A stretch of DNA of 50,026 nt from Crocinitomicaceae bacterium (GTDB lineage: Bacteria > Bacteroidota > Bacteroidia > Flavobacteriales_D > Crocinitomicaceae). The notes beneath the pieces are model-generated. The model was not told the DNA's origin, did no database searches, and was given only the letters and a program-made list of their open reading frames with translations. The position numbers and the translations under genes were made by a program. Location of the stretch: contig JAQXCN010000034.1 of assembly GCA_029251865.1 (NCBI GenBank), positions 1 to 50,026 of the forward strand, given 5' to 3'. Below are positions 1 through 50,026 of this stretch, in pieces (position 1 is the stretch's first letter; the number at the start of each line of letters is the position of its first letter).

Positions 1-1851
1 CGTTTCATCAGTTGCACATTGTCCTGCATCAGGTGTAAATGTATATGTTGTAGTTGCTGTATTGTTAATGGCTGGGAACCAAGACCCAACGATACTGTTT
101 GTCGAAGTTGAAGGAAGAAAAATAGTACCTCCTGTACATGTAGCAAGCACTTGGGTGAATATTGGTTCAATTTCTTGGTTTACGTCTACCGTAAGGCTCT
201 GTGTGGTAGCACACTGTCCTGCATCTGGGGTGAAGATATAGTTTGTAGTCGCTGTATTGTCCACCGCTGGTGCCCATGATCCTGAGATACTATTCGTACT
301 TGAACCCGGTAAGCTTAATGCATCTCCACTACAGATTGCTGGAATAGGATTGAATGTAGGAGAAATATTCGCATTATTGACTGTAATGCTAATGTTTTCT
401 TCAGCTGTAATCGTACATATTGAACTGGTAACAAGAGCGTTAATGTTTACGATTCCGTTTGAAATACTCGGGATATAAGTTGTGTTTTCGTTTGAGGGTT
501 CTGTAAATGACCCAGAGGTTGCAGACCAGTTAATACTTGTTCCCAGGCCTGAAATTATAGCTGCAAAATTCGTGTCGTCACCGGCGCAAAGGGTTAGATC
601 ACCAATTGGTTCAATACTCGGAGCTTCTCTTATGACAATGGTCATTGTGGTTCCACTCGCACATTCATCAGCATTTGGCGTAAAGGTATATGTTGTAGTA
701 TTAATATTATCTGGAGCTGGTGACCATGCTCCTTCGATCCCGTTTAAACTGGTATTTGGTAAGTTGATGGATTCTCCTTCACATACATAAGGAATATTTG
801 TAAAGCTTGGAGATACTGAGTTATTTACAGTGAGATTAACGGCCTGAGAAAAAGTACAGCCAGGTGTAGTTTCAAGTTGTATATAAAATATGCCTGAATT
901 AAATAATAGGTTCGGATTAGTTACTGGGTTAGTACATTGTGAGTTGTTCCAATAAGTTAAATTTCCAGATTCACTTCCCGCTGTTATTGGTGCATCAGTA
1001 ATATTTCCAATTCCACAAAAGGCAGGAGGGTCTGTGACGATTAAATTGGGTGTAGTACAAATGCAAGTCGGACTTGGTATGCTTGTTTGCATTTCGATAT
1101 CACAGATAGAATGAATTTGAGTTGCACCACCCGAAGAGGATGTAAACCCCCAATAAACTGAGGAGGGAGACGCGAAGAAAGAGCGAATGTCTCCATTATA
1201 TGAGGTTACGAGCGTACCATCAAAATATACTCGGTATTGTAAAGCAAAAGGATTCCATGTAATACATATATCATGATCATTCCCATCTACAACTGAATTA
1301 CCTGATGGGAGCAGGCAATCCGGCCCAGCGACAGTAGCTGAACTATTGGTCGAACCGTTTATTTGAATTGAACTGTGGTTACAAGGAATATCATTATCTC
1401 CAAAAGAAGCGCCATTGTAAGTGTCAAATTCAACCGCTACACTAGGATCGATGGGACAAGCTCCTCCTTGACAGTTTATTGGATTTCCAGGTGCATAACC
1501 CATTCCTCCGCCTGTCCCCCCCAATACATTTAATCCTTCACCTTGAAGCACAAAGGCAATACCATCACCCGTGAGTTGGTTTGAACCAAAATTGGCTTTG
1601 AAGTTCAATTTGAAACTTTGATATAAACTAATTGTATTACATACCCATAAAGCACCTTGCTGAAAATTACCTGCAGCATTCATGTCTATGCAACTTCCAT
1701 TCGTGCCTGCTGTGCCCACGAGTTGATATGTGTTAGCATCACAAGTACCAGAAGTTTGATTTAAACTTGTACCATTTAAGGTGATAGTTTGACAAAATAT
1801 AAGGGGTGCGAAAAGCACACCGCAAAGCGATAATATGAGTGAGTAATACAA
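1..1851 (-). CDS. Secreted L-type lectin-like adhesin with tandem Ig-like repeats (3' end outside window)
   Basis: An uninterrupted reverse-strand frame of 617 codons runs off the left edge. Predicted residues 1-20 are a signal peptide ending FC/Q. Residues about 21-255 resemble an L-type lectin fold: GDGIAFVLQG, then VAVEFDT (the legume-lectin beta-chain pattern), DGNDHDICI and SVYWGF. From about 270 on come repeats of 65-80 residues, the clearest with the pattern C-x-G-x(5)-LP...GxWxPAxxNTxTTxYxFTPDAGQCAT, as seen in large Bacteroidota surface proteins exported by T9SS. It probably binds glycans outside the cell; the ligand is unknown. The only in-frame start is TTG at 1851, two codons after a stop. 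A GTG at 1873 in the next frame reads MNTKLLTLVLLTHIIAL, a better signal-peptide n-region, so a one-base frameshift near 1800-1850 is possible. A sorting domain would lie beyond the edge. Confidence 0.8.
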   Translation of the reverse strand, partial: MYYSLILSLCGVLFAPLIFCQTITLNGTSLNQTSGTCDANTYQLVGTAGTNGSCIDMNAAGNFQQGALWVCNTISLYQSFKLNFKANFGSNQLTGDGIAFVLQGEGLNVLGGTGGGMGYAPGNPINCQGGACPIDPSVAVEFDTYNGASFGDNDIPCNHSSIQINGSTNSSATVAGPDCLLPSGNSVVDGNDHDICITWNPFALQYRVYFDGTLVTSYNGDIRSFFASPSSVYWGFTSSSGGATQIHSICDIEMQTSIPSPTCICTTPNLIVTDPPAFCGIGNITDAPITAGSESGNLTYWNNSQCTNPVTNPNLLFNSGIFYIQLETTPGCTFSQAVNLTVNNSVSPSFTNIPYVCEGESINLPNTSLNGIEGAWSPAPDNINTTTYTFTPNADECASGTTMTIVIREAPSIEPIGDLTLCAGDDTNFAAIISGLGTSINWSATSGSFTEPSNENTTYIPSISNGIVNINALVTSSICTITAEENISITVNNANISPTFNPIPAICSGDALSLPGSSTNSISGSWAPAVDNTATTNYIFTPDAGQCATTQSLTVDVNQEIEPIFTQVLATCTGGTIFLPSTSTNSIVGSWFPAINNTATTTYTFTPDAGQCATDET

Positions 1852-2004
1852 GAGTTAATAGTTTAGTATTCACGAATATATAAAGAAATAAGTGTATAAA
1901 TGACATTTACTCATGCTTTTATCTCGGTTTCAACCAAGGATCGACATTGCATGGTCCGCGAATAAATTTATTTCGTTACATTGAGATGTAAAGAAAAAAC
2001 AAGC

Positions 2005-2835
2005 ATGAAGCAATTTAAAAAAGTAAGAACGGAGGATGATTTGGAGATTCAACTCTATAAATCTAATGTAATTACACCAAAAGCAATCCTCTTTCTAGTG
2101 CATGGAATGGGAGAGCACGCCATGCGTTATGCTCATGTAGCCGAATATTTTAAAAATGTAAATATTCTTTCGGTTGCTATTGACTTGAGAGGACATGGTA
2201 GGTCTCAAGGAAAACGAGGTCATATGCCAACTTATGACTTGATGATGTCTGATCTAAAAAATACGATTGGTGCTTTAAAAGAAGAATTTTCAGGAATTCC
2301 TTTCTTTATTTACGGGCATAGTATGGGGGGGAACCTTGTGCTAAATTATTTAATTAGAAACAAAGAAACTGTAACCGCAGCTATTGCTACTGGACCGTAC
2401 CTAAGACTTGGATTCGAGCCGCCTAAATGGAAAGTTTTCTTGGCTAGGATTTCTGCAAATATTTATTCTGAATTGAGTCAGCCGACCGAGTTAGAGCAAG
2501 AGGCTCTATCACGAACACCTCAGGTGCTAGAAGAGTATAAAAATGACCCTCTTGTCCATGATAAAATAACAGCTTCTTTTTTTGTGAATATTCATCAAGC
2601 TGGTATTGATGCAATTGAAAGAGCGGCAGAGATAACAACACCGTTATTATTGATGCATGGAGCAAAAGATCGCTTGACCTCCCCCGCGGGAACCAAGGAT
2701 TTTCATTCTAATGCAATGAGTCATGTCAAGCTGCATATGTGGGATGAACTGTATCATGAAATCCATAACGAACCTGAAAAAACTCAAGTCTTTAAGATGG
2801 CACTCAAATGGTTTCAACAGTTTTTAGATAAATAA
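2005..2835 (+). CDS. Alpha/beta hydrolase, monoacylglycerol lipase-like
   Basis: A 276-residue cytoplasmic hydrolase of the serine aminopeptidase S33 / Hydrolase_4 type. It has the oxyanion-region HGMGEH, the IDLRGHGRS strand-turn and the nucleophile elbow GHSMGG with Ser106. The acid is probably the Asp in GAKDRLTS and the base the His in WDELYHEIHNEP. This arrangement is typical of monoacylglycerol lipases and lysophospholipases, so an acylglycerol or lysolipid ester is the likely substrate, not proven. I chose ATG 2005; a TTG 24 nt upstream would add eight polar residues with no family support. Its 3' end overlaps the convergent PAP2-like gene by 12 nt. Confidence 0.85.
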   Translation: MKQFKKVRTEDDLEIQLYKSNVITPKAILFLVHGMGEHAMRYAHVAEYFKNVNILSVAIDLRGHGRSQGKRGHMPTYDLMMSDLKNTIGALKEEFSGIPFFIYGHSMGGNLVLNYLIRNKETVTAAIATGPYLRLGFEPPKWKVFLARISANIYSELSQPTELEQEALSRTPQVLEEYKNDPLVHDKITASFFVNIHQAGIDAIERAAEITTPLLLMHGAKDRLTSPAGTKDFHSNAMSHVKLHMWDELYHEIHNEPEKTQVFKMALKWFQQFLDK

Positions 2836-3477
2836 AGGAAATCCAATTGTTGAGAAATAGGTAACTATAAATGCAATTATCCAACCGCTGTAGACTTGAT
2901 TAGGTGTATGTTTGTTTAGATACAATCTTGCTGATAATATTAGGCCAGAAGTCAAAATACCAATAAAGATAACTCCTGGATTAAATATCATTTGATTTCC
3001 TCCGAAAGCAAATAAATAGCCTGTAAGAATTCCGGCACCGGCAGCGTGCAACGATATTTTATAATTTGATGTAATTAGAATAAAAACCAATGCCACCAAT
3101 GCACCTGTTAAAGGCAAAGAATAAATATAGATGGGAAGCAGGTAATCTGGTGCTTTTTTCCAAAATAAAAAGAAGAGCAAGATACAATAGGATAACATGA
3201 TGAAAAGTGGGAAAAGACGCTCTTTTCGTTCATCCATTTCTACCGATGATAGCAGGCCTCTTCGGTACATTAAGACAAATGACATGCCAGGTGCAAGTGC
3301 TGTAAATACAAGGAATAAAAATAAGATTTGTGTTTTTAGATCTCCAGGCAAACCAAATAAGGAAGGATTGCTAATGTTTGCCTCTTGAGATGGGATATAG
3401 AGCGTTAAAAGTAATCCGTAGAAAGGCATGAATAGTGGTAGAAAGACCCATGAAACTACTTTAGACAGAATTTGCAT
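2824..3477 (-). CDS. PAP2-superfamily-like integral membrane protein
   Basis: 217 residues with about six hydrophobic segments. The second half keeps a degenerate PAP2 (phosphatidic acid phosphatase) signature: SLHAAGAG where the family has PSGH, and SARLYLNKHTPNQVYSG where it has SRxxxxxHxxxD. Ser, His, Arg and the second His are present, but the last acidic residue is replaced by Asn/Gln, so catalysis is uncertain. In the family these enzymes dephosphorylate lipid phosphates such as undecaprenyl pyrophosphate or phosphatidylglycerol phosphate. The ATG overlaps the rpoN stop by one base (TAATG), so it is probably translated by coupling to rpoN. Confidence 0.65.
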   Translation of the reverse strand: MQILSKVVSWVFLPLFMPFYGLLLTLYIPSQEANISNPSLFGLPGDLKTQILFLFLVFTALAPGMSFVLMYRRGLLSSVEMDERKERLFPLFIMLSYCILLFFLFWKKAPDYLLPIYIYSLPLTGALVALVFILITSNYKISLHAAGAGILTGYLFAFGGNQMIFNPGVIFIGILTSGLILSARLYLNKHTPNQVYSGWIIAFIVTYFSTIGFPLFI

Positions 3478-4916
3478 TATAGTTCTTTGCGCATTCTAGC
3501 AACAGGAATATTGAGTTGCTCTCTGTATTTGGCGACGGTTCGTCGAGCGATGTTATAACCCTTTTCTCTTAATAAATTCATAAGTTTCTCATCGGTCAAT
3601 GGTGTTCTTTTATTTTCAGAATCAACAGCTTCGGACAGAATCTTTTTCACTTCTCTTGTCGATACCTCCTCGCCACTATCCGTAGAAAGAGATTCAGAGA
3701 AGAAATATTTTAATGAGAACACACCAAAATGAGTTTGCACAAATTTGCTGTTTGCAACTCTAGAAACTGTAGAGATATCCAAATTCACAATATCAGCTAT
3801 ATCTTTAAGAATCATCGGTCTCATCTGCGTTTCATCACCTGAAACAAAATAACCTTCCTGAAACCGCATAATGGCTGTCATGGTCAGAAGCAAGGTGTTC
3901 TGGCGCTGACGGATCGCATCAATAAACCATTTGGCGTTGTCTAGTTTTTGTTTAACAAAGCTTACCGCCTCCTTATCTGATTTTGTCGTTTTTGCGCCTT
4001 CTGAATAGGATCTTAGCATCGTTTCATATTCTCTACTTACCCTCAATTCTGGTGCATTTCTCGAATTTATTGTTAATTCAAGCCGGCCCTCATTCTCGTA
4101 AACTATAAAATCAGGAACAATTTGTTGGAAGTTCTTATTACTCCCTTTTGATGCGCCTCCTGGTTTTGGGTTTAGTTTTAATATTTCGTCAATAGCTTCT
4201 TTTAAGTCTTGATTTACGATTTCTAGCTTTTTTGAAATTTTTTCGTAGTGCTTTTTGGTGAATTCCTCAAAGTGGTTTTCAAGAATTGTTTTGGCTGTAA
4301 ATTTTGCAATATTTCCGTCCTGTTTCCTGTTAATTTGAAGTAGCAAGCATTCTTGAAGATCTCTTGCACCGACGCCAGCAGGATCTAAATCTTGAATCAT
4401 GTTTAAAACCTCTAAAACCTGTACTTCATTAACATGAACATTCATAGAGAAAGCAAGGTCATCAACAATGGCCTCAAGGTCTCTGTTCAAGTATCCCGAT
4501 TCATCTAGGTTTCCGATAAGAATATTAGCGATTAACTCTTGACCCTCGGCAAGCTTTAAAAGTTGCAATTGCTCATTTAGTCTTTCTCGAAAGGTAGTTC
4601 CACCCGAAAAAGGAATCACTTTGTCATCCGAATCTTTGGATTGATTATTTGCTCTTGTTTTATATTCTGCTACGTCATCTTGGAGATAATCGGAGATATC
4701 AAAATCATCAGTTTCTCTCTCTTCAAATTCTTCCTCGTTTGAATAGTCTTCATCAAATTCTTCCTTACCTTCTTCAAGGGCAGGGTTTTCCTCTATTTCT
4801 TGTTTGATGCGCTGGTCTAGCTCCATCGTCGGAACCTGCAACAGTTTCATTAATTGAATTTGTTGAGGAGAAAGCCTTTGCTCGAGTTTTTGAATAAGAT
4901 TTTGTCGTAAAGCCAT
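3477..4916 (-). CDS. rpoN: RNA polymerase sigma-54 factor
   Basis: 479 residues, the usual family length. The N-terminal activator-interacting region is rich in Gln and Leu (LEQRLSPQQIQLMKLLQ). A very acidic linker covers residues about 45-85, then come the core-binding domain and the helix-turn-helix (KDIADIVNLDISTVSRVANS). The C terminus carries the RpoN box as ARRTVAKYRE (457-466), which reads the -24 promoter element. Sigma-54 needs an AAA+ enhancer-binding protein to open promoters; none is encoded in this window. A sigma-54-like promoter lies upstream of the VWA gene at 14968. Start ATG 4916 gives the canonical N terminus. Confidence 0.97.
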   Translation of the reverse strand: MALRQNLIQKLEQRLSPQQIQLMKLLQVPTMELDQRIKQEIEENPALEEGKEEFDEDYSNEEEFEERETDDFDISDYLQDDVAEYKTRANNQSKDSDDKVIPFSGGTTFRERLNEQLQLLKLAEGQELIANILIGNLDESGYLNRDLEAIVDDLAFSMNVHVNEVQVLEVLNMIQDLDPAGVGARDLQECLLLQINRKQDGNIAKFTAKTILENHFEEFTKKHYEKISKKLEIVNQDLKEAIDEILKLNPKPGGASKGSNKNFQQIVPDFIVYENEGRLELTINSRNAPELRVSREYETMLRSYSEGAKTTKSDKEAVSFVKQKLDNAKWFIDAIRQRQNTLLLTMTAIMRFQEGYFVSGDETQMRPMILKDIADIVNLDISTVSRVANSKFVQTHFGVFSLKYFFSESLSTDSGEEVSTREVKKILSEAVDSENKRTPLTDEKLMNLLREKGYNIARRTVAKYREQLNIPVARMRKEL

Positions 4917-5005
4917 ATTTTAGTCTTCCCTCAAATATAAGATATAATAACCCTATTAAAAAAGAGGGATTCACCTAAAAAAGTTAAAAAACAGTTAATG
5001 TTTGC

Positions 5006-5932
5006 TTACTCTACTTTTTGTTTGATGACTTGATAGATTTCCCAAGTTGTTTGATTAAAAGCACAAATTAGTAAATGCATGTTTGATGCATTGTATATTC
5101 CATCGAGTTGGTTTGGTACTTCAAAACTGTAATTGATGAGATATTTTTCGTTGACTAAATTTTCGCTTGTAATTTCGCGCCCAAAGGTTTCATTATTTAA
5201 ATTACCTCTGTGTATGTCTCGATGCGTGTAAGAGGAGTTGTGTGAATTATCTGACATTTTCTGGTCTCCTACGAGCGAATCTTCAAGTAAATAAACCATA
5301 ATAGATAGGTCATCTGTAACATTTGCATCCAATGGGTCAACTTCAACGTGCAAGAATGCACCTTTTGTTGCTTCATAATAATTAAGTTGTGCCTGGAGGT
5401 TTACTTTTAAATCATTATTAGTAATAATTTCATTTGTCATACTTGTCCATTGTGCTGGGCTTTGAAAAACCGTGCTATTCGTAACGCGATTTACAGTTCC
5501 TCTCGGATTCCCTGGAAAGCCCCCATCATTTTCACCGAAATACTGCCCGATTTCAACGCCTTGCGGATTGGTGAAATCTGTGGGGTAGTCTGGAGGTGAG
5601 ACAGCCTGAAAGTCTCCAATGCCGTCTGGTCCTGCGTGAATCCCAACAGAAAAGACACTTGACGGATTGGCCATATGAAGGTCATATGCAAGTTCTGCGG
5701 CTGCAGGACAAAACACACATTTGTGCCCTGTGAAATCCTCAATAATTACATTTCTTTGTGTATTGGAATTTGCCGCAAAAGTTGGCCATTCGTTGTTTTC
5801 ATAATCTGACCAATCACCTGGATATAAAGAAGTGTCAAGGTCAATACTTACCGTTGGAGGATAAGGGTTTTCCACATGGTCACAAGAACATAGAATGAGA
5901 AAAAGAATACCTATTGAAAATAAATTACACAT
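5006..5932 (-). CDS. Omp28-like outer-membrane lipoprotein with CxxC motif
   Basis: 308 residues. A lipoprotein signal peptide ends in LCSC with Cys17 as the predicted lipidated residue. The segment NVIIEDFTGHKCVFCPAAAE (C72 and C75) is the thioredoxin-like CxxC region typical of Omp28-related proteins of Bacteroidota, followed by a predicted beta-rich C-terminal domain. The exact function of the family is unsettled; thiol exchange or surface binding are both possible. It is the last gene of a three-gene reverse-strand operon after TlpA and DUF6029, two bases from the DUF6029 stop. No T9SS sorting domain is visible. Confidence 0.8.
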   Translation of the reverse strand: MCNLFSIGILFLILCSCDHVENPYPPTVSIDLDTSLYPGDWSDYENNEWPTFAANSNTQRNVIIEDFTGHKCVFCPAAAELAYDLHMANPSSVFSVGIHAGPDGIGDFQAVSPPDYPTDFTNPQGVEIGQYFGENDGGFPGNPRGTVNRVTNSTVFQSPAQWTSMTNEIITNNDLKVNLQAQLNYYEATKGAFLHVEVDPLDANVTDDLSIMVYLLEDSLVGDQKMSDNSHNSSYTHRDIHRGNLNNETFGREITSENLVNEKYLINYSFEVPNQLDGIYNASNMHLLICAFNQTTWEIYQVIKQKVE

Positions 5933-5934
5933 AA

Positions 5935-7602
5935 TTAAAAACTTTGAGTGAAGCTAAGAGTTAGACCGTTGTTTGCAGGTACGAATCTACAAACACCTCC
6001 GACGCAAAACAACCCTGCTCTTTGTCTACCATAAGAAACCGTGAATCGCGTTGATTCTTTGATATATCCACAAGTAACGATCGGATAATTTACTCTTTTC
6101 GAAGCATCTGAATTCCCATAATTGTATTGGTTCATGAAGCTGAAAAAGTAATGAGGCGATACTGTATACTCTACAAGAGCAGTAAACCAGTCCCCTTTGT
6201 CATTTTCTCCATTTTCTTGAGGTTTAACAAACAGACCTTGTAATTCAGCACGTATAGAGTGCTTAGGGGCTATTTTATATAACATTTCCACTACGCCAAT
6301 ATGGGCATTAATAATCCCTTGCGCATCATTAGAGATTTTAGCAACATCATTGTTGATTTGGATATTGTAATAGCTGAGGATTCCCGAAAATTTCTTATTA
6401 AATTTCTTAGTGATATTAAAATTTATGTCCTGCCAGTATAGGCTATCACTCATCACAAAGGGTGTGCTCGTATAGGCAATTCCTGTGGAGTCATTTGGAT
6501 TGATTGTACTTGCGTCCATTTTGGGTTGATAGGTTGTAGAGAAGTTCGCACCTATAGTAGTCCCATATTTACCACCTAGTTTTGATTTTCTTTTAAAAGT
6601 GTAAAGAAAGTCTACCTGGTATGCAACCTCTCCTACTGGTTGTGTAGCATAAGGATACAGGGTAGCAACTAGGTTATAGGTGTGCGTTTTATTTAATGCA
6701 GGCAAGTAGTTGATAAAAACATCTTGTAAATCTTTTGTTCGGTCGGAACGGTAGCTCATATTATCTACAGATTTTGCCGAGAAGAGGAGCCCTAAGCCTT
6801 TCTTCGTGTAACTAAGGTTGAAAACACTAGCGTGACCTGAATTATAAATGTAATTATTATCATTACTTGGGTCTTGTCCTTTATGAATGTACTCACCATC
6901 TAGAAAAAAGTTTTTATACATCAATTGAAATCTTCCGCCATATGACCCAACATTTTCAGGTAGAATTAATGTAGAGTTGTCATCTCTCTGATACTTGCTT
7001 ACAAAAGAAGCCCCTATGACAATATCTAAATCTGATTCCTTTAAATTCCCTACAACTTCATTGAGATGAAGTTCACCATCAACGCCTCTTACAATACCGG
7101 CTCCATGAACCATACGGCCACTCTGAAATGAAAGTCTTTGATATCCATAAACACCTTTGAAAACGATACCCGGTTTTGGTTTTACAATAACTCGAGCGCC
7201 GTCGAGTAGGTTGTCATATCCTAAAGCCCGATCCTCATAAGCGCGTAATGCGAGACCAGTTCCAAATTGCTCGTAAAAAGAGCCGAGTGTTACATCTACA
7301 AAATCGTTTTTATAGCCTACATAACGCATACCGAGACCGGTGCCATCAAATCGATTAGGATACCCTTGAATACGCGGCAAGTACGATTCTAATCGCATTC
7401 CTGCTTTGAAATTTCCATTTGTGTAAAAGACATTCATGTAGGAATTAATGAGACCTTTTGATGGAGGTTGATTCGCTCCTATTACCGTATCTTCATTAAG
7501 GTATTGGAATGTTGACTCTGCATTTCCTGATATGGAACCTTGCGCAAACAAAAAAGAAGCCCCCATAATAAAGGGAGCTAAAAGCAAAAGTTTAAAGTTC
7601 AT
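5935..7602 (-). CDS. DUF6029-like outer-membrane beta-barrel protein
   Basis: 555 residues with a signal peptide ending LFA/Q. The rest alternates short amphipathic beta strands with Gly/Asn/Asp turns (GTGLGMRYVGYKNDF, GSFYEQFGTGLALRAYED) and ends in an aromatic strand, TLSFTQSF, as expected for a barrel inserted by the BAM complex. It resembles the DUF6029 family of Bacteroidota, which I recall but cannot check here. No enzymatic motif is evident. It sits between a TlpA thioredoxin and an Omp28-like CxxC lipoprotein with gaps of 6 and 2 bp, so the three are probably co-expressed and work together at the outer membrane. Confidence 0.7.
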   Translation of the reverse strand: MNFKLLLLAPFIMGASFLFAQGSISGNAESTFQYLNEDTVIGANQPPSKGLINSYMNVFYTNGNFKAGMRLESYLPRIQGYPNRFDGTGLGMRYVGYKNDFVDVTLGSFYEQFGTGLALRAYEDRALGYDNLLDGARVIVKPKPGIVFKGVYGYQRLSFQSGRMVHGAGIVRGVDGELHLNEVVGNLKESDLDIVIGASFVSKYQRDDNSTLILPENVGSYGGRFQLMYKNFFLDGEYIHKGQDPSNDNNYIYNSGHASVFNLSYTKKGLGLLFSAKSVDNMSYRSDRTKDLQDVFINYLPALNKTHTYNLVATLYPYATQPVGEVAYQVDFLYTFKRKSKLGGKYGTTIGANFSTTYQPKMDASTINPNDSTGIAYTSTPFVMSDSLYWQDINFNITKKFNKKFSGILSYYNIQINNDVAKISNDAQGIINAHIGVVEMLYKIAPKHSIRAELQGLFVKPQENGENDKGDWFTALVEYTVSPHYFFSFMNQYNYGNSDASKRVNYPIVTCGYIKESTRFTVSYGRQRAGLFCVGGVCRFVPANNGLTLSFTQSF

Positions 7603-7608
7603 TTTGTA

Positions 7609-8112
7609 CTATTTGGCACTGAGTTTTAGGATTTCTTCGTACAATTCATCCTCATCGCCCGGTGCGTAGTTGTTGTGTGAATATACAATATTTCCATCAG
7701 TATCAATCAAAAAGGTATGCGGTACATTGTTTACACCCATTGCTCTTTTAAAGTCCCCATTGGGATCTAGAAGAATCTCATAATCCCATGCTTTACCATT
7801 TGAATAAACAGCAACTTGTCGTTTTGTTTTTTCATCATCTACTGAGACGGCTACCAAAGTAACACCAGTTTCATCCTGCCAATCCGGGTAAAGATCATGA
7901 ATTGTGTTTAGCTCCTTCTTGCATGGAGAACACCATGTAGCCCAAAAACTGATTACTACAGGCCCTTCAAAGCCCATTTTTGCGGTATTAACTACGGAAC
8001 CAGAAAGATCTTTAAGTTCGACGGAAGGCAATTGCTTCAGACTTTTTACTGTTTCTTGAGCAAATAAAAGCCCTGCCGCAAGGCAAAATAGGATTGTAAA
8101 TTTTGTTTTCAT
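7609..8112 (-). CDS. TlpA-family periplasmic thiol-disulfide oxidoreductase
   Basis: 167 residues. The signal peptide is MKTKFTILFCLAAGLLFA, with predicted cleavage before Gln19. A thioredoxin fold follows with active site WATWCSPC (C61, C64), GVNNVPHTFLID containing the cis-Pro loop, and a C-terminal helix. TlpA/ResA-type proteins usually reduce disulfides in the periplasm. I chose ATG 8112 because it begins the signal peptide; an upstream start at 8154 would add 14 residues before it. It is the first gene of the operon with DUF6029 and the Omp28-like lipoprotein, which are its likely redox partners by context. Confidence 0.88.
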   Translation of the reverse strand: MKTKFTILFCLAAGLLFAQETVKSLKQLPSVELKDLSGSVVNTAKMGFEGPVVISFWATWCSPCKKELNTIHDLYPDWQDETGVTLVAVSVDDEKTKRQVAVYSNGKAWDYEILLDPNGDFKRAMGVNNVPHTFLIDTDGNIVYSHNNYAPGDEDELYEEILKLSAK

Positions 8113-8203
8113 AAGGTTGTTTTTAACGTCAAAGCAAAAAGAATGCCATACCAAAAGTAAATAAATTTCCTAAGTTTCGAATTGAAAGAGACTGACTTGA
8201 AAT

Positions 8204-8235
8204 TTTGTCTTTCCGTGAGGAATAAGTTATATTTG
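8204..8235 (+). promoter_or_regulatory. Bacteroidota-type promoter (-33 TTTG, -7 TATATTTG)
   Basis: TTTG at 8204-8207 and TATATTTG at 8228-8235 are separated by 20 bp, matching the primary sigma-factor consensus of Bacteroidota (TTTG, about 19-21 bp, TAnnTTTG). Only four bases separate the -7 box from the ATG at 8240, so the predicted transcription start falls at or next to the start codon. Confidence 0.65.
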
Positions 8236-8239
8236 TTTT

Positions 8240-8974
8240 ATGAAAAAACTCTACTTCGCTCTACTTCTTATCTCCCCTTACTTTTTGTTCGCGCAATCGA
8301 CAATCACCCTTCAAGACTCAGAGGATAATATTTCAGGTGGTTCATATGAACTTACTACATCGAGTTCTGACGCTGTAGATGTCCCATTTGAAATCAAAAA
8401 CACGGGTGCGAGCGATGCAAATTGGAGAATTACGAGATTAAAAATGGATGTGCCAGGAGGTTGGTCTGATTTAATGTGCTGGGGTCACGCAACAGATCCT
8501 TTCGGAGGAACTTGTTTTTCTTCAAGTCAAATGGCAGGAAACCCTTGGACAACACCTAACGGAACCTCTTTTACAGTTGGTCCAAACGAATATGGAAAGT
8601 TGAAAATCACGATTAGTCCAGAAGATGGTGCTTCGGGTCTTGGTCACTACCGCTACTATGTATCCAATGATGGTGTGAATTACATTGATTCTGTAGATAT
8701 TAAATTTGACTATAGCCTATCAGTTCAAGAAGTTGAGCCTATTTCAGTTTCTATCGTACCGAATCCGGCATCTGATTTTATTCAGGTGAATCTTGCGGGA
8801 GTGTCAACTGCTCAAATGAAAATGGTTGATGTCTTGGGAAGTGAAGTCCTAAATCAAAGTGTATCGACTTCATCAACCTTTGATATTTCAAACTTCCGAA
8901 ATGGTGTTTATATAATGTCTTTTAGTGCACCTGGATCTAAATCAATTGTTCGTAAAGTAATTGTTAAGCATTAA
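8240..8974 (+). CDS. Secreted T9SS type A protein with N-terminal Ig-like domain
   Basis: 244 residues: signal peptide ending LFA/Q, an Ig-like beta domain (about 20-165) and a T9SS type A sorting domain from about 170 (VSIVPNPASDFIQV, then a region ending NGVYIMSF and VRKVIVKH). The central domain has two Cys (DLMCWGH and GGTCFSS) that could form a disulfide. It is probably exported through T9SS and anchored at the surface or released. It is divergent from the TlpA operon with 127 bp between start codons, so it is a possible redox client of that operon (inference). The start is fixed by the signal peptide. Confidence 0.82.
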   Translation: MKKLYFALLLISPYFLFAQSTITLQDSEDNISGGSYELTTSSSDAVDVPFEIKNTGASDANWRITRLKMDVPGGWSDLMCWGHATDPFGGTCFSSSQMAGNPWTTPNGTSFTVGPNEYGKLKITISPEDGASGLGHYRYYVSNDGVNYIDSVDIKFDYSLSVQEVEPISVSIVPNPASDFIQVNLAGVSTAQMKMVDVLGSEVLNQSVSTSSTFDISNFRNGVYIMSFSAPGSKSIVRKVIVKH

Positions 8975-9029
8975 TTTCTAATTAACATTCCTAACCTCTT
9001 TAGACGATTAATTTGTCTAATTTCGTTGC

Positions 9030-11192
9030 ATGTCTCAGAAAAGATCCAAAAAAAGATCTGGTGGTGTTGGTCGAAAATCACTTAGAACTTTACTTATTCG
9101 TGTTTTTGAAAAACACAATACCAAAGAATTAACACACAAAGAAATTTGTCAAATTGTGGATGCGCGTGATCCTAATGCGCGGCAGAATGTTTTCGATGAG
9201 CTAAATGTTTTATTCAAGCATGGTTCAGTAGATCGTATTAATCATTTTACATTTAAAGCAAAATCAAATCTACAATATTTAGAAGGTCAAATAGATATCA
9301 CGCAGAGAGGAGCGGGCTTTGTGTCTTGTGAAGGTTATGAAAAGGATTTCTATATAGCACCTCAAAACATTAACAAAGCACTTCAGAGGGATAGCGTTAA
9401 AATTAAGGTGATCAAACAGGGAAGGTCAAGAGCCGAAGCTGTCGTTGTGGAGGTATTAAAACGTGATAAAGTTCAATTTGTTGGAGCGCTGAGAATTCTC
9501 GATAAACATGCTGTTTTAATTCCGGATAATCCAAGATTGGGCTTAGATATTGAGATTCCTAAAAATAAAATCGGCAATGCTAAAAATGGAGACAAAGTCC
9601 TTGTTAAAATAACAACATGGCCCCAAGGTAGAGAGATCCCGTATGGAGAGGTTACAGCTGTTCTAGGTGCAAGCGGAAGTAATGATGCCGAAATGTTAGG
9701 TATATTATATAACCAAGGTATAGAGCCTGTTTTTCCGGAGGCAGTCATGGAAGAGGCGGAGTATGTTAAAATTGAGCTTGATCCTGATGAGATTTCAAGA
9801 AGAAGAGATTTTCGCCAAGTACTAACCTTTACAATCGATCCCTTGGATGCAAGAGATTTCGATGATGCAATTTCTATTCAAAGGTTGTCAAATGGTAATC
9901 TTGAAATAGGAGTCCATATTGCCGACGTTAGTCATTACGTCCAGGAAGGAAGTGCAATGGATATAGAGGCCCTAAAAAGATCAAATTCTGTTTATTTAGT
10001 GGATCGTGTAATACCGATGCTACCTGAACAACTCTCAAATGTTGTCTGCTCATTACGTCCAAAAGAAGATAAATTTAGTTTTTCGGCGGTTTTTGAGCTA
10101 GATGAATCAGGTAAGATTTACAAAGAATGGTTTGGTAAAACGGTCATTCACTCTGATAGAAGATTTACTTATGAAGAAGCCCAAGATATTATTATGGGTG
10201 CTGAGGGTGATCACAAATCAGAACTTTATCTATTAAATAAAATAGCGAAAACACTTCGGAAGCGCCGCCTTAAAAATGGAGCATTAAGCATTGAATCTGA
10301 GGAAATGCGATTTCGGTTAAACGAACAGGGTTTTCCTGCAGAGGTAGTTGTTAAGACATCAAAGGAAGCCCATAAGCTTGTCGAAGAATTCATGCTTCTA
10401 GCCAACAAGCAAGTCGCAATATTTCTTGGTAAACCAAAAAAAGAGGGTGCAAAAGCGGTAACCAGTTTATATCGAACGCACGACCGACCAGACCCAGCAA
10501 AACTCGATATTTTTTCAGTATTCATTAATAAGTTTGGCTATAAGGTTGATTTGAATCAACCTGAACTAATTGCAAAAAACATCAACAAGTTGCTTGGTGA
10601 TATTCGTTTAAAAAATGAATATTCTTTGATTCAATCCATGGCTATAAGATCCATGGCAAAGGCAGTTTATGAGACCGAAAACATAGGTCATTATGGATTG
10701 GCATTTGAGCATTACACGCATTTTACTTCACCTATTCGAAGATATGCTGATCTGATAATACACCGAATTCTTCAAGCTACCATAGAAAAGCGAAAGAGTA
10801 CTTACGAAAAAGGATTAGATCAGATCTGTAAGCATATTTCTGCTAACGAGAGAAAGGCTTCAGAGGCAGAACGCGAATCCACAAAATACTTTCAAACCTT
10901 ATTTGTACAGGAACATATTGGTGAAGTTTTTGAAGGTACAATATCAGGAATTGCTGATCACGGCATGTATGTGAGGATGAAAGAAAATTACTGCGAAGGT
11001 ATGGTTCCAATGAGTCAAATCCCTGGAGATAGATTTCATTTTGACCAAGAGCGATTTTGTATTCTTGGTGCAAAGACTAAGAAAGAATATAATTTTGGTG
11101 ATACCGTTTTTGTTCGAGTTTATGAGGTGAGCCCACGGAAGAGGCAAGTTGACTTGGAATTTGTAAGTGATCAAGAGGATGGCATTAATTAA
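9030..11192 (+). CDS. rnr: Ribonuclease R
   Basis: 720 residues. Order: N-terminal winged-helix region (about 10-75), cold-shock/OB domains (about 85-230), the RNB catalytic domain with the acidic cluster IDPLDARDFDDAIS, conserved HYTHFTSPIRRYADL, and a C-terminal S1 domain (FEGTISGIADHGMYV). RNase R is a processive 3'-to-5' exoribonuclease that degrades structured RNA. It is shorter than the 813-residue E. coli enzyme, mainly at the termini, as I recall for Bacteroidota. A TAATTTCG box at 9018-9025 lies four bases before the ATG but has no good -33 partner. Confidence 0.95.
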   Translation: MSQKRSKKRSGGVGRKSLRTLLIRVFEKHNTKELTHKEICQIVDARDPNARQNVFDELNVLFKHGSVDRINHFTFKAKSNLQYLEGQIDITQRGAGFVSCEGYEKDFYIAPQNINKALQRDSVKIKVIKQGRSRAEAVVVEVLKRDKVQFVGALRILDKHAVLIPDNPRLGLDIEIPKNKIGNAKNGDKVLVKITTWPQGREIPYGEVTAVLGASGSNDAEMLGILYNQGIEPVFPEAVMEEAEYVKIELDPDEISRRRDFRQVLTFTIDPLDARDFDDAISIQRLSNGNLEIGVHIADVSHYVQEGSAMDIEALKRSNSVYLVDRVIPMLPEQLSNVVCSLRPKEDKFSFSAVFELDESGKIYKEWFGKTVIHSDRRFTYEEAQDIIMGAEGDHKSELYLLNKIAKTLRKRRLKNGALSIESEEMRFRLNEQGFPAEVVVKTSKEAHKLVEEFMLLANKQVAIFLGKPKKEGAKAVTSLYRTHDRPDPAKLDIFSVFINKFGYKVDLNQPELIAKNINKLLGDIRLKNEYSLIQSMAIRSMAKAVYETENIGHYGLAFEHYTHFTSPIRRYADLIIHRILQATIEKRKSTYEKGLDQICKHISANERKASEAERESTKYFQTLFVQEHIGEVFEGTISGIADHGMYVRMKENYCEGMVPMSQIPGDRFHFDQERFCILGAKTKKEYNFGDTVFVRVYEVSPRKRQVDLEFVSDQEDGIN

Positions 11193-11691
11193 AAAATGTA
11201 GAGGCTTTGAGCCCCATATCGGAGAAGACTGTTGGTTGGCAGAAAATGCAACTTTGGTTGGCGATTTGAAGATGGGTGAACAGTGCTCGGTTTGGTTTAA
11301 TGCGGTAGTAAGAGCTGATGTGAATGCCATTCGTATTGGTAATCGTGTAAATATCCAAGATGGAGCGATATTACATTGTACTTACGAGAAGACCCAGGTG
11401 GTCATAGGCAATAATGTTTCTATCGGTCATAATGCACTAATTCATGGTTGTACTATTGAAGATAATGTATTGATTGGCATGGGTTCAATTGTTATGGATA
11501 ATTGTCACGTAGAATCGAATGCTATTGTCGCTGCGGGAGCGGTATTACTCGAAGGGACAACGGTTGAATCTTGGAGTATTTACGCCGGCGTTCCTGCGAA
11601 AAAGGTAAAGAGTTTATCCAAAGAACTTTTTAAAGGGGAGGTCGAAAGAATCTCAAAGAATTACATCAAATATTCTTCTTGGTTTAAATAA
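11179..11691 (+). CDS. Gamma-carbonic anhydrase family protein
   Basis: 170 residues of left-handed beta-helix hexapeptide repeats. The metal-binding histidines of gamma-class carbonic anhydrases are present: H66 (ILHCT), H84 (IGHNA) and H89 (IHGC). Whether it hydrates CO2 is unproven, as many family members show weak or no activity. I chose ATG 11179, which overlaps the rnr stop by 14 nt, over a GTG at 11167 that adds only MIKR. Overlap with rnr suggests coupled translation. Confidence 0.88.
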   Translation: MALIKKCRGFEPHIGEDCWLAENATLVGDLKMGEQCSVWFNAVVRADVNAIRIGNRVNIQDGAILHCTYEKTQVVIGNNVSIGHNALIHGCTIEDNVLIGMGSIVMDNCHVESNAIVAAGAVLLEGTTVESWSIYAGVPAKKVKSLSKELFKGEVERISKNYIKYSSWFK

Positions 11692-11693
11692 AA

Positions 11694-11718
11694 AAAGCGA
11701 CCCCGTCGGGATCGCTTT
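11694..11718 (-). terminator. Intrinsic terminator of the proteorhodopsin gene
   Basis: The arms AAAGCGA and TCGCTTT enclose an inner CCC/GGG stem with one mismatch and a 3-nt loop. Read on the reverse strand the stem is followed by a run of T, so it terminates proteorhodopsin transcription. It may also work weakly for the converging carbonic anhydrase gene. Confidence 0.8.
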
Positions 11719-11744
11719 CAAAAAAAATCTAAAATCGCTTTTCT

Positions 11745-12476
11745 TTAAGCTTCTTTTGTAGATGCTACTGCTAAGGAATAAACAACTAAACCAAATCCGA
11801 TTTTGTTGATTGCATCACCAATGTTGTAAATTACATCCATTGCTAATTCCATTCCGAAGATTTCACCTGCTTCACCGTACCAGCCAGCAGTTCCTACCAT
11901 GTACCCTAAAGGATAAATTGCCCATCCAATAAGGACGAATTTACATAACATGTTGTGTGCGTTCAATACTGAACCTCCTGCTTTGGTTGCTAGCGCTTTT
12001 GCCTCTCCAAACATTATTAAATACACTATGTAGAAGTATGCAAGACCAGAAATTAATCCCCACATCGCTGCATTAGCCGTGTCAACTCCTTCACCCCAGT
12101 ATCCTGTTACTAACATTACTACTGAAGCACCGATTAAAGTCCACATTAGTTTTTGCGTTGCTCCCGCTGCTTTCAAAATCAGGTAGAATTCCACACACAT
12201 TAACGGAACAGTCAAAATCCAATCCACATATCTAAAGAACGTTGGCGATTCTCCTGTAGACGCCCAATAATCACGCATGTAATAATAGTGAACAGCGGCG
12301 ATGAAGGTAATCAAACCGGAAACAAGAATAGAAGTTCTCCATTTTCGGTCAAATGAGTTCATAGATAGAAAAAAGAAGGCAGCGGCTGCCATCATTGCCA
12401 TACATCCTACAAAGAATGTAAAGCCAACGTAATCATCGGTAGCCATTTTTGGTACCATAAGCATTAAATTATTCAT
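11745..12476 (-). CDS. Proteorhodopsin, light-driven proton pump, Met-tuned (green type)
   Basis: 243 residues with seven predicted membrane helices. Helix C reads RYVDWILTVPLMCVEFYLIL: D85 (proton acceptor), T89 and E96 (proton donor) form the DTE motif of outward H+ pumps. H63 matches the conserved His next to the counterion. K225 in DAINKIGFG is the retinal Schiff-base lysine. M93 occupies the spectral-tuning site (position 105 of the reference protein), and Met there goes with green absorption in flavobacterial proteins. No typical signal peptide is evident. The gene is monocistronic, with its own terminator and a 312-bp upstream gap. No beta-carotene dioxygenase (blh) or crt gene is in the window, so retinal must come from elsewhere. 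Confidence 0.97.
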   Translation of the reverse strand: MNNLMLMVPKMATDDYVGFTFFVGCMAMMAAAAFFFLSMNSFDRKWRTSILVSGLITFIAAVHYYYMRDYWASTGESPTFFRYVDWILTVPLMCVEFYLILKAAGATQKLMWTLIGASVVMLVTGYWGEGVDTANAAMWGLISGLAYFYIVYLIMFGEAKALATKAGGSVLNAHNMLCKFVLIGWAIYPLGYMVGTAGWYGEAGEIFGMELAMDVIYNIGDAINKIGFGLVVYSLAVASTKEA

Positions 12477-12788
12477 TTTGTTAAGTTTTTGGTTATGAAG
12501 TTTAAACAGAAAAACGTTTTAAAAGTTCATATTTGTGCATGTTTTTTTAGAAAAAAAGCACATGTTTTTTTTTAAAATACTGATAAACAAGTATTTATAT
12601 TAAATAAAAAATGAGAATTTTTTGTACAATTTTTTAGTATAATGACTGTTTTGTCGTAAAAAAAACCATTTTGGTCTGCAAAAATGCACAGGTTTGCGAC
12701 ATGATTTTAGCGCTTATTTTTTATTGTAAATCCCAAAATGAGAAGTTGGGCATTTTACCTTTTTCAGTATTTTAGCTGAAAAAATAAG
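12477..12788. promoter_or_regulatory. Very AT-rich divergent intergenic region between proteorhodopsin and aminopeptidase P
   Basis: This 312-bp region has no plausible gene and many A/T runs. On the proteorhodopsin side I found no TAnnTTTG box, but there is an inverted repeat (12534-12564). On the pepP side TATTTTAG at 12768-12775 is a one-mismatch -7 box 13 bp before the ATG. The promoter for proteorhodopsin is therefore not obvious and may use another sigma factor. Confidence 0.5.
12534..12564. repeat. AT-rich inverted repeat upstream of proteorhodopsin
   Basis: TTTTTTT and AAAAAAA are separated by AG, flanked by TGTGC on one side and GCACA on the other; CATG also occurs on both sides. 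The element lies 58-88 bp upstream of the proteorhodopsin start. It could be an operator or an RNA hairpin. Simple A/T richness explains the core but not the GC-containing flanks. Confidence 0.5.
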
Positions 12789-14081
12789 ATGAAATACGAA
12801 ATGATAGATGCCGCATTATTCAAACTGAACCGTAAAAACTTTATGGGCGCAATGGAGCCCGGTACATTGGCTGTCTTCAATTCAAATGATATTTTCCCCA
12901 TAAGTGCAGATAGTACCATGCCCTTCCAACAGCATAGAGATATCTTATTTTTATCAGGAGTAGACCAAGAGGAATCTATATTGGTTTTGTTCCCAAATGC
13001 TAAAAACCCTAACCAGCGTGAGGTATTGTTTCTTAAGGAAACGAGTGAATTGATAGCGATATGGGAAGGAGAAAAGTTAGATAAAAAGAGGGCTTTGGAG
13101 GTTTCGGGTATTTCTTCTGTTCATTGGCTACAAGATTTTCCGACAGTTTTCAAACAAATGATGGCTGAGGCTTCAGGCATATATTTAAATACAAATGAGC
13201 ACCTTCGCGCTAATACAGAAGTTGAAACGCGTGAAGATCGATTTATTAAAAAAGTAAAAATTGATTACCCAACCCATCAAACACACAAGTCTGCTCCAAT
13301 ATTACATCGATTAAGATCGGTGAAGCATTCTTTAGAAATTGATTTAATGCAGAAGGCTTGTGCTATAACAAAAGCAGGCATTCATCGATTACTTAATTTC
13401 ATAAAACCTGGTGTTTGGGAACACCATATAGAGGCTGAACTTTCGCATGAATTTTTAATGCGTTCTTCCCGAGGTTTTGCTTACACGCCAATAATTGCCT
13501 CTGGAAAGAATGCCTGTGTTTTACATTACATCGAAAATAACAAAGAGTGTTTTGATGGCGATGTTATTTTGCTTGACGTAGGTGCTGAATATGCAAACTA
13601 TGCATCCGATTTAACAAGATGCATTCCCGTGAGTGGAACTTTTACAGCAAGACAAAAAGAAGTATATAATTCTGTACTTCACGTTAAGAACGAAGCTGAA
13701 AAATTATTGGTTCCAGGAACTATGATGTCCGAATACCATAAACTAGTAGGTCTTCTAATGGAAGAGCAATTGGTTAAGCTAAAATTAATTTCACTTTCGG
13801 ATATTAAATCTCAAAATCCTGATTGGCCTGCTTATAAAAAATACTTTATGCATGGCACCTCTCATTTTATTGGTTTAGATACCCATGACGTTGGACTTTG
13901 GAATGAGCCGATAAAGGCGGGTATGGCTTTTACGTGCGAACCAGGGATTTATATACCTGAAGAAAATTTAGGTATTCGTTTAGAGGATGATTTGGTCGTT
14001 CAAGAAAAGGGCGCACCTTTAAATTTAATGTCTGAAATACCTCTTGAAGCAGATGAAATTGAGGACTTAATGAATTCTTGA
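12789..14081 (+). CDS. pepP: Xaa-Pro aminopeptidase (aminopeptidase P, M24B)
   Basis: 430 residues: an N-terminal creatinase-like domain (about 5-170) and a C-terminal pita-bread metallopeptidase domain. The five metal ligands are visible: D263 (DVGAEY), D274 (ASDLTR), H359 (HGTSHFIGLDTHDVG), E384 (CEPGIYIP) and E399 (IRLEDD), which normally bind two Mn2+. It removes an N-terminal residue preceding proline, in the cytoplasm. The start ATG has a weak -7 box shortly upstream. The next gene begins four bases after its stop, so they likely share a transcript. Confidence 0.93.
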   Translation: MKYEMIDAALFKLNRKNFMGAMEPGTLAVFNSNDIFPISADSTMPFQQHRDILFLSGVDQEESILVLFPNAKNPNQREVLFLKETSELIAIWEGEKLDKKRALEVSGISSVHWLQDFPTVFKQMMAEASGIYLNTNEHLRANTEVETREDRFIKKVKIDYPTHQTHKSAPILHRLRSVKHSLEIDLMQKACAITKAGIHRLLNFIKPGVWEHHIEAELSHEFLMRSSRGFAYTPIIASGKNACVLHYIENNKECFDGDVILLDVGAEYANYASDLTRCIPVSGTFTARQKEVYNSVLHVKNEAEKLLVPGTMMSEYHKLVGLLMEEQLVKLKLISLSDIKSQNPDWPAYKKYFMHGTSHFIGLDTHDVGLWNEPIKAGMAFTCEPGIYIPEENLGIRLEDDLVVQEKGAPLNLMSEIPLEADEIEDLMNS

Positions 14082-14085
14082 TTTT

Positions 14086-14832
14086 TTGTTAGCTTATAAA
14101 ATAATAGGTTCTGGAAAACCATCTTGTGTATTGATACATGGTTTTTTAGAGTCTTCTGAAATGTGGGATGCCCTGTCACTTGACCTTCTTGAGATTTCTT
14201 TCATATGTATTGACCTTCCTGGACATGGGGGTTCATCTTTTAATGGGTGCACTAATGTCGAAAAAGGAATGGAAGAATTGGCTTTTGCTGTTATAGAGGT
14301 TTTAGACAGTCTCAATATTCATGATTTTAATATTGTTGGTCATTCCCTAGGTGGCTACGTTGCGCTAGAGGTAAAAAGAATTCATAAGAATTGTAAAAAA
14401 CTGGTCCTGTTAAATTCAAATTATTTGGAGGATAGTCCTGCAAAAATACTAGATAGGAAGCGCATAGCATCTATTGTAAAAAAATCAAAATCCTTATTTA
14501 TTCAAAAGGCAATACCCTCACTCTTTTCAAACCCTTCTTCACAGAAGAATGAAATTTCCCGAATGACTTCAAGTGCACTAACGATTCCGTCTGACGCTAT
14601 TGCATGGACTTCACTTGCGATGGCAAGTCGCAAGAAATGGACCTCTTTAGAACCAACCAAAGATTTCTACATGATTCAAGGCTCCTTGGATCACATGCGT
14701 GCAAATCGCGGAAATAAATTCCAACTTCTCGATAAGAATCATGTTTTTAAAATAGACAATGCGGGTCACATGAGTCATATTGAAAACCCTTCGGAACTTA
14801 TGCGTCATTTAAAGCTGATTTTGGAGTGCTAA
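14086..14832 (+). CDS. Alpha/beta fold hydrolase
   Basis: 248 residues with HGFLESSEMW (oxyanion region), IDLPGHGGSS, the nucleophile elbow GHSLGGYVA, a late Asp (QGSLDHMRAN) and His (NAGHMSHIENP). This is the AB-hydrolase 1 pattern seen in small esterases and in MenH-like enzymes; the substrate cannot be assigned. No men gene is adjacent. It appears to start at TTG 14086, because the first in-frame ATG would delete the HGF strand. The start lies four bases after the pepP stop, so translation is probably coupled. Confidence 0.8.
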   Translation: MLAYKIIGSGKPSCVLIHGFLESSEMWDALSLDLLEISFICIDLPGHGGSSFNGCTNVEKGMEELAFAVIEVLDSLNIHDFNIVGHSLGGYVALEVKRIHKNCKKLVLLNSNYLEDSPAKILDRKRIASIVKKSKSLFIQKAIPSLFSNPSSQKNEISRMTSSALTIPSDAIAWTSLAMASRKKWTSLEPTKDFYMIQGSLDHMRANRGNKFQLLDKNHVFKIDNAGHMSHIENPSELMRHLKLILEC

Positions 14833-14885
14833 AATTCTTCATGGTCAGTACAAAGTTCAGATTATCAGCATGATATTTTTATTTT

Positions 14886-14901
14886 TGGCACGGTTATGGC
14901 T
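14886..14901 (+). promoter_or_regulatory. Candidate sigma-54 (-24/-12) promoter
   Basis: TGGCACG at 14886-14892, a 4-bp spacer, then TGGCT at 14897-14901. The GG (14887-14888) and GC (14899-14900) are exactly 10 bp apart, as sigma-54 requires. It matches TGGCACG-N4-TTGCW with one mismatch. The predicted start near 14912 leaves a leader of about 55 nt before the VWA gene. rpoN is encoded at 3477-4916. Confidence 0.55.
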
Positions 14902-14967
14902 TTTAGGTCATCGATTAGAAAACATTAATTTCAATCAATACTCTTTATTAATTAAAAATCCATCCTT

Positions 14968-15909
14968 ATGAAAACACCCGTACTTTTATCTTTCTTAATT
15001 ATATCAATGGCCGTTTTTGGACAAAAACGCACCTCCACACGAAGTGTTTCAGTAAAGCAGTCTTCACCGAAACCAGCGGTAAGACAAACTCCGAGGCCGA
15101 GGCCTTCAAGTTCCTTTTCTAGACCTTCGAGTTCTTCTCCATCGTATTACGAGGCACCTAGACCACAGCGACATCAAACAAGAAATCCCGCTCCGAGTAC
15201 AAATAACAATAGCGGTAGAACTCCGAGTACCCAAAACGGCTCCACTGGTTCAACAGGAACTTCAGGAAGTTCGTCGAATACAAGTCCGTCAGTAACGAAT
15301 TTTCATTCTCAATCTGCCGGAACTAGTCCAAGTACAGGATACTATACAAATTCAGGCCCTATAGTTTCTGTTTCAGGGACCGGAATTGAGTACATGCGTA
15401 TTGCTAATGCCACAGGTGGTCAATACTTGATTTATTCACAAAAGGAGTCTGCTAAGGCGATTGAAGATGTGATTCGTCAATATGCAAATGATTCTGCTGA
15501 CATCGTTATTCTTGTTGATGTATCTGGTAGTATGTCTAATAATGTGAAGGATATTTCAAAGGAAAGCGACAAAATTGTTCAAGCCATGCCAATAGGTTCT
15601 CGTTTAGGTGGAGCAGTATTCAAATTTTCAAAGCATCCTAAATGGTTTCAATTTTCGGATTTAAATGAAGACCACTTTTACGCGCTAGATTTAATTACGG
15701 CGAGTCGCAGATATATGAGTAGTGAGTCTCATTATGATGCAATGTTAAAAGCAATTCATTCAAATACTTGGGAAAACAGAAAGCGAATGATTATTACCTT
15801 AACTGACGAGTTTGTCGAGTCCGGTGAAAACTTCAATCCTTCTAGTGCTGTCATTTCAGCAGCCAATGCGAAAAACATAGAAATACATACAATTATGTTG
15901 TCTTATTAA
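14968..15909 (+). CDS. Secreted von Willebrand factor A domain protein
   Basis: 313 residues. The signal peptide is predicted to be cut before Gln (VFG/Q). Residues about 25-130 are a low-complexity Ser/Pro/Thr/Asn/Arg-rich linker. The VWA domain occupies about 165-313, with a metal-ion-dependent adhesion site D184-x-S186-x-S188 and a late TDEF segment. VWA domains usually bind protein partners through a divalent cation. No sorting domain or lipobox is present, so it may be periplasmic. A sigma-54-like promoter precedes it. An M23-type gene follows on the same strand after 76 bp containing an inverted repeat, suggesting a cell-wall role. Confidence 0.82.
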   Translation: MKTPVLLSFLIISMAVFGQKRTSTRSVSVKQSSPKPAVRQTPRPRPSSSFSRPSSSSPSYYEAPRPQRHQTRNPAPSTNNNSGRTPSTQNGSTGSTGTSGSSSNTSPSVTNFHSQSAGTSPSTGYYTNSGPIVSVSGTGIEYMRIANATGGQYLIYSQKESAKAIEDVIRQYANDSADIVILVDVSGSMSNNVKDISKESDKIVQAMPIGSRLGGAVFKFSKHPKWFQFSDLNEDHFYALDLITASRRYMSSESHYDAMLKAIHSNTWENRKRMIITLTDEFVESGENFNPSSAVISAANAKNIEIHTIMLSY

Positions 15910-15922
15910 GAATTCATTTTAA

Positions 15923-15985
15923 AAAAAAGCCGTTAAGGATTTATCTGAAATTCATTATTTTAGAGGAATTTTTAACGGCATTTTT
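15923..15985 (+). repeat. Inverted repeat between VWA and M23 genes, terminator-like
   Basis: AAAAAAGCCGTTAA (from 15923) pairs with TTAACGGCATTTTT (ending 15985) with one mismatch across a 35-nt loop. The right arm ends in a T run directly before the M23 ATG. It could terminate the VWA transcript, attenuate read-through, or hide the M23 start region in a hairpin. Confidence 0.5.
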
Positions 15986-16534
15986 ATGCGATTAACTTTT
16001 TTCTTTTTACTAGTATTATTTTCATCCTCTTTTGCGCAGAACTCAAGTCATGATTATGTGTATCAACTGCCTTTTGAATCGGGAAAAACAGTACTTATAA
16101 TGCAAGGTTATAATGGAAAGTATTCTCATAAAAACAAATTTGCTTTAGATTTCAGACTTAAAAAAGGAAAGTTTATTTGTGCGGCTAGAGGAGGGAAGGT
16201 TGTTAAGATGGTTGAGCATAATAATGAAGGCGGAGGAAATATAAAGTTTATAAACAAGGCGAATTATATCGTAATTGCCCATGATGATGCTACTTATGGA
16301 GGCTATTGGCACTTAGAACAAAATGGCGCTTTAGTTGAAGTTGGAGACAGTGTTAACGCCGGCGATATTATTGGACGATCGGGTAGCACTGGTTTTTCAT
16401 CGATGGCACATCTGCACTTTATGGTATACAGCTACGATAAAAAGGGCAAACAGTACACAATGCCAACTTTTTTTAACACCAAAAACAAGGGCATTCGTCA
16501 TCTGAAATCTTACAGTTGGGTGAAGCGTAATTGA
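15986..16534 (+). CDS. M23 (LytM/lysostaphin-like) peptidase family protein
   Basis: 182 residues: signal peptide ending SFA/Q, then a LytM domain. Likely zinc ligands are H48 and D55 (HKNKFALDF) and H144 in the AHLHF motif, with H109 (GGYWHL) as a catalytic His. The H-x6-D spacing is longer than the classic H-x3-D, a variant I recall from Bacteroidota but cannot check here. Members cut peptide cross-links in peptidoglycan or serve as inactive regulators of amidases; the retained His residues favour activity. It probably works in the periplasm. The start codon abuts an inverted repeat. Confidence 0.82.
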   Translation: MRLTFFFLLVLFSSSFAQNSSHDYVYQLPFESGKTVLIMQGYNGKYSHKNKFALDFRLKKGKFICAARGGKVVKMVEHNNEGGGNIKFINKANYIVIAHDDATYGGYWHLEQNGALVEVGDSVNAGDIIGRSGSTGFSSMAHLHFMVYSYDKKGKQYTMPTFFNTKNKGIRHLKSYSWVKRN

Positions 16535-16828
16535 TTGAATTGATGCAAAAAAAAGCCAGGTTTTATTCGGTTTTTAATTAAGGTTGCTTGCGCATTTATA
16601 TCTAACAGTTTTCGGTATTCAATAAAATAGTTTTGCAATTATTTTTAAAGCTAACCATGAATATTTAATTGGATTCAAAAGAGTGGCGTAAATTTTCTGC
16701 CGTCGTAAAAGGGATAGACATCTCATCTGAATTTTAATTCTCAACAATAGATTGTTTAGTTGTTTCCAAACATATTTGGGCGTTAAAGGAGATATTCCAT
16801 TATCTTTAAACCTTAAACAAGGTTAACG
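16535..16828. other. 294-bp intergenic region, no gene seen
   Basis: It has no open frame of note and no tRNA-like fold that I could make out. The last part should hold the promoter for the small basic protein and cspA: TATCTTTA about 20 bp before the ATG at 16829 is one mismatch from a -7 box. A cold-responsive leader RNA is possible but not shown. Confidence 0.4.
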
Positions 16829-17038
16829 ATGGGAAGATCACAAGAAACATTTTTTAAAAAACAACGTGAAAAGAATCGCGAGCGTAAAAAGAAAGAGAAA
16901 TTAGAGAAGAAGGAAAACAGAAGAGCATCATCTACTGGAGGAAGTGAAATTGATTGGGAAAGTGCACCAGAAAATAAAACAATGACTCAAAAAGAAATGG
17001 ATCAAAAAGCACAAAATAGACAACAGACTAAAGACTAA
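16829..17038 (+). CDS. Small highly charged protein upstream of cspA
   Basis: 69 residues with no membrane segment or signal. Residues 8-32 are almost entirely Lys, Arg and Glu (KKQREKNRERKKKEKLEKKE), likely one long charged helix. The rest is polar (TGGSEIDWESAPE) and ends Gln/Lys rich. It lies 20 bp before the cold-shock gene on the same strand, so the two are probably co-transcribed. The basic helix suggests RNA or ribosome binding, but the function is unknown. A pure composition artefact is unlikely given the clear start, stop and spacing. Confidence 0.7.
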   Translation: MGRSQETFFKKQREKNRERKKKEKLEKKENRRASSTGGSEIDWESAPENKTMTQKEMDQKAQNRQQTKD

Positions 17039-17058
17039 TAATTAATAATACAAGTACA

Positions 17059-17250
17059 ATGAAAAAAGGAGTGGTTAAATTTTTCAATAATGAAAAAGGG
17101 TTCGGATTTATCGTTGATGAAGAATCAAAAGAAGAAGTATTCGTTCATAAAACTGGGTTGGTTGACAACATTCAGGAAGATGATAACGTGGAATTTGAAG
17201 TAGAACAAGGTAAGAGAGGACTTAATGCAGTAAATGTTACTAAAGTTTAA
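17059..17250 (+). CDS. Cold-shock domain protein (CspA family)
   Basis: 63 residues, a single cold-shock domain. RNP1 is KGFGFIV and RNP2 is VFVHKT, the aromatic/basic surface that binds single-stranded RNA and DNA. Such proteins act as RNA chaperones that melt secondary structure, often at low temperature. It is slightly shorter than E. coli CspA (70 residues). A strong terminator follows at 17273. It is downstream of a small charged protein with which it likely shares a transcript. Confidence 0.95.
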   Translation: MKKGVVKFFNNEKGFGFIVDEESKEEVFVHKTGLVDNIQEDDNVEFEVEQGKRGLNAVNVTKV

Positions 17251-17272
17251 TTTTCAACCTATACACATTACG

Positions 17273-17297
17273 AAGGGCTTAACAAAAGCCCTTTTTT
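17273..17297 (+). terminator. Intrinsic terminator after cspA
   Basis: AAGGGCTT and AAGCCCTT form a perfect 8-bp stem with a 5-nt loop, followed by a T run. It reaches the stop codon of the convergent aldehyde dehydrogenase gene. Confidence 0.88.
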
Positions 17298-18676
17298 TAT
17301 GTCATGAATTTTTTCAGCCATTTAAAACCTTTAAAAGGGACGTATTTAAATGGTAAATCAATCCAGGTTGGGGTCGTAACAACTGCTTTCCTGTGTGAAA
17401 AGCATAAAAAACTTTCATACCCATGATAGGCGCCATATCCACTATGACCAACTCCTCCAAAAGGAAGATTTGGATTTGCGACATGCATCATTGCGTCATT
17501 AATACAAGCGCCTCCTGAGCTTGTTTTATTCAGTACAGATTTTGCTTGATTTGAATCGCCGTAGTAATAGAGGGCTAAAGGTTTTTCGAATTCATCAATA
17601 ATTTTTATTGCTTCATCAATATTTTCAAAGCTGATCACTGGTAATATTGGCCCAAAAATCTCTTCTTGCATAACTGCATCTTTGGTTGTGATGTCACTCA
17701 AAATCGTTGGTTCTATTTGCAGTGTATTCGCATTGCTTTTACCACCATATTTTATTTTTGAACGGTCCATTAAGCCAATGAGACGGTCGAAATGTTTTTG
17801 ATGAATAATTTTAGGGTAATTGGAACTATTTAGCACGGGACTTCCGTACATCTTATTCCAAGCTGAATGAATTTCTTCCATGAGCTCATTCTTAATGGAA
17901 TGATGGACAAGAAGATAATCAGGTGCAATACAGGTTTGTCCGGCATTAATGGTTTTGGACCATGCGATTCTTTTTGCCGCAACTTTTAATGCTGCACTTT
18001 TATCGATGATGCACGGAGACTTGCCTCCGAGTTCAAGTGTTACAGGCGTTAAAAATTCTGCAGCTGCTTTCATTACAATTTTTCCTAGTGCACAACCTCC
18101 AGTGAAAAATATATGATCGAATCGTTTTTTAAATAAAATTTGATTTTCAATTTTATCCCCATGAACAATCGAAATATGTTTTGGGTCAAAAGTTTCCTTT
18201 ATGATTACATCCATAATGCAAGCGGTATGCTTACTGTCGGCAGAGGGTTTAAGAATGGCACATGAGCCCGAGGATAAAACACCTACAAGGGGTGAGAAAA
18301 GAAGGAAAAATGGATAATTCCAAGGCGCAATAATTAAATTGATACCAATAGGTTCGTAGTAAATTCTGCTTCTTGAAGGCCTTAAAACAAGAGGTGTCTT
18401 GATGCGTTTTGATGCACTCCAAGTACTTAGTTTTTTTAGATGAAGCTTTATTTCAGAGACGACCAAACTAAATTCGGTAAGATAGGCCTCTTCATTGGAT
18501 TTATTAAGATCCTGATGCAGTGCTTTTAGTATATTCTCTTCATGCTTTAGACATGACGCTAATAATCTTTTTAGTGCATCTCTTCGAAAGGAGATTGCTT
18601 TTGTTTGTTGCGATGAGAAGAACTTATTTTGTTCCTGAAGCAGTGCGTCGATACCTGAGTCTGTAAGAAAATCCAT
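17297..18676 (-). CDS. Aldehyde dehydrogenase (class 3-like)
   Basis: 459 residues, the short length typical of class 3 / coniferyl- and fatty-aldehyde dehydrogenases. It has the NAD-binding PWNYPF (118-123), the catalytic base E215 (LELGGKSP) and the nucleophile C249 (GQTCIA). It oxidises an aldehyde to a carboxylate with NAD(P)+; the substrate is not determined, medium or long-chain fatty aldehydes being usual for this class. A C-terminal basic-aromatic stretch (YVPFKGFKWLKKF) could associate with membranes. It stands upstream of nothing on its strand and 23 bp after dtd, possibly read through from rsgA-dtd. Confidence 0.92.
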   Translation of the reverse strand: MDFLTDSGIDALLQEQNKFFSSQQTKAISFRRDALKRLLASCLKHEENILKALHQDLNKSNEEAYLTEFSLVVSEIKLHLKKLSTWSASKRIKTPLVLRPSRSRIYYEPIGINLIIAPWNYPFFLLFSPLVGVLSSGSCAILKPSADSKHTACIMDVIIKETFDPKHISIVHGDKIENQILFKKRFDHIFFTGGCALGKIVMKAAAEFLTPVTLELGGKSPCIIDKSAALKVAAKRIAWSKTINAGQTCIAPDYLLVHHSIKNELMEEIHSAWNKMYGSPVLNSSNYPKIIHQKHFDRLIGLMDRSKIKYGGKSNANTLQIEPTILSDITTKDAVMQEEIFGPILPVISFENIDEAIKIIDEFEKPLALYYYGDSNQAKSVLNKTSSGGACINDAMMHVANPNLPFGGVGHSGYGAYHGYESFLCFSHRKAVVTTPTWIDLPFKYVPFKGFKWLKKFMT

Positions 18677-18699
18677 AACTCAAATTTAACAAAAGTAAG

Positions 18700-19152
18700 T
18701 TACTCTTTATTTTTAGAATCAATGATAATAGTGACAGGTCCGTCATTAAGCAACGTAACTTTCATGTCTGCACCAAAAACACCGTTTCTCACCTCAGAAT
18801 CAAGTTGTTTATTAAGTTGTTTAGAAAAATAATTGTAAAGCGGAACTGCATATTCAGGTTTCGCTGCTGTAATAAAGCTAGGTCTATTTCCTTTTCTAGT
18901 TTTTGCATGTAAAGTGAACTGGCTGATGATAAGAACTTCTCCTTGCACATCATTTAGATTTAGATTCATTTTGCAATCTGAATCATTAAATACTCTTAAG
19001 CCTATAGTTTTTTGAACAAGATAGTCTGCGTCCAACTCAGTATCTTTTTCTTCAATGCCGATTAGAACGAGGAAACCTTTATTGATTTGGGCATGCTTTC
19101 GTTTATCTATAGTGACCGATGCTTGAGTTACGCGCTGAATTATGATTCTCAT
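18700..19152 (-). CDS. dtd: D-aminoacyl-tRNA deacylase
   Basis: 150 residues, full length for DTD. It has the two cross-subunit active-site motifs: SQFTL, and the GPVT motif as NDGPVTIIID near the C terminus. The homodimer removes D-amino acids (and Gly) mischarged on tRNA by chiral proofreading. Its start overlaps the rsgA stop by 4 nt (ATGA), indicating translational coupling. Confidence 0.95.
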   Translation of the reverse strand: MRIIIQRVTQASVTIDKRKHAQINKGFLVLIGIEEKDTELDADYLVQKTIGLRVFNDSDCKMNLNLNDVQGEVLIISQFTLHAKTRKGNRPSFITAAKPEYAVPLYNYFSKQLNKQLDSEVRNGVFGADMKVTLLNDGPVTIIIDSKNKE

Positions 19153-20096
19153 TTAAAGTCATTTTTGCGATAGCTTTCCGAACCATCCTCGGACATAAGT
19201 TGGAGGTAAGTCAAGTATCTCGATCCTGCAATTTTTTCTTCCTCAACTGCTTCTTTTATAGCACATTTTGGCTCTTCGAGATGCCGGCAATTGTGAAATT
19301 TACATGCACCAAGAAGTGCGCGCATTTCAGGGAAATAATGCGCGTAGTGTTCTTTTTCAAGGTCAACAAGACCGAAGGCTCGTATGCCCGGGGTATCAAT
19401 GATGTACCCGCCACTTTCTAGGGCGTGCATTTCAGAGAAAGTGGTCGTGTGCTTTCCTTGTTCATGAGCTCGAGATATTTCACCCACTCTTAATTTAAGA
19501 TTTGGGTCTAAAGAGTTTACAAGGGTTGTTTTTCCAACTCCGCTATTCCCCGATATCATGACTTTTTTACCAGCTATTTCTTCTTTTAAAAAGTGAATGG
19601 TTTTTGCATTTTCAGCAATGACATGGTGACAAGGGTAACCTAATTTCTCGTAGATCTCAGTTAAATAGAACATCAATTCCTCTTCCTTTTGACCATAAAC
19701 ATCGACTTTGTTGAAAAGGATTGTTGTTGGGATCCTAAAAGATTCGGCAGCAACAAGAAACCTGTCGATAAATGCTACTTGAGTTTCCGGTGATTTCAAG
19801 GTGACAATTAGGTAAACCCGATCTACATTTGCAGCAATAATTTGCATCTGTTTACTGAGATTGGTGGACTTTCGTACCAGATAGTTTTTTCTAGATTCTA
19901 CGCTTTGAATCGTATGAATTGTTTCGCTAGTGGTCTTTATTGCAGTAAGATTTACAACATCTCCAGCTGCTATGGGGTTTGTAGTTTTTAACCCTGCAAG
20001 TCGCAGTTTTCCCTTTACGGCGGCCTGAACAATGCTTCCATCCTTAAGCATTACTTTATACCATTTCCCTGTAGACTTGATTACCTCACCTTGCAT
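19149..20096 (-). CDS. rsgA: Ribosome small-subunit-dependent GTPase A
   Basis: 315 residues. Order: OB fold (about 1-75), circularly permuted GTPase domain with FNKVD (G4) before GNSGVGKTTL (G1) and DTPGIRAF (G3), and a C-terminal zinc finger C-x4-C-x-H-x5-C (CKFHNCRHLEEPKC). It checks late 30S maturation and releases assembly factors. It overlaps dtd by 4 nt. Its start at 20096 is divergent from aroE with about 70 bp between them. Confidence 0.95.
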   Translation of the reverse strand: MQGEVIKSTGKWYKVMLKDGSIVQAAVKGKLRLAGLKTTNPIAAGDVVNLTAIKTTSETIHTIQSVESRKNYLVRKSTNLSKQMQIIAANVDRVYLIVTLKSPETQVAFIDRFLVAAESFRIPTTILFNKVDVYGQKEEELMFYLTEIYEKLGYPCHHVIAENAKTIHFLKEEIAGKKVMISGNSGVGKTTLVNSLDPNLKLRVGEISRAHEQGKHTTTFSEMHALESGGYIIDTPGIRAFGLVDLEKEHYAHYFPEMRALLGACKFHNCRHLEEPKCAIKEAVEEEKIAGSRYLTYLQLMSEDGSESYRKNDFK

Positions 20097-20151
20097 AACA
20101 CAAAGGTAATTGTCTTACTATGGAATAGAAAGAAAAGGATTAAAATAGTTG

Positions 20152-20159
20152 TATTTTTG
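20152..20159 (+). promoter_or_regulatory. -7 box (TATTTTTG) for aroE
   Basis: A perfect TAnnTTTG match, but without a TTG at the usual distance upstream. The expected transcription start at about 20163 leaves a leader of only about six bases before ATG 20169. Confidence 0.45.
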
Positions 20160-20168
20160 AGTTCTATT

Positions 20169-20906
20169 ATGATGAAATTCGGTCTTTTAGGTAAACATTT
20201 ATCTCATTCATTTTCGCAGCGATTTTTTGAAGCGCACTTTAAAGAGAGTCAGCAAAGAGCTACTTATGAATTGATTGAAATTGATTCAAGCCATGCATTA
20301 AAGAAATTTATCCGAGATGATATTCTCGGTTATCGTGGATTAAACGTTACAATTCCATTTAAAGAAACCGTCATAGAATATTTGGACGAATTAAGCCCAG
20401 AAGCAAAGGCTATCGCCGCTGTCAATACGATTAAGATATTTCGAAATGGGAAAATAAAGGGTTTCAACACTGACGCTTATGGCTTTCGACAGAGTATCAA
20501 GCCCTTCCTGGACTTAAATCATCATCGGGCGGTGATCCTCGGAACAGGAGGCGCAGCTAAGGCGGTTGAATATGTGCTGAAAGAACTTGGGTTGGATGTT
20601 TTTTTTATTTCTCGAAATCCTTCTGGGCCAAGACAATTCAGCTATCAAGAGATTAATGAGCAGATGCTTTCGTCTTGTAAACTGGTCATTAATTGTACCC
20701 CAGTGGGTATGTTTCCAAATATTGAGGATGTTGTAGATTTCCCCTTTTCGTATTTGGATAAGAAGCATTTAGTTGTTGACTTAATTTACAATCCTTCAGA
20801 GACACTTTTTTTAAAGAAGGCAAGGGAACAAGCGGCAATTGTCTTAAATGGCTCAACCATGTTGCATCAACAGGCGTTAAAAAGTTGGGAGATTTGGAAT
20901 CAGTAA
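20169..20906 (+). CDS. aroE: Shikimate dehydrogenase
   Basis: 245 residues. SHSFSQRFF is the shikimate-binding Ser motif, NVTIPFKETV holds the catalytic Lys, GTGGAAKAV is the NADP loop and NCTPVGMFP is conserved. It reduces 3-dehydroshikimate with NADPH in the chorismate pathway. An open frame extends 26 codons upstream, overlapping the divergent rsgA start. I chose ATG 20169 (MMKFGLLGK) because family members begin there and a -7 box lies just upstream. Confidence 0.93.
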   Translation: MMKFGLLGKHLSHSFSQRFFEAHFKESQQRATYELIEIDSSHALKKFIRDDILGYRGLNVTIPFKETVIEYLDELSPEAKAIAAVNTIKIFRNGKIKGFNTDAYGFRQSIKPFLDLNHHRAVILGTGGAAKAVEYVLKELGLDVFFISRNPSGPRQFSYQEINEQMLSSCKLVINCTPVGMFPNIEDVVDFPFSYLDKKHLVVDLIYNPSETLFLKKAREQAAIVLNGSTMLHQQALKSWEIWNQ

Positions 20907-20971
20907 TTGCCATTTCGTTTTGTTATGATTGTAAAATGTCCTAATTTTAATGATTACATAAATTTGATCAA

Positions 20972-22855
20972 ATGTTTTTTAAATATACGCTATCGGTTTG
21001 TTTAATATTCGCGGCAATATTACCGAGTTTCGGTCAACTAACTCAACTAAAACCAGCCTTTTGCCCTACGACTGTGCCAAGTTTAGGCACAAATATTAGA
21101 TGTAATGGTGTAGCAGGAGCTGAAGGGTATCGATTTGAGATTTGGAATCAAGCTCAGGATGACAGTCTAAAGACTTACGACTCTTATGCTAACAACCGCG
21201 GTAATAGAGTAAGATTTACATGGATTGGTGGTGGTGTAATTGAATATTCAACGACTTATTCCATACGTGTATCCTGGTATGATGAAGATACAGATACATG
21301 GAGTGCTCCCGGTTCATTTTGTGAGGTTACAACTCCGTCAAACCCAGTAACCCAATTAAATCCAACTTTTTGTGGTGCTGAAATAGCGACAGAAAGCACG
21401 AATATCCTTTGTACTCAAGTTACAGGTGCTATTGAGTATCGTTTCGAAGTTTCCGTTGGAGGTTCGTTTTTAGAAAATGTGGATAAATCAAATTACAAAT
21501 TGAGGCTTACTGATTTTACCTCACCTGGTCATCCTCTACATTGTACCCAGTATGATATACGTGTGGCAACAAGGACAACTCCAGGAGGAGCATGGTCAGC
21601 ATTTGGAGCATCTTGTTTCGTTACCTATAAAGTACCAACGACTGTTATTTCTCCTGTTTATTGCGGGACAACAATTAATTACCTTCAACAAGATACGATA
21701 CACGCAAATGCCAAGGGCGCAGCGGATGGTTACAGATTTCGAATTGAAAGTGGCGGAACAATAATTGAAGATACAGTTGCGAATCCAAGCACATATAATG
21801 GTATTACATTTAGAAAGTTTCCAGGGGTTCAATATGGTGAAACTTACAATGTTTCGGTTAAGATTCGTTCTAACGGATGTTGGGGTGAATATGGTGCTTC
21901 TTGTGCGATTTCGACTGTTTCCCAGCCCGTAACAAAAATTCGACCCTCGACATGTGGTGATCAAATTTCTTCTGCAGGGGTTAATATCAAGGCAAATTCT
22001 ATTATTTACGGTCAGGAATATGAATTTCGTATAAATGGAGGTGTTCTTGTAGATGAGATCTACAATACTTCAACTGGTATTTCGGGTATACCAAGTTCTC
22101 CACGATTCAGACTGGTATGGTTAGATAATGCGAATTTAGTCTCTTATGGAACCATTTACACTGTAGAAGTTCGTGTCAAGGTGAGCGGTTCATACGGGGC
22201 GTGGGGTGATCCCTGCACGGTAGAGTTAGAAGGTGATCCAGTGACGGAATTAAAACCTGCTTATTGTGGGATTTCACTTTCTAGTATGGCAACAAATTTG
22301 TATTGTAATTCTGTATCGCTTTCACAAGGTTATAGATATGAGGTTCGTACTGTTGGAGAGTCTCTAGTTGGAGTATACGATGGAATGGCCGCTGGAACGA
22401 GTAATAAATTTAGAATAAATTGGGTGCCAGGAATAACTAATAATACTACTTATCGTGTGCGAGCAGCTTGGAATGATGGATCAACATGGAGTGCTTACGG
22501 GGCCTTCTGTAATGTTACTACCCCTGTTTCAGCGATAATTCTTTCAGGTGATGACGAATTAGATGAAGAAGATTTTGCTTTAAGAACACTAGAAAATCCT
22601 GTTCAAATTCAAACTTATCCAAATCCATTCAAAAAATCTTTCCGAATCAATATTGATAATTTTACTGAATTGAATTCCAATGTAATAGAATTAATGGTAT
22701 TTGACATGCAAGGGAGAATAATGGATCACAAAACGCTAAATGGTGATGATCTTTCTTCACGTACCTTTGGTCAAAATTACAAGCCAGGAACGTATATCCT
22801 CAAGTTGAACAATGCAGGAAGTGTTTCTCAACATAGAGTATCGAAGGTCGATTAA
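20972..22855 (+). CDS. Secreted T9SS type A protein with five ~100-residue repeats
   Basis: 627 residues: a signal peptide ending SFG/Q, five homologous beta-rich repeats starting near residues 25, 127, 224, 320 and 424, and a type A sorting domain (about 540-627; YPNPFKKSFRI, LMVFDMQGR, GTYILKL). Each repeat begins with a pattern like LKPAFCG and ends with a pattern like WSAYGSFCNVTTP, so it has one Cys near each end, probably a disulfide. The repeats look fibronectin/Ig-like. Surface adhesion or structural roles are possible; no enzymatic motif is visible. TAAATTTG, a perfect -7 box, lies about 5 bp before the ATG. Confidence 0.8.
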   Translation: MFFKYTLSVCLIFAAILPSFGQLTQLKPAFCPTTVPSLGTNIRCNGVAGAEGYRFEIWNQAQDDSLKTYDSYANNRGNRVRFTWIGGGVIEYSTTYSIRVSWYDEDTDTWSAPGSFCEVTTPSNPVTQLNPTFCGAEIATESTNILCTQVTGAIEYRFEVSVGGSFLENVDKSNYKLRLTDFTSPGHPLHCTQYDIRVATRTTPGGAWSAFGASCFVTYKVPTTVISPVYCGTTINYLQQDTIHANAKGAADGYRFRIESGGTIIEDTVANPSTYNGITFRKFPGVQYGETYNVSVKIRSNGCWGEYGASCAISTVSQPVTKIRPSTCGDQISSAGVNIKANSIIYGQEYEFRINGGVLVDEIYNTSTGISGIPSSPRFRLVWLDNANLVSYGTIYTVEVRVKVSGSYGAWGDPCTVELEGDPVTELKPAYCGISLSSMATNLYCNSVSLSQGYRYEVRTVGESLVGVYDGMAAGTSNKFRINWVPGITNNTTYRVRAAWNDGSTWSAYGAFCNVTTPVSAIILSGDDELDEEDFALRTLENPVQIQTYPNPFKKSFRINIDNFTELNSNVIELMVFDMQGRIMDHKTLNGDDLSSRTFGQNYKPGTYILKLNNAGSVSQHRVSKVD

Positions 22856-22862
22856 TCAACCC

Positions 22863-24260
22863 CTATATATGTAAAGGTCTATTTTCAGTTGCAGCTAAAG
22901 CTGCTTCCTTGATTGCTTCTGTGTAGGTTGGATGCGGATGACAAATTCTTGCCAAGTCCTCAGCTGAAGCGCGATATTCCATAGCTGTGACAGCTTCCAT
23001 GATAAGATCAGCTGCCCTTGGTGCAATCATGTGAACCCCAAGTATTTCATCGGTCGTTTTATCTGCGAGAATCTTAACCATACCGTTAATGTCCATACTT
23101 GCTCTAGCGCGTCCTAGAGCGCGTATAGGGAATGATCCTGATTTAAACTCAATTTTATCAGCAATCAATTCTTGTTCTGTTTTTCCTACAGCAGCAATTT
23201 CTGGCCAAGTATAAACTACACCTGGAATAAGATTATGGTTGATATGTGGTTTCTGACCTGCAATGAATTCAGCAGCAAACACACCTTCTTCTTCCGCCTT
23301 ATGAGCAAGCATAGCGCCACGAACAACATCTCCAATGGCAAAGATGTTAGGAACATTAGATTGTAAGTTTTCGTTTACAACAATTTGACCTCGTTCATTG
23401 GCTTCAAGTCCAGCTGACTTTAAGTTTAAGCCTTCAGTAAAAGCTTTTCTACCAACCGCAACTAGGCAATAATCTCCTTCAATTTTTACTTCCTCTCCTT
23501 TTTTATTTAGTGCCGTAACAATTACTTTTTTGCCCGTATTCTTAACGGATTTCACACGGTGCTCCAAATGGAGCTTAAAACCTTCTTTTTTTAGCACTTT
23601 ACCATATTCTTTACCAATACTAATATCCATAGTAGGGAGAATGGATTTTGCAAACTCAATAACTTCTACCTGGCTGCCGAGTCTCTTGTATACGGAACCT
23701 AGCTCCAAACCGATTACTCCTGCACCAATGACTAACATTTTCCCGGGAATCTCTTTAAGTTTTAAAGCTTCAGTACTTGTTATGATTCTTTTCTTGTCAG
23801 GTTCCATTCCCGGAAAATAGTTGGGTTTGGATCCTGTTGCAATAATTATGTTTTTTCCTTCGATTTGTGTTTTCTTCTTATCAGAATCTAAAATTTCAAT
23901 TTTATTCTTGGCAACAAATGAACCTGTACCGTGAATCACATCTATTTTATTTTTATCCATAAGAAACTTTACACCATCACAAGTTTGGCTGATGACCTCA
24001 TCCTTTCTTGCCATCATTTGTTTTAGATTGACTTTTGGCGCTTTAACTTCAATACCATGCTTTTCAAAAGTATGTGTCGCATTGTGGTAATGTTCGGAAG
24101 AGTCAAGTAGGGCTTTAGAAGGGATACAACCGACATTCAGGCAGGTCCCTCCAAGTGTATTGTATTTTTCAACAATTGCAGTTTTCATTCCTAGTTGAGC
24201 ACTTCTGATGGCTGCAACATATCCTCCTGGTCCCGATCCGATTACAATTACGTCGTACAT
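22863..24260 (-). CDS. lpdA: Dihydrolipoyl dehydrogenase
   Basis: 465 residues. FAD-binding GSGPGGY at 8-14, redox pair C40 and C45 (GGTCLNVGCIPSKA), an NAD-binding Rossmann region (GAGVIGLELG), FAIGDV, and the C-terminal dimerisation domain with HPHPTYTEA containing the active-site His. It reoxidises lipoamide in 2-oxoacid dehydrogenase and glycine cleavage complexes. No E1/E2 gene is adjacent, so it may serve several complexes. It is separate from the gene after it and converges with the repeat protein with 7 bp between stops. Confidence 0.96.
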   Translation of the reverse strand: MYDVIVIGSGPGGYVAAIRSAQLGMKTAIVEKYNTLGGTCLNVGCIPSKALLDSSEHYHNATHTFEKHGIEVKAPKVNLKQMMARKDEVISQTCDGVKFLMDKNKIDVIHGTGSFVAKNKIEILDSDKKKTQIEGKNIIIATGSKPNYFPGMEPDKKRIITSTEALKLKEIPGKMLVIGAGVIGLELGSVYKRLGSQVEVIEFAKSILPTMDISIGKEYGKVLKKEGFKLHLEHRVKSVKNTGKKVIVTALNKKGEEVKIEGDYCLVAVGRKAFTEGLNLKSAGLEANERGQIVVNENLQSNVPNIFAIGDVVRGAMLAHKAEEEGVFAAEFIAGQKPHINHNLIPGVVYTWPEIAAVGKTEQELIADKIEFKSGSFPIRALGRARASMDINGMVKILADKTTDEILGVHMIAPRAADLIMEAVTAMEYRASAEDLARICHPHPTYTEAIKEAALAATENRPLHI

Positions 24261-24382
24261 AGTATTTAAGTTTATACAAAGGTAACAAACATCAACTATA
24301 CTTTTTGCAGATAGAACACTGAATTAGACTACAATCTTCGTGTCCTTACATATTGAAGATTAGATTGATTGTTAAGACTTAT

Positions 24383-24390
24383 TATTTTTG
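24383..24390 (+). promoter_or_regulatory. -7 box (TATTTTTG)
   Basis: A perfect TAnnTTTG match nine bases before ATG 24400; no TTG sits at the standard upstream distance. It includes the TTG at 24388, which argues against that triplet being the start codon. Confidence 0.45.
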
Positions 24391-24399
24391 TACTTCAAA

Positions 24400-25188
24400 A
24401 TGGAAACAGTTTTATTCTTTGGTGTTGGTTGGTTAGGTAGTCCGGTTGTGGATAGCCTCCGGCAGTCTCATAGAAAATTAATCATAGCCACAAGAAAACC
24501 CGATACGAAGATATTAATTCCCGATACGGTGTATACCCAAATAGAGATTGATGCAGAAACGGGTATATTATCATTTGTGGAAAACATACCAGAGGTTGAT
24601 AAAATCCTAATTATGTTACCACCGTCTGGTTTGAGTAATTATGAAAAGACGATTCATTCTATCGTTGTTTTGTTTCCGAACTGTAAACAAGTTGTTTTTA
24701 CGAGTTCGACAGGTGTTTATTTGAATCAATTAGGTGTCTTGAATGAGGAATCCTCAGTCATAAAAGACCATCCCGTATTTTTGGCTGAACAAGTTGTAAA
24801 GACCGCATATCCGAAAAGCTATCAAATACTACGTTTAGCTGGATTAGTCGGTAACAATCGGCATCCGGTGAAATTCTTGATTTCGAAACCAGAAGTTAAA
24901 AATGGCTTAGCGCCTGTAAACTTGATTCATCGTAAGGATATTATTCAAGCCATTCTGCTTGTATTAGAGGGTACTCAAAATGTTGGTATTTATAACCTTT
25001 GTTACCCGAATCACCCTCAAAAAGCAAATTATTACAATGTGATGGCCAAAAAATTATACAATAAAACCATTGAATTTGAGAACGGTTCTGGAGGTAAAGA
25101 AATTGATGGCTCAAAATTTGCCACTGAATTTGAATTTGAATATCAATATGATATTAATGAGATCAATAATTTTGATGCTCTGATTTAA
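24400..25188 (+). CDS. NAD(P)-binding protein, extended SDR / YeeZ-like
   Basis: 262 residues. The N-terminal Rossmann motif is FFGVGWLGSPV (GxGWLG), followed by FTSSTGVYLN with the conserved Ser/Thr and Tyr region, and IYNLCYPNHPQK near the C terminus. It resembles NAD-dependent epimerase-like proteins such as E. coli YeeZ; the substrate is unknown. The classic YxxxK pair of SDR enzymes is not obvious, so it may not be a catalytic dehydrogenase. It starts at ATG 24400 just after a -7 box. Confidence 0.75.
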   Translation: METVLFFGVGWLGSPVVDSLRQSHRKLIIATRKPDTKILIPDTVYTQIEIDAETGILSFVENIPEVDKILIMLPPSGLSNYEKTIHSIVVLFPNCKQVVFTSSTGVYLNQLGVLNEESSVIKDHPVFLAEQVVKTAYPKSYQILRLAGLVGNNRHPVKFLISKPEVKNGLAPVNLIHRKDIIQAILLVLEGTQNVGIYNLCYPNHPQKANYYNVMAKKLYNKTIEFENGSGGKEIDGSKFATEFEFEYQYDINEINNFDALI

Positions 25189-25223
25189 AACAACATATTC
25201 AATTTTTGAACGTCTACTAGATA

Positions 25224-27893
25224 ATGAGAATAATTTTTATTTTCTTTTTCGCTTTTTGTGTGTTTGAGGCTTTTGCCTCTCACATTATAGGTGGCGATAT
25301 TTACTATGACGATTTGGGTGGGGGCAACTATCGTTTTTTTATAACCCTTTATCGAGACTGCAATTCAGATGGAGCTCAATATGATGATCCTTTGAAACTT
25401 TCAGTTTACAAGCAAAATCAAGATTTATACCAAACGGTAGATGTCTCATTTCCAGGTAGTGATTTTGTCCCAATAGACTTTAATAATCCTTGTGCGACTC
25501 CTCCTTCTGGGATTTGTGTTGAACGTGCCGTTTATCAGAAAGTTTTAAATTTACCTCCAACTGTTGGAGGGTATTGGATTACCTATCAAAGATGTTGTAG
25601 AGGCCCTGATATTGTTAATATTATAAATCCAGATGATACTGGTTTGACTCTAACGACTCATATTCCCGGTTCTGAAACAGGGGTTTCTAATAACAGTAGC
25701 CCGAGGTTTTCAAATTACCCACCTTACTTGATTTGTAATAATGATGAGTTGATTTTTGATCACTCTGCTACAGATCCCGATGGTGATGTATTGGTGTATT
25801 CCTTAGCCACGCCATTTTCGGGTGCGGATTCTTTTAATCCAGCACCAGAAATAGCACCTCCTCCTCCTTATTTCCCTATACAATGGACGGCTGGGTTTAC
25901 AGCACAGGCACCATTAGGACCTAATGCCATAACCCAACTGAACAATGCTGGAACACTTACCGTAAACCCTAATTTGATAGGATTGTTTGTTGTTGGTGTT
26001 CGCGTAGAAGAGTATCGAAATGGGATTCTAATTGGAGAGACCATTCGTGATTTCTTATTTAAGGTGTTTGATTGCAATATCTCGATGCAGGCGCTACTGC
26101 CGTTACAAGAGGAATTGTCTACGTTTGTTTCCTACTGTCAAGGATTAACGGTGCAGTTTGAGAATAATTCATTTGGTGGTTCGTCCTATGCATGGGATTT
26201 TGGGGTTACTGAACAAGCAACAGATGTAAGTAATACCTTCACACCAACTTACACTTACCCTGCACCAGGTGATTATTTAACAACCTTAATTGTAAATCCC
26301 GGGATGGAATGTACAGATACGGCGTTTATGAATATTACTGTGGGCAACCCTTTTGCTGTAGCTTGGACTGCGGAGGATTCAATATGTATTTTAAACAATT
26401 CATTTGAATTTAATGTCGAAACAAGTAATCAAAATGCAAACTTTGAATGGACTTTTGATGGTGATGCAACAATTCTAACTTGGTCGGGTTTAGATGTTCC
26501 AAGTATCAGTTTTTCAAGTCCAGGTTTTCATACAGTTGCCTTATTTGCTGACGATGGCGATTGTGCGACCATATTTGAAGATTCAATTTATATTTTTAAT
26601 GAACCAATAGTAGATATTGTTATTCCGGATGACATAGCCTGTAATGGTTTGACTGTAACATTCGAAAGTTCCCTATCCGATGTTTCAAATACCCTTTGGG
26701 ACTTTGGTGTGGAAAATACAACAACAGATCAAAGTAGTTTATTTAACCCTACTTTTATTTTCGAAGATCCAGGTTCTTATACTGTTCAACTCATTGGAAG
26801 TAATGCCCCTGGCTGTGCAGACACCTCATGGGTAAATATCGATTTAAACGAACCCATAGTTCTTTCCTTTACGCATAGTGATTCTCTTTGTATAACCGAT
26901 GGGTTATTTGCTTTTGACGCGGAGGTTAGTGGTCCAGAGGGCACCGTTTATTTGTGGGATTTTGGTTCAAATGCCTCCATCCAAAATACAAATGAACTCG
27001 CTGTTTCGGGTATACAATTTTCAACCTCTGGTTTTCAAGAGATTCAACTGTCTGCAGCCAACGAAACTTGTTCAGATTCTATTCAGGCGGAACTCTACGT
27101 ATTTTCAGAGCCCATTATAGATTTTGATGTCTTTGATAATGAGTTGTGTGCGCCGAGTGTGGCCCAGTTTATCAATCAAAGTCAGGTTGAAGGACAGGTG
27201 GTTTATCAATGGGATTTTGGTGACGGTTTGACATCAAATGACTTTAATCCTTTTCATACGTACACATCTATAGGAAGTTTTAGTGTTGGTTTAACATTGA
27301 TGGCCTTAGAAGGATGCACTGATACTTTGTATCTGCTAAGTCAGGACGCGATAAGTATTAATCCCTCCCCAGTCGCAGCGTTTTCAGTTAATCCCGACCG
27401 AATTGATGTTTGCGACAATGAAGTTTCATTTATAAATGAGGCTGTAGGAGCTATATCCTTTATCTATCTCTATGACAGTGGTCAGTTTTCCACAACCGAA
27501 GCAGATTTTGACCATTCATATACACAAGGCGGCTCAGATTACCCAATGCAGATTGTATTTAATGAATATGGCTGCTCAGATTCTGTACGAAACGAAGTCT
27601 TTGTTGAGCCTTTTACCATTTATATACCAAATACTTTTATTCCAGATGGAGATGGTGTTAATGATTCCTTTGTCCCTATTACAGATTTTGATATTTATGA
27701 ATGGGAGTTTAGTATTTTTAATAGATGGGGCAATCTGATTTTTGTAAATACAGATGTCGATAGTTCCTGGGATGGTTATGTAGACGGGGAAAAAGTCGAA
27801 GATGGCACTTATATTTATACATTAAAATACAAATCATGTGCAAATCCTATTGAGACAAAAATGATTCAAGGGTTTGTTAATGTTTTACGTTAA
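25224..27893 (+). CDS. Large secreted PKD-repeat protein with T9SS type B (gliding-associated) C terminus
   Basis: 889 residues. The signal peptide ends FAFA/S (no Gln after the cut). An N-terminal beta-rich domain (about 20-285) with [14 protein letters not shown] and several Cys precedes four or five PKD-like domains ([26 protein letters not shown] motifs). The C terminus is the type B sorting domain: [40 protein letters not shown]. Type B proteins are exported by T9SS, often with a PorP/SprF partner, which is not encoded next to it. It is probably a surface adhesin or filament component. The stop overlaps the convergent lptB stop by 4 nt. Confidence 0.88.
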
Positions 27894-28624
27894 AGCACTT
27901 TTTTCTTCAGCTCAAAGTTTCTTCCAAGGTACACTCTTCTCACCTGCTCATCGTTTGCAAGCTCTTCTGCTGTTCCAGATTTCAGAATATTTCCTTCAAA
28001 TAGAAGGTACGTCCGGTCCGTAATTGAAAGTGTTTCTTGAACATTGTGATCTGTGATTAAGATGCCAATATTTTTTTTCTTTAAATCAGAAACAATGCTT
28101 TGTATATCTTCAACCGCTATTGGGTCAACTCCTGCAAAAGGTTCATCCAATAAAACAAATTTAGGGTCTGTTGCTAGTGCACGAGCAATTTCTGTACGTC
28201 TTTTCTCTCCACCAGACAGTCTGTTACCTAATGTTTTTCTAAAGTCATTAAGGTTAAACTCATCGAGTAGTTCTTCTAGTCGGGCTTTTCTTTCAGATGA
28301 AGATTTATTCGTCATTTCCAGAATTGCCATGATATTATCTTCAACACTAAGTTTCCTGAAAACTGAAATTTCTTGAGGTAAGTAACCGATTCCCATTTGT
28401 GCTCTTTTATACATAGGAAGTTTGGTAATCTCCACTTCGTCCAAGTAGACTTCGCCAGTATCCGGACGAACCAAGCCTACTATCATATAAAACGAAGTTG
28501 TTTTACCTGCTCCGTTAGGACCAAGTAAGCCTACAATCTCACCCTGTCCTACCTCAATAGAAACGTCCTTAACCACCTTTTTCCCTTTGTAGCTTTTTTG
28601 AATACTTTTTGTGTAGAGTTTCAT
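27890..28624 (-). CDS. lptB: LPS export ABC transporter ATPase LptB
   Basis: 244 residues. Walker [11 protein letters not shown]-loop (YLPQE), signature LSGGEKRR, Walker [13 protein letters not shown] and the H-switch ITDHN are all present. It powers extraction of lipopolysaccharide from the inner membrane with LptFG. The last gene of a reverse-strand operon tatC-DUF5686-lptB, 12 bp after the preceding stop. LptF/G/C are not in the window. Confidence 0.95.
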
Positions 28625-28636
28625 AATTCCAAGGTA

Positions 28637-31126
28637 CTAAAAAATAAGAGCAAATTTTGCCCGGAGACCAATAGGGCTTGTGTTAGCGTCGAGGTATGTC
28701 ATGCGCCAAACAACATCAACTCTGAAGAACCGAAATAGATTTTCTATACCTATAGTCGATTCCGCGTAAGGTTTACGCTTGAACTCCTTAATGAAGTCAG
28801 GAAAATTCATATAAGTTTGATGTCTTTGACTTAAAGAACCATAGGCAAGTCTACTCGAGCTCACGAGTCTTAAATTAAGTTTTTTAATGAGTGGGATTTT
28901 ATTCATAAAGAGACCATCCCAATGGTTTTCGATGTAAAATCCAGTGTAACGGTCACACACAAACTCCAAGAAATTTAGTTTGTTAAACGCAGAAGTCATT
29001 AACCACAGTGATTGGTTTCCCGGAATAGCATGTAAAAGAGGATAAGCAACATTACCGAACACAGCGCCAATATTTGCACCATATTCCAGTCTTCCGAGAA
29101 TACCAATCTGTGTTTTATGTTCGATATTGAGCTGTACTTTTTGATAATTATATTCGCTTCCGAAAATATCTTTTATACCAAATATCCCCTGTAAGGATAT
29201 GGCAGGGAATTTAGAACGAATACTCGTTCTGTCAAAGGCCCCAGAAATATATTCTTCATCTTTTGCCCAACGAACCATGGCTTTAAGCTCAGTGGTGGTG
29301 ATTTGACTAATCGTATCCAAAAGACCAGTATTGGTATTTGTTCTTAAAAAATTAGCTAGCCCCAAAGGATTATATTGTTTCCATTCTCCACCAATCTGAA
29401 ACAGTAAATCTTTACCAATGTCTTTTTCTAAGTTTACTCCTGTTTTTTTTAAAAAAGTCAATTTGTCAAAGGGAGCCGTGCTGAATAAAGTAGCAAAGGT
29501 GTTTCCCATGCCAATGGCGTAGGGAGAGAGGCCTATTTGTTCAATATCATAATTATAATATAAAGAAAGAACAGCTCTTTTTTTACGCCCAATATTACTT
29601 CGAATGGTTGCACCATATTTCCAAGTTTGGTCACCAAATCCATAGGCGCCCTTGATTCCAAATTCTATCTTTTTAGAGAAGGCATTTGATGTTCTTAAAG
29701 CAATTGCGCTTCTAAATTTTTCTACAGGATTAGTGCTCACTAGAGAATAAATGTCTCCTAGTTCAACTTTCCCCAGAGGATAGTAACCACTTCCGGCTAG
29801 GTAAGTTATATTTTTTAATCTTTTAAAGTATGGATTCTTGTTCAATGAATCAATCATATTTCCTATACCTTCCTCTTGCTTGGTAAGCCTGGTGGGCCGA
29901 ATTCTATCCCATTCAGTTTTTGATTTTTCGCCGGCACCGTCTTCAATTTCAACAGTGCTATTTGAATTATAAAAACTTTTTTCTCGATCTTTATTTATAA
30001 CAAAAGCACTTCGTTCGGTTGTTTTTCTTGCATAAAACCCGCTAATTTTCGACTTTTTTGTGAGTTGGATTGCTGCAATGAGTTTTTCTTTTTCGAGCAT
30101 CCAAGTTGAATCTTGAAGTCTTGTGAATTCCTGTGTAAAATAGAAGTCTTGAATGAAGTTAAGATTGATGTCATCGGAAACATTGGCGTGAAAGGATTTT
30201 ACAGCAAAGCTTGTGTCGTGAATCCACATATTCCCTGTGAAAGTAAGTTCACCTGTCCGTTTTGGTATAAATTTAAGATTATAGCACCATTGTTGGTCTA
30301 TATAACTAGAATCTTCGAGGTAATATTTATAAAATAAACGAGAGTTATTAGCAATAGGACTAATAAAAGACTTGCCAAATATTTTATAAATATTATCGTA
30401 AATATTCAGATCCAGATACATGTCACCAAGGAACTGATTCAATTCGAGGTTCTCAACTCCCGTTGTTCTTGAAGCTGTGATTATTTCTTTTTTCTCTCGT
30501 GGCTTTTTTTTGAAATAGAAGCGTGAAAGTGTTTCATTTAGAATGAGCGGGAGGTAGCTTATCCCTTCATCGGTTGAGTCTAGATAATCGAGTAATACAT
30601 TTAATTTTTGAACGCGTTTATTATTCTCAATTTGACTACTAATATTGTTCAAGTCAAATTGAATTTTTGTGTACAGTTCATATTCATAACTGTCTAATTT
30701 GTCTTTATTGTTCTTTGATTTATTCGCGATTAAGTTTCTATGTAAGATTTTAGAGGGAAGTTCTTCAGGTGCCCTAACGGTAATTTCTTCAAAATCAAGA
30801 AAAAGACTTTTAAGTGGGATTTTCAGATTGTTAGTTTCGGTATTTGCGAATAATGAATCGTATGCTAATACTGACTTGTGATAACCTGTAGATGAGAATT
30901 CAATAACGATGTCATTGGACATTGGTGCAATTGAAAAGCGACCGACAGAGTCTGTAAGCGTGGCTGTTTTCGAAGGTAAAGCCTTAACTACAGTGAATGG
31001 AAGAGGTGTATGTTTTTTTGAATCAATCACAAATCCTGATAAAACGCTTCCCTGGCTAACCACTTCATAGCTGCTGCTAATCATACACAGCACGAAAAAT
31101 AAAAGAAGTAGCCTATGCATTGTCAT
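28637..31126 (-). CDS. DUF5686 outer-membrane protein with N-terminal carboxypeptidase-like regulatory domain
   Basis: 829 residues. A signal peptide is predicted to end VVS/Q. Residues about 25-110 form a carboxypeptidase D regulatory-like Ig fold (LSGFVIDSKKHTPLPFTVV, TDSVGRFSI, FSSTGYH), as at the front of many Bacteroidota outer-membrane proteins. The rest alternates long polar and beta-strand stretches and ends in a barrel-like region finishing GLRAKFALIF. The whole resembles the DUF5686 family, whose function is unknown. The start is ATG 31126 or 31120, overlapping the tatC stop by up to 14 nt; a frame open to 31252 gives a hydrophobic but unsupported extension. Confidence 0.8.
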   Translation of the reverse strand: MTMHRLLLLFFVLCMISSSYEVVSQGSVLSGFVIDSKKHTPLPFTVVKALPSKTATLTDSVGRFSIAPMSNDIVIEFSSTGYHKSVLAYDSLFANTETNNLKIPLKSLFLDFEEITVRAPEELPSKILHRNLIANKSKNNKDKLDSYEYELYTKIQFDLNNISSQIENNKRVQKLNVLLDYLDSTDEGISYLPLILNETLSRFYFKKKPREKKEIITASRTTGVENLELNQFLGDMYLDLNIYDNIYKIFGKSFISPIANNSRLFYKYYLEDSSYIDQQWCYNLKFIPKRTGELTFTGNMWIHDTSFAVKSFHANVSDDINLNFIQDFYFTQEFTRLQDSTWMLEKEKLIAAIQLTKKSKISGFYARKTTERSAFVINKDREKSFYNSNSTVEIEDGAGEKSKTEWDRIRPTRLTKQEEGIGNMIDSLNKNPYFKRLKNITYLAGSGYYPLGKVELGDIYSLVSTNPVEKFRSAIALRTSNAFSKKIEFGIKGAYGFGDQTWKYGATIRSNIGRKKRAVLSLYYNYDIEQIGLSPYAIGMGNTFATLFSTAPFDKLTFLKKTGVNLEKDIGKDLLFQIGGEWKQYNPLGLANFLRTNTNTGLLDTISQITTTELKAMVRWAKDEEYISGAFDRTSIRSKFPAISLQGIFGIKDIFGSEYNYQKVQLNIEHKTQIGILGRLEYGANIGAVFGNVAYPLLHAIPGNQSLWLMTSAFNKLNFLEFVCDRYTGFYIENHWDGLFMNKIPLIKKLNLRLVSSSRLAYGSLSQRHQTYMNFPDFIKEFKRKPYAESTIGIENLFRFFRVDVVWRMTYLDANTSPIGLRAKFALIF

Positions 31127-31877
31127 TGCTTTTAACAACCCTTTTAGAGATAAGGATACCAATTTCATACAAAATAAAAATTGGGATAGACACGATGACT
31201 TGTGATATGATGTCAGGAGGAGTAATAATGGCAGATAAAATAAGTATTCCAACTATCGCATGTTTACGATATTTAATGAGGAATTCCGGACTCAGGACAC
31301 CGACTTTTGTCATGAGGTACGTGATAACAGGAAGAAGAAAAAACAATCCAGTGTAAAAGACTGTAGAAAGAATCATACTCATGTAGGAACTGATTGTAAA
31401 GTCATTGCGGATTTGACTTGAAATCTGGTAAGAACCAAAAAATTGAATACTTAGAGGAGCAACAACAAAATACCCGAATAAAATACCTAAGAAAAATAAA
31501 AGGCTGACATAAAAAACAATTCCCTTTGATATCTTCTTTTCATTTAATTTTAATCCGGGTTTTAAAAAGGCCCAAATTTGATAGAATATATACGGAAAAC
31601 CAAGTACAACTCCACCCATGAAACTCATCATTAAGGCATATCCAAACTGTCCAGAAACGGTCATGCTTTGGAGTTGAACAGGAATGTCTTCAACACAAGT
31701 ATCAAAGTATTTGCACATCATTCTGAAGGAAAAGAATTCTTTTTTCTTCATGGACATGAACAGATTGTTCATAATCCATTCTTGGTAGGTCCAAATTACG
31801 ACTCCGATAATTAAAATTGCTATTGCTGCGCGCACAAGCCTCCAACGCAATTCCTCGAGGTGCTCAAGAAATGACAT
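31113..31877 (-). CDS. tatC: Sec-independent protein translocase TatC
   Basis: 254 residues with six predicted membrane helices. It starts with the conserved MSFLEHLEELRWRLVRA cytoplasmic N terminus that docks twin-arginine signals; FGYALMMSFMGGVVLGFPYIFYQIW and the YRKHA segment are typical. It receives folded Tat substrates. I chose ATG 31877; a TTG at 31913 would add KNHNPKSDLDQ, also plausible since a -7 box lies at 31931-31938. TatA/B are not in the window. It heads an operon with DUF5686 and lptB. Confidence 0.93.
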   Translation of the reverse strand: MSFLEHLEELRWRLVRAAIAILIIGVVIWTYQEWIMNNLFMSMKKKEFFSFRMMCKYFDTCVEDIPVQLQSMTVSGQFGYALMMSFMGGVVLGFPYIFYQIWAFLKPGLKLNEKKISKGIVFYVSLLFFLGILFGYFVVAPLSIQFFGSYQISSQIRNDFTISSYMSMILSTVFYTGLFFLLPVITYLMTKVGVLSPEFLIKYRKHAIVGILILSAIITPPDIISQVIVSIPIFILYEIGILISKRVVKSNDNA

Positions 31878-31930
31878 TTGGTCTAAGTCTGATTTGGGGT
31901 TGTGGTTTTTCAAAATCCTTGTAATGAGCA

Positions 31931-31938
31931 CAAATTTA
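31931..31938 (-). promoter_or_regulatory. -7 box (TAAATTTG, reverse strand) for tatC
   Basis: A perfect TAnnTTTG match on the reverse strand upstream of tatC. It overlaps a possible GTG start further upstream, which argues that translation begins at 31913 or 31877. A reverse-strand TTG at 31964-31962 is 23 bp away, slightly wide for a -33 box. Confidence 0.45.
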
Positions 31939-32013
31939 ACCAAAAGGCGTGATAAACGTGACAATTACATTAAAACCTACATCACAACGTAAAACGTTTA
32001 CGAGGTTCTGCTC

Positions 32014-32021
32014 TAGATTTG
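32014..32021 (+). promoter_or_regulatory. -7 box (TAGATTTG) for the 104-residue gene
   Basis: A perfect TAnnTTTG match 17 bp before ATG 32039, in the divergent tatC intergenic region. No convincing -33 box. Confidence 0.4.
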
Positions 32022-32038
32022 TATTAAAATTAAAACAC

Positions 32039-32353
32039 ATGCCAAAATTTCAGATTCAAAAACTAGAATTTAATTCCCTAAATGATTGGATTGAACTCCA
32101 GGGAGATATCGTCAAAGGATTTTTAACTAGTGCATACACAATTAAAATTGACGTTTCACAAATCAACACTGTTCTGAACGCGATTCAAAGAATTAATCCT
32201 GAACAATCCATATACGATTTTTACACGTCCCATACTTTAAACGACTTTAGTTCGTACAAGTTTGATTTTGAAAAAATTGAGTTTAGGGAATTATCTTTTT
32301 CCGCGCTCAAGGAAGAGGCTCCGTTTGAAGAACTAAGAATGATACGTGCTTAG
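32039..32353 (+). CDS. Hypothetical 104-residue cytoplasmic protein
   Basis: I do not recognise the family. The protein is soluble, without a signal or membrane segment, and is rich in Phe, Ile and Leu with regular alternation suggesting an alpha/beta fold (FQIQKLEF, IKIDVSQINTVLNAIQ, FDFEKIEFRELSF). It begins at ATG 32039; upstream codons in the open frame are weak. The stop overlaps the convergent lipoprotein stop by 4 nt. A -7 box precedes it. Real coding is supported by its length, start context and lack of a better frame. Confidence 0.6.
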   Translation: MPKFQIQKLEFNSLNDWIELQGDIVKGFLTSAYTIKIDVSQINTVLNAIQRINPEQSIYDFYTSHTLNDFSSYKFDFEKIEFRELSFSALKEEAPFEELRMIRA

Positions 32354-32730
32354 GGTTGAATAAAAACCGTTTCTTCGTTGATTTGTTCTGGTTCTATTTT
32401 GATGATACCTTGACCAATTTTATTTAACAATTGTGCCTTAATATCTAATACAGCAACCCCGGCTTGACCAAGTTGATAAATGTCGTTGTAGTTAAAAGTT
32501 GCTAAACCTGCAGCGTTTGTATAAGCTGTATCGTATACTGCTACAAGCTGAACAGGCGGATTTTGCGTGTTTGTTCCATAAAGCACTACCATAGCGCCTT
32601 CAACAACTGCATTTCCTTCATCTCTTACGTAGATGTTTGCGATAGTATCTTCTTTCTTTTTACAGGCAGTCATTCCTATAAATAGAACTGCGATTAGCAT
32701 GATCGGTAATAATATTTGCTTCATTTTCAT
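32350..32730 (-). CDS. Lipoprotein with transthyretin/CRD-like domain (tandem paralogue 3 of 3)
   Basis: 126 residues: lipoprotein signal ending MTAC with Cys23, then one Ig-like domain: YVRDEGNAVVEGAMVVLYG, DTAYTNAAGLATFNYNDIY and GQAGVAVLDIKA. This pattern of a variable hairpin followed by TNxxGxATF is seen in carboxypeptidase-regulatory and transthyretin-like domains. The +2 residues KKKE make it positively charged. It is 6 bp downstream of the next paralogue. Function unknown. Confidence 0.75.
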   Translation of the reverse strand: MKMKQILLPIMLIAVLFIGMTACKKKEDTIANIYVRDEGNAVVEGAMVVLYGTNTQNPPVQLVAVYDTAYTNAAGLATFNYNDIYQLGQAGVAVLDIKAQLLNKIGQGIIKIEPEQINEETVFIQP

Positions 32731-32736
32731 GACGGC

Positions 32737-33105
32737 TTAATTTGGTAAATAAATAGTTTCAACGGAAGTAGTATGAATTCTACATCTTGTATAACCTGCT
32801 GCTTCTTTTGTGTTCGATTTAACTAAAATATCGAAATATCCTGTTGTGTTCTCTGGTCCTGAGACGTCAAAGTATTCGTTCATATCAAAGGTGGTAAAAC
32901 CAGAGCTATTTGTAAATGTTGTATCTACATAAGGCAACGTAGCAGGGTTAGATTGTTGATCTCCTATGATAATAACTTTAGCCCCATAAACCAATTGGTT
33001 AGTTGAGGATCTCACAAATACCTTCAATATCGCTGGATCTTTCGATGTACAGCCCGTGAAAATAAGTAGTGTCAGAGTGAAACTAAGGATTAATATTTTT
33101 TTCAT
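32737..33105 (-). CDS. Lipoprotein with transthyretin/CRD-like domain (tandem paralogue 2 of 3)
   Basis: 122 residues: lipobox FTGC (Cys19) and the same one-domain layout: FVRSSTNQLVYGAKVIIIG, DTTFTNSSGFTTFDMNEYF. It aligns with its neighbours over the whole domain, but the C-terminal strand differs (TTSVETIYLP). It is probably in the outer or inner membrane leaflet facing the periplasm. It is 69 bp downstream of paralogue 1 and 6 bp upstream of paralogue 3. Confidence 0.75.
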   Translation of the reverse strand: MKKILILSFTLTLLIFTGCTSKDPAILKVFVRSSTNQLVYGAKVIIIGDQQSNPATLPYVDTTFTNSSGFTTFDMNEYFDVSGPENTTGYFDILVKSNTKEAAGYTRCRIHTTSVETIYLPN

Positions 33106-33174
33106 CGTTCTAGTTGAGATTTCAAAGTTAAGCTAAATATTTTTTAATTCTATTACGTATTAAATCTAAAAGTG

Positions 33175-33534
33175 TTACTGAAGGATTAAATCTGCTTTGT
33201 TATCAATACCTTCATTAAGTTCAACAACGGTCTCGTCGTATAGATTATTGGACTGAACACTCACCTTCACAATCGCCACTCCAGTTTGACCTGCTTTATA
33301 GACCTCATTCAAATTAAAAAACGCAATACCATTGTTATTCGTTGCTTTTTCATAATCAATTAGTAATGGTGTCTCTTCTGTATTTGCCGTTGGTTCTGCT
33401 AAAACCTCTACCAATACTCCAGGAACCAAATTACCTGCTGTGTTTTTCACTTCAATTGTGAGACTTGTAGTTTTTGATCTGTAACACGATGAACAAATCA
33501 ATATTAAACCGAAAAGAAAACAAGAAAATCTCAT
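33175..33534 (-). CDS. Lipoprotein with transthyretin/CRD-like domain (tandem paralogue 1 of 3)
   Basis: 119 residues: lipobox CSSC (Cys17) and one domain: EVKNTAGNLVPGVLVEVLA, ATNNNGIAFFNLNEVYKAG and GQTGVAIVKV. It shares the LxEVYKAGQTGVAIVKV / NDIYQLGQAGVAVLDI pattern with paralogue 3. It is divergent from pheS, whose -7 box lies about 25 bp upstream of this start. Confidence 0.75.
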   Translation of the reverse strand: MRFSCFLFGLILICSSCYRSKTTSLTIEVKNTAGNLVPGVLVEVLAEPTANTEETPLLIDYEKATNNNGIAFFNLNEVYKAGQTGVAIVKVSVQSNNLYDETVVELNEGIDNKADLILQ

Positions 33535-33558
33535 TGAGTATCAAAAACGTTTTTGTTG

Positions 33559-33566
33559 TACTTTTG
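33559..33566 (+). promoter_or_regulatory. -7 box (TACTTTTG) for pheS
   Basis: A perfect TAnnTTTG match in the divergent lipoprotein/pheS region. A TTG at 33534-33536 is 22 bp upstream, acceptable for a -33 box. It supports ATG 33610 as the start, leaving a leader of about 40 nt. Confidence 0.5.
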
Positions 33567-33609
33567 TATAATACAATTAACCGGAACTAAAAGTTACAGC
33601 GATTTACCT

Positions 33610-34632
33610 ATGAAGGAACAGATTCAAAATATTGAAAATCAGTTGTCGAGTTATAAATTCAAGGCCTCAGAAGATGTTGAGAAATTTAGAATTCAGTTTT
33701 TAGGATCTAAGGGTCAAATAAAAGGCCTTTACGCGCTACTGAGAGACGTTCCTAATGACAAGAAAAAAGAAAGCGGACAACTTATAAATGCGCTTAAGCA
33801 AAAAGCTGAGTCTTTGTTCGAGGCTGCTAAAAAAAACCAAACATCATCTCCCGTAAATAAGTTGAAAGAGGATTTGACGAGACCTGCGCCAGATTTAAAA
33901 TTAGGAAGTCATCACCCACTTTCCATTATTCGGCGTGAAATTGTAGATGTTTTTAAGAAAATTGGTTTTTCAATTTCAGAAGGCCCAGAAATTGAAGATG
34001 ACTGGCATAATTTTTCGGCACTGAATTTTCCTCCCGAACATCCTGCTCGCGATATGCAGGATACTTTCTTTATTGAAAAAGGGGAAAATGAGATTGCGTT
34101 GAGAACCCATACGAGCTCAGTTCAAGTAAGAGTTATGGAAGGTTCCGAACCGCCTATTCGGACAATATCTCCAGGTAGGGTCTATAGAAATGAGGCGATT
34201 TCAGCGAGAGCGCACTGTTTCTTTCATCAAATTGAAGGTCTTTATATCGACGAAGGTGTTTCGTTTGCGGATCTGAAGCAAACACTCTTATTTTTTGCCC
34301 AAGAAATATTTGGAGCAAAAACAAAAATAAGATTACGTCCAAGCTACTTTCCATTTACAGAGCCAAGTGCCGAGGTTGATGTGTCTTGTACCATTTGTAA
34401 GTCAAAAGGATGTAATGTTTGCAAATACACGGGTTGGTTGGAGATTCTCGGTTGCGGAATGGTAGATCCAAACGTTTTAGAAGCATCTGGAATAGATTCT
34501 AAAAAGTACTCAGGATTTGCTTTTGGAATGGGGGTTGAAAGAATTGCTCAACTCAAATTTAAGGTGAATGATCTGAGAATGTATTCTGAAAATGATCTCC
34601 GCTTTTTAAATCAATTTAAATCTACTTTATAA
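33610..34632 (+). CDS. pheS: Phenylalanine-tRNA ligase alpha subunit
   Basis: 340 residues. N-terminal coiled coil (about 1-85), then the class II catalytic core: motif 1 region HPLSIIRREIVDVF, EGPEIEDDWHNF, motif 2 RTHTSSVQVR...ISPGRVYRNEA, and motif 3 GFAFGMGVERIAQLK. Three Cys pairs (CTICKSKGCNVC) are a local cysteine-rich insertion. The open frame extends 19 codons upstream; I chose ATG 33610. It works with PheT, not present here. Confidence 0.97.
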   Translation: MKEQIQNIENQLSSYKFKASEDVEKFRIQFLGSKGQIKGLYALLRDVPNDKKKESGQLINALKQKAESLFEAAKKNQTSSPVNKLKEDLTRPAPDLKLGSHHPLSIIRREIVDVFKKIGFSISEGPEIEDDWHNFSALNFPPEHPARDMQDTFFIEKGENEIALRTHTSSVQVRVMEGSEPPIRTISPGRVYRNEAISARAHCFFHQIEGLYIDEGVSFADLKQTLLFFAQEIFGAKTKIRLRPSYFPFTEPSAEVDVSCTICKSKGCNVCKYTGWLEILGCGMVDPNVLEASGIDSKKYSGFAFGMGVERIAQLKFKVNDLRMYSENDLRFLNQFKSTL

Positions 34633-34965
34633 ATGGCATGGGAATCCTTAGATGACTTATCAATTTTGAGTCAAATTAATAGCTCTCCGGAGTCTCAAAT
34701 AATTTTTAAGCATAGTCCCAGATGTGGCATATCTTCCATGGCACTTCGAAGATTTGAGAAATCTGATTTATATAAAAGTGGCAACTTCAACTTTTGGTTA
34801 TTAAATGTCCTTGAAAATCGTGAGCTATCAAACAGCTTAGCATCAGAGTTTAATGTCCGTCATGAGTCACCTCAAGTAATGGTTTTTCACGATAGAAATC
34901 TAGTTCATCATGCATCACATTCATATATTGATGCAGAAGAGATAGCACGGATTTTAAAGAAATGA
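34633..34965 (+). CDS. Bacillithiol-system monothiol bacilliredoxin YtxJ-like
   Basis: 110 residues with a thioredoxin-like fold. The single active Cys is in HSPRCGISSMA, and the segment ESPQVMVFHDRN holds the cis-Pro loop. YtxJ-type proteins are thought to remove bacillithiol from protein thiols; bacillithiol is used by many Bacteroidota. It starts directly after the pheS stop and ends one base before the next gene, so all three are one operon. Confidence 0.85.
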   Translation: MAWESLDDLSILSQINSSPESQIIFKHSPRCGISSMALRRFEKSDLYKSGNFNFWLLNVLENRELSNSLASEFNVRHESPQVMVFHDRNLVHHASHSYIDAEEIARILKK

Positions 34966-34966
34966 T

Positions 34967-36097
34967 ATGAAAAAAATAGGAGCATTTCTTTTAGCTATTG
35001 TCTTAGTTGTTGCCTTCATACTACCTTATTTGCAAACTGAAGATACGCTTCCTTTGAACGAAGCTAATTTTCGTTTTGAATCAGCGCAGAAATATTTTTC
35101 GGTAAAACGCGGGGAAGACTTTGTTTTTGATTGTTTGGATATGCAGGGTGTTGATTTGTTACAGCTAGAAATTGATGGTTCAAATGTTAAAACCTGGAAT
35201 TTGGATTCAAATGAAAAACAAGATTTTTCTTTTTCAACTAAGGACCTTAAGCTAGGAACTTATTCTATTGAATTAAAAGCTTTTAAAGGCGATGTGCTTA
35301 AAGGAGCAGATGGTGGAAGGTTTTTAAATGTAAATGCTGAAGAAGGCCCAATTAAACGAAACTTTGATATTGTTGCAACTCACCCTCACAACCCTGAAAA
35401 TTTCACTCAAGGGTATGAGTTTTACAATAATGTATTATTCGAATCTACAGGAAACCCGAACCAAACAAATGCAACAAAGGTAGCTCGAATTGATACGAAT
35501 ACCGGAGCTTCGATTAGTGAAGTATCACAACCAAATCCAATTTTTGGAGAAGGTATCACTATCCTTGAATCTAAAATATATCAAATTTCTTGGCAAGATA
35601 AGAAGTGCTTTATCTATGATGTATCTGATTTACGGCTCATAGACTCTATGCGTTATGATGGGGAAGGTTGGGGACTGTGTAATAATGATGAGTACATTAT
35701 TATGTCAAACGGAACAAATGAATTAACAGTTAGAAATCCTGAAACGTTTGAAGTAATCGAAACAATTAAGGTTCATTCTGATAGAGGCCCCGTTACAAAT
35801 TTGAATGAGCTAGAATATTATAATGGAAGAATTTATGCCAATATTTGGATCAGCGAGCAACGAAAACAATTCGATTCAAGAATGGATTTGAGGCGGATTA
35901 TTGTTATCAACCCAAAATCCGGGGCTGTTGAAGAATACCTTGATATTGAGAATATTATTAGAGGTTCTAATGTTCAAAATGTACCCAATGGCATAGCCTA
36001 TCGCAAAAGTTCAAATTCGTTTTGGATTACAGGAAAGTATTGGGATAAGGCTTTTGAGCTGCAGCTTACATCTAAAAATAAAGAGGACGCGCAATAA
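34967..36097 (+). CDS. Glutaminyl-peptide cyclotransferase (beta-propeller type), membrane anchored
   Basis: 376 residues. Residues 5-24 are one hydrophobic segment, so the protein is probably an inner-membrane-anchored or exported enzyme. About 40-125 is an Ig-like extra domain. The C-terminal part is a five-bladed-propeller cyclase of the plant type: NFTQGYEF, YDGEGWGL, LNELEYYNGRIYANIW and NVPNGIAY. It converts N-terminal Gln to pyroglutamate. Many exported proteins of this window have Gln at the mature N terminus. Its end overlaps the convergent DUF2279 gene by 26 nt. Confidence 0.85.
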   Translation: MKKIGAFLLAIVLVVAFILPYLQTEDTLPLNEANFRFESAQKYFSVKRGEDFVFDCLDMQGVDLLQLEIDGSNVKTWNLDSNEKQDFSFSTKDLKLGTYSIELKAFKGDVLKGADGGRFLNVNAEEGPIKRNFDIVATHPHNPENFTQGYEFYNNVLFESTGNPNQTNATKVARIDTNTGASISEVSQPNPIFGEGITILESKIYQISWQDKKCFIYDVSDLRLIDSMRYDGEGWGLCNNDEYIIMSNGTNELTVRNPETFEVIETIKVHSDRGPVTNLNELEYYNGRIYANIWISEQRKQFDSRMDLRRIIVINPKSGAVEEYLDIENIIRGSNVQNVPNGIAYRKSSNSFWITGKYWDKAFELQLTSKNKEDAQ

Positions 36098-36950
36098 CTT
36101 TACCATTGGAAAAGAGAATACTTGGGAACGGCAGTTTTAAAGTGTTTAAGGCTTCTAGAAAACCTTTCAAAAACTTCGACTTAACATTTATCTGAGAAAG
36201 ATCAATGTCTAATGATAGAATCAATTCCCTGTGACTGTCAACACCTCCAAAGCTATTAGCATCTCCTTTCAGTCTTCCTCTAATACTATGTCCAAGGCTG
36301 AGCATTAGCCAGTTAGGCCATTGTTTTACGCCAAGTTGACCCGGGGAAAAACTCAGCCAATAGGTTTGGCCATTGTAGTCTTTAAGCAACGCTTCAATAG
36401 GGTTACTGCCTAAAACGTCAGGCCTTAGTGCTGCAAATCTTGTTTGATGAAAAGAGAATTTCGGTTTAAATATTTGTGAACTGAAATAGTGATCTTGAAA
36501 TATGAACAAACCCATTCCGAGCGTATTAAATGCCAGATCACTCATTGAAAACCCCCAATCCTCGCTAAAACCATCCAAAATTTCAATTGCGGTTAGATAT
36601 CCCATGCTTATGCTTACAGCGGTGTATAGGCTTTTTTTGTGATTCAATCCTGTCCAGTTATAGAGATGTTTCATGCTACGCGTAAGTTGATATACAGTAA
36701 AGGCATGACCCATTTTGTCCATTTGCATCCAGTTTTTACTATCGTTAAAAAGATGAAATGAGGATTGGTTCTCTTCAGCATACCAAACCTTTTGCAAGCC
36801 ATAAATGCTTCCAATGCTAATTAAACCGACCCCGGTTGTAGCTAAAGTAAACCTTCGAGAAGAAAATATATTTTCTTGTGTATCTTTTTCTTTTTGCGCT
36901 TTAAAAGGAACACAAACGAGAAGGGTGAAGAAAAGCAATATGAACCTCAT
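36072..36950 (-). CDS. DUF2279 membrane-associated protein
   Basis: 292 residues. The signal peptide is predicted to end FKA/Q. WMQMDKMGHAFTVYQL, the His-containing helix, ILDGFSEDWGFSMSDLAFNTLGMG and FIFQDHYF match the DUF2279 family (YfiM-like); the His and Asp residues might coordinate a ligand. Function unknown. It has several hydrophobic helices and an aromatic-rich C terminus (ILFSNGKVIARPLYF). It overlaps the convergent cyclase stop by 26 nt. Confidence 0.75.
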   Translation of the reverse strand: MRFILLFFTLLVCVPFKAQKEKDTQENIFSSRRFTLATTGVGLISIGSIYGLQKVWYAEENQSSFHLFNDSKNWMQMDKMGHAFTVYQLTRSMKHLYNWTGLNHKKSLYTAVSISMGYLTAIEILDGFSEDWGFSMSDLAFNTLGMGLFIFQDHYFSSQIFKPKFSFHQTRFAALRPDVLGSNPIEALLKDYNGQTYWLSFSPGQLGVKQWPNWLMLSLGHSIRGRLKGDANSFGGVDSHRELILSLDIDLSQINVKSKFLKGFLEALNTLKLPFPSILFSNGKVIARPLYF

Positions 36951-37000
36951 GCCTCGAATTTAGAGAATAAATCCTAGATTTTAACGTTATGATATTTACA

Positions 37001-37015
37001 TTACTTTTAAAGTAA
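37001..37015. repeat. Short palindrome TTACTTT-T-AAAGTAA
   Basis: Perfect 7-bp arms around one base, in the 76-bp divergent gap between the DUF2279 gene and the LOG-family gene. It could be a dimeric-repressor site, but A/T richness makes chance plausible. Confidence 0.3.
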
Positions 37016-37026
37016 AATTTTGATTT

Positions 37027-37710
37027 ATGGTAAATAGTAGAAAAGATTGGAATGACATAAAGAGCAACGACAGTTGGTCGATTTTTAAAATCATGTCTGA
37101 GTTTGTAGAGGGGTTTGACCGTATGTCGAAAATTGGACCGTGCGTATCTATTTTTGGTTCTGCTAGAACCTCTGAAGATAACCCTCACTATAAATTAAGT
37201 GTTGATTTAGCTGAAGAACTTTCAAAAAGAGGCTATGGGATTATTTCTGGTGGTGGCCCCGGTATTATGGAGGCTGCGAATCGTGGCGCACAGAAGGGTG
37301 TTGGCCCATCAGTAGGATTGAACATTGATTTGCCATTTGAGCAAAATCATAACCCTTATATAGATTCTGCTCACAATTTGGAATTTGATTATTTCTTTGT
37401 TCGAAAGGTTATATTTGTTAAATATTCTCAGGCATTTGTTGCTTTGCCAGGTGGATTTGGGACTCTAGATGAGCTTTTCGAAGCACTTACACTCATTCAG
37501 ACCAAGAAAATCGCAAAACGACCGGTTGTTTTAGTTGGAAAAGAGTATTGGTCGGGTATGACGGATTGGATTAAGAAAACAATGCTTGACGCCGAACAGA
37601 ATATATCTCCCGCTGATTTAGATTTATTTCGACTTGTGGATACACCAGAAGAGGCTGTTGAATATATTGAAGAATTCTTTACCACCCATTCTTTGACGCC
37701 TAACTTTTAA
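37027..37710 (+). CDS. LOG-family (TIGR00730) Rossmann-fold phosphoribohydrolase
   Basis: 227 residues with GGGPGIMEAANRGA and LPGGFGTLDELFEALTLIQT (PGGxGTxxE), the nucleotide-binding and catalytic signature of LOG proteins. They cleave nucleoside 5'-monophosphates to base and ribose 5-phosphate; older databases call them lysine decarboxylases. It is 27 bp before the PASTA gene on the same strand. Confidence 0.9.
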   Translation: MVNSRKDWNDIKSNDSWSIFKIMSEFVEGFDRMSKIGPCVSIFGSARTSEDNPHYKLSVDLAEELSKRGYGIISGGGPGIMEAANRGAQKGVGPSVGLNIDLPFEQNHNPYIDSAHNLEFDYFFVRKVIFVKYSQAFVALPGGFGTLDELFEALTLIQTKKIAKRPVVLVGKEYWSGMTDWIKKTMLDAEQNISPADLDLFRLVDTPEEAVEYIEEFFTTHSLTPNF

Positions 37711-37737
37711 TACTAGAAAAGACCCTATATTTACAGC

Positions 37738-38583
37738 GTGAAAGATAAAATTAAAGCCATATTTCGCTATCGCATTTTTTTAGTAATAAAACAGTTTTTT
37801 TGGTCCAAATCTTTCTTGTTTAGTTCATTGGGGATTGCAGGCATATATGCCGGTATTCTTTTTGGTACGATGAGGTACCTTGATACTTACACAAATCATG
37901 GCCAGGAGGTAAGTGTTCCAAATCTTGTTGGTCTATCATCTGTTGAGGCAAAGCTTAAGCTTGAAAAGCTAGGCTTGAGTTACGAGATACTTGACAGTAT
38001 GTATCGGCCGAAACAACCAAATGGAATTGTCATAGAACAAATGATTGACCCAACCGCAGTGTCAAAGGTTCATGTTAAATCAAATAGAGTTATTGGTTTG
38101 CGTCTTTCTAAGAATAAAGAACTTACAGAGATGCCTGATTTATTATTTGATGAGGTTGAATTTGCAAAAGGGAAATTAACCAGTAGAGGTTTTTCCTGCA
38201 ATATTGAATATGAACCAACAATTGAGGCCGACGGTTCTGTTCTTGATCAAAAGTTTGAAGGCCAAATGATTGATGCAGGGACGCGTATTCCTAAAGGTTC
38301 TGAAATTACACTTGTAGTTGGCCGAAGTGAAATCGGTGTTTTATTGGAGCTCCCCAACCTGGTTGGGATGAACTATTTGGATGCAATGAATTTAATACAG
38401 ACGAAAGGGTTTCAATCTTTTTCAACCATCTGTAACAATTGCGAATCCAAAAGTGATACTTTAAATGCAGTAGTTTTCGGTCAGTCTCCGGAGTTCTATG
38501 AAAATAAGACACTAGAACGCTCAAAACATATTACGATTCTTATCAATGCTGGAGATCCTCCTTCAGAAAATCCTTTTGAATGA
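37738..38583 (+). CDS. Single-pass membrane protein with three PASTA domains
   Basis: 281 residues. The N terminus is basic and cytoplasmic, with one membrane helix (about 20-42). Three PASTA domains follow at about 55-125, 128-200 and 202-280 (VPNLVGLSSVEAK, MPDLLFDEVEFAKG, LPNLVGMNYLDAM). PASTA domains bind peptidoglycan fragments. There is no kinase or penicillin-binding domain. It appears to start with GTG 37738. The stop overlaps the next start by 4 nt (ATGA). Confidence 0.88.
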   Translation: MKDKIKAIFRYRIFLVIKQFFWSKSFLFSSLGIAGIYAGILFGTMRYLDTYTNHGQEVSVPNLVGLSSVEAKLKLEKLGLSYEILDSMYRPKQPNGIVIEQMIDPTAVSKVHVKSNRVIGLRLSKNKELTEMPDLLFDEVEFAKGKLTSRGFSCNIEYEPTIEADGSVLDQKFEGQMIDAGTRIPKGSEITLVVGRSEIGVLLELPNLVGMNYLDAMNLIQTKGFQSFSTICNNCESKSDTLNAVVFGQSPEFYENKTLERSKHITILINAGDPPSENPFE

Positions 38584-40790
38584 AGTTATTAGCTCTACTT
38601 ATTTTCGTTTTATGTTTTTCGTCATCAAACTTAGGGCAATTGCAGCTTGGGCCGTTGACTCAAAATCCCTTTCTTACGGGCATCTATCTTGAAAAAGAAT
38701 TTAGTATCGATAGTACTTTTGTATACGCTACAGATACAATAACGCTTCCTTTTTTTGATGACTTTACTACAAACAAAATACAGCAGTACGCACCTGATTT
38801 TGATAATCCACTTACAACAAGTGTTCTTTATTATTATCTCATTGATCAGGCTACAACACTGCCTATTTCGAATGGTATAGATTTTACAAACCAGGTTACA
38901 TTTAGGCGCTATTATGATCCTGTGGAAGGAACTTTTTCGGACTCTACTTTTAGTCCTCAAGCAGTTAATGTCGCTGACTTTTCATCTTATCCTGTAAATT
39001 ACGAGCCTGTTGACTTGTATCCACCTTATTATGTTTACGATACTTTGAGTCAAGACGACATTTCTGATACTGTTTGGATTGAGTTACCGCCATATACTCA
39101 AGATTCAGTCCGCCAATTTTTCCTGCCTGTTTCAGATGCAAATCAGCTTTGGATTGACAATGAAGTTTATCATAATTACAGGTTTGCGGACCATCCAAGA
39201 ACCTTGGGTGTAATGACCTTCGATGGTTTAGATGCGACGGGTTACCCTTATGCAATAGGAACCACTTCTTCAGGTTATGCTGATGCATTAACATCAAAAC
39301 CGATTGATCTTTCGAGTCTGAGTGTGACAGATTCGGTTTATATATCATTTCTTTATCAGCCTCAGGGTTTTGGCGATGAGCCGGAAGCGACAGATTCTTT
39401 GCTTCTTGAGTTTTATGACTTAGAGAGTAATAGTTGGAATCGAATATGGGGTGATACTGGTAAAAGTGTCGTGCCGTTTCAAATTGTTCATTTACCATTG
39501 TTGAATGCTGCCTACTTCTCCAATGCTTTTCAGTTTCGCTTTAGGAATTATGGTGGTCTATCTGGGGCCTTGGATCAATTTCATTTAGATATGGTTTCTC
39601 TGCGAGAAGCTATTCCCCCTGCTTTTGCAGATACAGTATTTAAAGATTTTTCTTTTGTTTACCCTTTGAACTCCTTGTTAACAGATTACACCTCAGTTCC
39701 GTGGGATCATTATAAAGCTTCAACAGAAAGTAAAATGACGGAGTCTCTGGAGATTGTTGTTTTTAATGGTAGTACTGGTCCAGAAAACTATCAAGATGGT
39801 GCAGTAGAAGTTTCCTACGATGGAAATCTCGAGGGTAGTTTTACACTTCAAGGTTTTACTTTAGCAGAGCAACAAATAAATTACGCTGCATTGGATTTCG
39901 CTACATCTTATCATGATTTAAAATCAGGTTATGAGTTTCCTAGAAACTTAATCGGTCAATATGAAGAATTTGATGTAACTGCAAATGCATCGGCTCAGTA
40001 TCCTAATTATGAACCGAATGATTCCACTGCTTTTACGCAAGGCTTTTATAATTTTTACAGTTACGATGATGGCTCTGCGGAAGCAGCCTTTGGCCCTACT
40101 GGTACTCAAGCAAGATTAGCAATTCATTATGAAGCCTATGAGTCCGATAGTTTAATTGGTGTGAATCTTTGCTTCGTACCCTCTGTTAATGACGTATCCG
40201 ATAAACTTTTTTTACTAACGGTTTGGGATGATGAAAATGGAATGCCTGGAGCCGTTTTGTATGAAGATGATGTTTTTAATCCGCGATCTCCTATTTATAG
40301 TGGTTCAGAAAATCAATATTTAAGTTATTTCTTTATAGATACGATGAAGGTTCCTGTCGGGAATTCCTTTTTTGTCGGGTGGCGCCAACTTGATCCGGAA
40401 CGTTTAAATTTAGGTTTTGATCGCAATATTGATCAATCAGATGAGATTTTTTACAGTGTTGATGGCGGTGTTAGTTGGCTGATTTCTCCTTTCTCTGGAA
40501 GTGCAATGCTCAGACCTATTTATTCTACTGAAATGGATGCTTCGTTGGGTATGATATCACATTCTGACCAAATAGATGTGCTCGTATACCCAAACCCTGC
40601 TGTTAAAGAGATTTGGATTACAAATTCATTAGGCATCTCGGGTACACAAAAAAATTTATTTGATGCGATGGGGCGTATTTTAGTTCAAACAAGAGCTGAA
40701 AAAATAGATATCTCAGCTTATTCATCAGGGGTTTACTTTATTCAAAATCCAGAGTTATCTAACGAATTGGTAAAAGTAATTAAACCTTGA
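38580..40790 (+). CDS. Large secreted T9SS type A protein
   Basis: 736 residues: a signal peptide ending NLG/Q, a long beta-rich Asp/Ser/Thr-rich ectodomain without known enzyme motifs, and a C-terminal type A sorting domain (VYPNPAVKEIWI, NLFDAMGRILV, SSGVYFI). The middle (FYSYDDGSAEAAFG) resembles adhesin-type domains. It is sandwiched, with overlaps, between a PASTA protein and an RluD-like synthase, so it is co-translated with both. Confidence 0.8.
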   Translation: MKLLALLIFVLCFSSSNLGQLQLGPLTQNPFLTGIYLEKEFSIDSTFVYATDTITLPFFDDFTTNKIQQYAPDFDNPLTTSVLYYYLIDQATTLPISNGIDFTNQVTFRRYYDPVEGTFSDSTFSPQAVNVADFSSYPVNYEPVDLYPPYYVYDTLSQDDISDTVWIELPPYTQDSVRQFFLPVSDANQLWIDNEVYHNYRFADHPRTLGVMTFDGLDATGYPYAIGTTSSGYADALTSKPIDLSSLSVTDSVYISFLYQPQGFGDEPEATDSLLLEFYDLESNSWNRIWGDTGKSVVPFQIVHLPLLNAAYFSNAFQFRFRNYGGLSGALDQFHLDMVSLREAIPPAFADTVFKDFSFVYPLNSLLTDYTSVPWDHYKASTESKMTESLEIVVFNGSTGPENYQDGAVEVSYDGNLEGSFTLQGFTLAEQQINYAALDFATSYHDLKSGYEFPRNLIGQYEEFDVTANASAQYPNYEPNDSTAFTQGFYNFYSYDDGSAEAAFGPTGTQARLAIHYEAYESDSLIGVNLCFVPSVNDVSDKLFLLTVWDDENGMPGAVLYEDDVFNPRSPIYSGSENQYLSYFFIDTMKVPVGNSFFVGWRQLDPERLNLGFDRNIDQSDEIFYSVDGGVSWLISPFSGSAMLRPIYSTEMDASLGMISHSDQIDVLVYPNPAVKEIWITNSLGISGTQKNLFDAMGRILVQTRAEKIDISAYSSGVYFIQNPELSNELVKVIKP

Positions 40791-41809
40791 TGGAAGAGGA
40801 TCGTTTAACTTCAGAGCAGGAGGATTTATTTGAGCATTACAAGTTTCAGGCTGACCCTAGGCAAGAACAGGTTAGAATAGACAAATTTCTTGGCGAAAGA
40901 CTGGCCAATACCTCAAGGAACAAAATTCAAATTGCTGCTAGGAACGGAAATATTTTGGTGAATGGTGAAAAGGTGAAGCAAAACTATCGTGTAAAACCTG
41001 GAGATATTGTTTCAATGGTTCTGCCCTACCCAGTAAGAGAATTTGAGCTCAAACCGCAGGAGATCCCAATAAACATTATTCACGAAGACGACAGTCTGGT
41101 GCTTGTAAATAAGGATGCGGGAATGGTTGTTCATCCTGGACACGGAAATCACGATGGAACTCTTGTGAATGCCCTACTTTATCATTTTGATCAACTTCCG
41201 GAGCTGCCATCAGATTATTCAGGTAGACCCGGGTTAGTTCATAGGATTGATAAAAACACTTCAGGGCTTTTGGTGGTTGCCAAAACTGAAAACGCTTTAA
41301 CAAAGCTTGCTAAACAATTTTATGATAAGGTGACATCTCGGAAGTATATCGCATTGGTTTGGGGCGATGTTGAAGATGAAGGAACGATTACGGGTAACAT
41401 AGCACGGTCAAAAAAAAACAGAAAAGTGATGGCGGTTTATCCAGATGGTGAAGAAGGGAAGCATGCAGTCACCCATTTTAAAGTACTCGAGAGGTTTGGA
41501 TATGTAACCCTTGTTCAATGTAGACTTGAAACGGGAAGAACCCATCAAATACGCGTACATTTTAAATGGCTAGGACATCCTCTTTTTAATGATGTAGAAT
41601 ATGGTGGAGATCGCGTTCTTAAAGGTTTGAAAACATCTAAATATCAGAAGTTTATAGAAAATAATTTTGATTTATTTAAGGGGCAAGCGTTGCACGCGCA
41701 ATCTTTGGGTTTTAAGCACCCAGTAACAAGTAAAGACCTTGAATTCCAGGCACCTCTACCTGATTATTTTGAATTAGCCCTGAAGCGTTTCAGGGATTAT
41801 TGTAAATAA
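40790..41809 (+). CDS. RluD-like 23S rRNA pseudouridine synthase
   Basis: 339 residues: an S4 RNA-binding domain (about 25-80) and a TruB/RluA catalytic domain with GLVHRIDKNTSGLLV (catalytic D154), RKYIALVWG and ETGRTHQIRVH. RluD isomerises uridines in helix 69 of 23S rRNA; RluA/C relatives differ in target, so the exact site is not certain. The TGATG stop-start overlap with the upstream T9SS gene implies coupled translation. Confidence 0.92.
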   Translation: MEEDRLTSEQEDLFEHYKFQADPRQEQVRIDKFLGERLANTSRNKIQIAARNGNILVNGEKVKQNYRVKPGDIVSMVLPYPVREFELKPQEIPINIIHEDDSLVLVNKDAGMVVHPGHGNHDGTLVNALLYHFDQLPELPSDYSGRPGLVHRIDKNTSGLLVVAKTENALTKLAKQFYDKVTSRKYIALVWGDVEDEGTITGNIARSKKNRKVMAVYPDGEEGKHAVTHFKVLERFGYVTLVQCRLETGRTHQIRVHFKWLGHPLFNDVEYGGDRVLKGLKTSKYQKFIENNFDLFKGQALHAQSLGFKHPVTSKDLEFQAPLPDYFELALKRFRDYCK

Positions 41810-41831
41810 TGGTATTTTTTCTTTATTTTTG
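41800..41831 (+). promoter_or_regulatory. Bacteroidota promoter (TTG, 21 bp, TATTTTTG)
   Basis: TTG 41800-41802 and TATTTTTG 41824-41831, spacing 21 bp, partly inside the 3' end of the RluD-like gene. The predicted leader of the OmpA-family gene is about 30 nt. Confidence 0.5.
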
Positions 41832-41864
41832 CTTTTCCGCTATAGGAATAACGACTATTAACCT

Positions 41865-43988
41865 ATGAATAAGAACTTAACAATACTTTTATTTCTACTG
41901 ATTGGATTTTCGATATCAGCTCAAAACGGTCCTAAATATATTCGTGAAGCTTATGCTTCGTTTGAATCTGGTAAATACTTTGAGGCAATTGACAAGTGTC
42001 AGTCGGCTTTTACAAAGTTAGGTTCAAAGGGATCCCTAAAACAAAAAGGTGATATGGCCTTTAGAATCGCCGAATCATATCGTCTTCTAGAGCGCTACGA
42101 AAGTGCAAATGAATGGTTAGATGTTTGTGTAGAACTTAAATATTTTGATGTAAATCCCGACATATATTTCTTGAAGGGGGAAACCTTGAGAAAAATGGGT
42201 GATTACGGTAATGCTGAAAAAAGTTATTCTGAGTTTAAGAATATTTCGGATGGTGCCCGAGCAAAGGAGGTTGATATTGCCTTGAAATCATGCGAGGAGT
42301 ATAAGTTTTATGACATGATGGAGCCAGAAATCAATTATGAGGTCAAATGTGAAACTAAAATCAATCGTAAAGAATTTGATATGTCTCCGGCTTTTTCTGA
42401 TAAAAAAGGGTTAAAAGTTTACTTTTCTTCGAGTAGGGAGGAAAGTTTTGGTTCGGGAAGAGATCCTATTACAGGTGAAAAGTACATGGATATTTATGTT
42501 GCTGAATTTGATAAAAATGGGGATCCGACAAATGTAAAATCTATTGACGATGAGGGTATTGTGAACACCTCTGAAAGTGAAGGAACGGTATGTTTTGACA
42601 AGAAGTTCAAGAAAATGTACTTTACACGTTGTCCAAACGAGGAAAAAATGATGTTGGGTTGCGATATCTGGACGGTTGACTTGGTTGATGGAGCATTTTC
42701 AAATCCAAAAAAATTAAATTTAAAGAGTGATCCTACCATTTCTGTTGGTCATCCTTGTTTAACGCCTGATGGTTTAAAGTTGATTTTTGCCTCAGATATG
42801 AAGTCAAGCGGAGGAGATGATTCCTTTGGAGGAAGGGATCTATGGTATATTACCTACGACAAAAAAGCAAAATCGTGGGATTCCATACCGAAGAATATGG
42901 GCGCACAATATAATACAAAAGGCAATGAATTATTTCCATCTATAGGTAAGGGAGGAGAGTTCTTTTTTGCGAGTGATGGCCATAAAGGAATTGGAGGTCT
43001 AGATATTTTCATCTGCATGTCGGGGGAAGAAAAAAACACATGGGGCGCAGCAAAAAATATGGGCTATCCAATTAACTCGCCGAGCAATGACTACGCAATC
43101 ACGAGCAGAGGGAAGAAGGGGTATTTTACATCCGAAAGAAGATTGAACAACGATCAATTTGCACCAGACGTATGGAGCTACAGTATACCTCCGAACTTAT
43201 ATGACGTAAAAGTTATTGTCCATGAATTCGGTAATAAGAATAAAAGAATTTCAGAAGCCAAAGTTTCTTTTAATGGTGATGATGAGTCAGACTGGAATGG
43301 AGAAACTAACGATGGAGGGACAACAATTAAGTATGATGTTAAAAATGGAAAACAGCGTTACATAAATGAAGATGTTACATATTCGATTAATGCAATGAAA
43401 GATGGATTCCTTCAAAACCCCAACGCAACCAAGATAACGACTGTCGGGCTAAAAGAAAGCCAGTCATTTATTGTTGAAATAGAGTTGGTACCCATTGTTG
43501 AGGAAATACGAACGCCTGAAGTACGTTATCCTTTAAACGAATGGTCTTTCATTAACGATGAGACATGTATGTCAAAAGACTCACTTGAATTCCTTTACAA
43601 CCTTTTAAGTACGCACCCTTACATAACGATTGACTTGTTTTCACATACGGATTCACGTTCATCTGCTAAATATAATCAGGTACTTTCCGAGAACAGAGCG
43701 AAAGCAGTTTATAAATTTTTAGTTGAAGAAAAAGGAATTGATGCCAGAAGAATTCAACCTATCGGTAAAGGAGAGGCCGAGCCGGCTTCATGGGTTGATG
43801 AAAATGGTGAAACTGTAGAACTTACAGAGCGTTATATTAATAAATTCCGTTCAGCAGATAAAGCTAAATTTGAAAAGCTTCATCAAATCAATAGACGAAC
43901 ATCAGCACGAATTACGAGTCAAGACTTTGATCCTAATACTGCTGGTTCAGCAAACCCAGAGTGGATGGAGTTCAAGCCACTGAGGTAG
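41865..43988 (+). CDS. PorE-like outer-membrane protein: TPR, WD40/PD40, CRD and OmpA domains
   Basis: 707 residues; signal ends SISA/Q. Order: TPR-like helices (about 20-140), a PD40/beta-propeller region (160-450; YFSSSRE, FASDG, YFTSE repeats), a carboxypeptidase-regulatory-like domain (about 455-560) and a C-terminal OmpA peptidoglycan-binding domain (about 565-690; HTDSRSSAKYNQVLSENRAKAV). PorE of T9SS has exactly this order; OmpA family members with this layout link outer-membrane complexes to peptidoglycan. It has its own promoter. Confidence 0.85.
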   Translation: MNKNLTILLFLLIGFSISAQNGPKYIREAYASFESGKYFEAIDKCQSAFTKLGSKGSLKQKGDMAFRIAESYRLLERYESANEWLDVCVELKYFDVNPDIYFLKGETLRKMGDYGNAEKSYSEFKNISDGARAKEVDIALKSCEEYKFYDMMEPEINYEVKCETKINRKEFDMSPAFSDKKGLKVYFSSSREESFGSGRDPITGEKYMDIYVAEFDKNGDPTNVKSIDDEGIVNTSESEGTVCFDKKFKKMYFTRCPNEEKMMLGCDIWTVDLVDGAFSNPKKLNLKSDPTISVGHPCLTPDGLKLIFASDMKSSGGDDSFGGRDLWYITYDKKAKSWDSIPKNMGAQYNTKGNELFPSIGKGGEFFFASDGHKGIGGLDIFICMSGEEKNTWGAAKNMGYPINSPSNDYAITSRGKKGYFTSERRLNNDQFAPDVWSYSIPPNLYDVKVIVHEFGNKNKRISEAKVSFNGDDESDWNGETNDGGTTIKYDVKNGKQRYINEDVTYSINAMKDGFLQNPNATKITTVGLKESQSFIVEIELVPIVEEIRTPEVRYPLNEWSFINDETCMSKDSLEFLYNLLSTHPYITIDLFSHTDSRSSAKYNQVLSENRAKAVYKFLVEEKGIDARRIQPIGKGEAEPASWVDENGETVELTERYINKFRSADKAKFEKLHQINRRTSARITSQDFDPNTAGSANPEWMEFKPLR

Positions 43989-44001
43989 AAAATCACTTTT
44001 T

Positions 44002-44241
44002 ATGAAGCGAACACTTCAAAAAATATTATTCTTTTTTGAAATGCAATCCTATGGTGTATGTGAGTGGTGGGCCCGCAAATTGGGCATAAGAACGACTCAA
44101 GTTCGTCTTGGATTCATTTATTTTTCATTTGTCACACTCGGTTCACCACTACTCATTTATTTGATTATGGCTTGGTTACTTGAGCATAAACACTACTTTA
44201 CTTTTTCTTCAAAGAGAAAAAAATCAGTTTGGGAGCTTTAA
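44002..44241 (+). CDS. PspC-domain small membrane protein
   Basis: 79 residues. The PspC-like segment GVCEWWARKLGIRTTQVRL is followed by a membrane helix (FIYFSFVTLGSPLLIYLIMAW). The tail is Lys-rich. PspC proteins take part in envelope-stress sensing in other bacteria; here no PspA or PspB gene is seen. It is 13 bp after the PorE-like gene and 4 bp before the SDR. Confidence 0.8.
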   Translation: MKRTLQKILFFFEMQSYGVCEWWARKLGIRTTQVRLGFIYFSFVTLGSPLLIYLIMAWLLEHKHYFTFSSKRKKSVWEL

Positions 44242-44245
44242 GTGT

Positions 44246-45130
44246 ATGAAGATTCTTATCACAGGAAGTAACGGGTTATTGGGTCAAAAGTTGGTGAAGC
44301 AACTTTTAAATAAGAACATATCTTTTTTAGCGAGCTCTAAAGGTGAGAATAGAAACCCTCAATGTCCTAATACACATTACGTTCAAATGGATATTACGAA
44401 TCTCTCACAAGTCTCTGCTATATTTCAAGAATATTTGCCGTCTGCGGTCATTCACACTGCGGCGATTACCAATGTTGATTACTGTGAATCAAACATCTCG
44501 GAATGTAAAGAGGTTAATGTAGCAGCTACAAATATTTTATTTCACGCGGCTCAATCTATCAATGCCCAACTTATAGCCTTGTCAACAGATTTTGTATTTG
44601 ACGGAGTACGGGGAAATTATAAGGAAACTGACGCGCCGAATCCACTGAGTGTTTATGCAAAGTCTAAGTTGGCTGCAGAGCAGCTTTTACAAGTTTCTAA
44701 TTATAAAAATTGGGCAATTGTAAGGACCATAATTGTTTTTGGTGAAGGATATAATTTATCGAGGTCTAATATTGTATTGTGGGCTAAAGAGGCACTTGCA
44801 TCCGGAAAAGAGTTGAACATTATTGATGATCAATTTCGTGCTCCAACTTGGGCAGACGATCTTGCTTGGGCATGCATACGTATTGCCATGATGAAAAAAA
44901 AGGGGATGTTTCATATCTCAGGTCCTGAAACTTTTTCAATTTATGATTTGGTTCTGCGTGTAGCGAAATCTTGTGGCTTAGAGACCGAGTCATTAAATAA
45001 AACGACGAGTGAATCATTAAATCAAGCTGCAAAAAGGCCTCCAAAGACGGGATTTGATTTAACGAAAGCAAGAAAGGAAATCGGTTACAATCCAATGTCT
45101 TTTGAGGAGAGTTTAAAGCTTTTATTCTAA
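44246..45130 (+). CDS. SDR/RmlD-like nucleotide-sugar reductase or epimerase
   Basis: 294 residues. N-terminal Rossmann loop TGSNGLLGQ, TAAITNVDYCE, then LSTDFVFDG and YAKSKLAAEQ, i.e. the YxxxK pair of the extended SDR family (RmlD_sub_bind-like). In RmlD the product is dTDP-rhamnose, but the substrate here is not established; no other rml genes are nearby. I chose ATG 44246, 4 bp after the PspC stop, rather than an upstream overlapping start. Confidence 0.82.
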   Translation: MKILITGSNGLLGQKLVKQLLNKNISFLASSKGENRNPQCPNTHYVQMDITNLSQVSAIFQEYLPSAVIHTAAITNVDYCESNISECKEVNVAATNILFHAAQSINAQLIALSTDFVFDGVRGNYKETDAPNPLSVYAKSKLAAEQLLQVSNYKNWAIVRTIIVFGEGYNLSRSNIVLWAKEALASGKELNIIDDQFRAPTWADDLAWACIRIAMMKKKGMFHISGPETFSIYDLVLRVAKSCGLETESLNKTTSESLNQAAKRPPKTGFDLTKARKEIGYNPMSFEESLKLLF

Positions 45131-45172
45131 TACTAAAAACCTTATCTTCGGAACCATATTTAAACTTAAAAG

Positions 45173-46762
45173 ATGAAAAAAGGACTGTTTGCGCTTATTG
45201 CTTTGTTAATGCCTATTGTAACTTTTGCTCAAGAAGACATGGGTTTAGACCAAAAAATTGATCAAGCATTTAAACCAATTTCTGATTTCATTTCAGGAAT
45301 AATATTTTTTGAAGTTTTTGACGGTGCGCCATTTGTGATCATTCTTTTGGTTTGTAGTGCTTTGTTTTTTACGCTGTATTTTGGATTCCCAAATATTCGT
45401 TTTTTTGGTAAAGCTATTAATGTTGTAAGAGGCAAATATGACCATGTAGACCATGCATCGTCTGGGGACAGTAAATTGGCTATTGACGGCGATATTAAAG
45501 ATACCATTGCTGATGAAAGCAAAGAAGGAGAGGTGACTCATTTTCAAGCCTTAGCTACGGCTGTTTCTGGAACGGTCGGTAATGGAAACATCGCGGGTGT
45601 TGCTCTGGCGATTGCTCTTGGTGGCCCTGGAGCTACCTTTTGGATGGTTGTATGTGGCTTACTCGGAATGTCTTCTAAGTTTGTAGAATGCACGCTTGGT
45701 GTTCAGTATCGAGACATCGGCGAAGACGGCACGGTATATGGCGGTCCGATGTATTATTTAAGCAAAGGTCTAAAGGAAAAAGGTTTTGCTCTGTTAGGTA
45801 AAATAACTGCAGTTCTTTTTGCTATATTCTGTATCGGGGGTTCTTTTGGTGGTGGAAATGCAGCACAAAGTAACCAAGCAACAATTGTATTAAAGGAACT
45901 CATGGGGTGGGATAGCACCAGTGCTGGAGCAATTATCGGTGTCGTTTTAGCAATTTTAGTTGGGATAATAATTATTGGTGGCATTAAGAGAATTGCTTCT
46001 GTTACGGAAAAAGTAGTCCCGTTTATGGCTGTCTTGTATTTGGCGGCTTGTTTGTATATTATACTTACTAATTTCAGCTTGGTAGACGATGCTTTTTCTT
46101 TGATTTTTCGTGAAGCATTTAACCCTCAGGCCATTGGTGTGGGTGGAGTGATAGGCGTTTTATTGGTTGGTTTCAAAAGAGCTGCGTTTTCTAACGAGGC
46201 AGGAGCTGGGTCAGCTTCTATTGCACATTCTGCCGTAAAAACAAAGTATTCAGCATCAGAAGGATTGGTTGCTTTGCTTGAGCCGTTTATTGATACGGTT
46301 GTCATATGTACAATGACAGCGCTAGTAATTATCATTTATAACTTCGGTGGTGCTTTTGAATACGGCGGTGAAGGATCTGTAATGATAGATGGGGTTGCAT
46401 ATGAAGGCGCAGGAATCACCTCCAAAGCCTTTGGTCAGTATATACCCTACTCCAATGTATTCCTCACAGTCGCCGTTGTCTTATTTGCGGTGTCAACTAT
46501 GATTTCATGGTCGTATTATGGTCTGCAGTCTTGGAAGTTTTTATTTGGTAGAGGAAAAGCTGCAGATTTGGCTTATAAGTTCTTGTTTTTAGGGTTCGTT
46601 GTAATTGGTGCTGCAGCCAGTATGGATTCTATTTGGGGATTTTCGGACGCTATGATTTTTGCAATGGTATTTCCAAATATGGTCGGCTTGTTTTTCCTTT
46701 TCCCAATTGTAAAAAAGGAGCTTTCTCGTTACTTAAGTGCAATAAAAGGGTCAAAGTCATAA
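45173..46762 (+). CDS. Alanine/glycine:cation symporter (AgcS family)
   Basis: 529 residues. An N-terminal signal-like segment ends TFA/Q. SGTVGNGNIAGVALAIALGG (a family signature, with GNGN where GTGN is common), GPMYYLSKGL, FSNEAGAGSASIAHS and about ten membrane helices fit a sodium:amino-acid symporter that imports alanine or glycine. It has its own weak -7 box (TATCTTCG, one mismatch). Confidence 0.93.
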   Translation: MKKGLFALIALLMPIVTFAQEDMGLDQKIDQAFKPISDFISGIIFFEVFDGAPFVIILLVCSALFFTLYFGFPNIRFFGKAINVVRGKYDHVDHASSGDSKLAIDGDIKDTIADESKEGEVTHFQALATAVSGTVGNGNIAGVALAIALGGPGATFWMVVCGLLGMSSKFVECTLGVQYRDIGEDGTVYGGPMYYLSKGLKEKGFALLGKITAVLFAIFCIGGSFGGGNAAQSNQATIVLKELMGWDSTSAGAIIGVVLAILVGIIIIGGIKRIASVTEKVVPFMAVLYLAACLYIILTNFSLVDDAFSLIFREAFNPQAIGVGGVIGVLLVGFKRAAFSNEAGAGSASIAHSAVKTKYSASEGLVALLEPFIDTVVICTMTALVIIIYNFGGAFEYGGEGSVMIDGVAYEGAGITSKAFGQYIPYSNVFLTVAVVLFAVSTMISWSYYGLQSWKFLFGRGKAADLAYKFLFLGFVVIGAAASMDSIWGFSDAMIFAMVFPNMVGLFFLFPIVKKELSRYLSAIKGSKS

Positions 46763-46846
46763 TGCGGTCCAATAATCTTTCTGCATATTAAATCGCCATT
46801 TTATATTTCAAAAAAAAGTAGAAGGGGTCTAACTATTTTTTTTGTT

Positions 46847-47668
46847 TTGTCCTTTGGTATTGTCTTAGCACCGAGACTTGTTGTTTATTTTTCAGATTCA
46901 AATACTGTTGTTGTTCAATATCCAATAATTGAGGATGAAGGCGACCGTAATCAATCCCCAAAGAATAGTAAGGCTCAGCGATCCTTCGCTAAGAAAAAAA
47001 AGCAGTATTCTTATAAATCTCCAAAAGAAAAATTTGACCCGAATGAGTATACACTTAATGATTGGATGTCTTTAGGGTTATCTGAAAAGCAATCGAGTGT
47101 GATCTTAAAATTCCTTCATCATACTGTATATTCTAATGAGGCTTTGAAAAAAATATATGTTCTTCCAGATGCTGCTTATGCTTTAATTAAGGACTCTACC
47201 ATATATCCAGATCCCACAAATGCAGCGATTTCGTTTCAGATAGACTCTAGTAAGCTTTATGAACCTGTAAGGTTTTTAGAACTGAATACTGTTGATTCTC
47301 TTGAACTCATTTCTCTTCGGGGCGTAGGTCCTTTTTATGCTGCTCAGATAATCAAGTACCGTAAAGAGTTAGGTGGGTTTTATAAAAAAGAGCAGCTCTT
47401 GGAAGTATGGAAAATGCGAGAAGAAACCTATGAAGTTTTAGTCACAGAACTCATCCTAGATAGTAGTCATATTCAAAAAATACATTTAAATAGTATTAGT
47501 TTTGAGGCACTAAAAAATCACCCTTACGTCAGTTATTCCATGGCCAATTCTATTGTAAAAATGCGAAATCAGTTGGGTAGCTTTGATACTATTAGTTCCA
47601 TAAAGAAATCAAAACTAATTGATAATGAAGTATATCAAAAGATTCGTCCATATTTATCTTTGGAATAA
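46847..47668 (+). CDS. Helix-hairpin-helix (ComEA-like) membrane-anchored protein
   Basis: The annotated part is 273 residues: a hydrophobic segment (5-20), a Lys-rich region, then HhH motifs: ELNTVDSLELISLRGVGPFYAAQII and a second at the C terminus (SIKKSKLIDNEVYQKI). ComEA-type HhH proteins bind double-stranded DNA in the periplasm. The conserved basic N terminus before the membrane helix (FYISKKSRRGLTIFFVL) lies upstream of TTG 46847 in the same frame, but only non-ATG starts (CTG 46781) exist there; see findings. Confidence 0.7.
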   Translation: MSFGIVLAPRLVVYFSDSNTVVVQYPIIEDEGDRNQSPKNSKAQRSFAKKKKQYSYKSPKEKFDPNEYTLNDWMSLGLSEKQSSVILKFLHHTVYSNEALKKIYVLPDAAYALIKDSTIYPDPTNAAISFQIDSSKLYEPVRFLELNTVDSLELISLRGVGPFYAAQIIKYRKELGGFYKKEQLLEVWKMREETYEVLVTELILDSSHIQKIHLNSISFEALKNHPYVSYSMANSIVKMRNQLGSFDTISSIKKSKLIDNEVYQKIRPYLSLE

Positions 47669-47771
47669 GGCGTTATTTCAAACCGAATAAGAATGACAGT
47701 CTCATTTATCTTTTTATCAAAAAATAAGGGTTTAAAATTCTTAATCGAAGAAACCTTCATTAAATTCGCAT

Positions 47772-48302
47772 ATGCTTTTAGAAGACAAGCTTAAAAATGT
47801 TATTCGGGATGTTCCGGATTTCCCGAAACCTGGGATCCTATTTAAGGATATTTCAACTATTATGTTGAATCCTGAACTTTCGAAAGAAGTCGTTTCTCAT
47901 CTAGCCTCAGTTTATAAGGGTCAAAAAATAGATGCGGTTGCCGGAATCGAGAGTAGAGGATTTCTATTTGGTTATCCATTGGCAATGGCACTTGGGATTC
48001 CTTTTATATTAATTCGTAAAAAGGGAAAGTTACCGTATAAAAAGAAAAGCTTTGCTTATCAATTAGAATATGGATCGGCAGAGATTGAAATGCATGATGA
48101 TGCCGTTGAAAAGGGACAGCAGGTGTTGATTCATGACGATTTATTAGCAACAGGAGGTTCAGCAGCAGCAGCAGCAGAACTTATTCAGCAATGTGGCGGT
48201 CGAATCGCTGGATTTAATTTTTTAGTAAACCTTAGCTTTCTTAATGGAGACAAGAAGCTAGAGAAGTATTCTTCTAACAGTATTAACCTTGTCTCTTATT
48301 AA
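47772..48302 (+). CDS. apt: Adenine phosphoribosyltransferase
   Basis: 176 residues. The flexible loop region, PKPGILFKDI and GIESRGF are standard, and the PRPP-binding motif is VLIHDDLLATGG. It makes AMP from adenine and PRPP, for purine salvage. TAAATTCG at 47761-47768 ends three bases before the ATG. Confidence 0.95.
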   Translation: MLLEDKLKNVIRDVPDFPKPGILFKDISTIMLNPELSKEVVSHLASVYKGQKIDAVAGIESRGFLFGYPLAMALGIPFILIRKKGKLPYKKKSFAYQLEYGSAEIEMHDDAVEKGQQVLIHDDLLATGGSAAAAAELIQQCGGRIAGFNFLVNLSFLNGDKKLEKYSSNSINLVSY

Positions 48303-48324
48303 TTAGAAATTAATCATCAGATAT

Positions 48325-49464
48325 ATGAATTTTGAGCATAACGAAAATCAAGGAATGATTGCGCAAATGGTTAGAGATTTCGCAGAAAAAGAAATCAAAC
48401 CTAACATGAAAAATTGGGATGACCACGAGATATTTCCTGAAGAGACTATGAAGAAATTAGGGGAGCTTGGCTTGTTGGGTATTTTTATCCCTGAAGAATA
48501 TGGTGGATCTGGATTTGGTTATGCTGAATATGCGACTGCACTTATGGAATTGGGTAAAGTTTGTGGTGGTATAGGATTAAGTGTAGCTGCGCATAATTCC
48601 TTATGTACAGGTCATATTTTTTATCACGGTAGTGAAGCACAAAAGAAAAAGTACCTACCGAAATTAGCAAGTGGTGAATGGATTGGTGCATGGGGACTTA
48701 CTGAGGCAAATACAGGGTCTGATGCAATGCGCATGAAAACAACGGCAGTCAAAGATGGAGACCATTGGATATTAAACGGAACTAAAAACTGGATTACACA
48801 TGGTCTATCGGGAGATGTCGCAGTTGTTTTAATTAGAACAGGAGATTTATTAGATAGTAATGGAATAACTGCCTTTATTATAGAAAAAGGAACACCTGGT
48901 TTTTCTGCTGTAAAAATTAAAGAAAAATTAGGCGTTCGTGCGAGTGAGACTGCAGAACTTATTTTTGACAATGTAAGAATTCCTGAAGAAAATGTAATAG
49001 GTGATGTTGGAGCTGGTTTTAAACAGGCAATGCAAATATTAGATGGCGGTAGGATTTCGATAGCGTCATTGAGCTGCGGGATAGCTAGAGGAGCACATGA
49101 AGCTTCTGTTAAGTATGCAAAGGAGCGTGAGCAATTTGGGAAGCCAATAGCACATTTTCAAGCAATTTCATTTAAGCTAGCCGATATGGCTACAGAAGTT
49201 GAAGCGGCGGAATTACTTACGTTCCAGGCTGCATTTTTGAAGGATAATAAACGTCCTTTAACGAAAGCAGGGGCTTATGCGAAATATTATGCATCAGAGG
49301 TTTCTGTTAAGTGTGGAAATGAGGCTGTGCAGATTATGGGTGGTTACGGCTACACAAAGGAGTATCCTGCGGAGAAATTTTTAAGAGATGCTAAATTGAT
49401 GACAATAGGAGAGGGTACCTCTGAAATACAAAAAATCGTGATTTCAAGAGAAATTTTGAAATAA
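48325..49464 (+). CDS. Acyl-CoA dehydrogenase, short-chain type
   Basis: 379 residues with all family segments: WGLTEANTGSDAMRM, WILNGTKNWITHG, FDNVRIPEENVIG, REQFGKPIAHFQ and GGYGYTKEYPAEKFLRDA. The catalytic base is E363 in GEGTSEIQ, the position used by butyryl-CoA (short-chain) dehydrogenases. FAD enzyme that oxidises acyl-CoA to trans-2-enoyl-CoA. It is 22 bp after apt. Confidence 0.93.
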   Translation: MNFEHNENQGMIAQMVRDFAEKEIKPNMKNWDDHEIFPEETMKKLGELGLLGIFIPEEYGGSGFGYAEYATALMELGKVCGGIGLSVAAHNSLCTGHIFYHGSEAQKKKYLPKLASGEWIGAWGLTEANTGSDAMRMKTTAVKDGDHWILNGTKNWITHGLSGDVAVVLIRTGDLLDSNGITAFIIEKGTPGFSAVKIKEKLGVRASETAELIFDNVRIPEENVIGDVGAGFKQAMQILDGGRISIASLSCGIARGAHEASVKYAKEREQFGKPIAHFQAISFKLADMATEVEAAELLTFQAAFLKDNKRPLTKAGAYAKYYASEVSVKCGNEAVQIMGGYGYTKEYPAEKFLRDAKLMTIGEGTSEIQKIVISREILK

Positions 49465-49468
49465 TTTG

Positions 49469-49498
49469 TTGGAACATTTATAAAATAGCTTATCTTTG
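49469..49498 (+). promoter_or_regulatory. Bacteroidota promoter (TTG, 19 bp, TATCTTTG) for rpsU
   Basis: TTG 49469-49471 and TATCTTTG 49491-49498 with a 19-bp spacer, the closest match to consensus in the window. The leader before ATG 49531 is about 28 nt. Confidence 0.7.
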
Positions 49499-49530
49499 CA
49501 GTCCGATATAAATTAAAATATCCGTTTATT

Positions 49531-49722
49531 ATGTTAATTATACCAATAAAAGAAGGCGAGAACATCGAAAGAGCTCTAAAAAAGTACAAGAAGAAATTCG
49601 AAAAAACCAAAGTAATGTTACAATTACGTGGAAGAAAAGAGTTTGAAAAGCCTTCAATTACTAAAAGACAACAAATTATTCGCGCTTCATATAAGCAAAG
49701 AATGCAATCATTAGAAGCGTAA
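49531..49722 (+). CDS. rpsU: 30S ribosomal protein S21
   Basis: 63 residues, the usual length. It begins MLIIPIKEGENIERALKKYK and is highly basic, typical of Bacteroidota S21. It is a small-subunit protein near the anti-Shine-Dalgarno region. It has its own promoter and a terminator. Confidence 0.96.
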   Translation: MLIIPIKEGENIERALKKYKKKFEKTKVMLQLRGRKEFEKPSITKRQQIIRASYKQRMQSLEA

Positions 49723-49747
49723 CCTTCTACAAAAATATACGTTAAGG

Positions 49748-49773
49748 AAAGGAGTCATTAGACTCCTTTTTTT
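49748..49773 (+). terminator. Intrinsic terminator after rpsU
   Basis: AAGGAGTC and GACTCCTT form a perfect 8-bp stem with a 4-nt loop and a run of seven T. It ends exactly at the start codon of the next gene. Confidence 0.9.
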
Positions 49774-50026
49774 ATGTTCGATAAATTCATCTCATATCTT
49801 CAATTTGAAAAGCGATATTCCAACCACACGGTATTGGCTTATCGACAAGATCTTGATGCGTTTAAAGAATTTGCCGAATTAGATAAAATAGCTGAGTTTT
49901 CCGATTTATCTTCATCTTTTATACGATCCTGGATTGTATATCTCATTGAAGGCGGGATGAAAAATAAATCTGTAAACAGAAAACTCGCTTCACTAAGAAC
50001 TTTTTATAAGTGGCTTCGAAAGGAAG
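49774..50026 (+). CDS. xerC: Tyrosine recombinase XerC-like (5' part only)
   Basis: 84 codons reach the right edge. The N-terminal core-binding SAM-like domain is recognisable: FISYLQFEKRYSNHTVLAYRQDL and NRKLASLRTFYKWLRK. It would resolve chromosome dimers together with XerD. The catalytic Arg and Tyr residues lie beyond the edge, so XerC versus another integrase is not settled; the rpsU neighbour fits XerC. The ATG at 49774 directly follows the rpsU terminator. Confidence 0.78.
   Translation, partial: MFDKFISYLQFEKRYSNHTVLAYRQDLDAFKEFAELDKIAEFSDLSSSFIRSWIVYLIEGGMKNKSVNRKLASLRTFYKWLRKE

Follow-up and report, generated by a model that had tools for sequence, protein, structure and literature searches.

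A plant-type glutaminyl cyclase with a predicted transmembrane anchor, and Gln-led exported proteins, in a Crocinitomicaceae genome

The glutaminyl cyclase gene and its product

The window analysed here is a stretch of 50,026 nucleotides from a Crocinitomicaceae bacterium (contig JAQXCN010000034.1). A run of three forward-strand genes, pheS, brxC and a glutaminyl cyclase (QC) gene, is laid out as follows, with the predicted parts of the QC listed below the genes.

33553–34632 (+): pheS, phenylalanyl-tRNA synthetase alpha subunit, named by eye; first gene of the pheS-brxC-QC run
34633–34965 (+): brxC-like monothiol bacilliredoxin (PF11009, E 3.3e-27), immediately upstream of the QC gene
34967–36097 (+): plant-type (type I) glutaminyl cyclase, 376 aa, with transmembrane (TM) anchor, Ig-like domain and propeller catalytic domain
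34967–35038 (+): predicted N-terminal TM anchor, residues 1–24, from sequence and an AlphaFold2 helix at 2–22
35054–35344 (+): predicted Ig-like/FnIII-like beta-sandwich, residues 30–126, from a separate structure prediction; joins anchor to propeller
35345–36067 (+): propeller, residues 127–367, with papaya-equivalent active-site residues by alignment to 2faw

The original prediction called this enzyme a plant-type beta-propeller, and family match, fold and four conserved papaya residues all bear this out. Pfam family PF05096 (Glu_cyclase_2) covers residues 127–367 with an E-value of 6.6e-73 and a score of 245.6 bits, against a curated cut-off of 22.3 bits. The AlphaFold2 model, built on 47 aligned sequences, has a mean pLDDT of 91.7 and consists of three parts: the N-terminal helix, a beta-sandwich at residues ~43–123, and a propeller from residue 129. 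The top five Foldseek matches are the solved type I QCs from Xanthomonas (3mbr), Zymomonas (3nol), papaya (2iwa and 2faw) and Myxococcus (3nok), which share the propeller; 3mbr is the best PDB match, with a TM-score of 0.92 by target length and an rmsd of 1.9. Unlike the propeller, the TM anchor and the Ig-like domain lie outside the matched region, and sequence matches to the solved enzymes begin at residues 126–134. The type I active-site residues, papaya Q24 (or E), E69, N155 and K225 (PMC5837995), correspond to Q148, E195, N280 and K357 when the 2faw alignment is counted through, and these four do not vary in alignments of 27 and of 47 QCs. Keeping the named residues is described for the plant type as strongly suggestive of QC activity (PMC5837995). 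A search for viral relatives of the enzyme confirmed none.

Modelled by itself, the sandwich has seven strands and a pLDDT of 87.5. Its best structural match is to residues 315–410 of the GH157 entry 9fz9 (Z 11.1), followed by N-terminal parts of chitinase A (9.4). The predicted fold is that of an ordinary Ig/FnIII-like module and, because such modules are common, we claim no function for it. Long QCs sampled from the families labelled f3, f5 and f6 have ~110–120 residues ahead of the propeller, as does the QC of the window. A 12-residue insertion in the propeller, RKQFDSRMDLRR (35861–35896, +), is seen in none of the remaining 26 rows of the 27-QC alignment, outside which the five closest relatives fall; model confidence drops to 79–86 near it.

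A predicted helix in place of the usual lipid anchor

An N-terminal membrane anchor had also been proposed for the QC, and three features agree with it: no lipobox, a hydrophobic core and the modelled helix. In the N-terminal sequence, MKKIGAFLLAIVLVVAFILPYLQTEDT, the first Cys comes no earlier than residue 56, so a lipobox is lacking, and by eye there is no small-x-small cut site past the core. The anchor is made up of KK, the hydrophobic core and a Pro near the core's far end. Judged from sequence and model, the enzyme is apparently held by an uncleaved TM helix instead of a lipid. Such an anchor departs from the Bacteroidetes norm: most QCs there are predicted to be lipoproteins, with a sorting fate that is difficult to foresee, and among plant-type orthologs the predicted lipoproteins number 376 of 430 (PMC5837995). 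Neither this rarity nor the Ig-like domain and the gene order figured in the original prediction.

We compared anchors within the window's own GTDB family (f1, probably Crocinitomicaceae) and in other families of Bacteroidota. PF05096 matched in 58 of 60 f1 genomes, and 56 N-termini were read, excluding the window, the G042 fragment and a second, 30-residue match in G039. These comprise 26 TM anchors without a lipobox, 28 lipoboxes and 2 mixed cases with a Cys behind a TM-like core. The phylum sample held 198 genomes, 52 with a match; with two f1 genomes and three weak matches set aside, 49 QC rows from 47 genomes remained; lipoboxes were read in 48 of them and TM anchors in none, one row being ambiguous. 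The contrast of TM against lipobox between f1 (window counted) and the other families gives a Fisher value of 1.1e-9, a figure that serves only as a guide since the surveyed rows are kin. Labels were assigned by script and, in nine rows, fixed by hand on inspection; before this correction f1 had 29 lipobox, 25 TM, 2 unclear and 1 none, and the other families had 47 lipobox and 2 none. Among the 80 closest loci, picked by closeness to a TM-rich alignment and possibly overlapping the f1 sample, 69 are TM, 9 lipobox and 2 mixed.

Could the N-terminal segment be an ordinary cleaved signal peptide, and the QC a soluble periplasmic enzyme? A loose small-x-small-polar pattern within residues 17–34 does occur in 19 of 81 distinct TM-type N-termini, but the core of the window's QC runs straight into PYLQTED, where no usable -1 position has a small residue, a Pro after two hydrophobic or small residues stands within residues 13–32 in 62 of the same 81, and other families carry a lipobox instead in 48 of 49 rows. 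We regard a cleaved signal as improbable and retain the uncleaved helix.

Three QC N-termini (L158:2815–3885, L161:3001–4071 and L059:1125–2195) combine a TM-like core with a poorly matching lipobox Cys (FRSC, AKSC) and, as far as sequence can tell, may represent steps between the two kinds of anchor. The f1 lipid-anchored QCs average 2.14 D/E at positions +2 to +6 behind the lipid Cys (28 rows), as against 0.87 in other-family QCs (47 rows, with one obvious mis-cut) and 1.03 (n=30) and 0.83 (n=12) in general lipoproteins from a pair of f1 genomes. Many TM-type linkers are likewise acidic by eye, and for that reason nothing is built on this acidity.

Direction of the anchor change

A quick tree was computed from 98 propeller sequences with the anchor removed: the 56 f1 sequences, the window, 17 of the 80 closest loci and 24 outgroup rows, the latter being every second row from the other families. 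Lipoproteins make up all 24 outgroup rows and also the 10 rows of the f1 group that branches first, so that the simplest reading of these sequences makes the lipid anchor ancestral and the TM form derived, although the branch at the tree root is weak (support 50). The minimum number of changes between the two states is 8, with three rows combining TM and Cys omitted; starred branches require at least 2 changes for the TM label and at least 3 for the lipobox label. When the 39 TM rows were forced together against the 55 others, the test gave p 0.07; a single origin is not rejected, and several switches are therefore not established. Our claim from these sequences is a gain of the TM anchor at least once.

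One recognised cyclase in the genome

The window's system resembles the Q-rule pathway of Porphyromonas gingivalis, in which Gln follows most signal peptidase I (SPI) sites and the one QC, PgQC, is membrane-tethered (PMC5837995, PMC10653852). The enzymes differ: PgQC is an animal-type (M28-like) lipoprotein, whereas the QC of the window is a plant-type propeller, apparently on a TM helix (PMC5837995, PMC10653852). The original prediction relied on there being no second cyclase to do the job, and a search of the genome brought no clear one to light. PF05096 occurs once, at 34967–36097, and the three PF04389 (M28) proteins, C7, C36 and C5, are peptidase-like or lack an export signal. C7 matches the aminopeptidases 2ek8 and 6hc6 (1.7e-14, 4.7e-14), C36 matches Peptidase M28 3iib (1.2e-67), and no signal sequence is visible by eye in C5.

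These proteins bear on the idea that bulk cyclization is done by another enzyme, or occurs spontaneously, and that the QC of the window has a narrower job. Human QC is akin to such M28 aminopeptidases (PMC5837995), and C7 is weakly similar to human QC entries at its C-terminus (residues 367–423, E ~2e-5), but its aminopeptidase matches are far closer, the peptidase match of C36 and the missing signal of C5 also speak against the idea, and PMC10653852 attaches little in vivo significance to spontaneous cyclization. We rate this idea marginally below the cleaved signal peptide and keep the propeller enzyme as the cyclase.

Two f1 genomes yielded no PF05096 match. One, G055, is an assembly 82% complete. 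The other, G022, gave none in a profile search, and the two of its seven M28 matches that were searched are both only weakly QC-like. We rejected G022 as a Q-rule genome without a cyclase: its contig C20 stops inside an apparent QC gene (L240:2–1565) of which the first 154 residues are present, with the lipobox FQAC, and the apparent loss is thus an assembly artefact.

Glutamine after the signal-peptidase site

Read by eye from the lists of open reading frames, 12 of 13 judgeable exported non-lipoproteins in the window have Gln right after the cut, the count that had been put forward at the outset.

1–1851, 5935, 7609, 28637, 36072 (all -): exported, Gln after cut, by eye
8240, 14968, 15986, 20972, 38580, 41865, 45173: exported, Gln after cut, by eye

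An internal Met was taken as the start of 7609 and 28637. The weakest of the 12 is 1–1851 (-), with a site LIFC/Q (the slash marks the cut), a TTG start and a reading frame cut by the window edge. The lipoproteins at 5006, 32350, 32737 and 33175 were left out of the count.

A site predictor of our own, which is crude and scores positions -3 and -1 and the polarity of +1 to +4 but not Gln itself, placed Gln at +1 in 7 of 11 proteins of the window (binomial P 1.3e-8 at a proteome Gln content of 3.3%), some of its non-Gln calls there being visibly misplaced. The proportion was 22/34 (P 1.4e-24) in 20 other genome stretches (~291 kb), 29/53 in G022, and 3/17 in four 50-kb stretches of E. coli K-12. 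A cruder first predictor, which kept multi-span proteins in and did not weigh polarity, gave 6/13, 20/59 and 26/83 for the window, the genome sample and G022, and 1/4 for one E. coli stretch. By position in the genome sample (n=34), Gln occurs 22 times at +1, 0 at +2, 7 at +3 and 0 to 5 times at each of +4 to +8; of the seven at +3, four come from cuts plainly set two residues off. Gln thus stands at +1 of most predicted SPI substrates, by eye and by this predictor.

An artefact of cut-site picking is very unlikely as the source of this excess: the predictor and the by-eye reading both prefer polar residues after the cut, but N, E, D and K, which are just as polar, seldom stand at +1 in the genome sample (0, 1, 1 and 1 of 34), the E. 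coli stretches run through the same script stay low, and published Q-values exceed 48% in 332 of 334 Bacteroidetes species (PMC5837995). The tie to the published Bacteroidetes Q-rule proposed in the original prediction holds in that Gln is in excess at predicted cut sites and a QC is encoded which, by sequence and model, is tethered to the membrane by its TM anchor.

The only exception in the window, as first noted, is the PKD protein at 25224–27893 (+), which carries a CHU_C type IX sorting domain. Matches to it were found in 12 of 118 genomes, and the mature start is kept in this family as X-His-x-x-Gly-[Gly/Ala], mostly HI.GG. The residue before the His is S, T, N, R, A or H and never Gln in the 20 of 21 matches that were read by script, two of the matches being from the window's own genome. 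Our guess is that this family might need its N-terminus free and His as the second residue, e.g. for metal binding.

The protein at 45173–46762 (+) is a polytopic transporter, sodium:alanine symporter-like by eye, in which a cleavable-looking signal peptide is followed by Gln (TFA/QED). Among this transporter and its relatives, Gln is at the mature start in 12 of 17 starts readable by eye, from 20 of 24 matches looked at, many of which match only past residue 50. Pyroglutamate on inner-membrane proteins is stated as untested in PMC5837995.

Proposed mechanism and placement of the enzyme

We propose, with a probability of about 0.88, that the single recognised QC, fixed in the inner membrane by an uncleaved helix, cyclizes new N-terminal Gln behind SPI. 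The family, fold, active-site residues and anchor type that enter this reading, together with the surplus of Gln at predicted cuts, were drawn here from sequence and model. In the proposed sequence of events, Sec would export the preprotein and SPI would cut before Gln; the uncleaved helix of the QC would keep the enzyme in the same inner membrane, with the Ig-like domain as a stalk that may space the propeller away from the bilayer; and the propeller would close the newly exposed N-terminal Gln to pyroglutamate, with release of ammonia. For QC activity, its periplasmic side and the protection of mature proteins, we infer from other Bacteroidetes: P. gingivalis cannot do without QC activity, and its exported proteins appear to gain stability from pyroglutamate (PMC10653852).

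Earlier papers describe the Q-rule, plant-type QCs in Flavobacteriia and the membrane tether, so that the core finding is already known; the Flavobacteriia enzymes, such as Nonlabens NsQC, belong to the same propeller family as the QC of the window (PMC10653852). The new detail is that about half of the f1 QCs examined are, to judge by their N-termini, on a protein helix and not on the usual lipid. In the open-licence PMC literature we found no report of a TM-for-lipid exchange in QCs and no paper joining Crocinitomicaceae with glutaminyl cyclase; a narrow search there for glutaminyl cyclase joined with immunoglobulin-like and beta-propeller found none, and one for QC with lipoprotein, transmembrane and Flavobacteri returned only PMC5837995, which has "transmembrane" once, in a reference title.

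PMC5837995 and PMC10653852 could not settle whether the QC must sit in the inner membrane. With relatives in f1 that carry the same enzyme on a lipid or on a TM anchor, the family offers a natural experiment on QC placement. Bacteroidota have a Lol system (PMC11885536) and a surface lipoprotein export signal, K-(D/E)2 (PMC5080379). A tentative reading, which we consider rather doubtful, is that in f1 a TM helix replaced the lipid so that the QC escapes Lol and lipoprotein-export sorting and stays by Sec and SPI. If this were true, the selected rule would be a QC tethered in the inner membrane, the lipid being one way to achieve it. In P. gingivalis, NsQC carrying a P. gingivalis lipobox turned up in the outer membrane yet still supported growth (PMC10653852), so that an inner-membrane place is not strictly needed there, which speaks against the strong form of this reading. 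The plant-type Alistipes QC, AiQC, gave no recovered mutants in P. gingivalis (PMC10653852). Both outcomes also weigh against the mechanism proposed above, as does the one exported protein of 13 in the window that departs from the Q-rule.

Gene neighbourhood

Within 3 kb on either side of the QC gene, the 80 closest loci have a BrxC match in 80 cases and a PheS tblastn match in 78, and in the eight best BrxC rows brxC ends just before the QC start. The f1 sample has BrxC in 47 of 56 and PheS in 42 of 56, all 26 TM forms included. Neither was found in the 48 other-family QC stretches (0/48 each), which reach a few hundred bases upstream and have room for an adjacent brxC but not for a whole pheS. 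In G192 (f6), brxC lies ~13 kb from the QC gene. In G022, with genes named by eye, the order is pheS, brxC, a response-regulator gene and then the QC. From these sequences, the pheS-brxC-QC order looks like a family trait, to which we assign no function.

Adjoining pheS, three small lipoproteins of like build lie in a row at 32350–33534 (-), and the lipoprotein at 33175 has a match in 69 of the 80 closest loci. Elsewhere in the window, the gene at 11745–12476 (-) encodes a seven-helix protein that is proteorhodopsin-like by eye.
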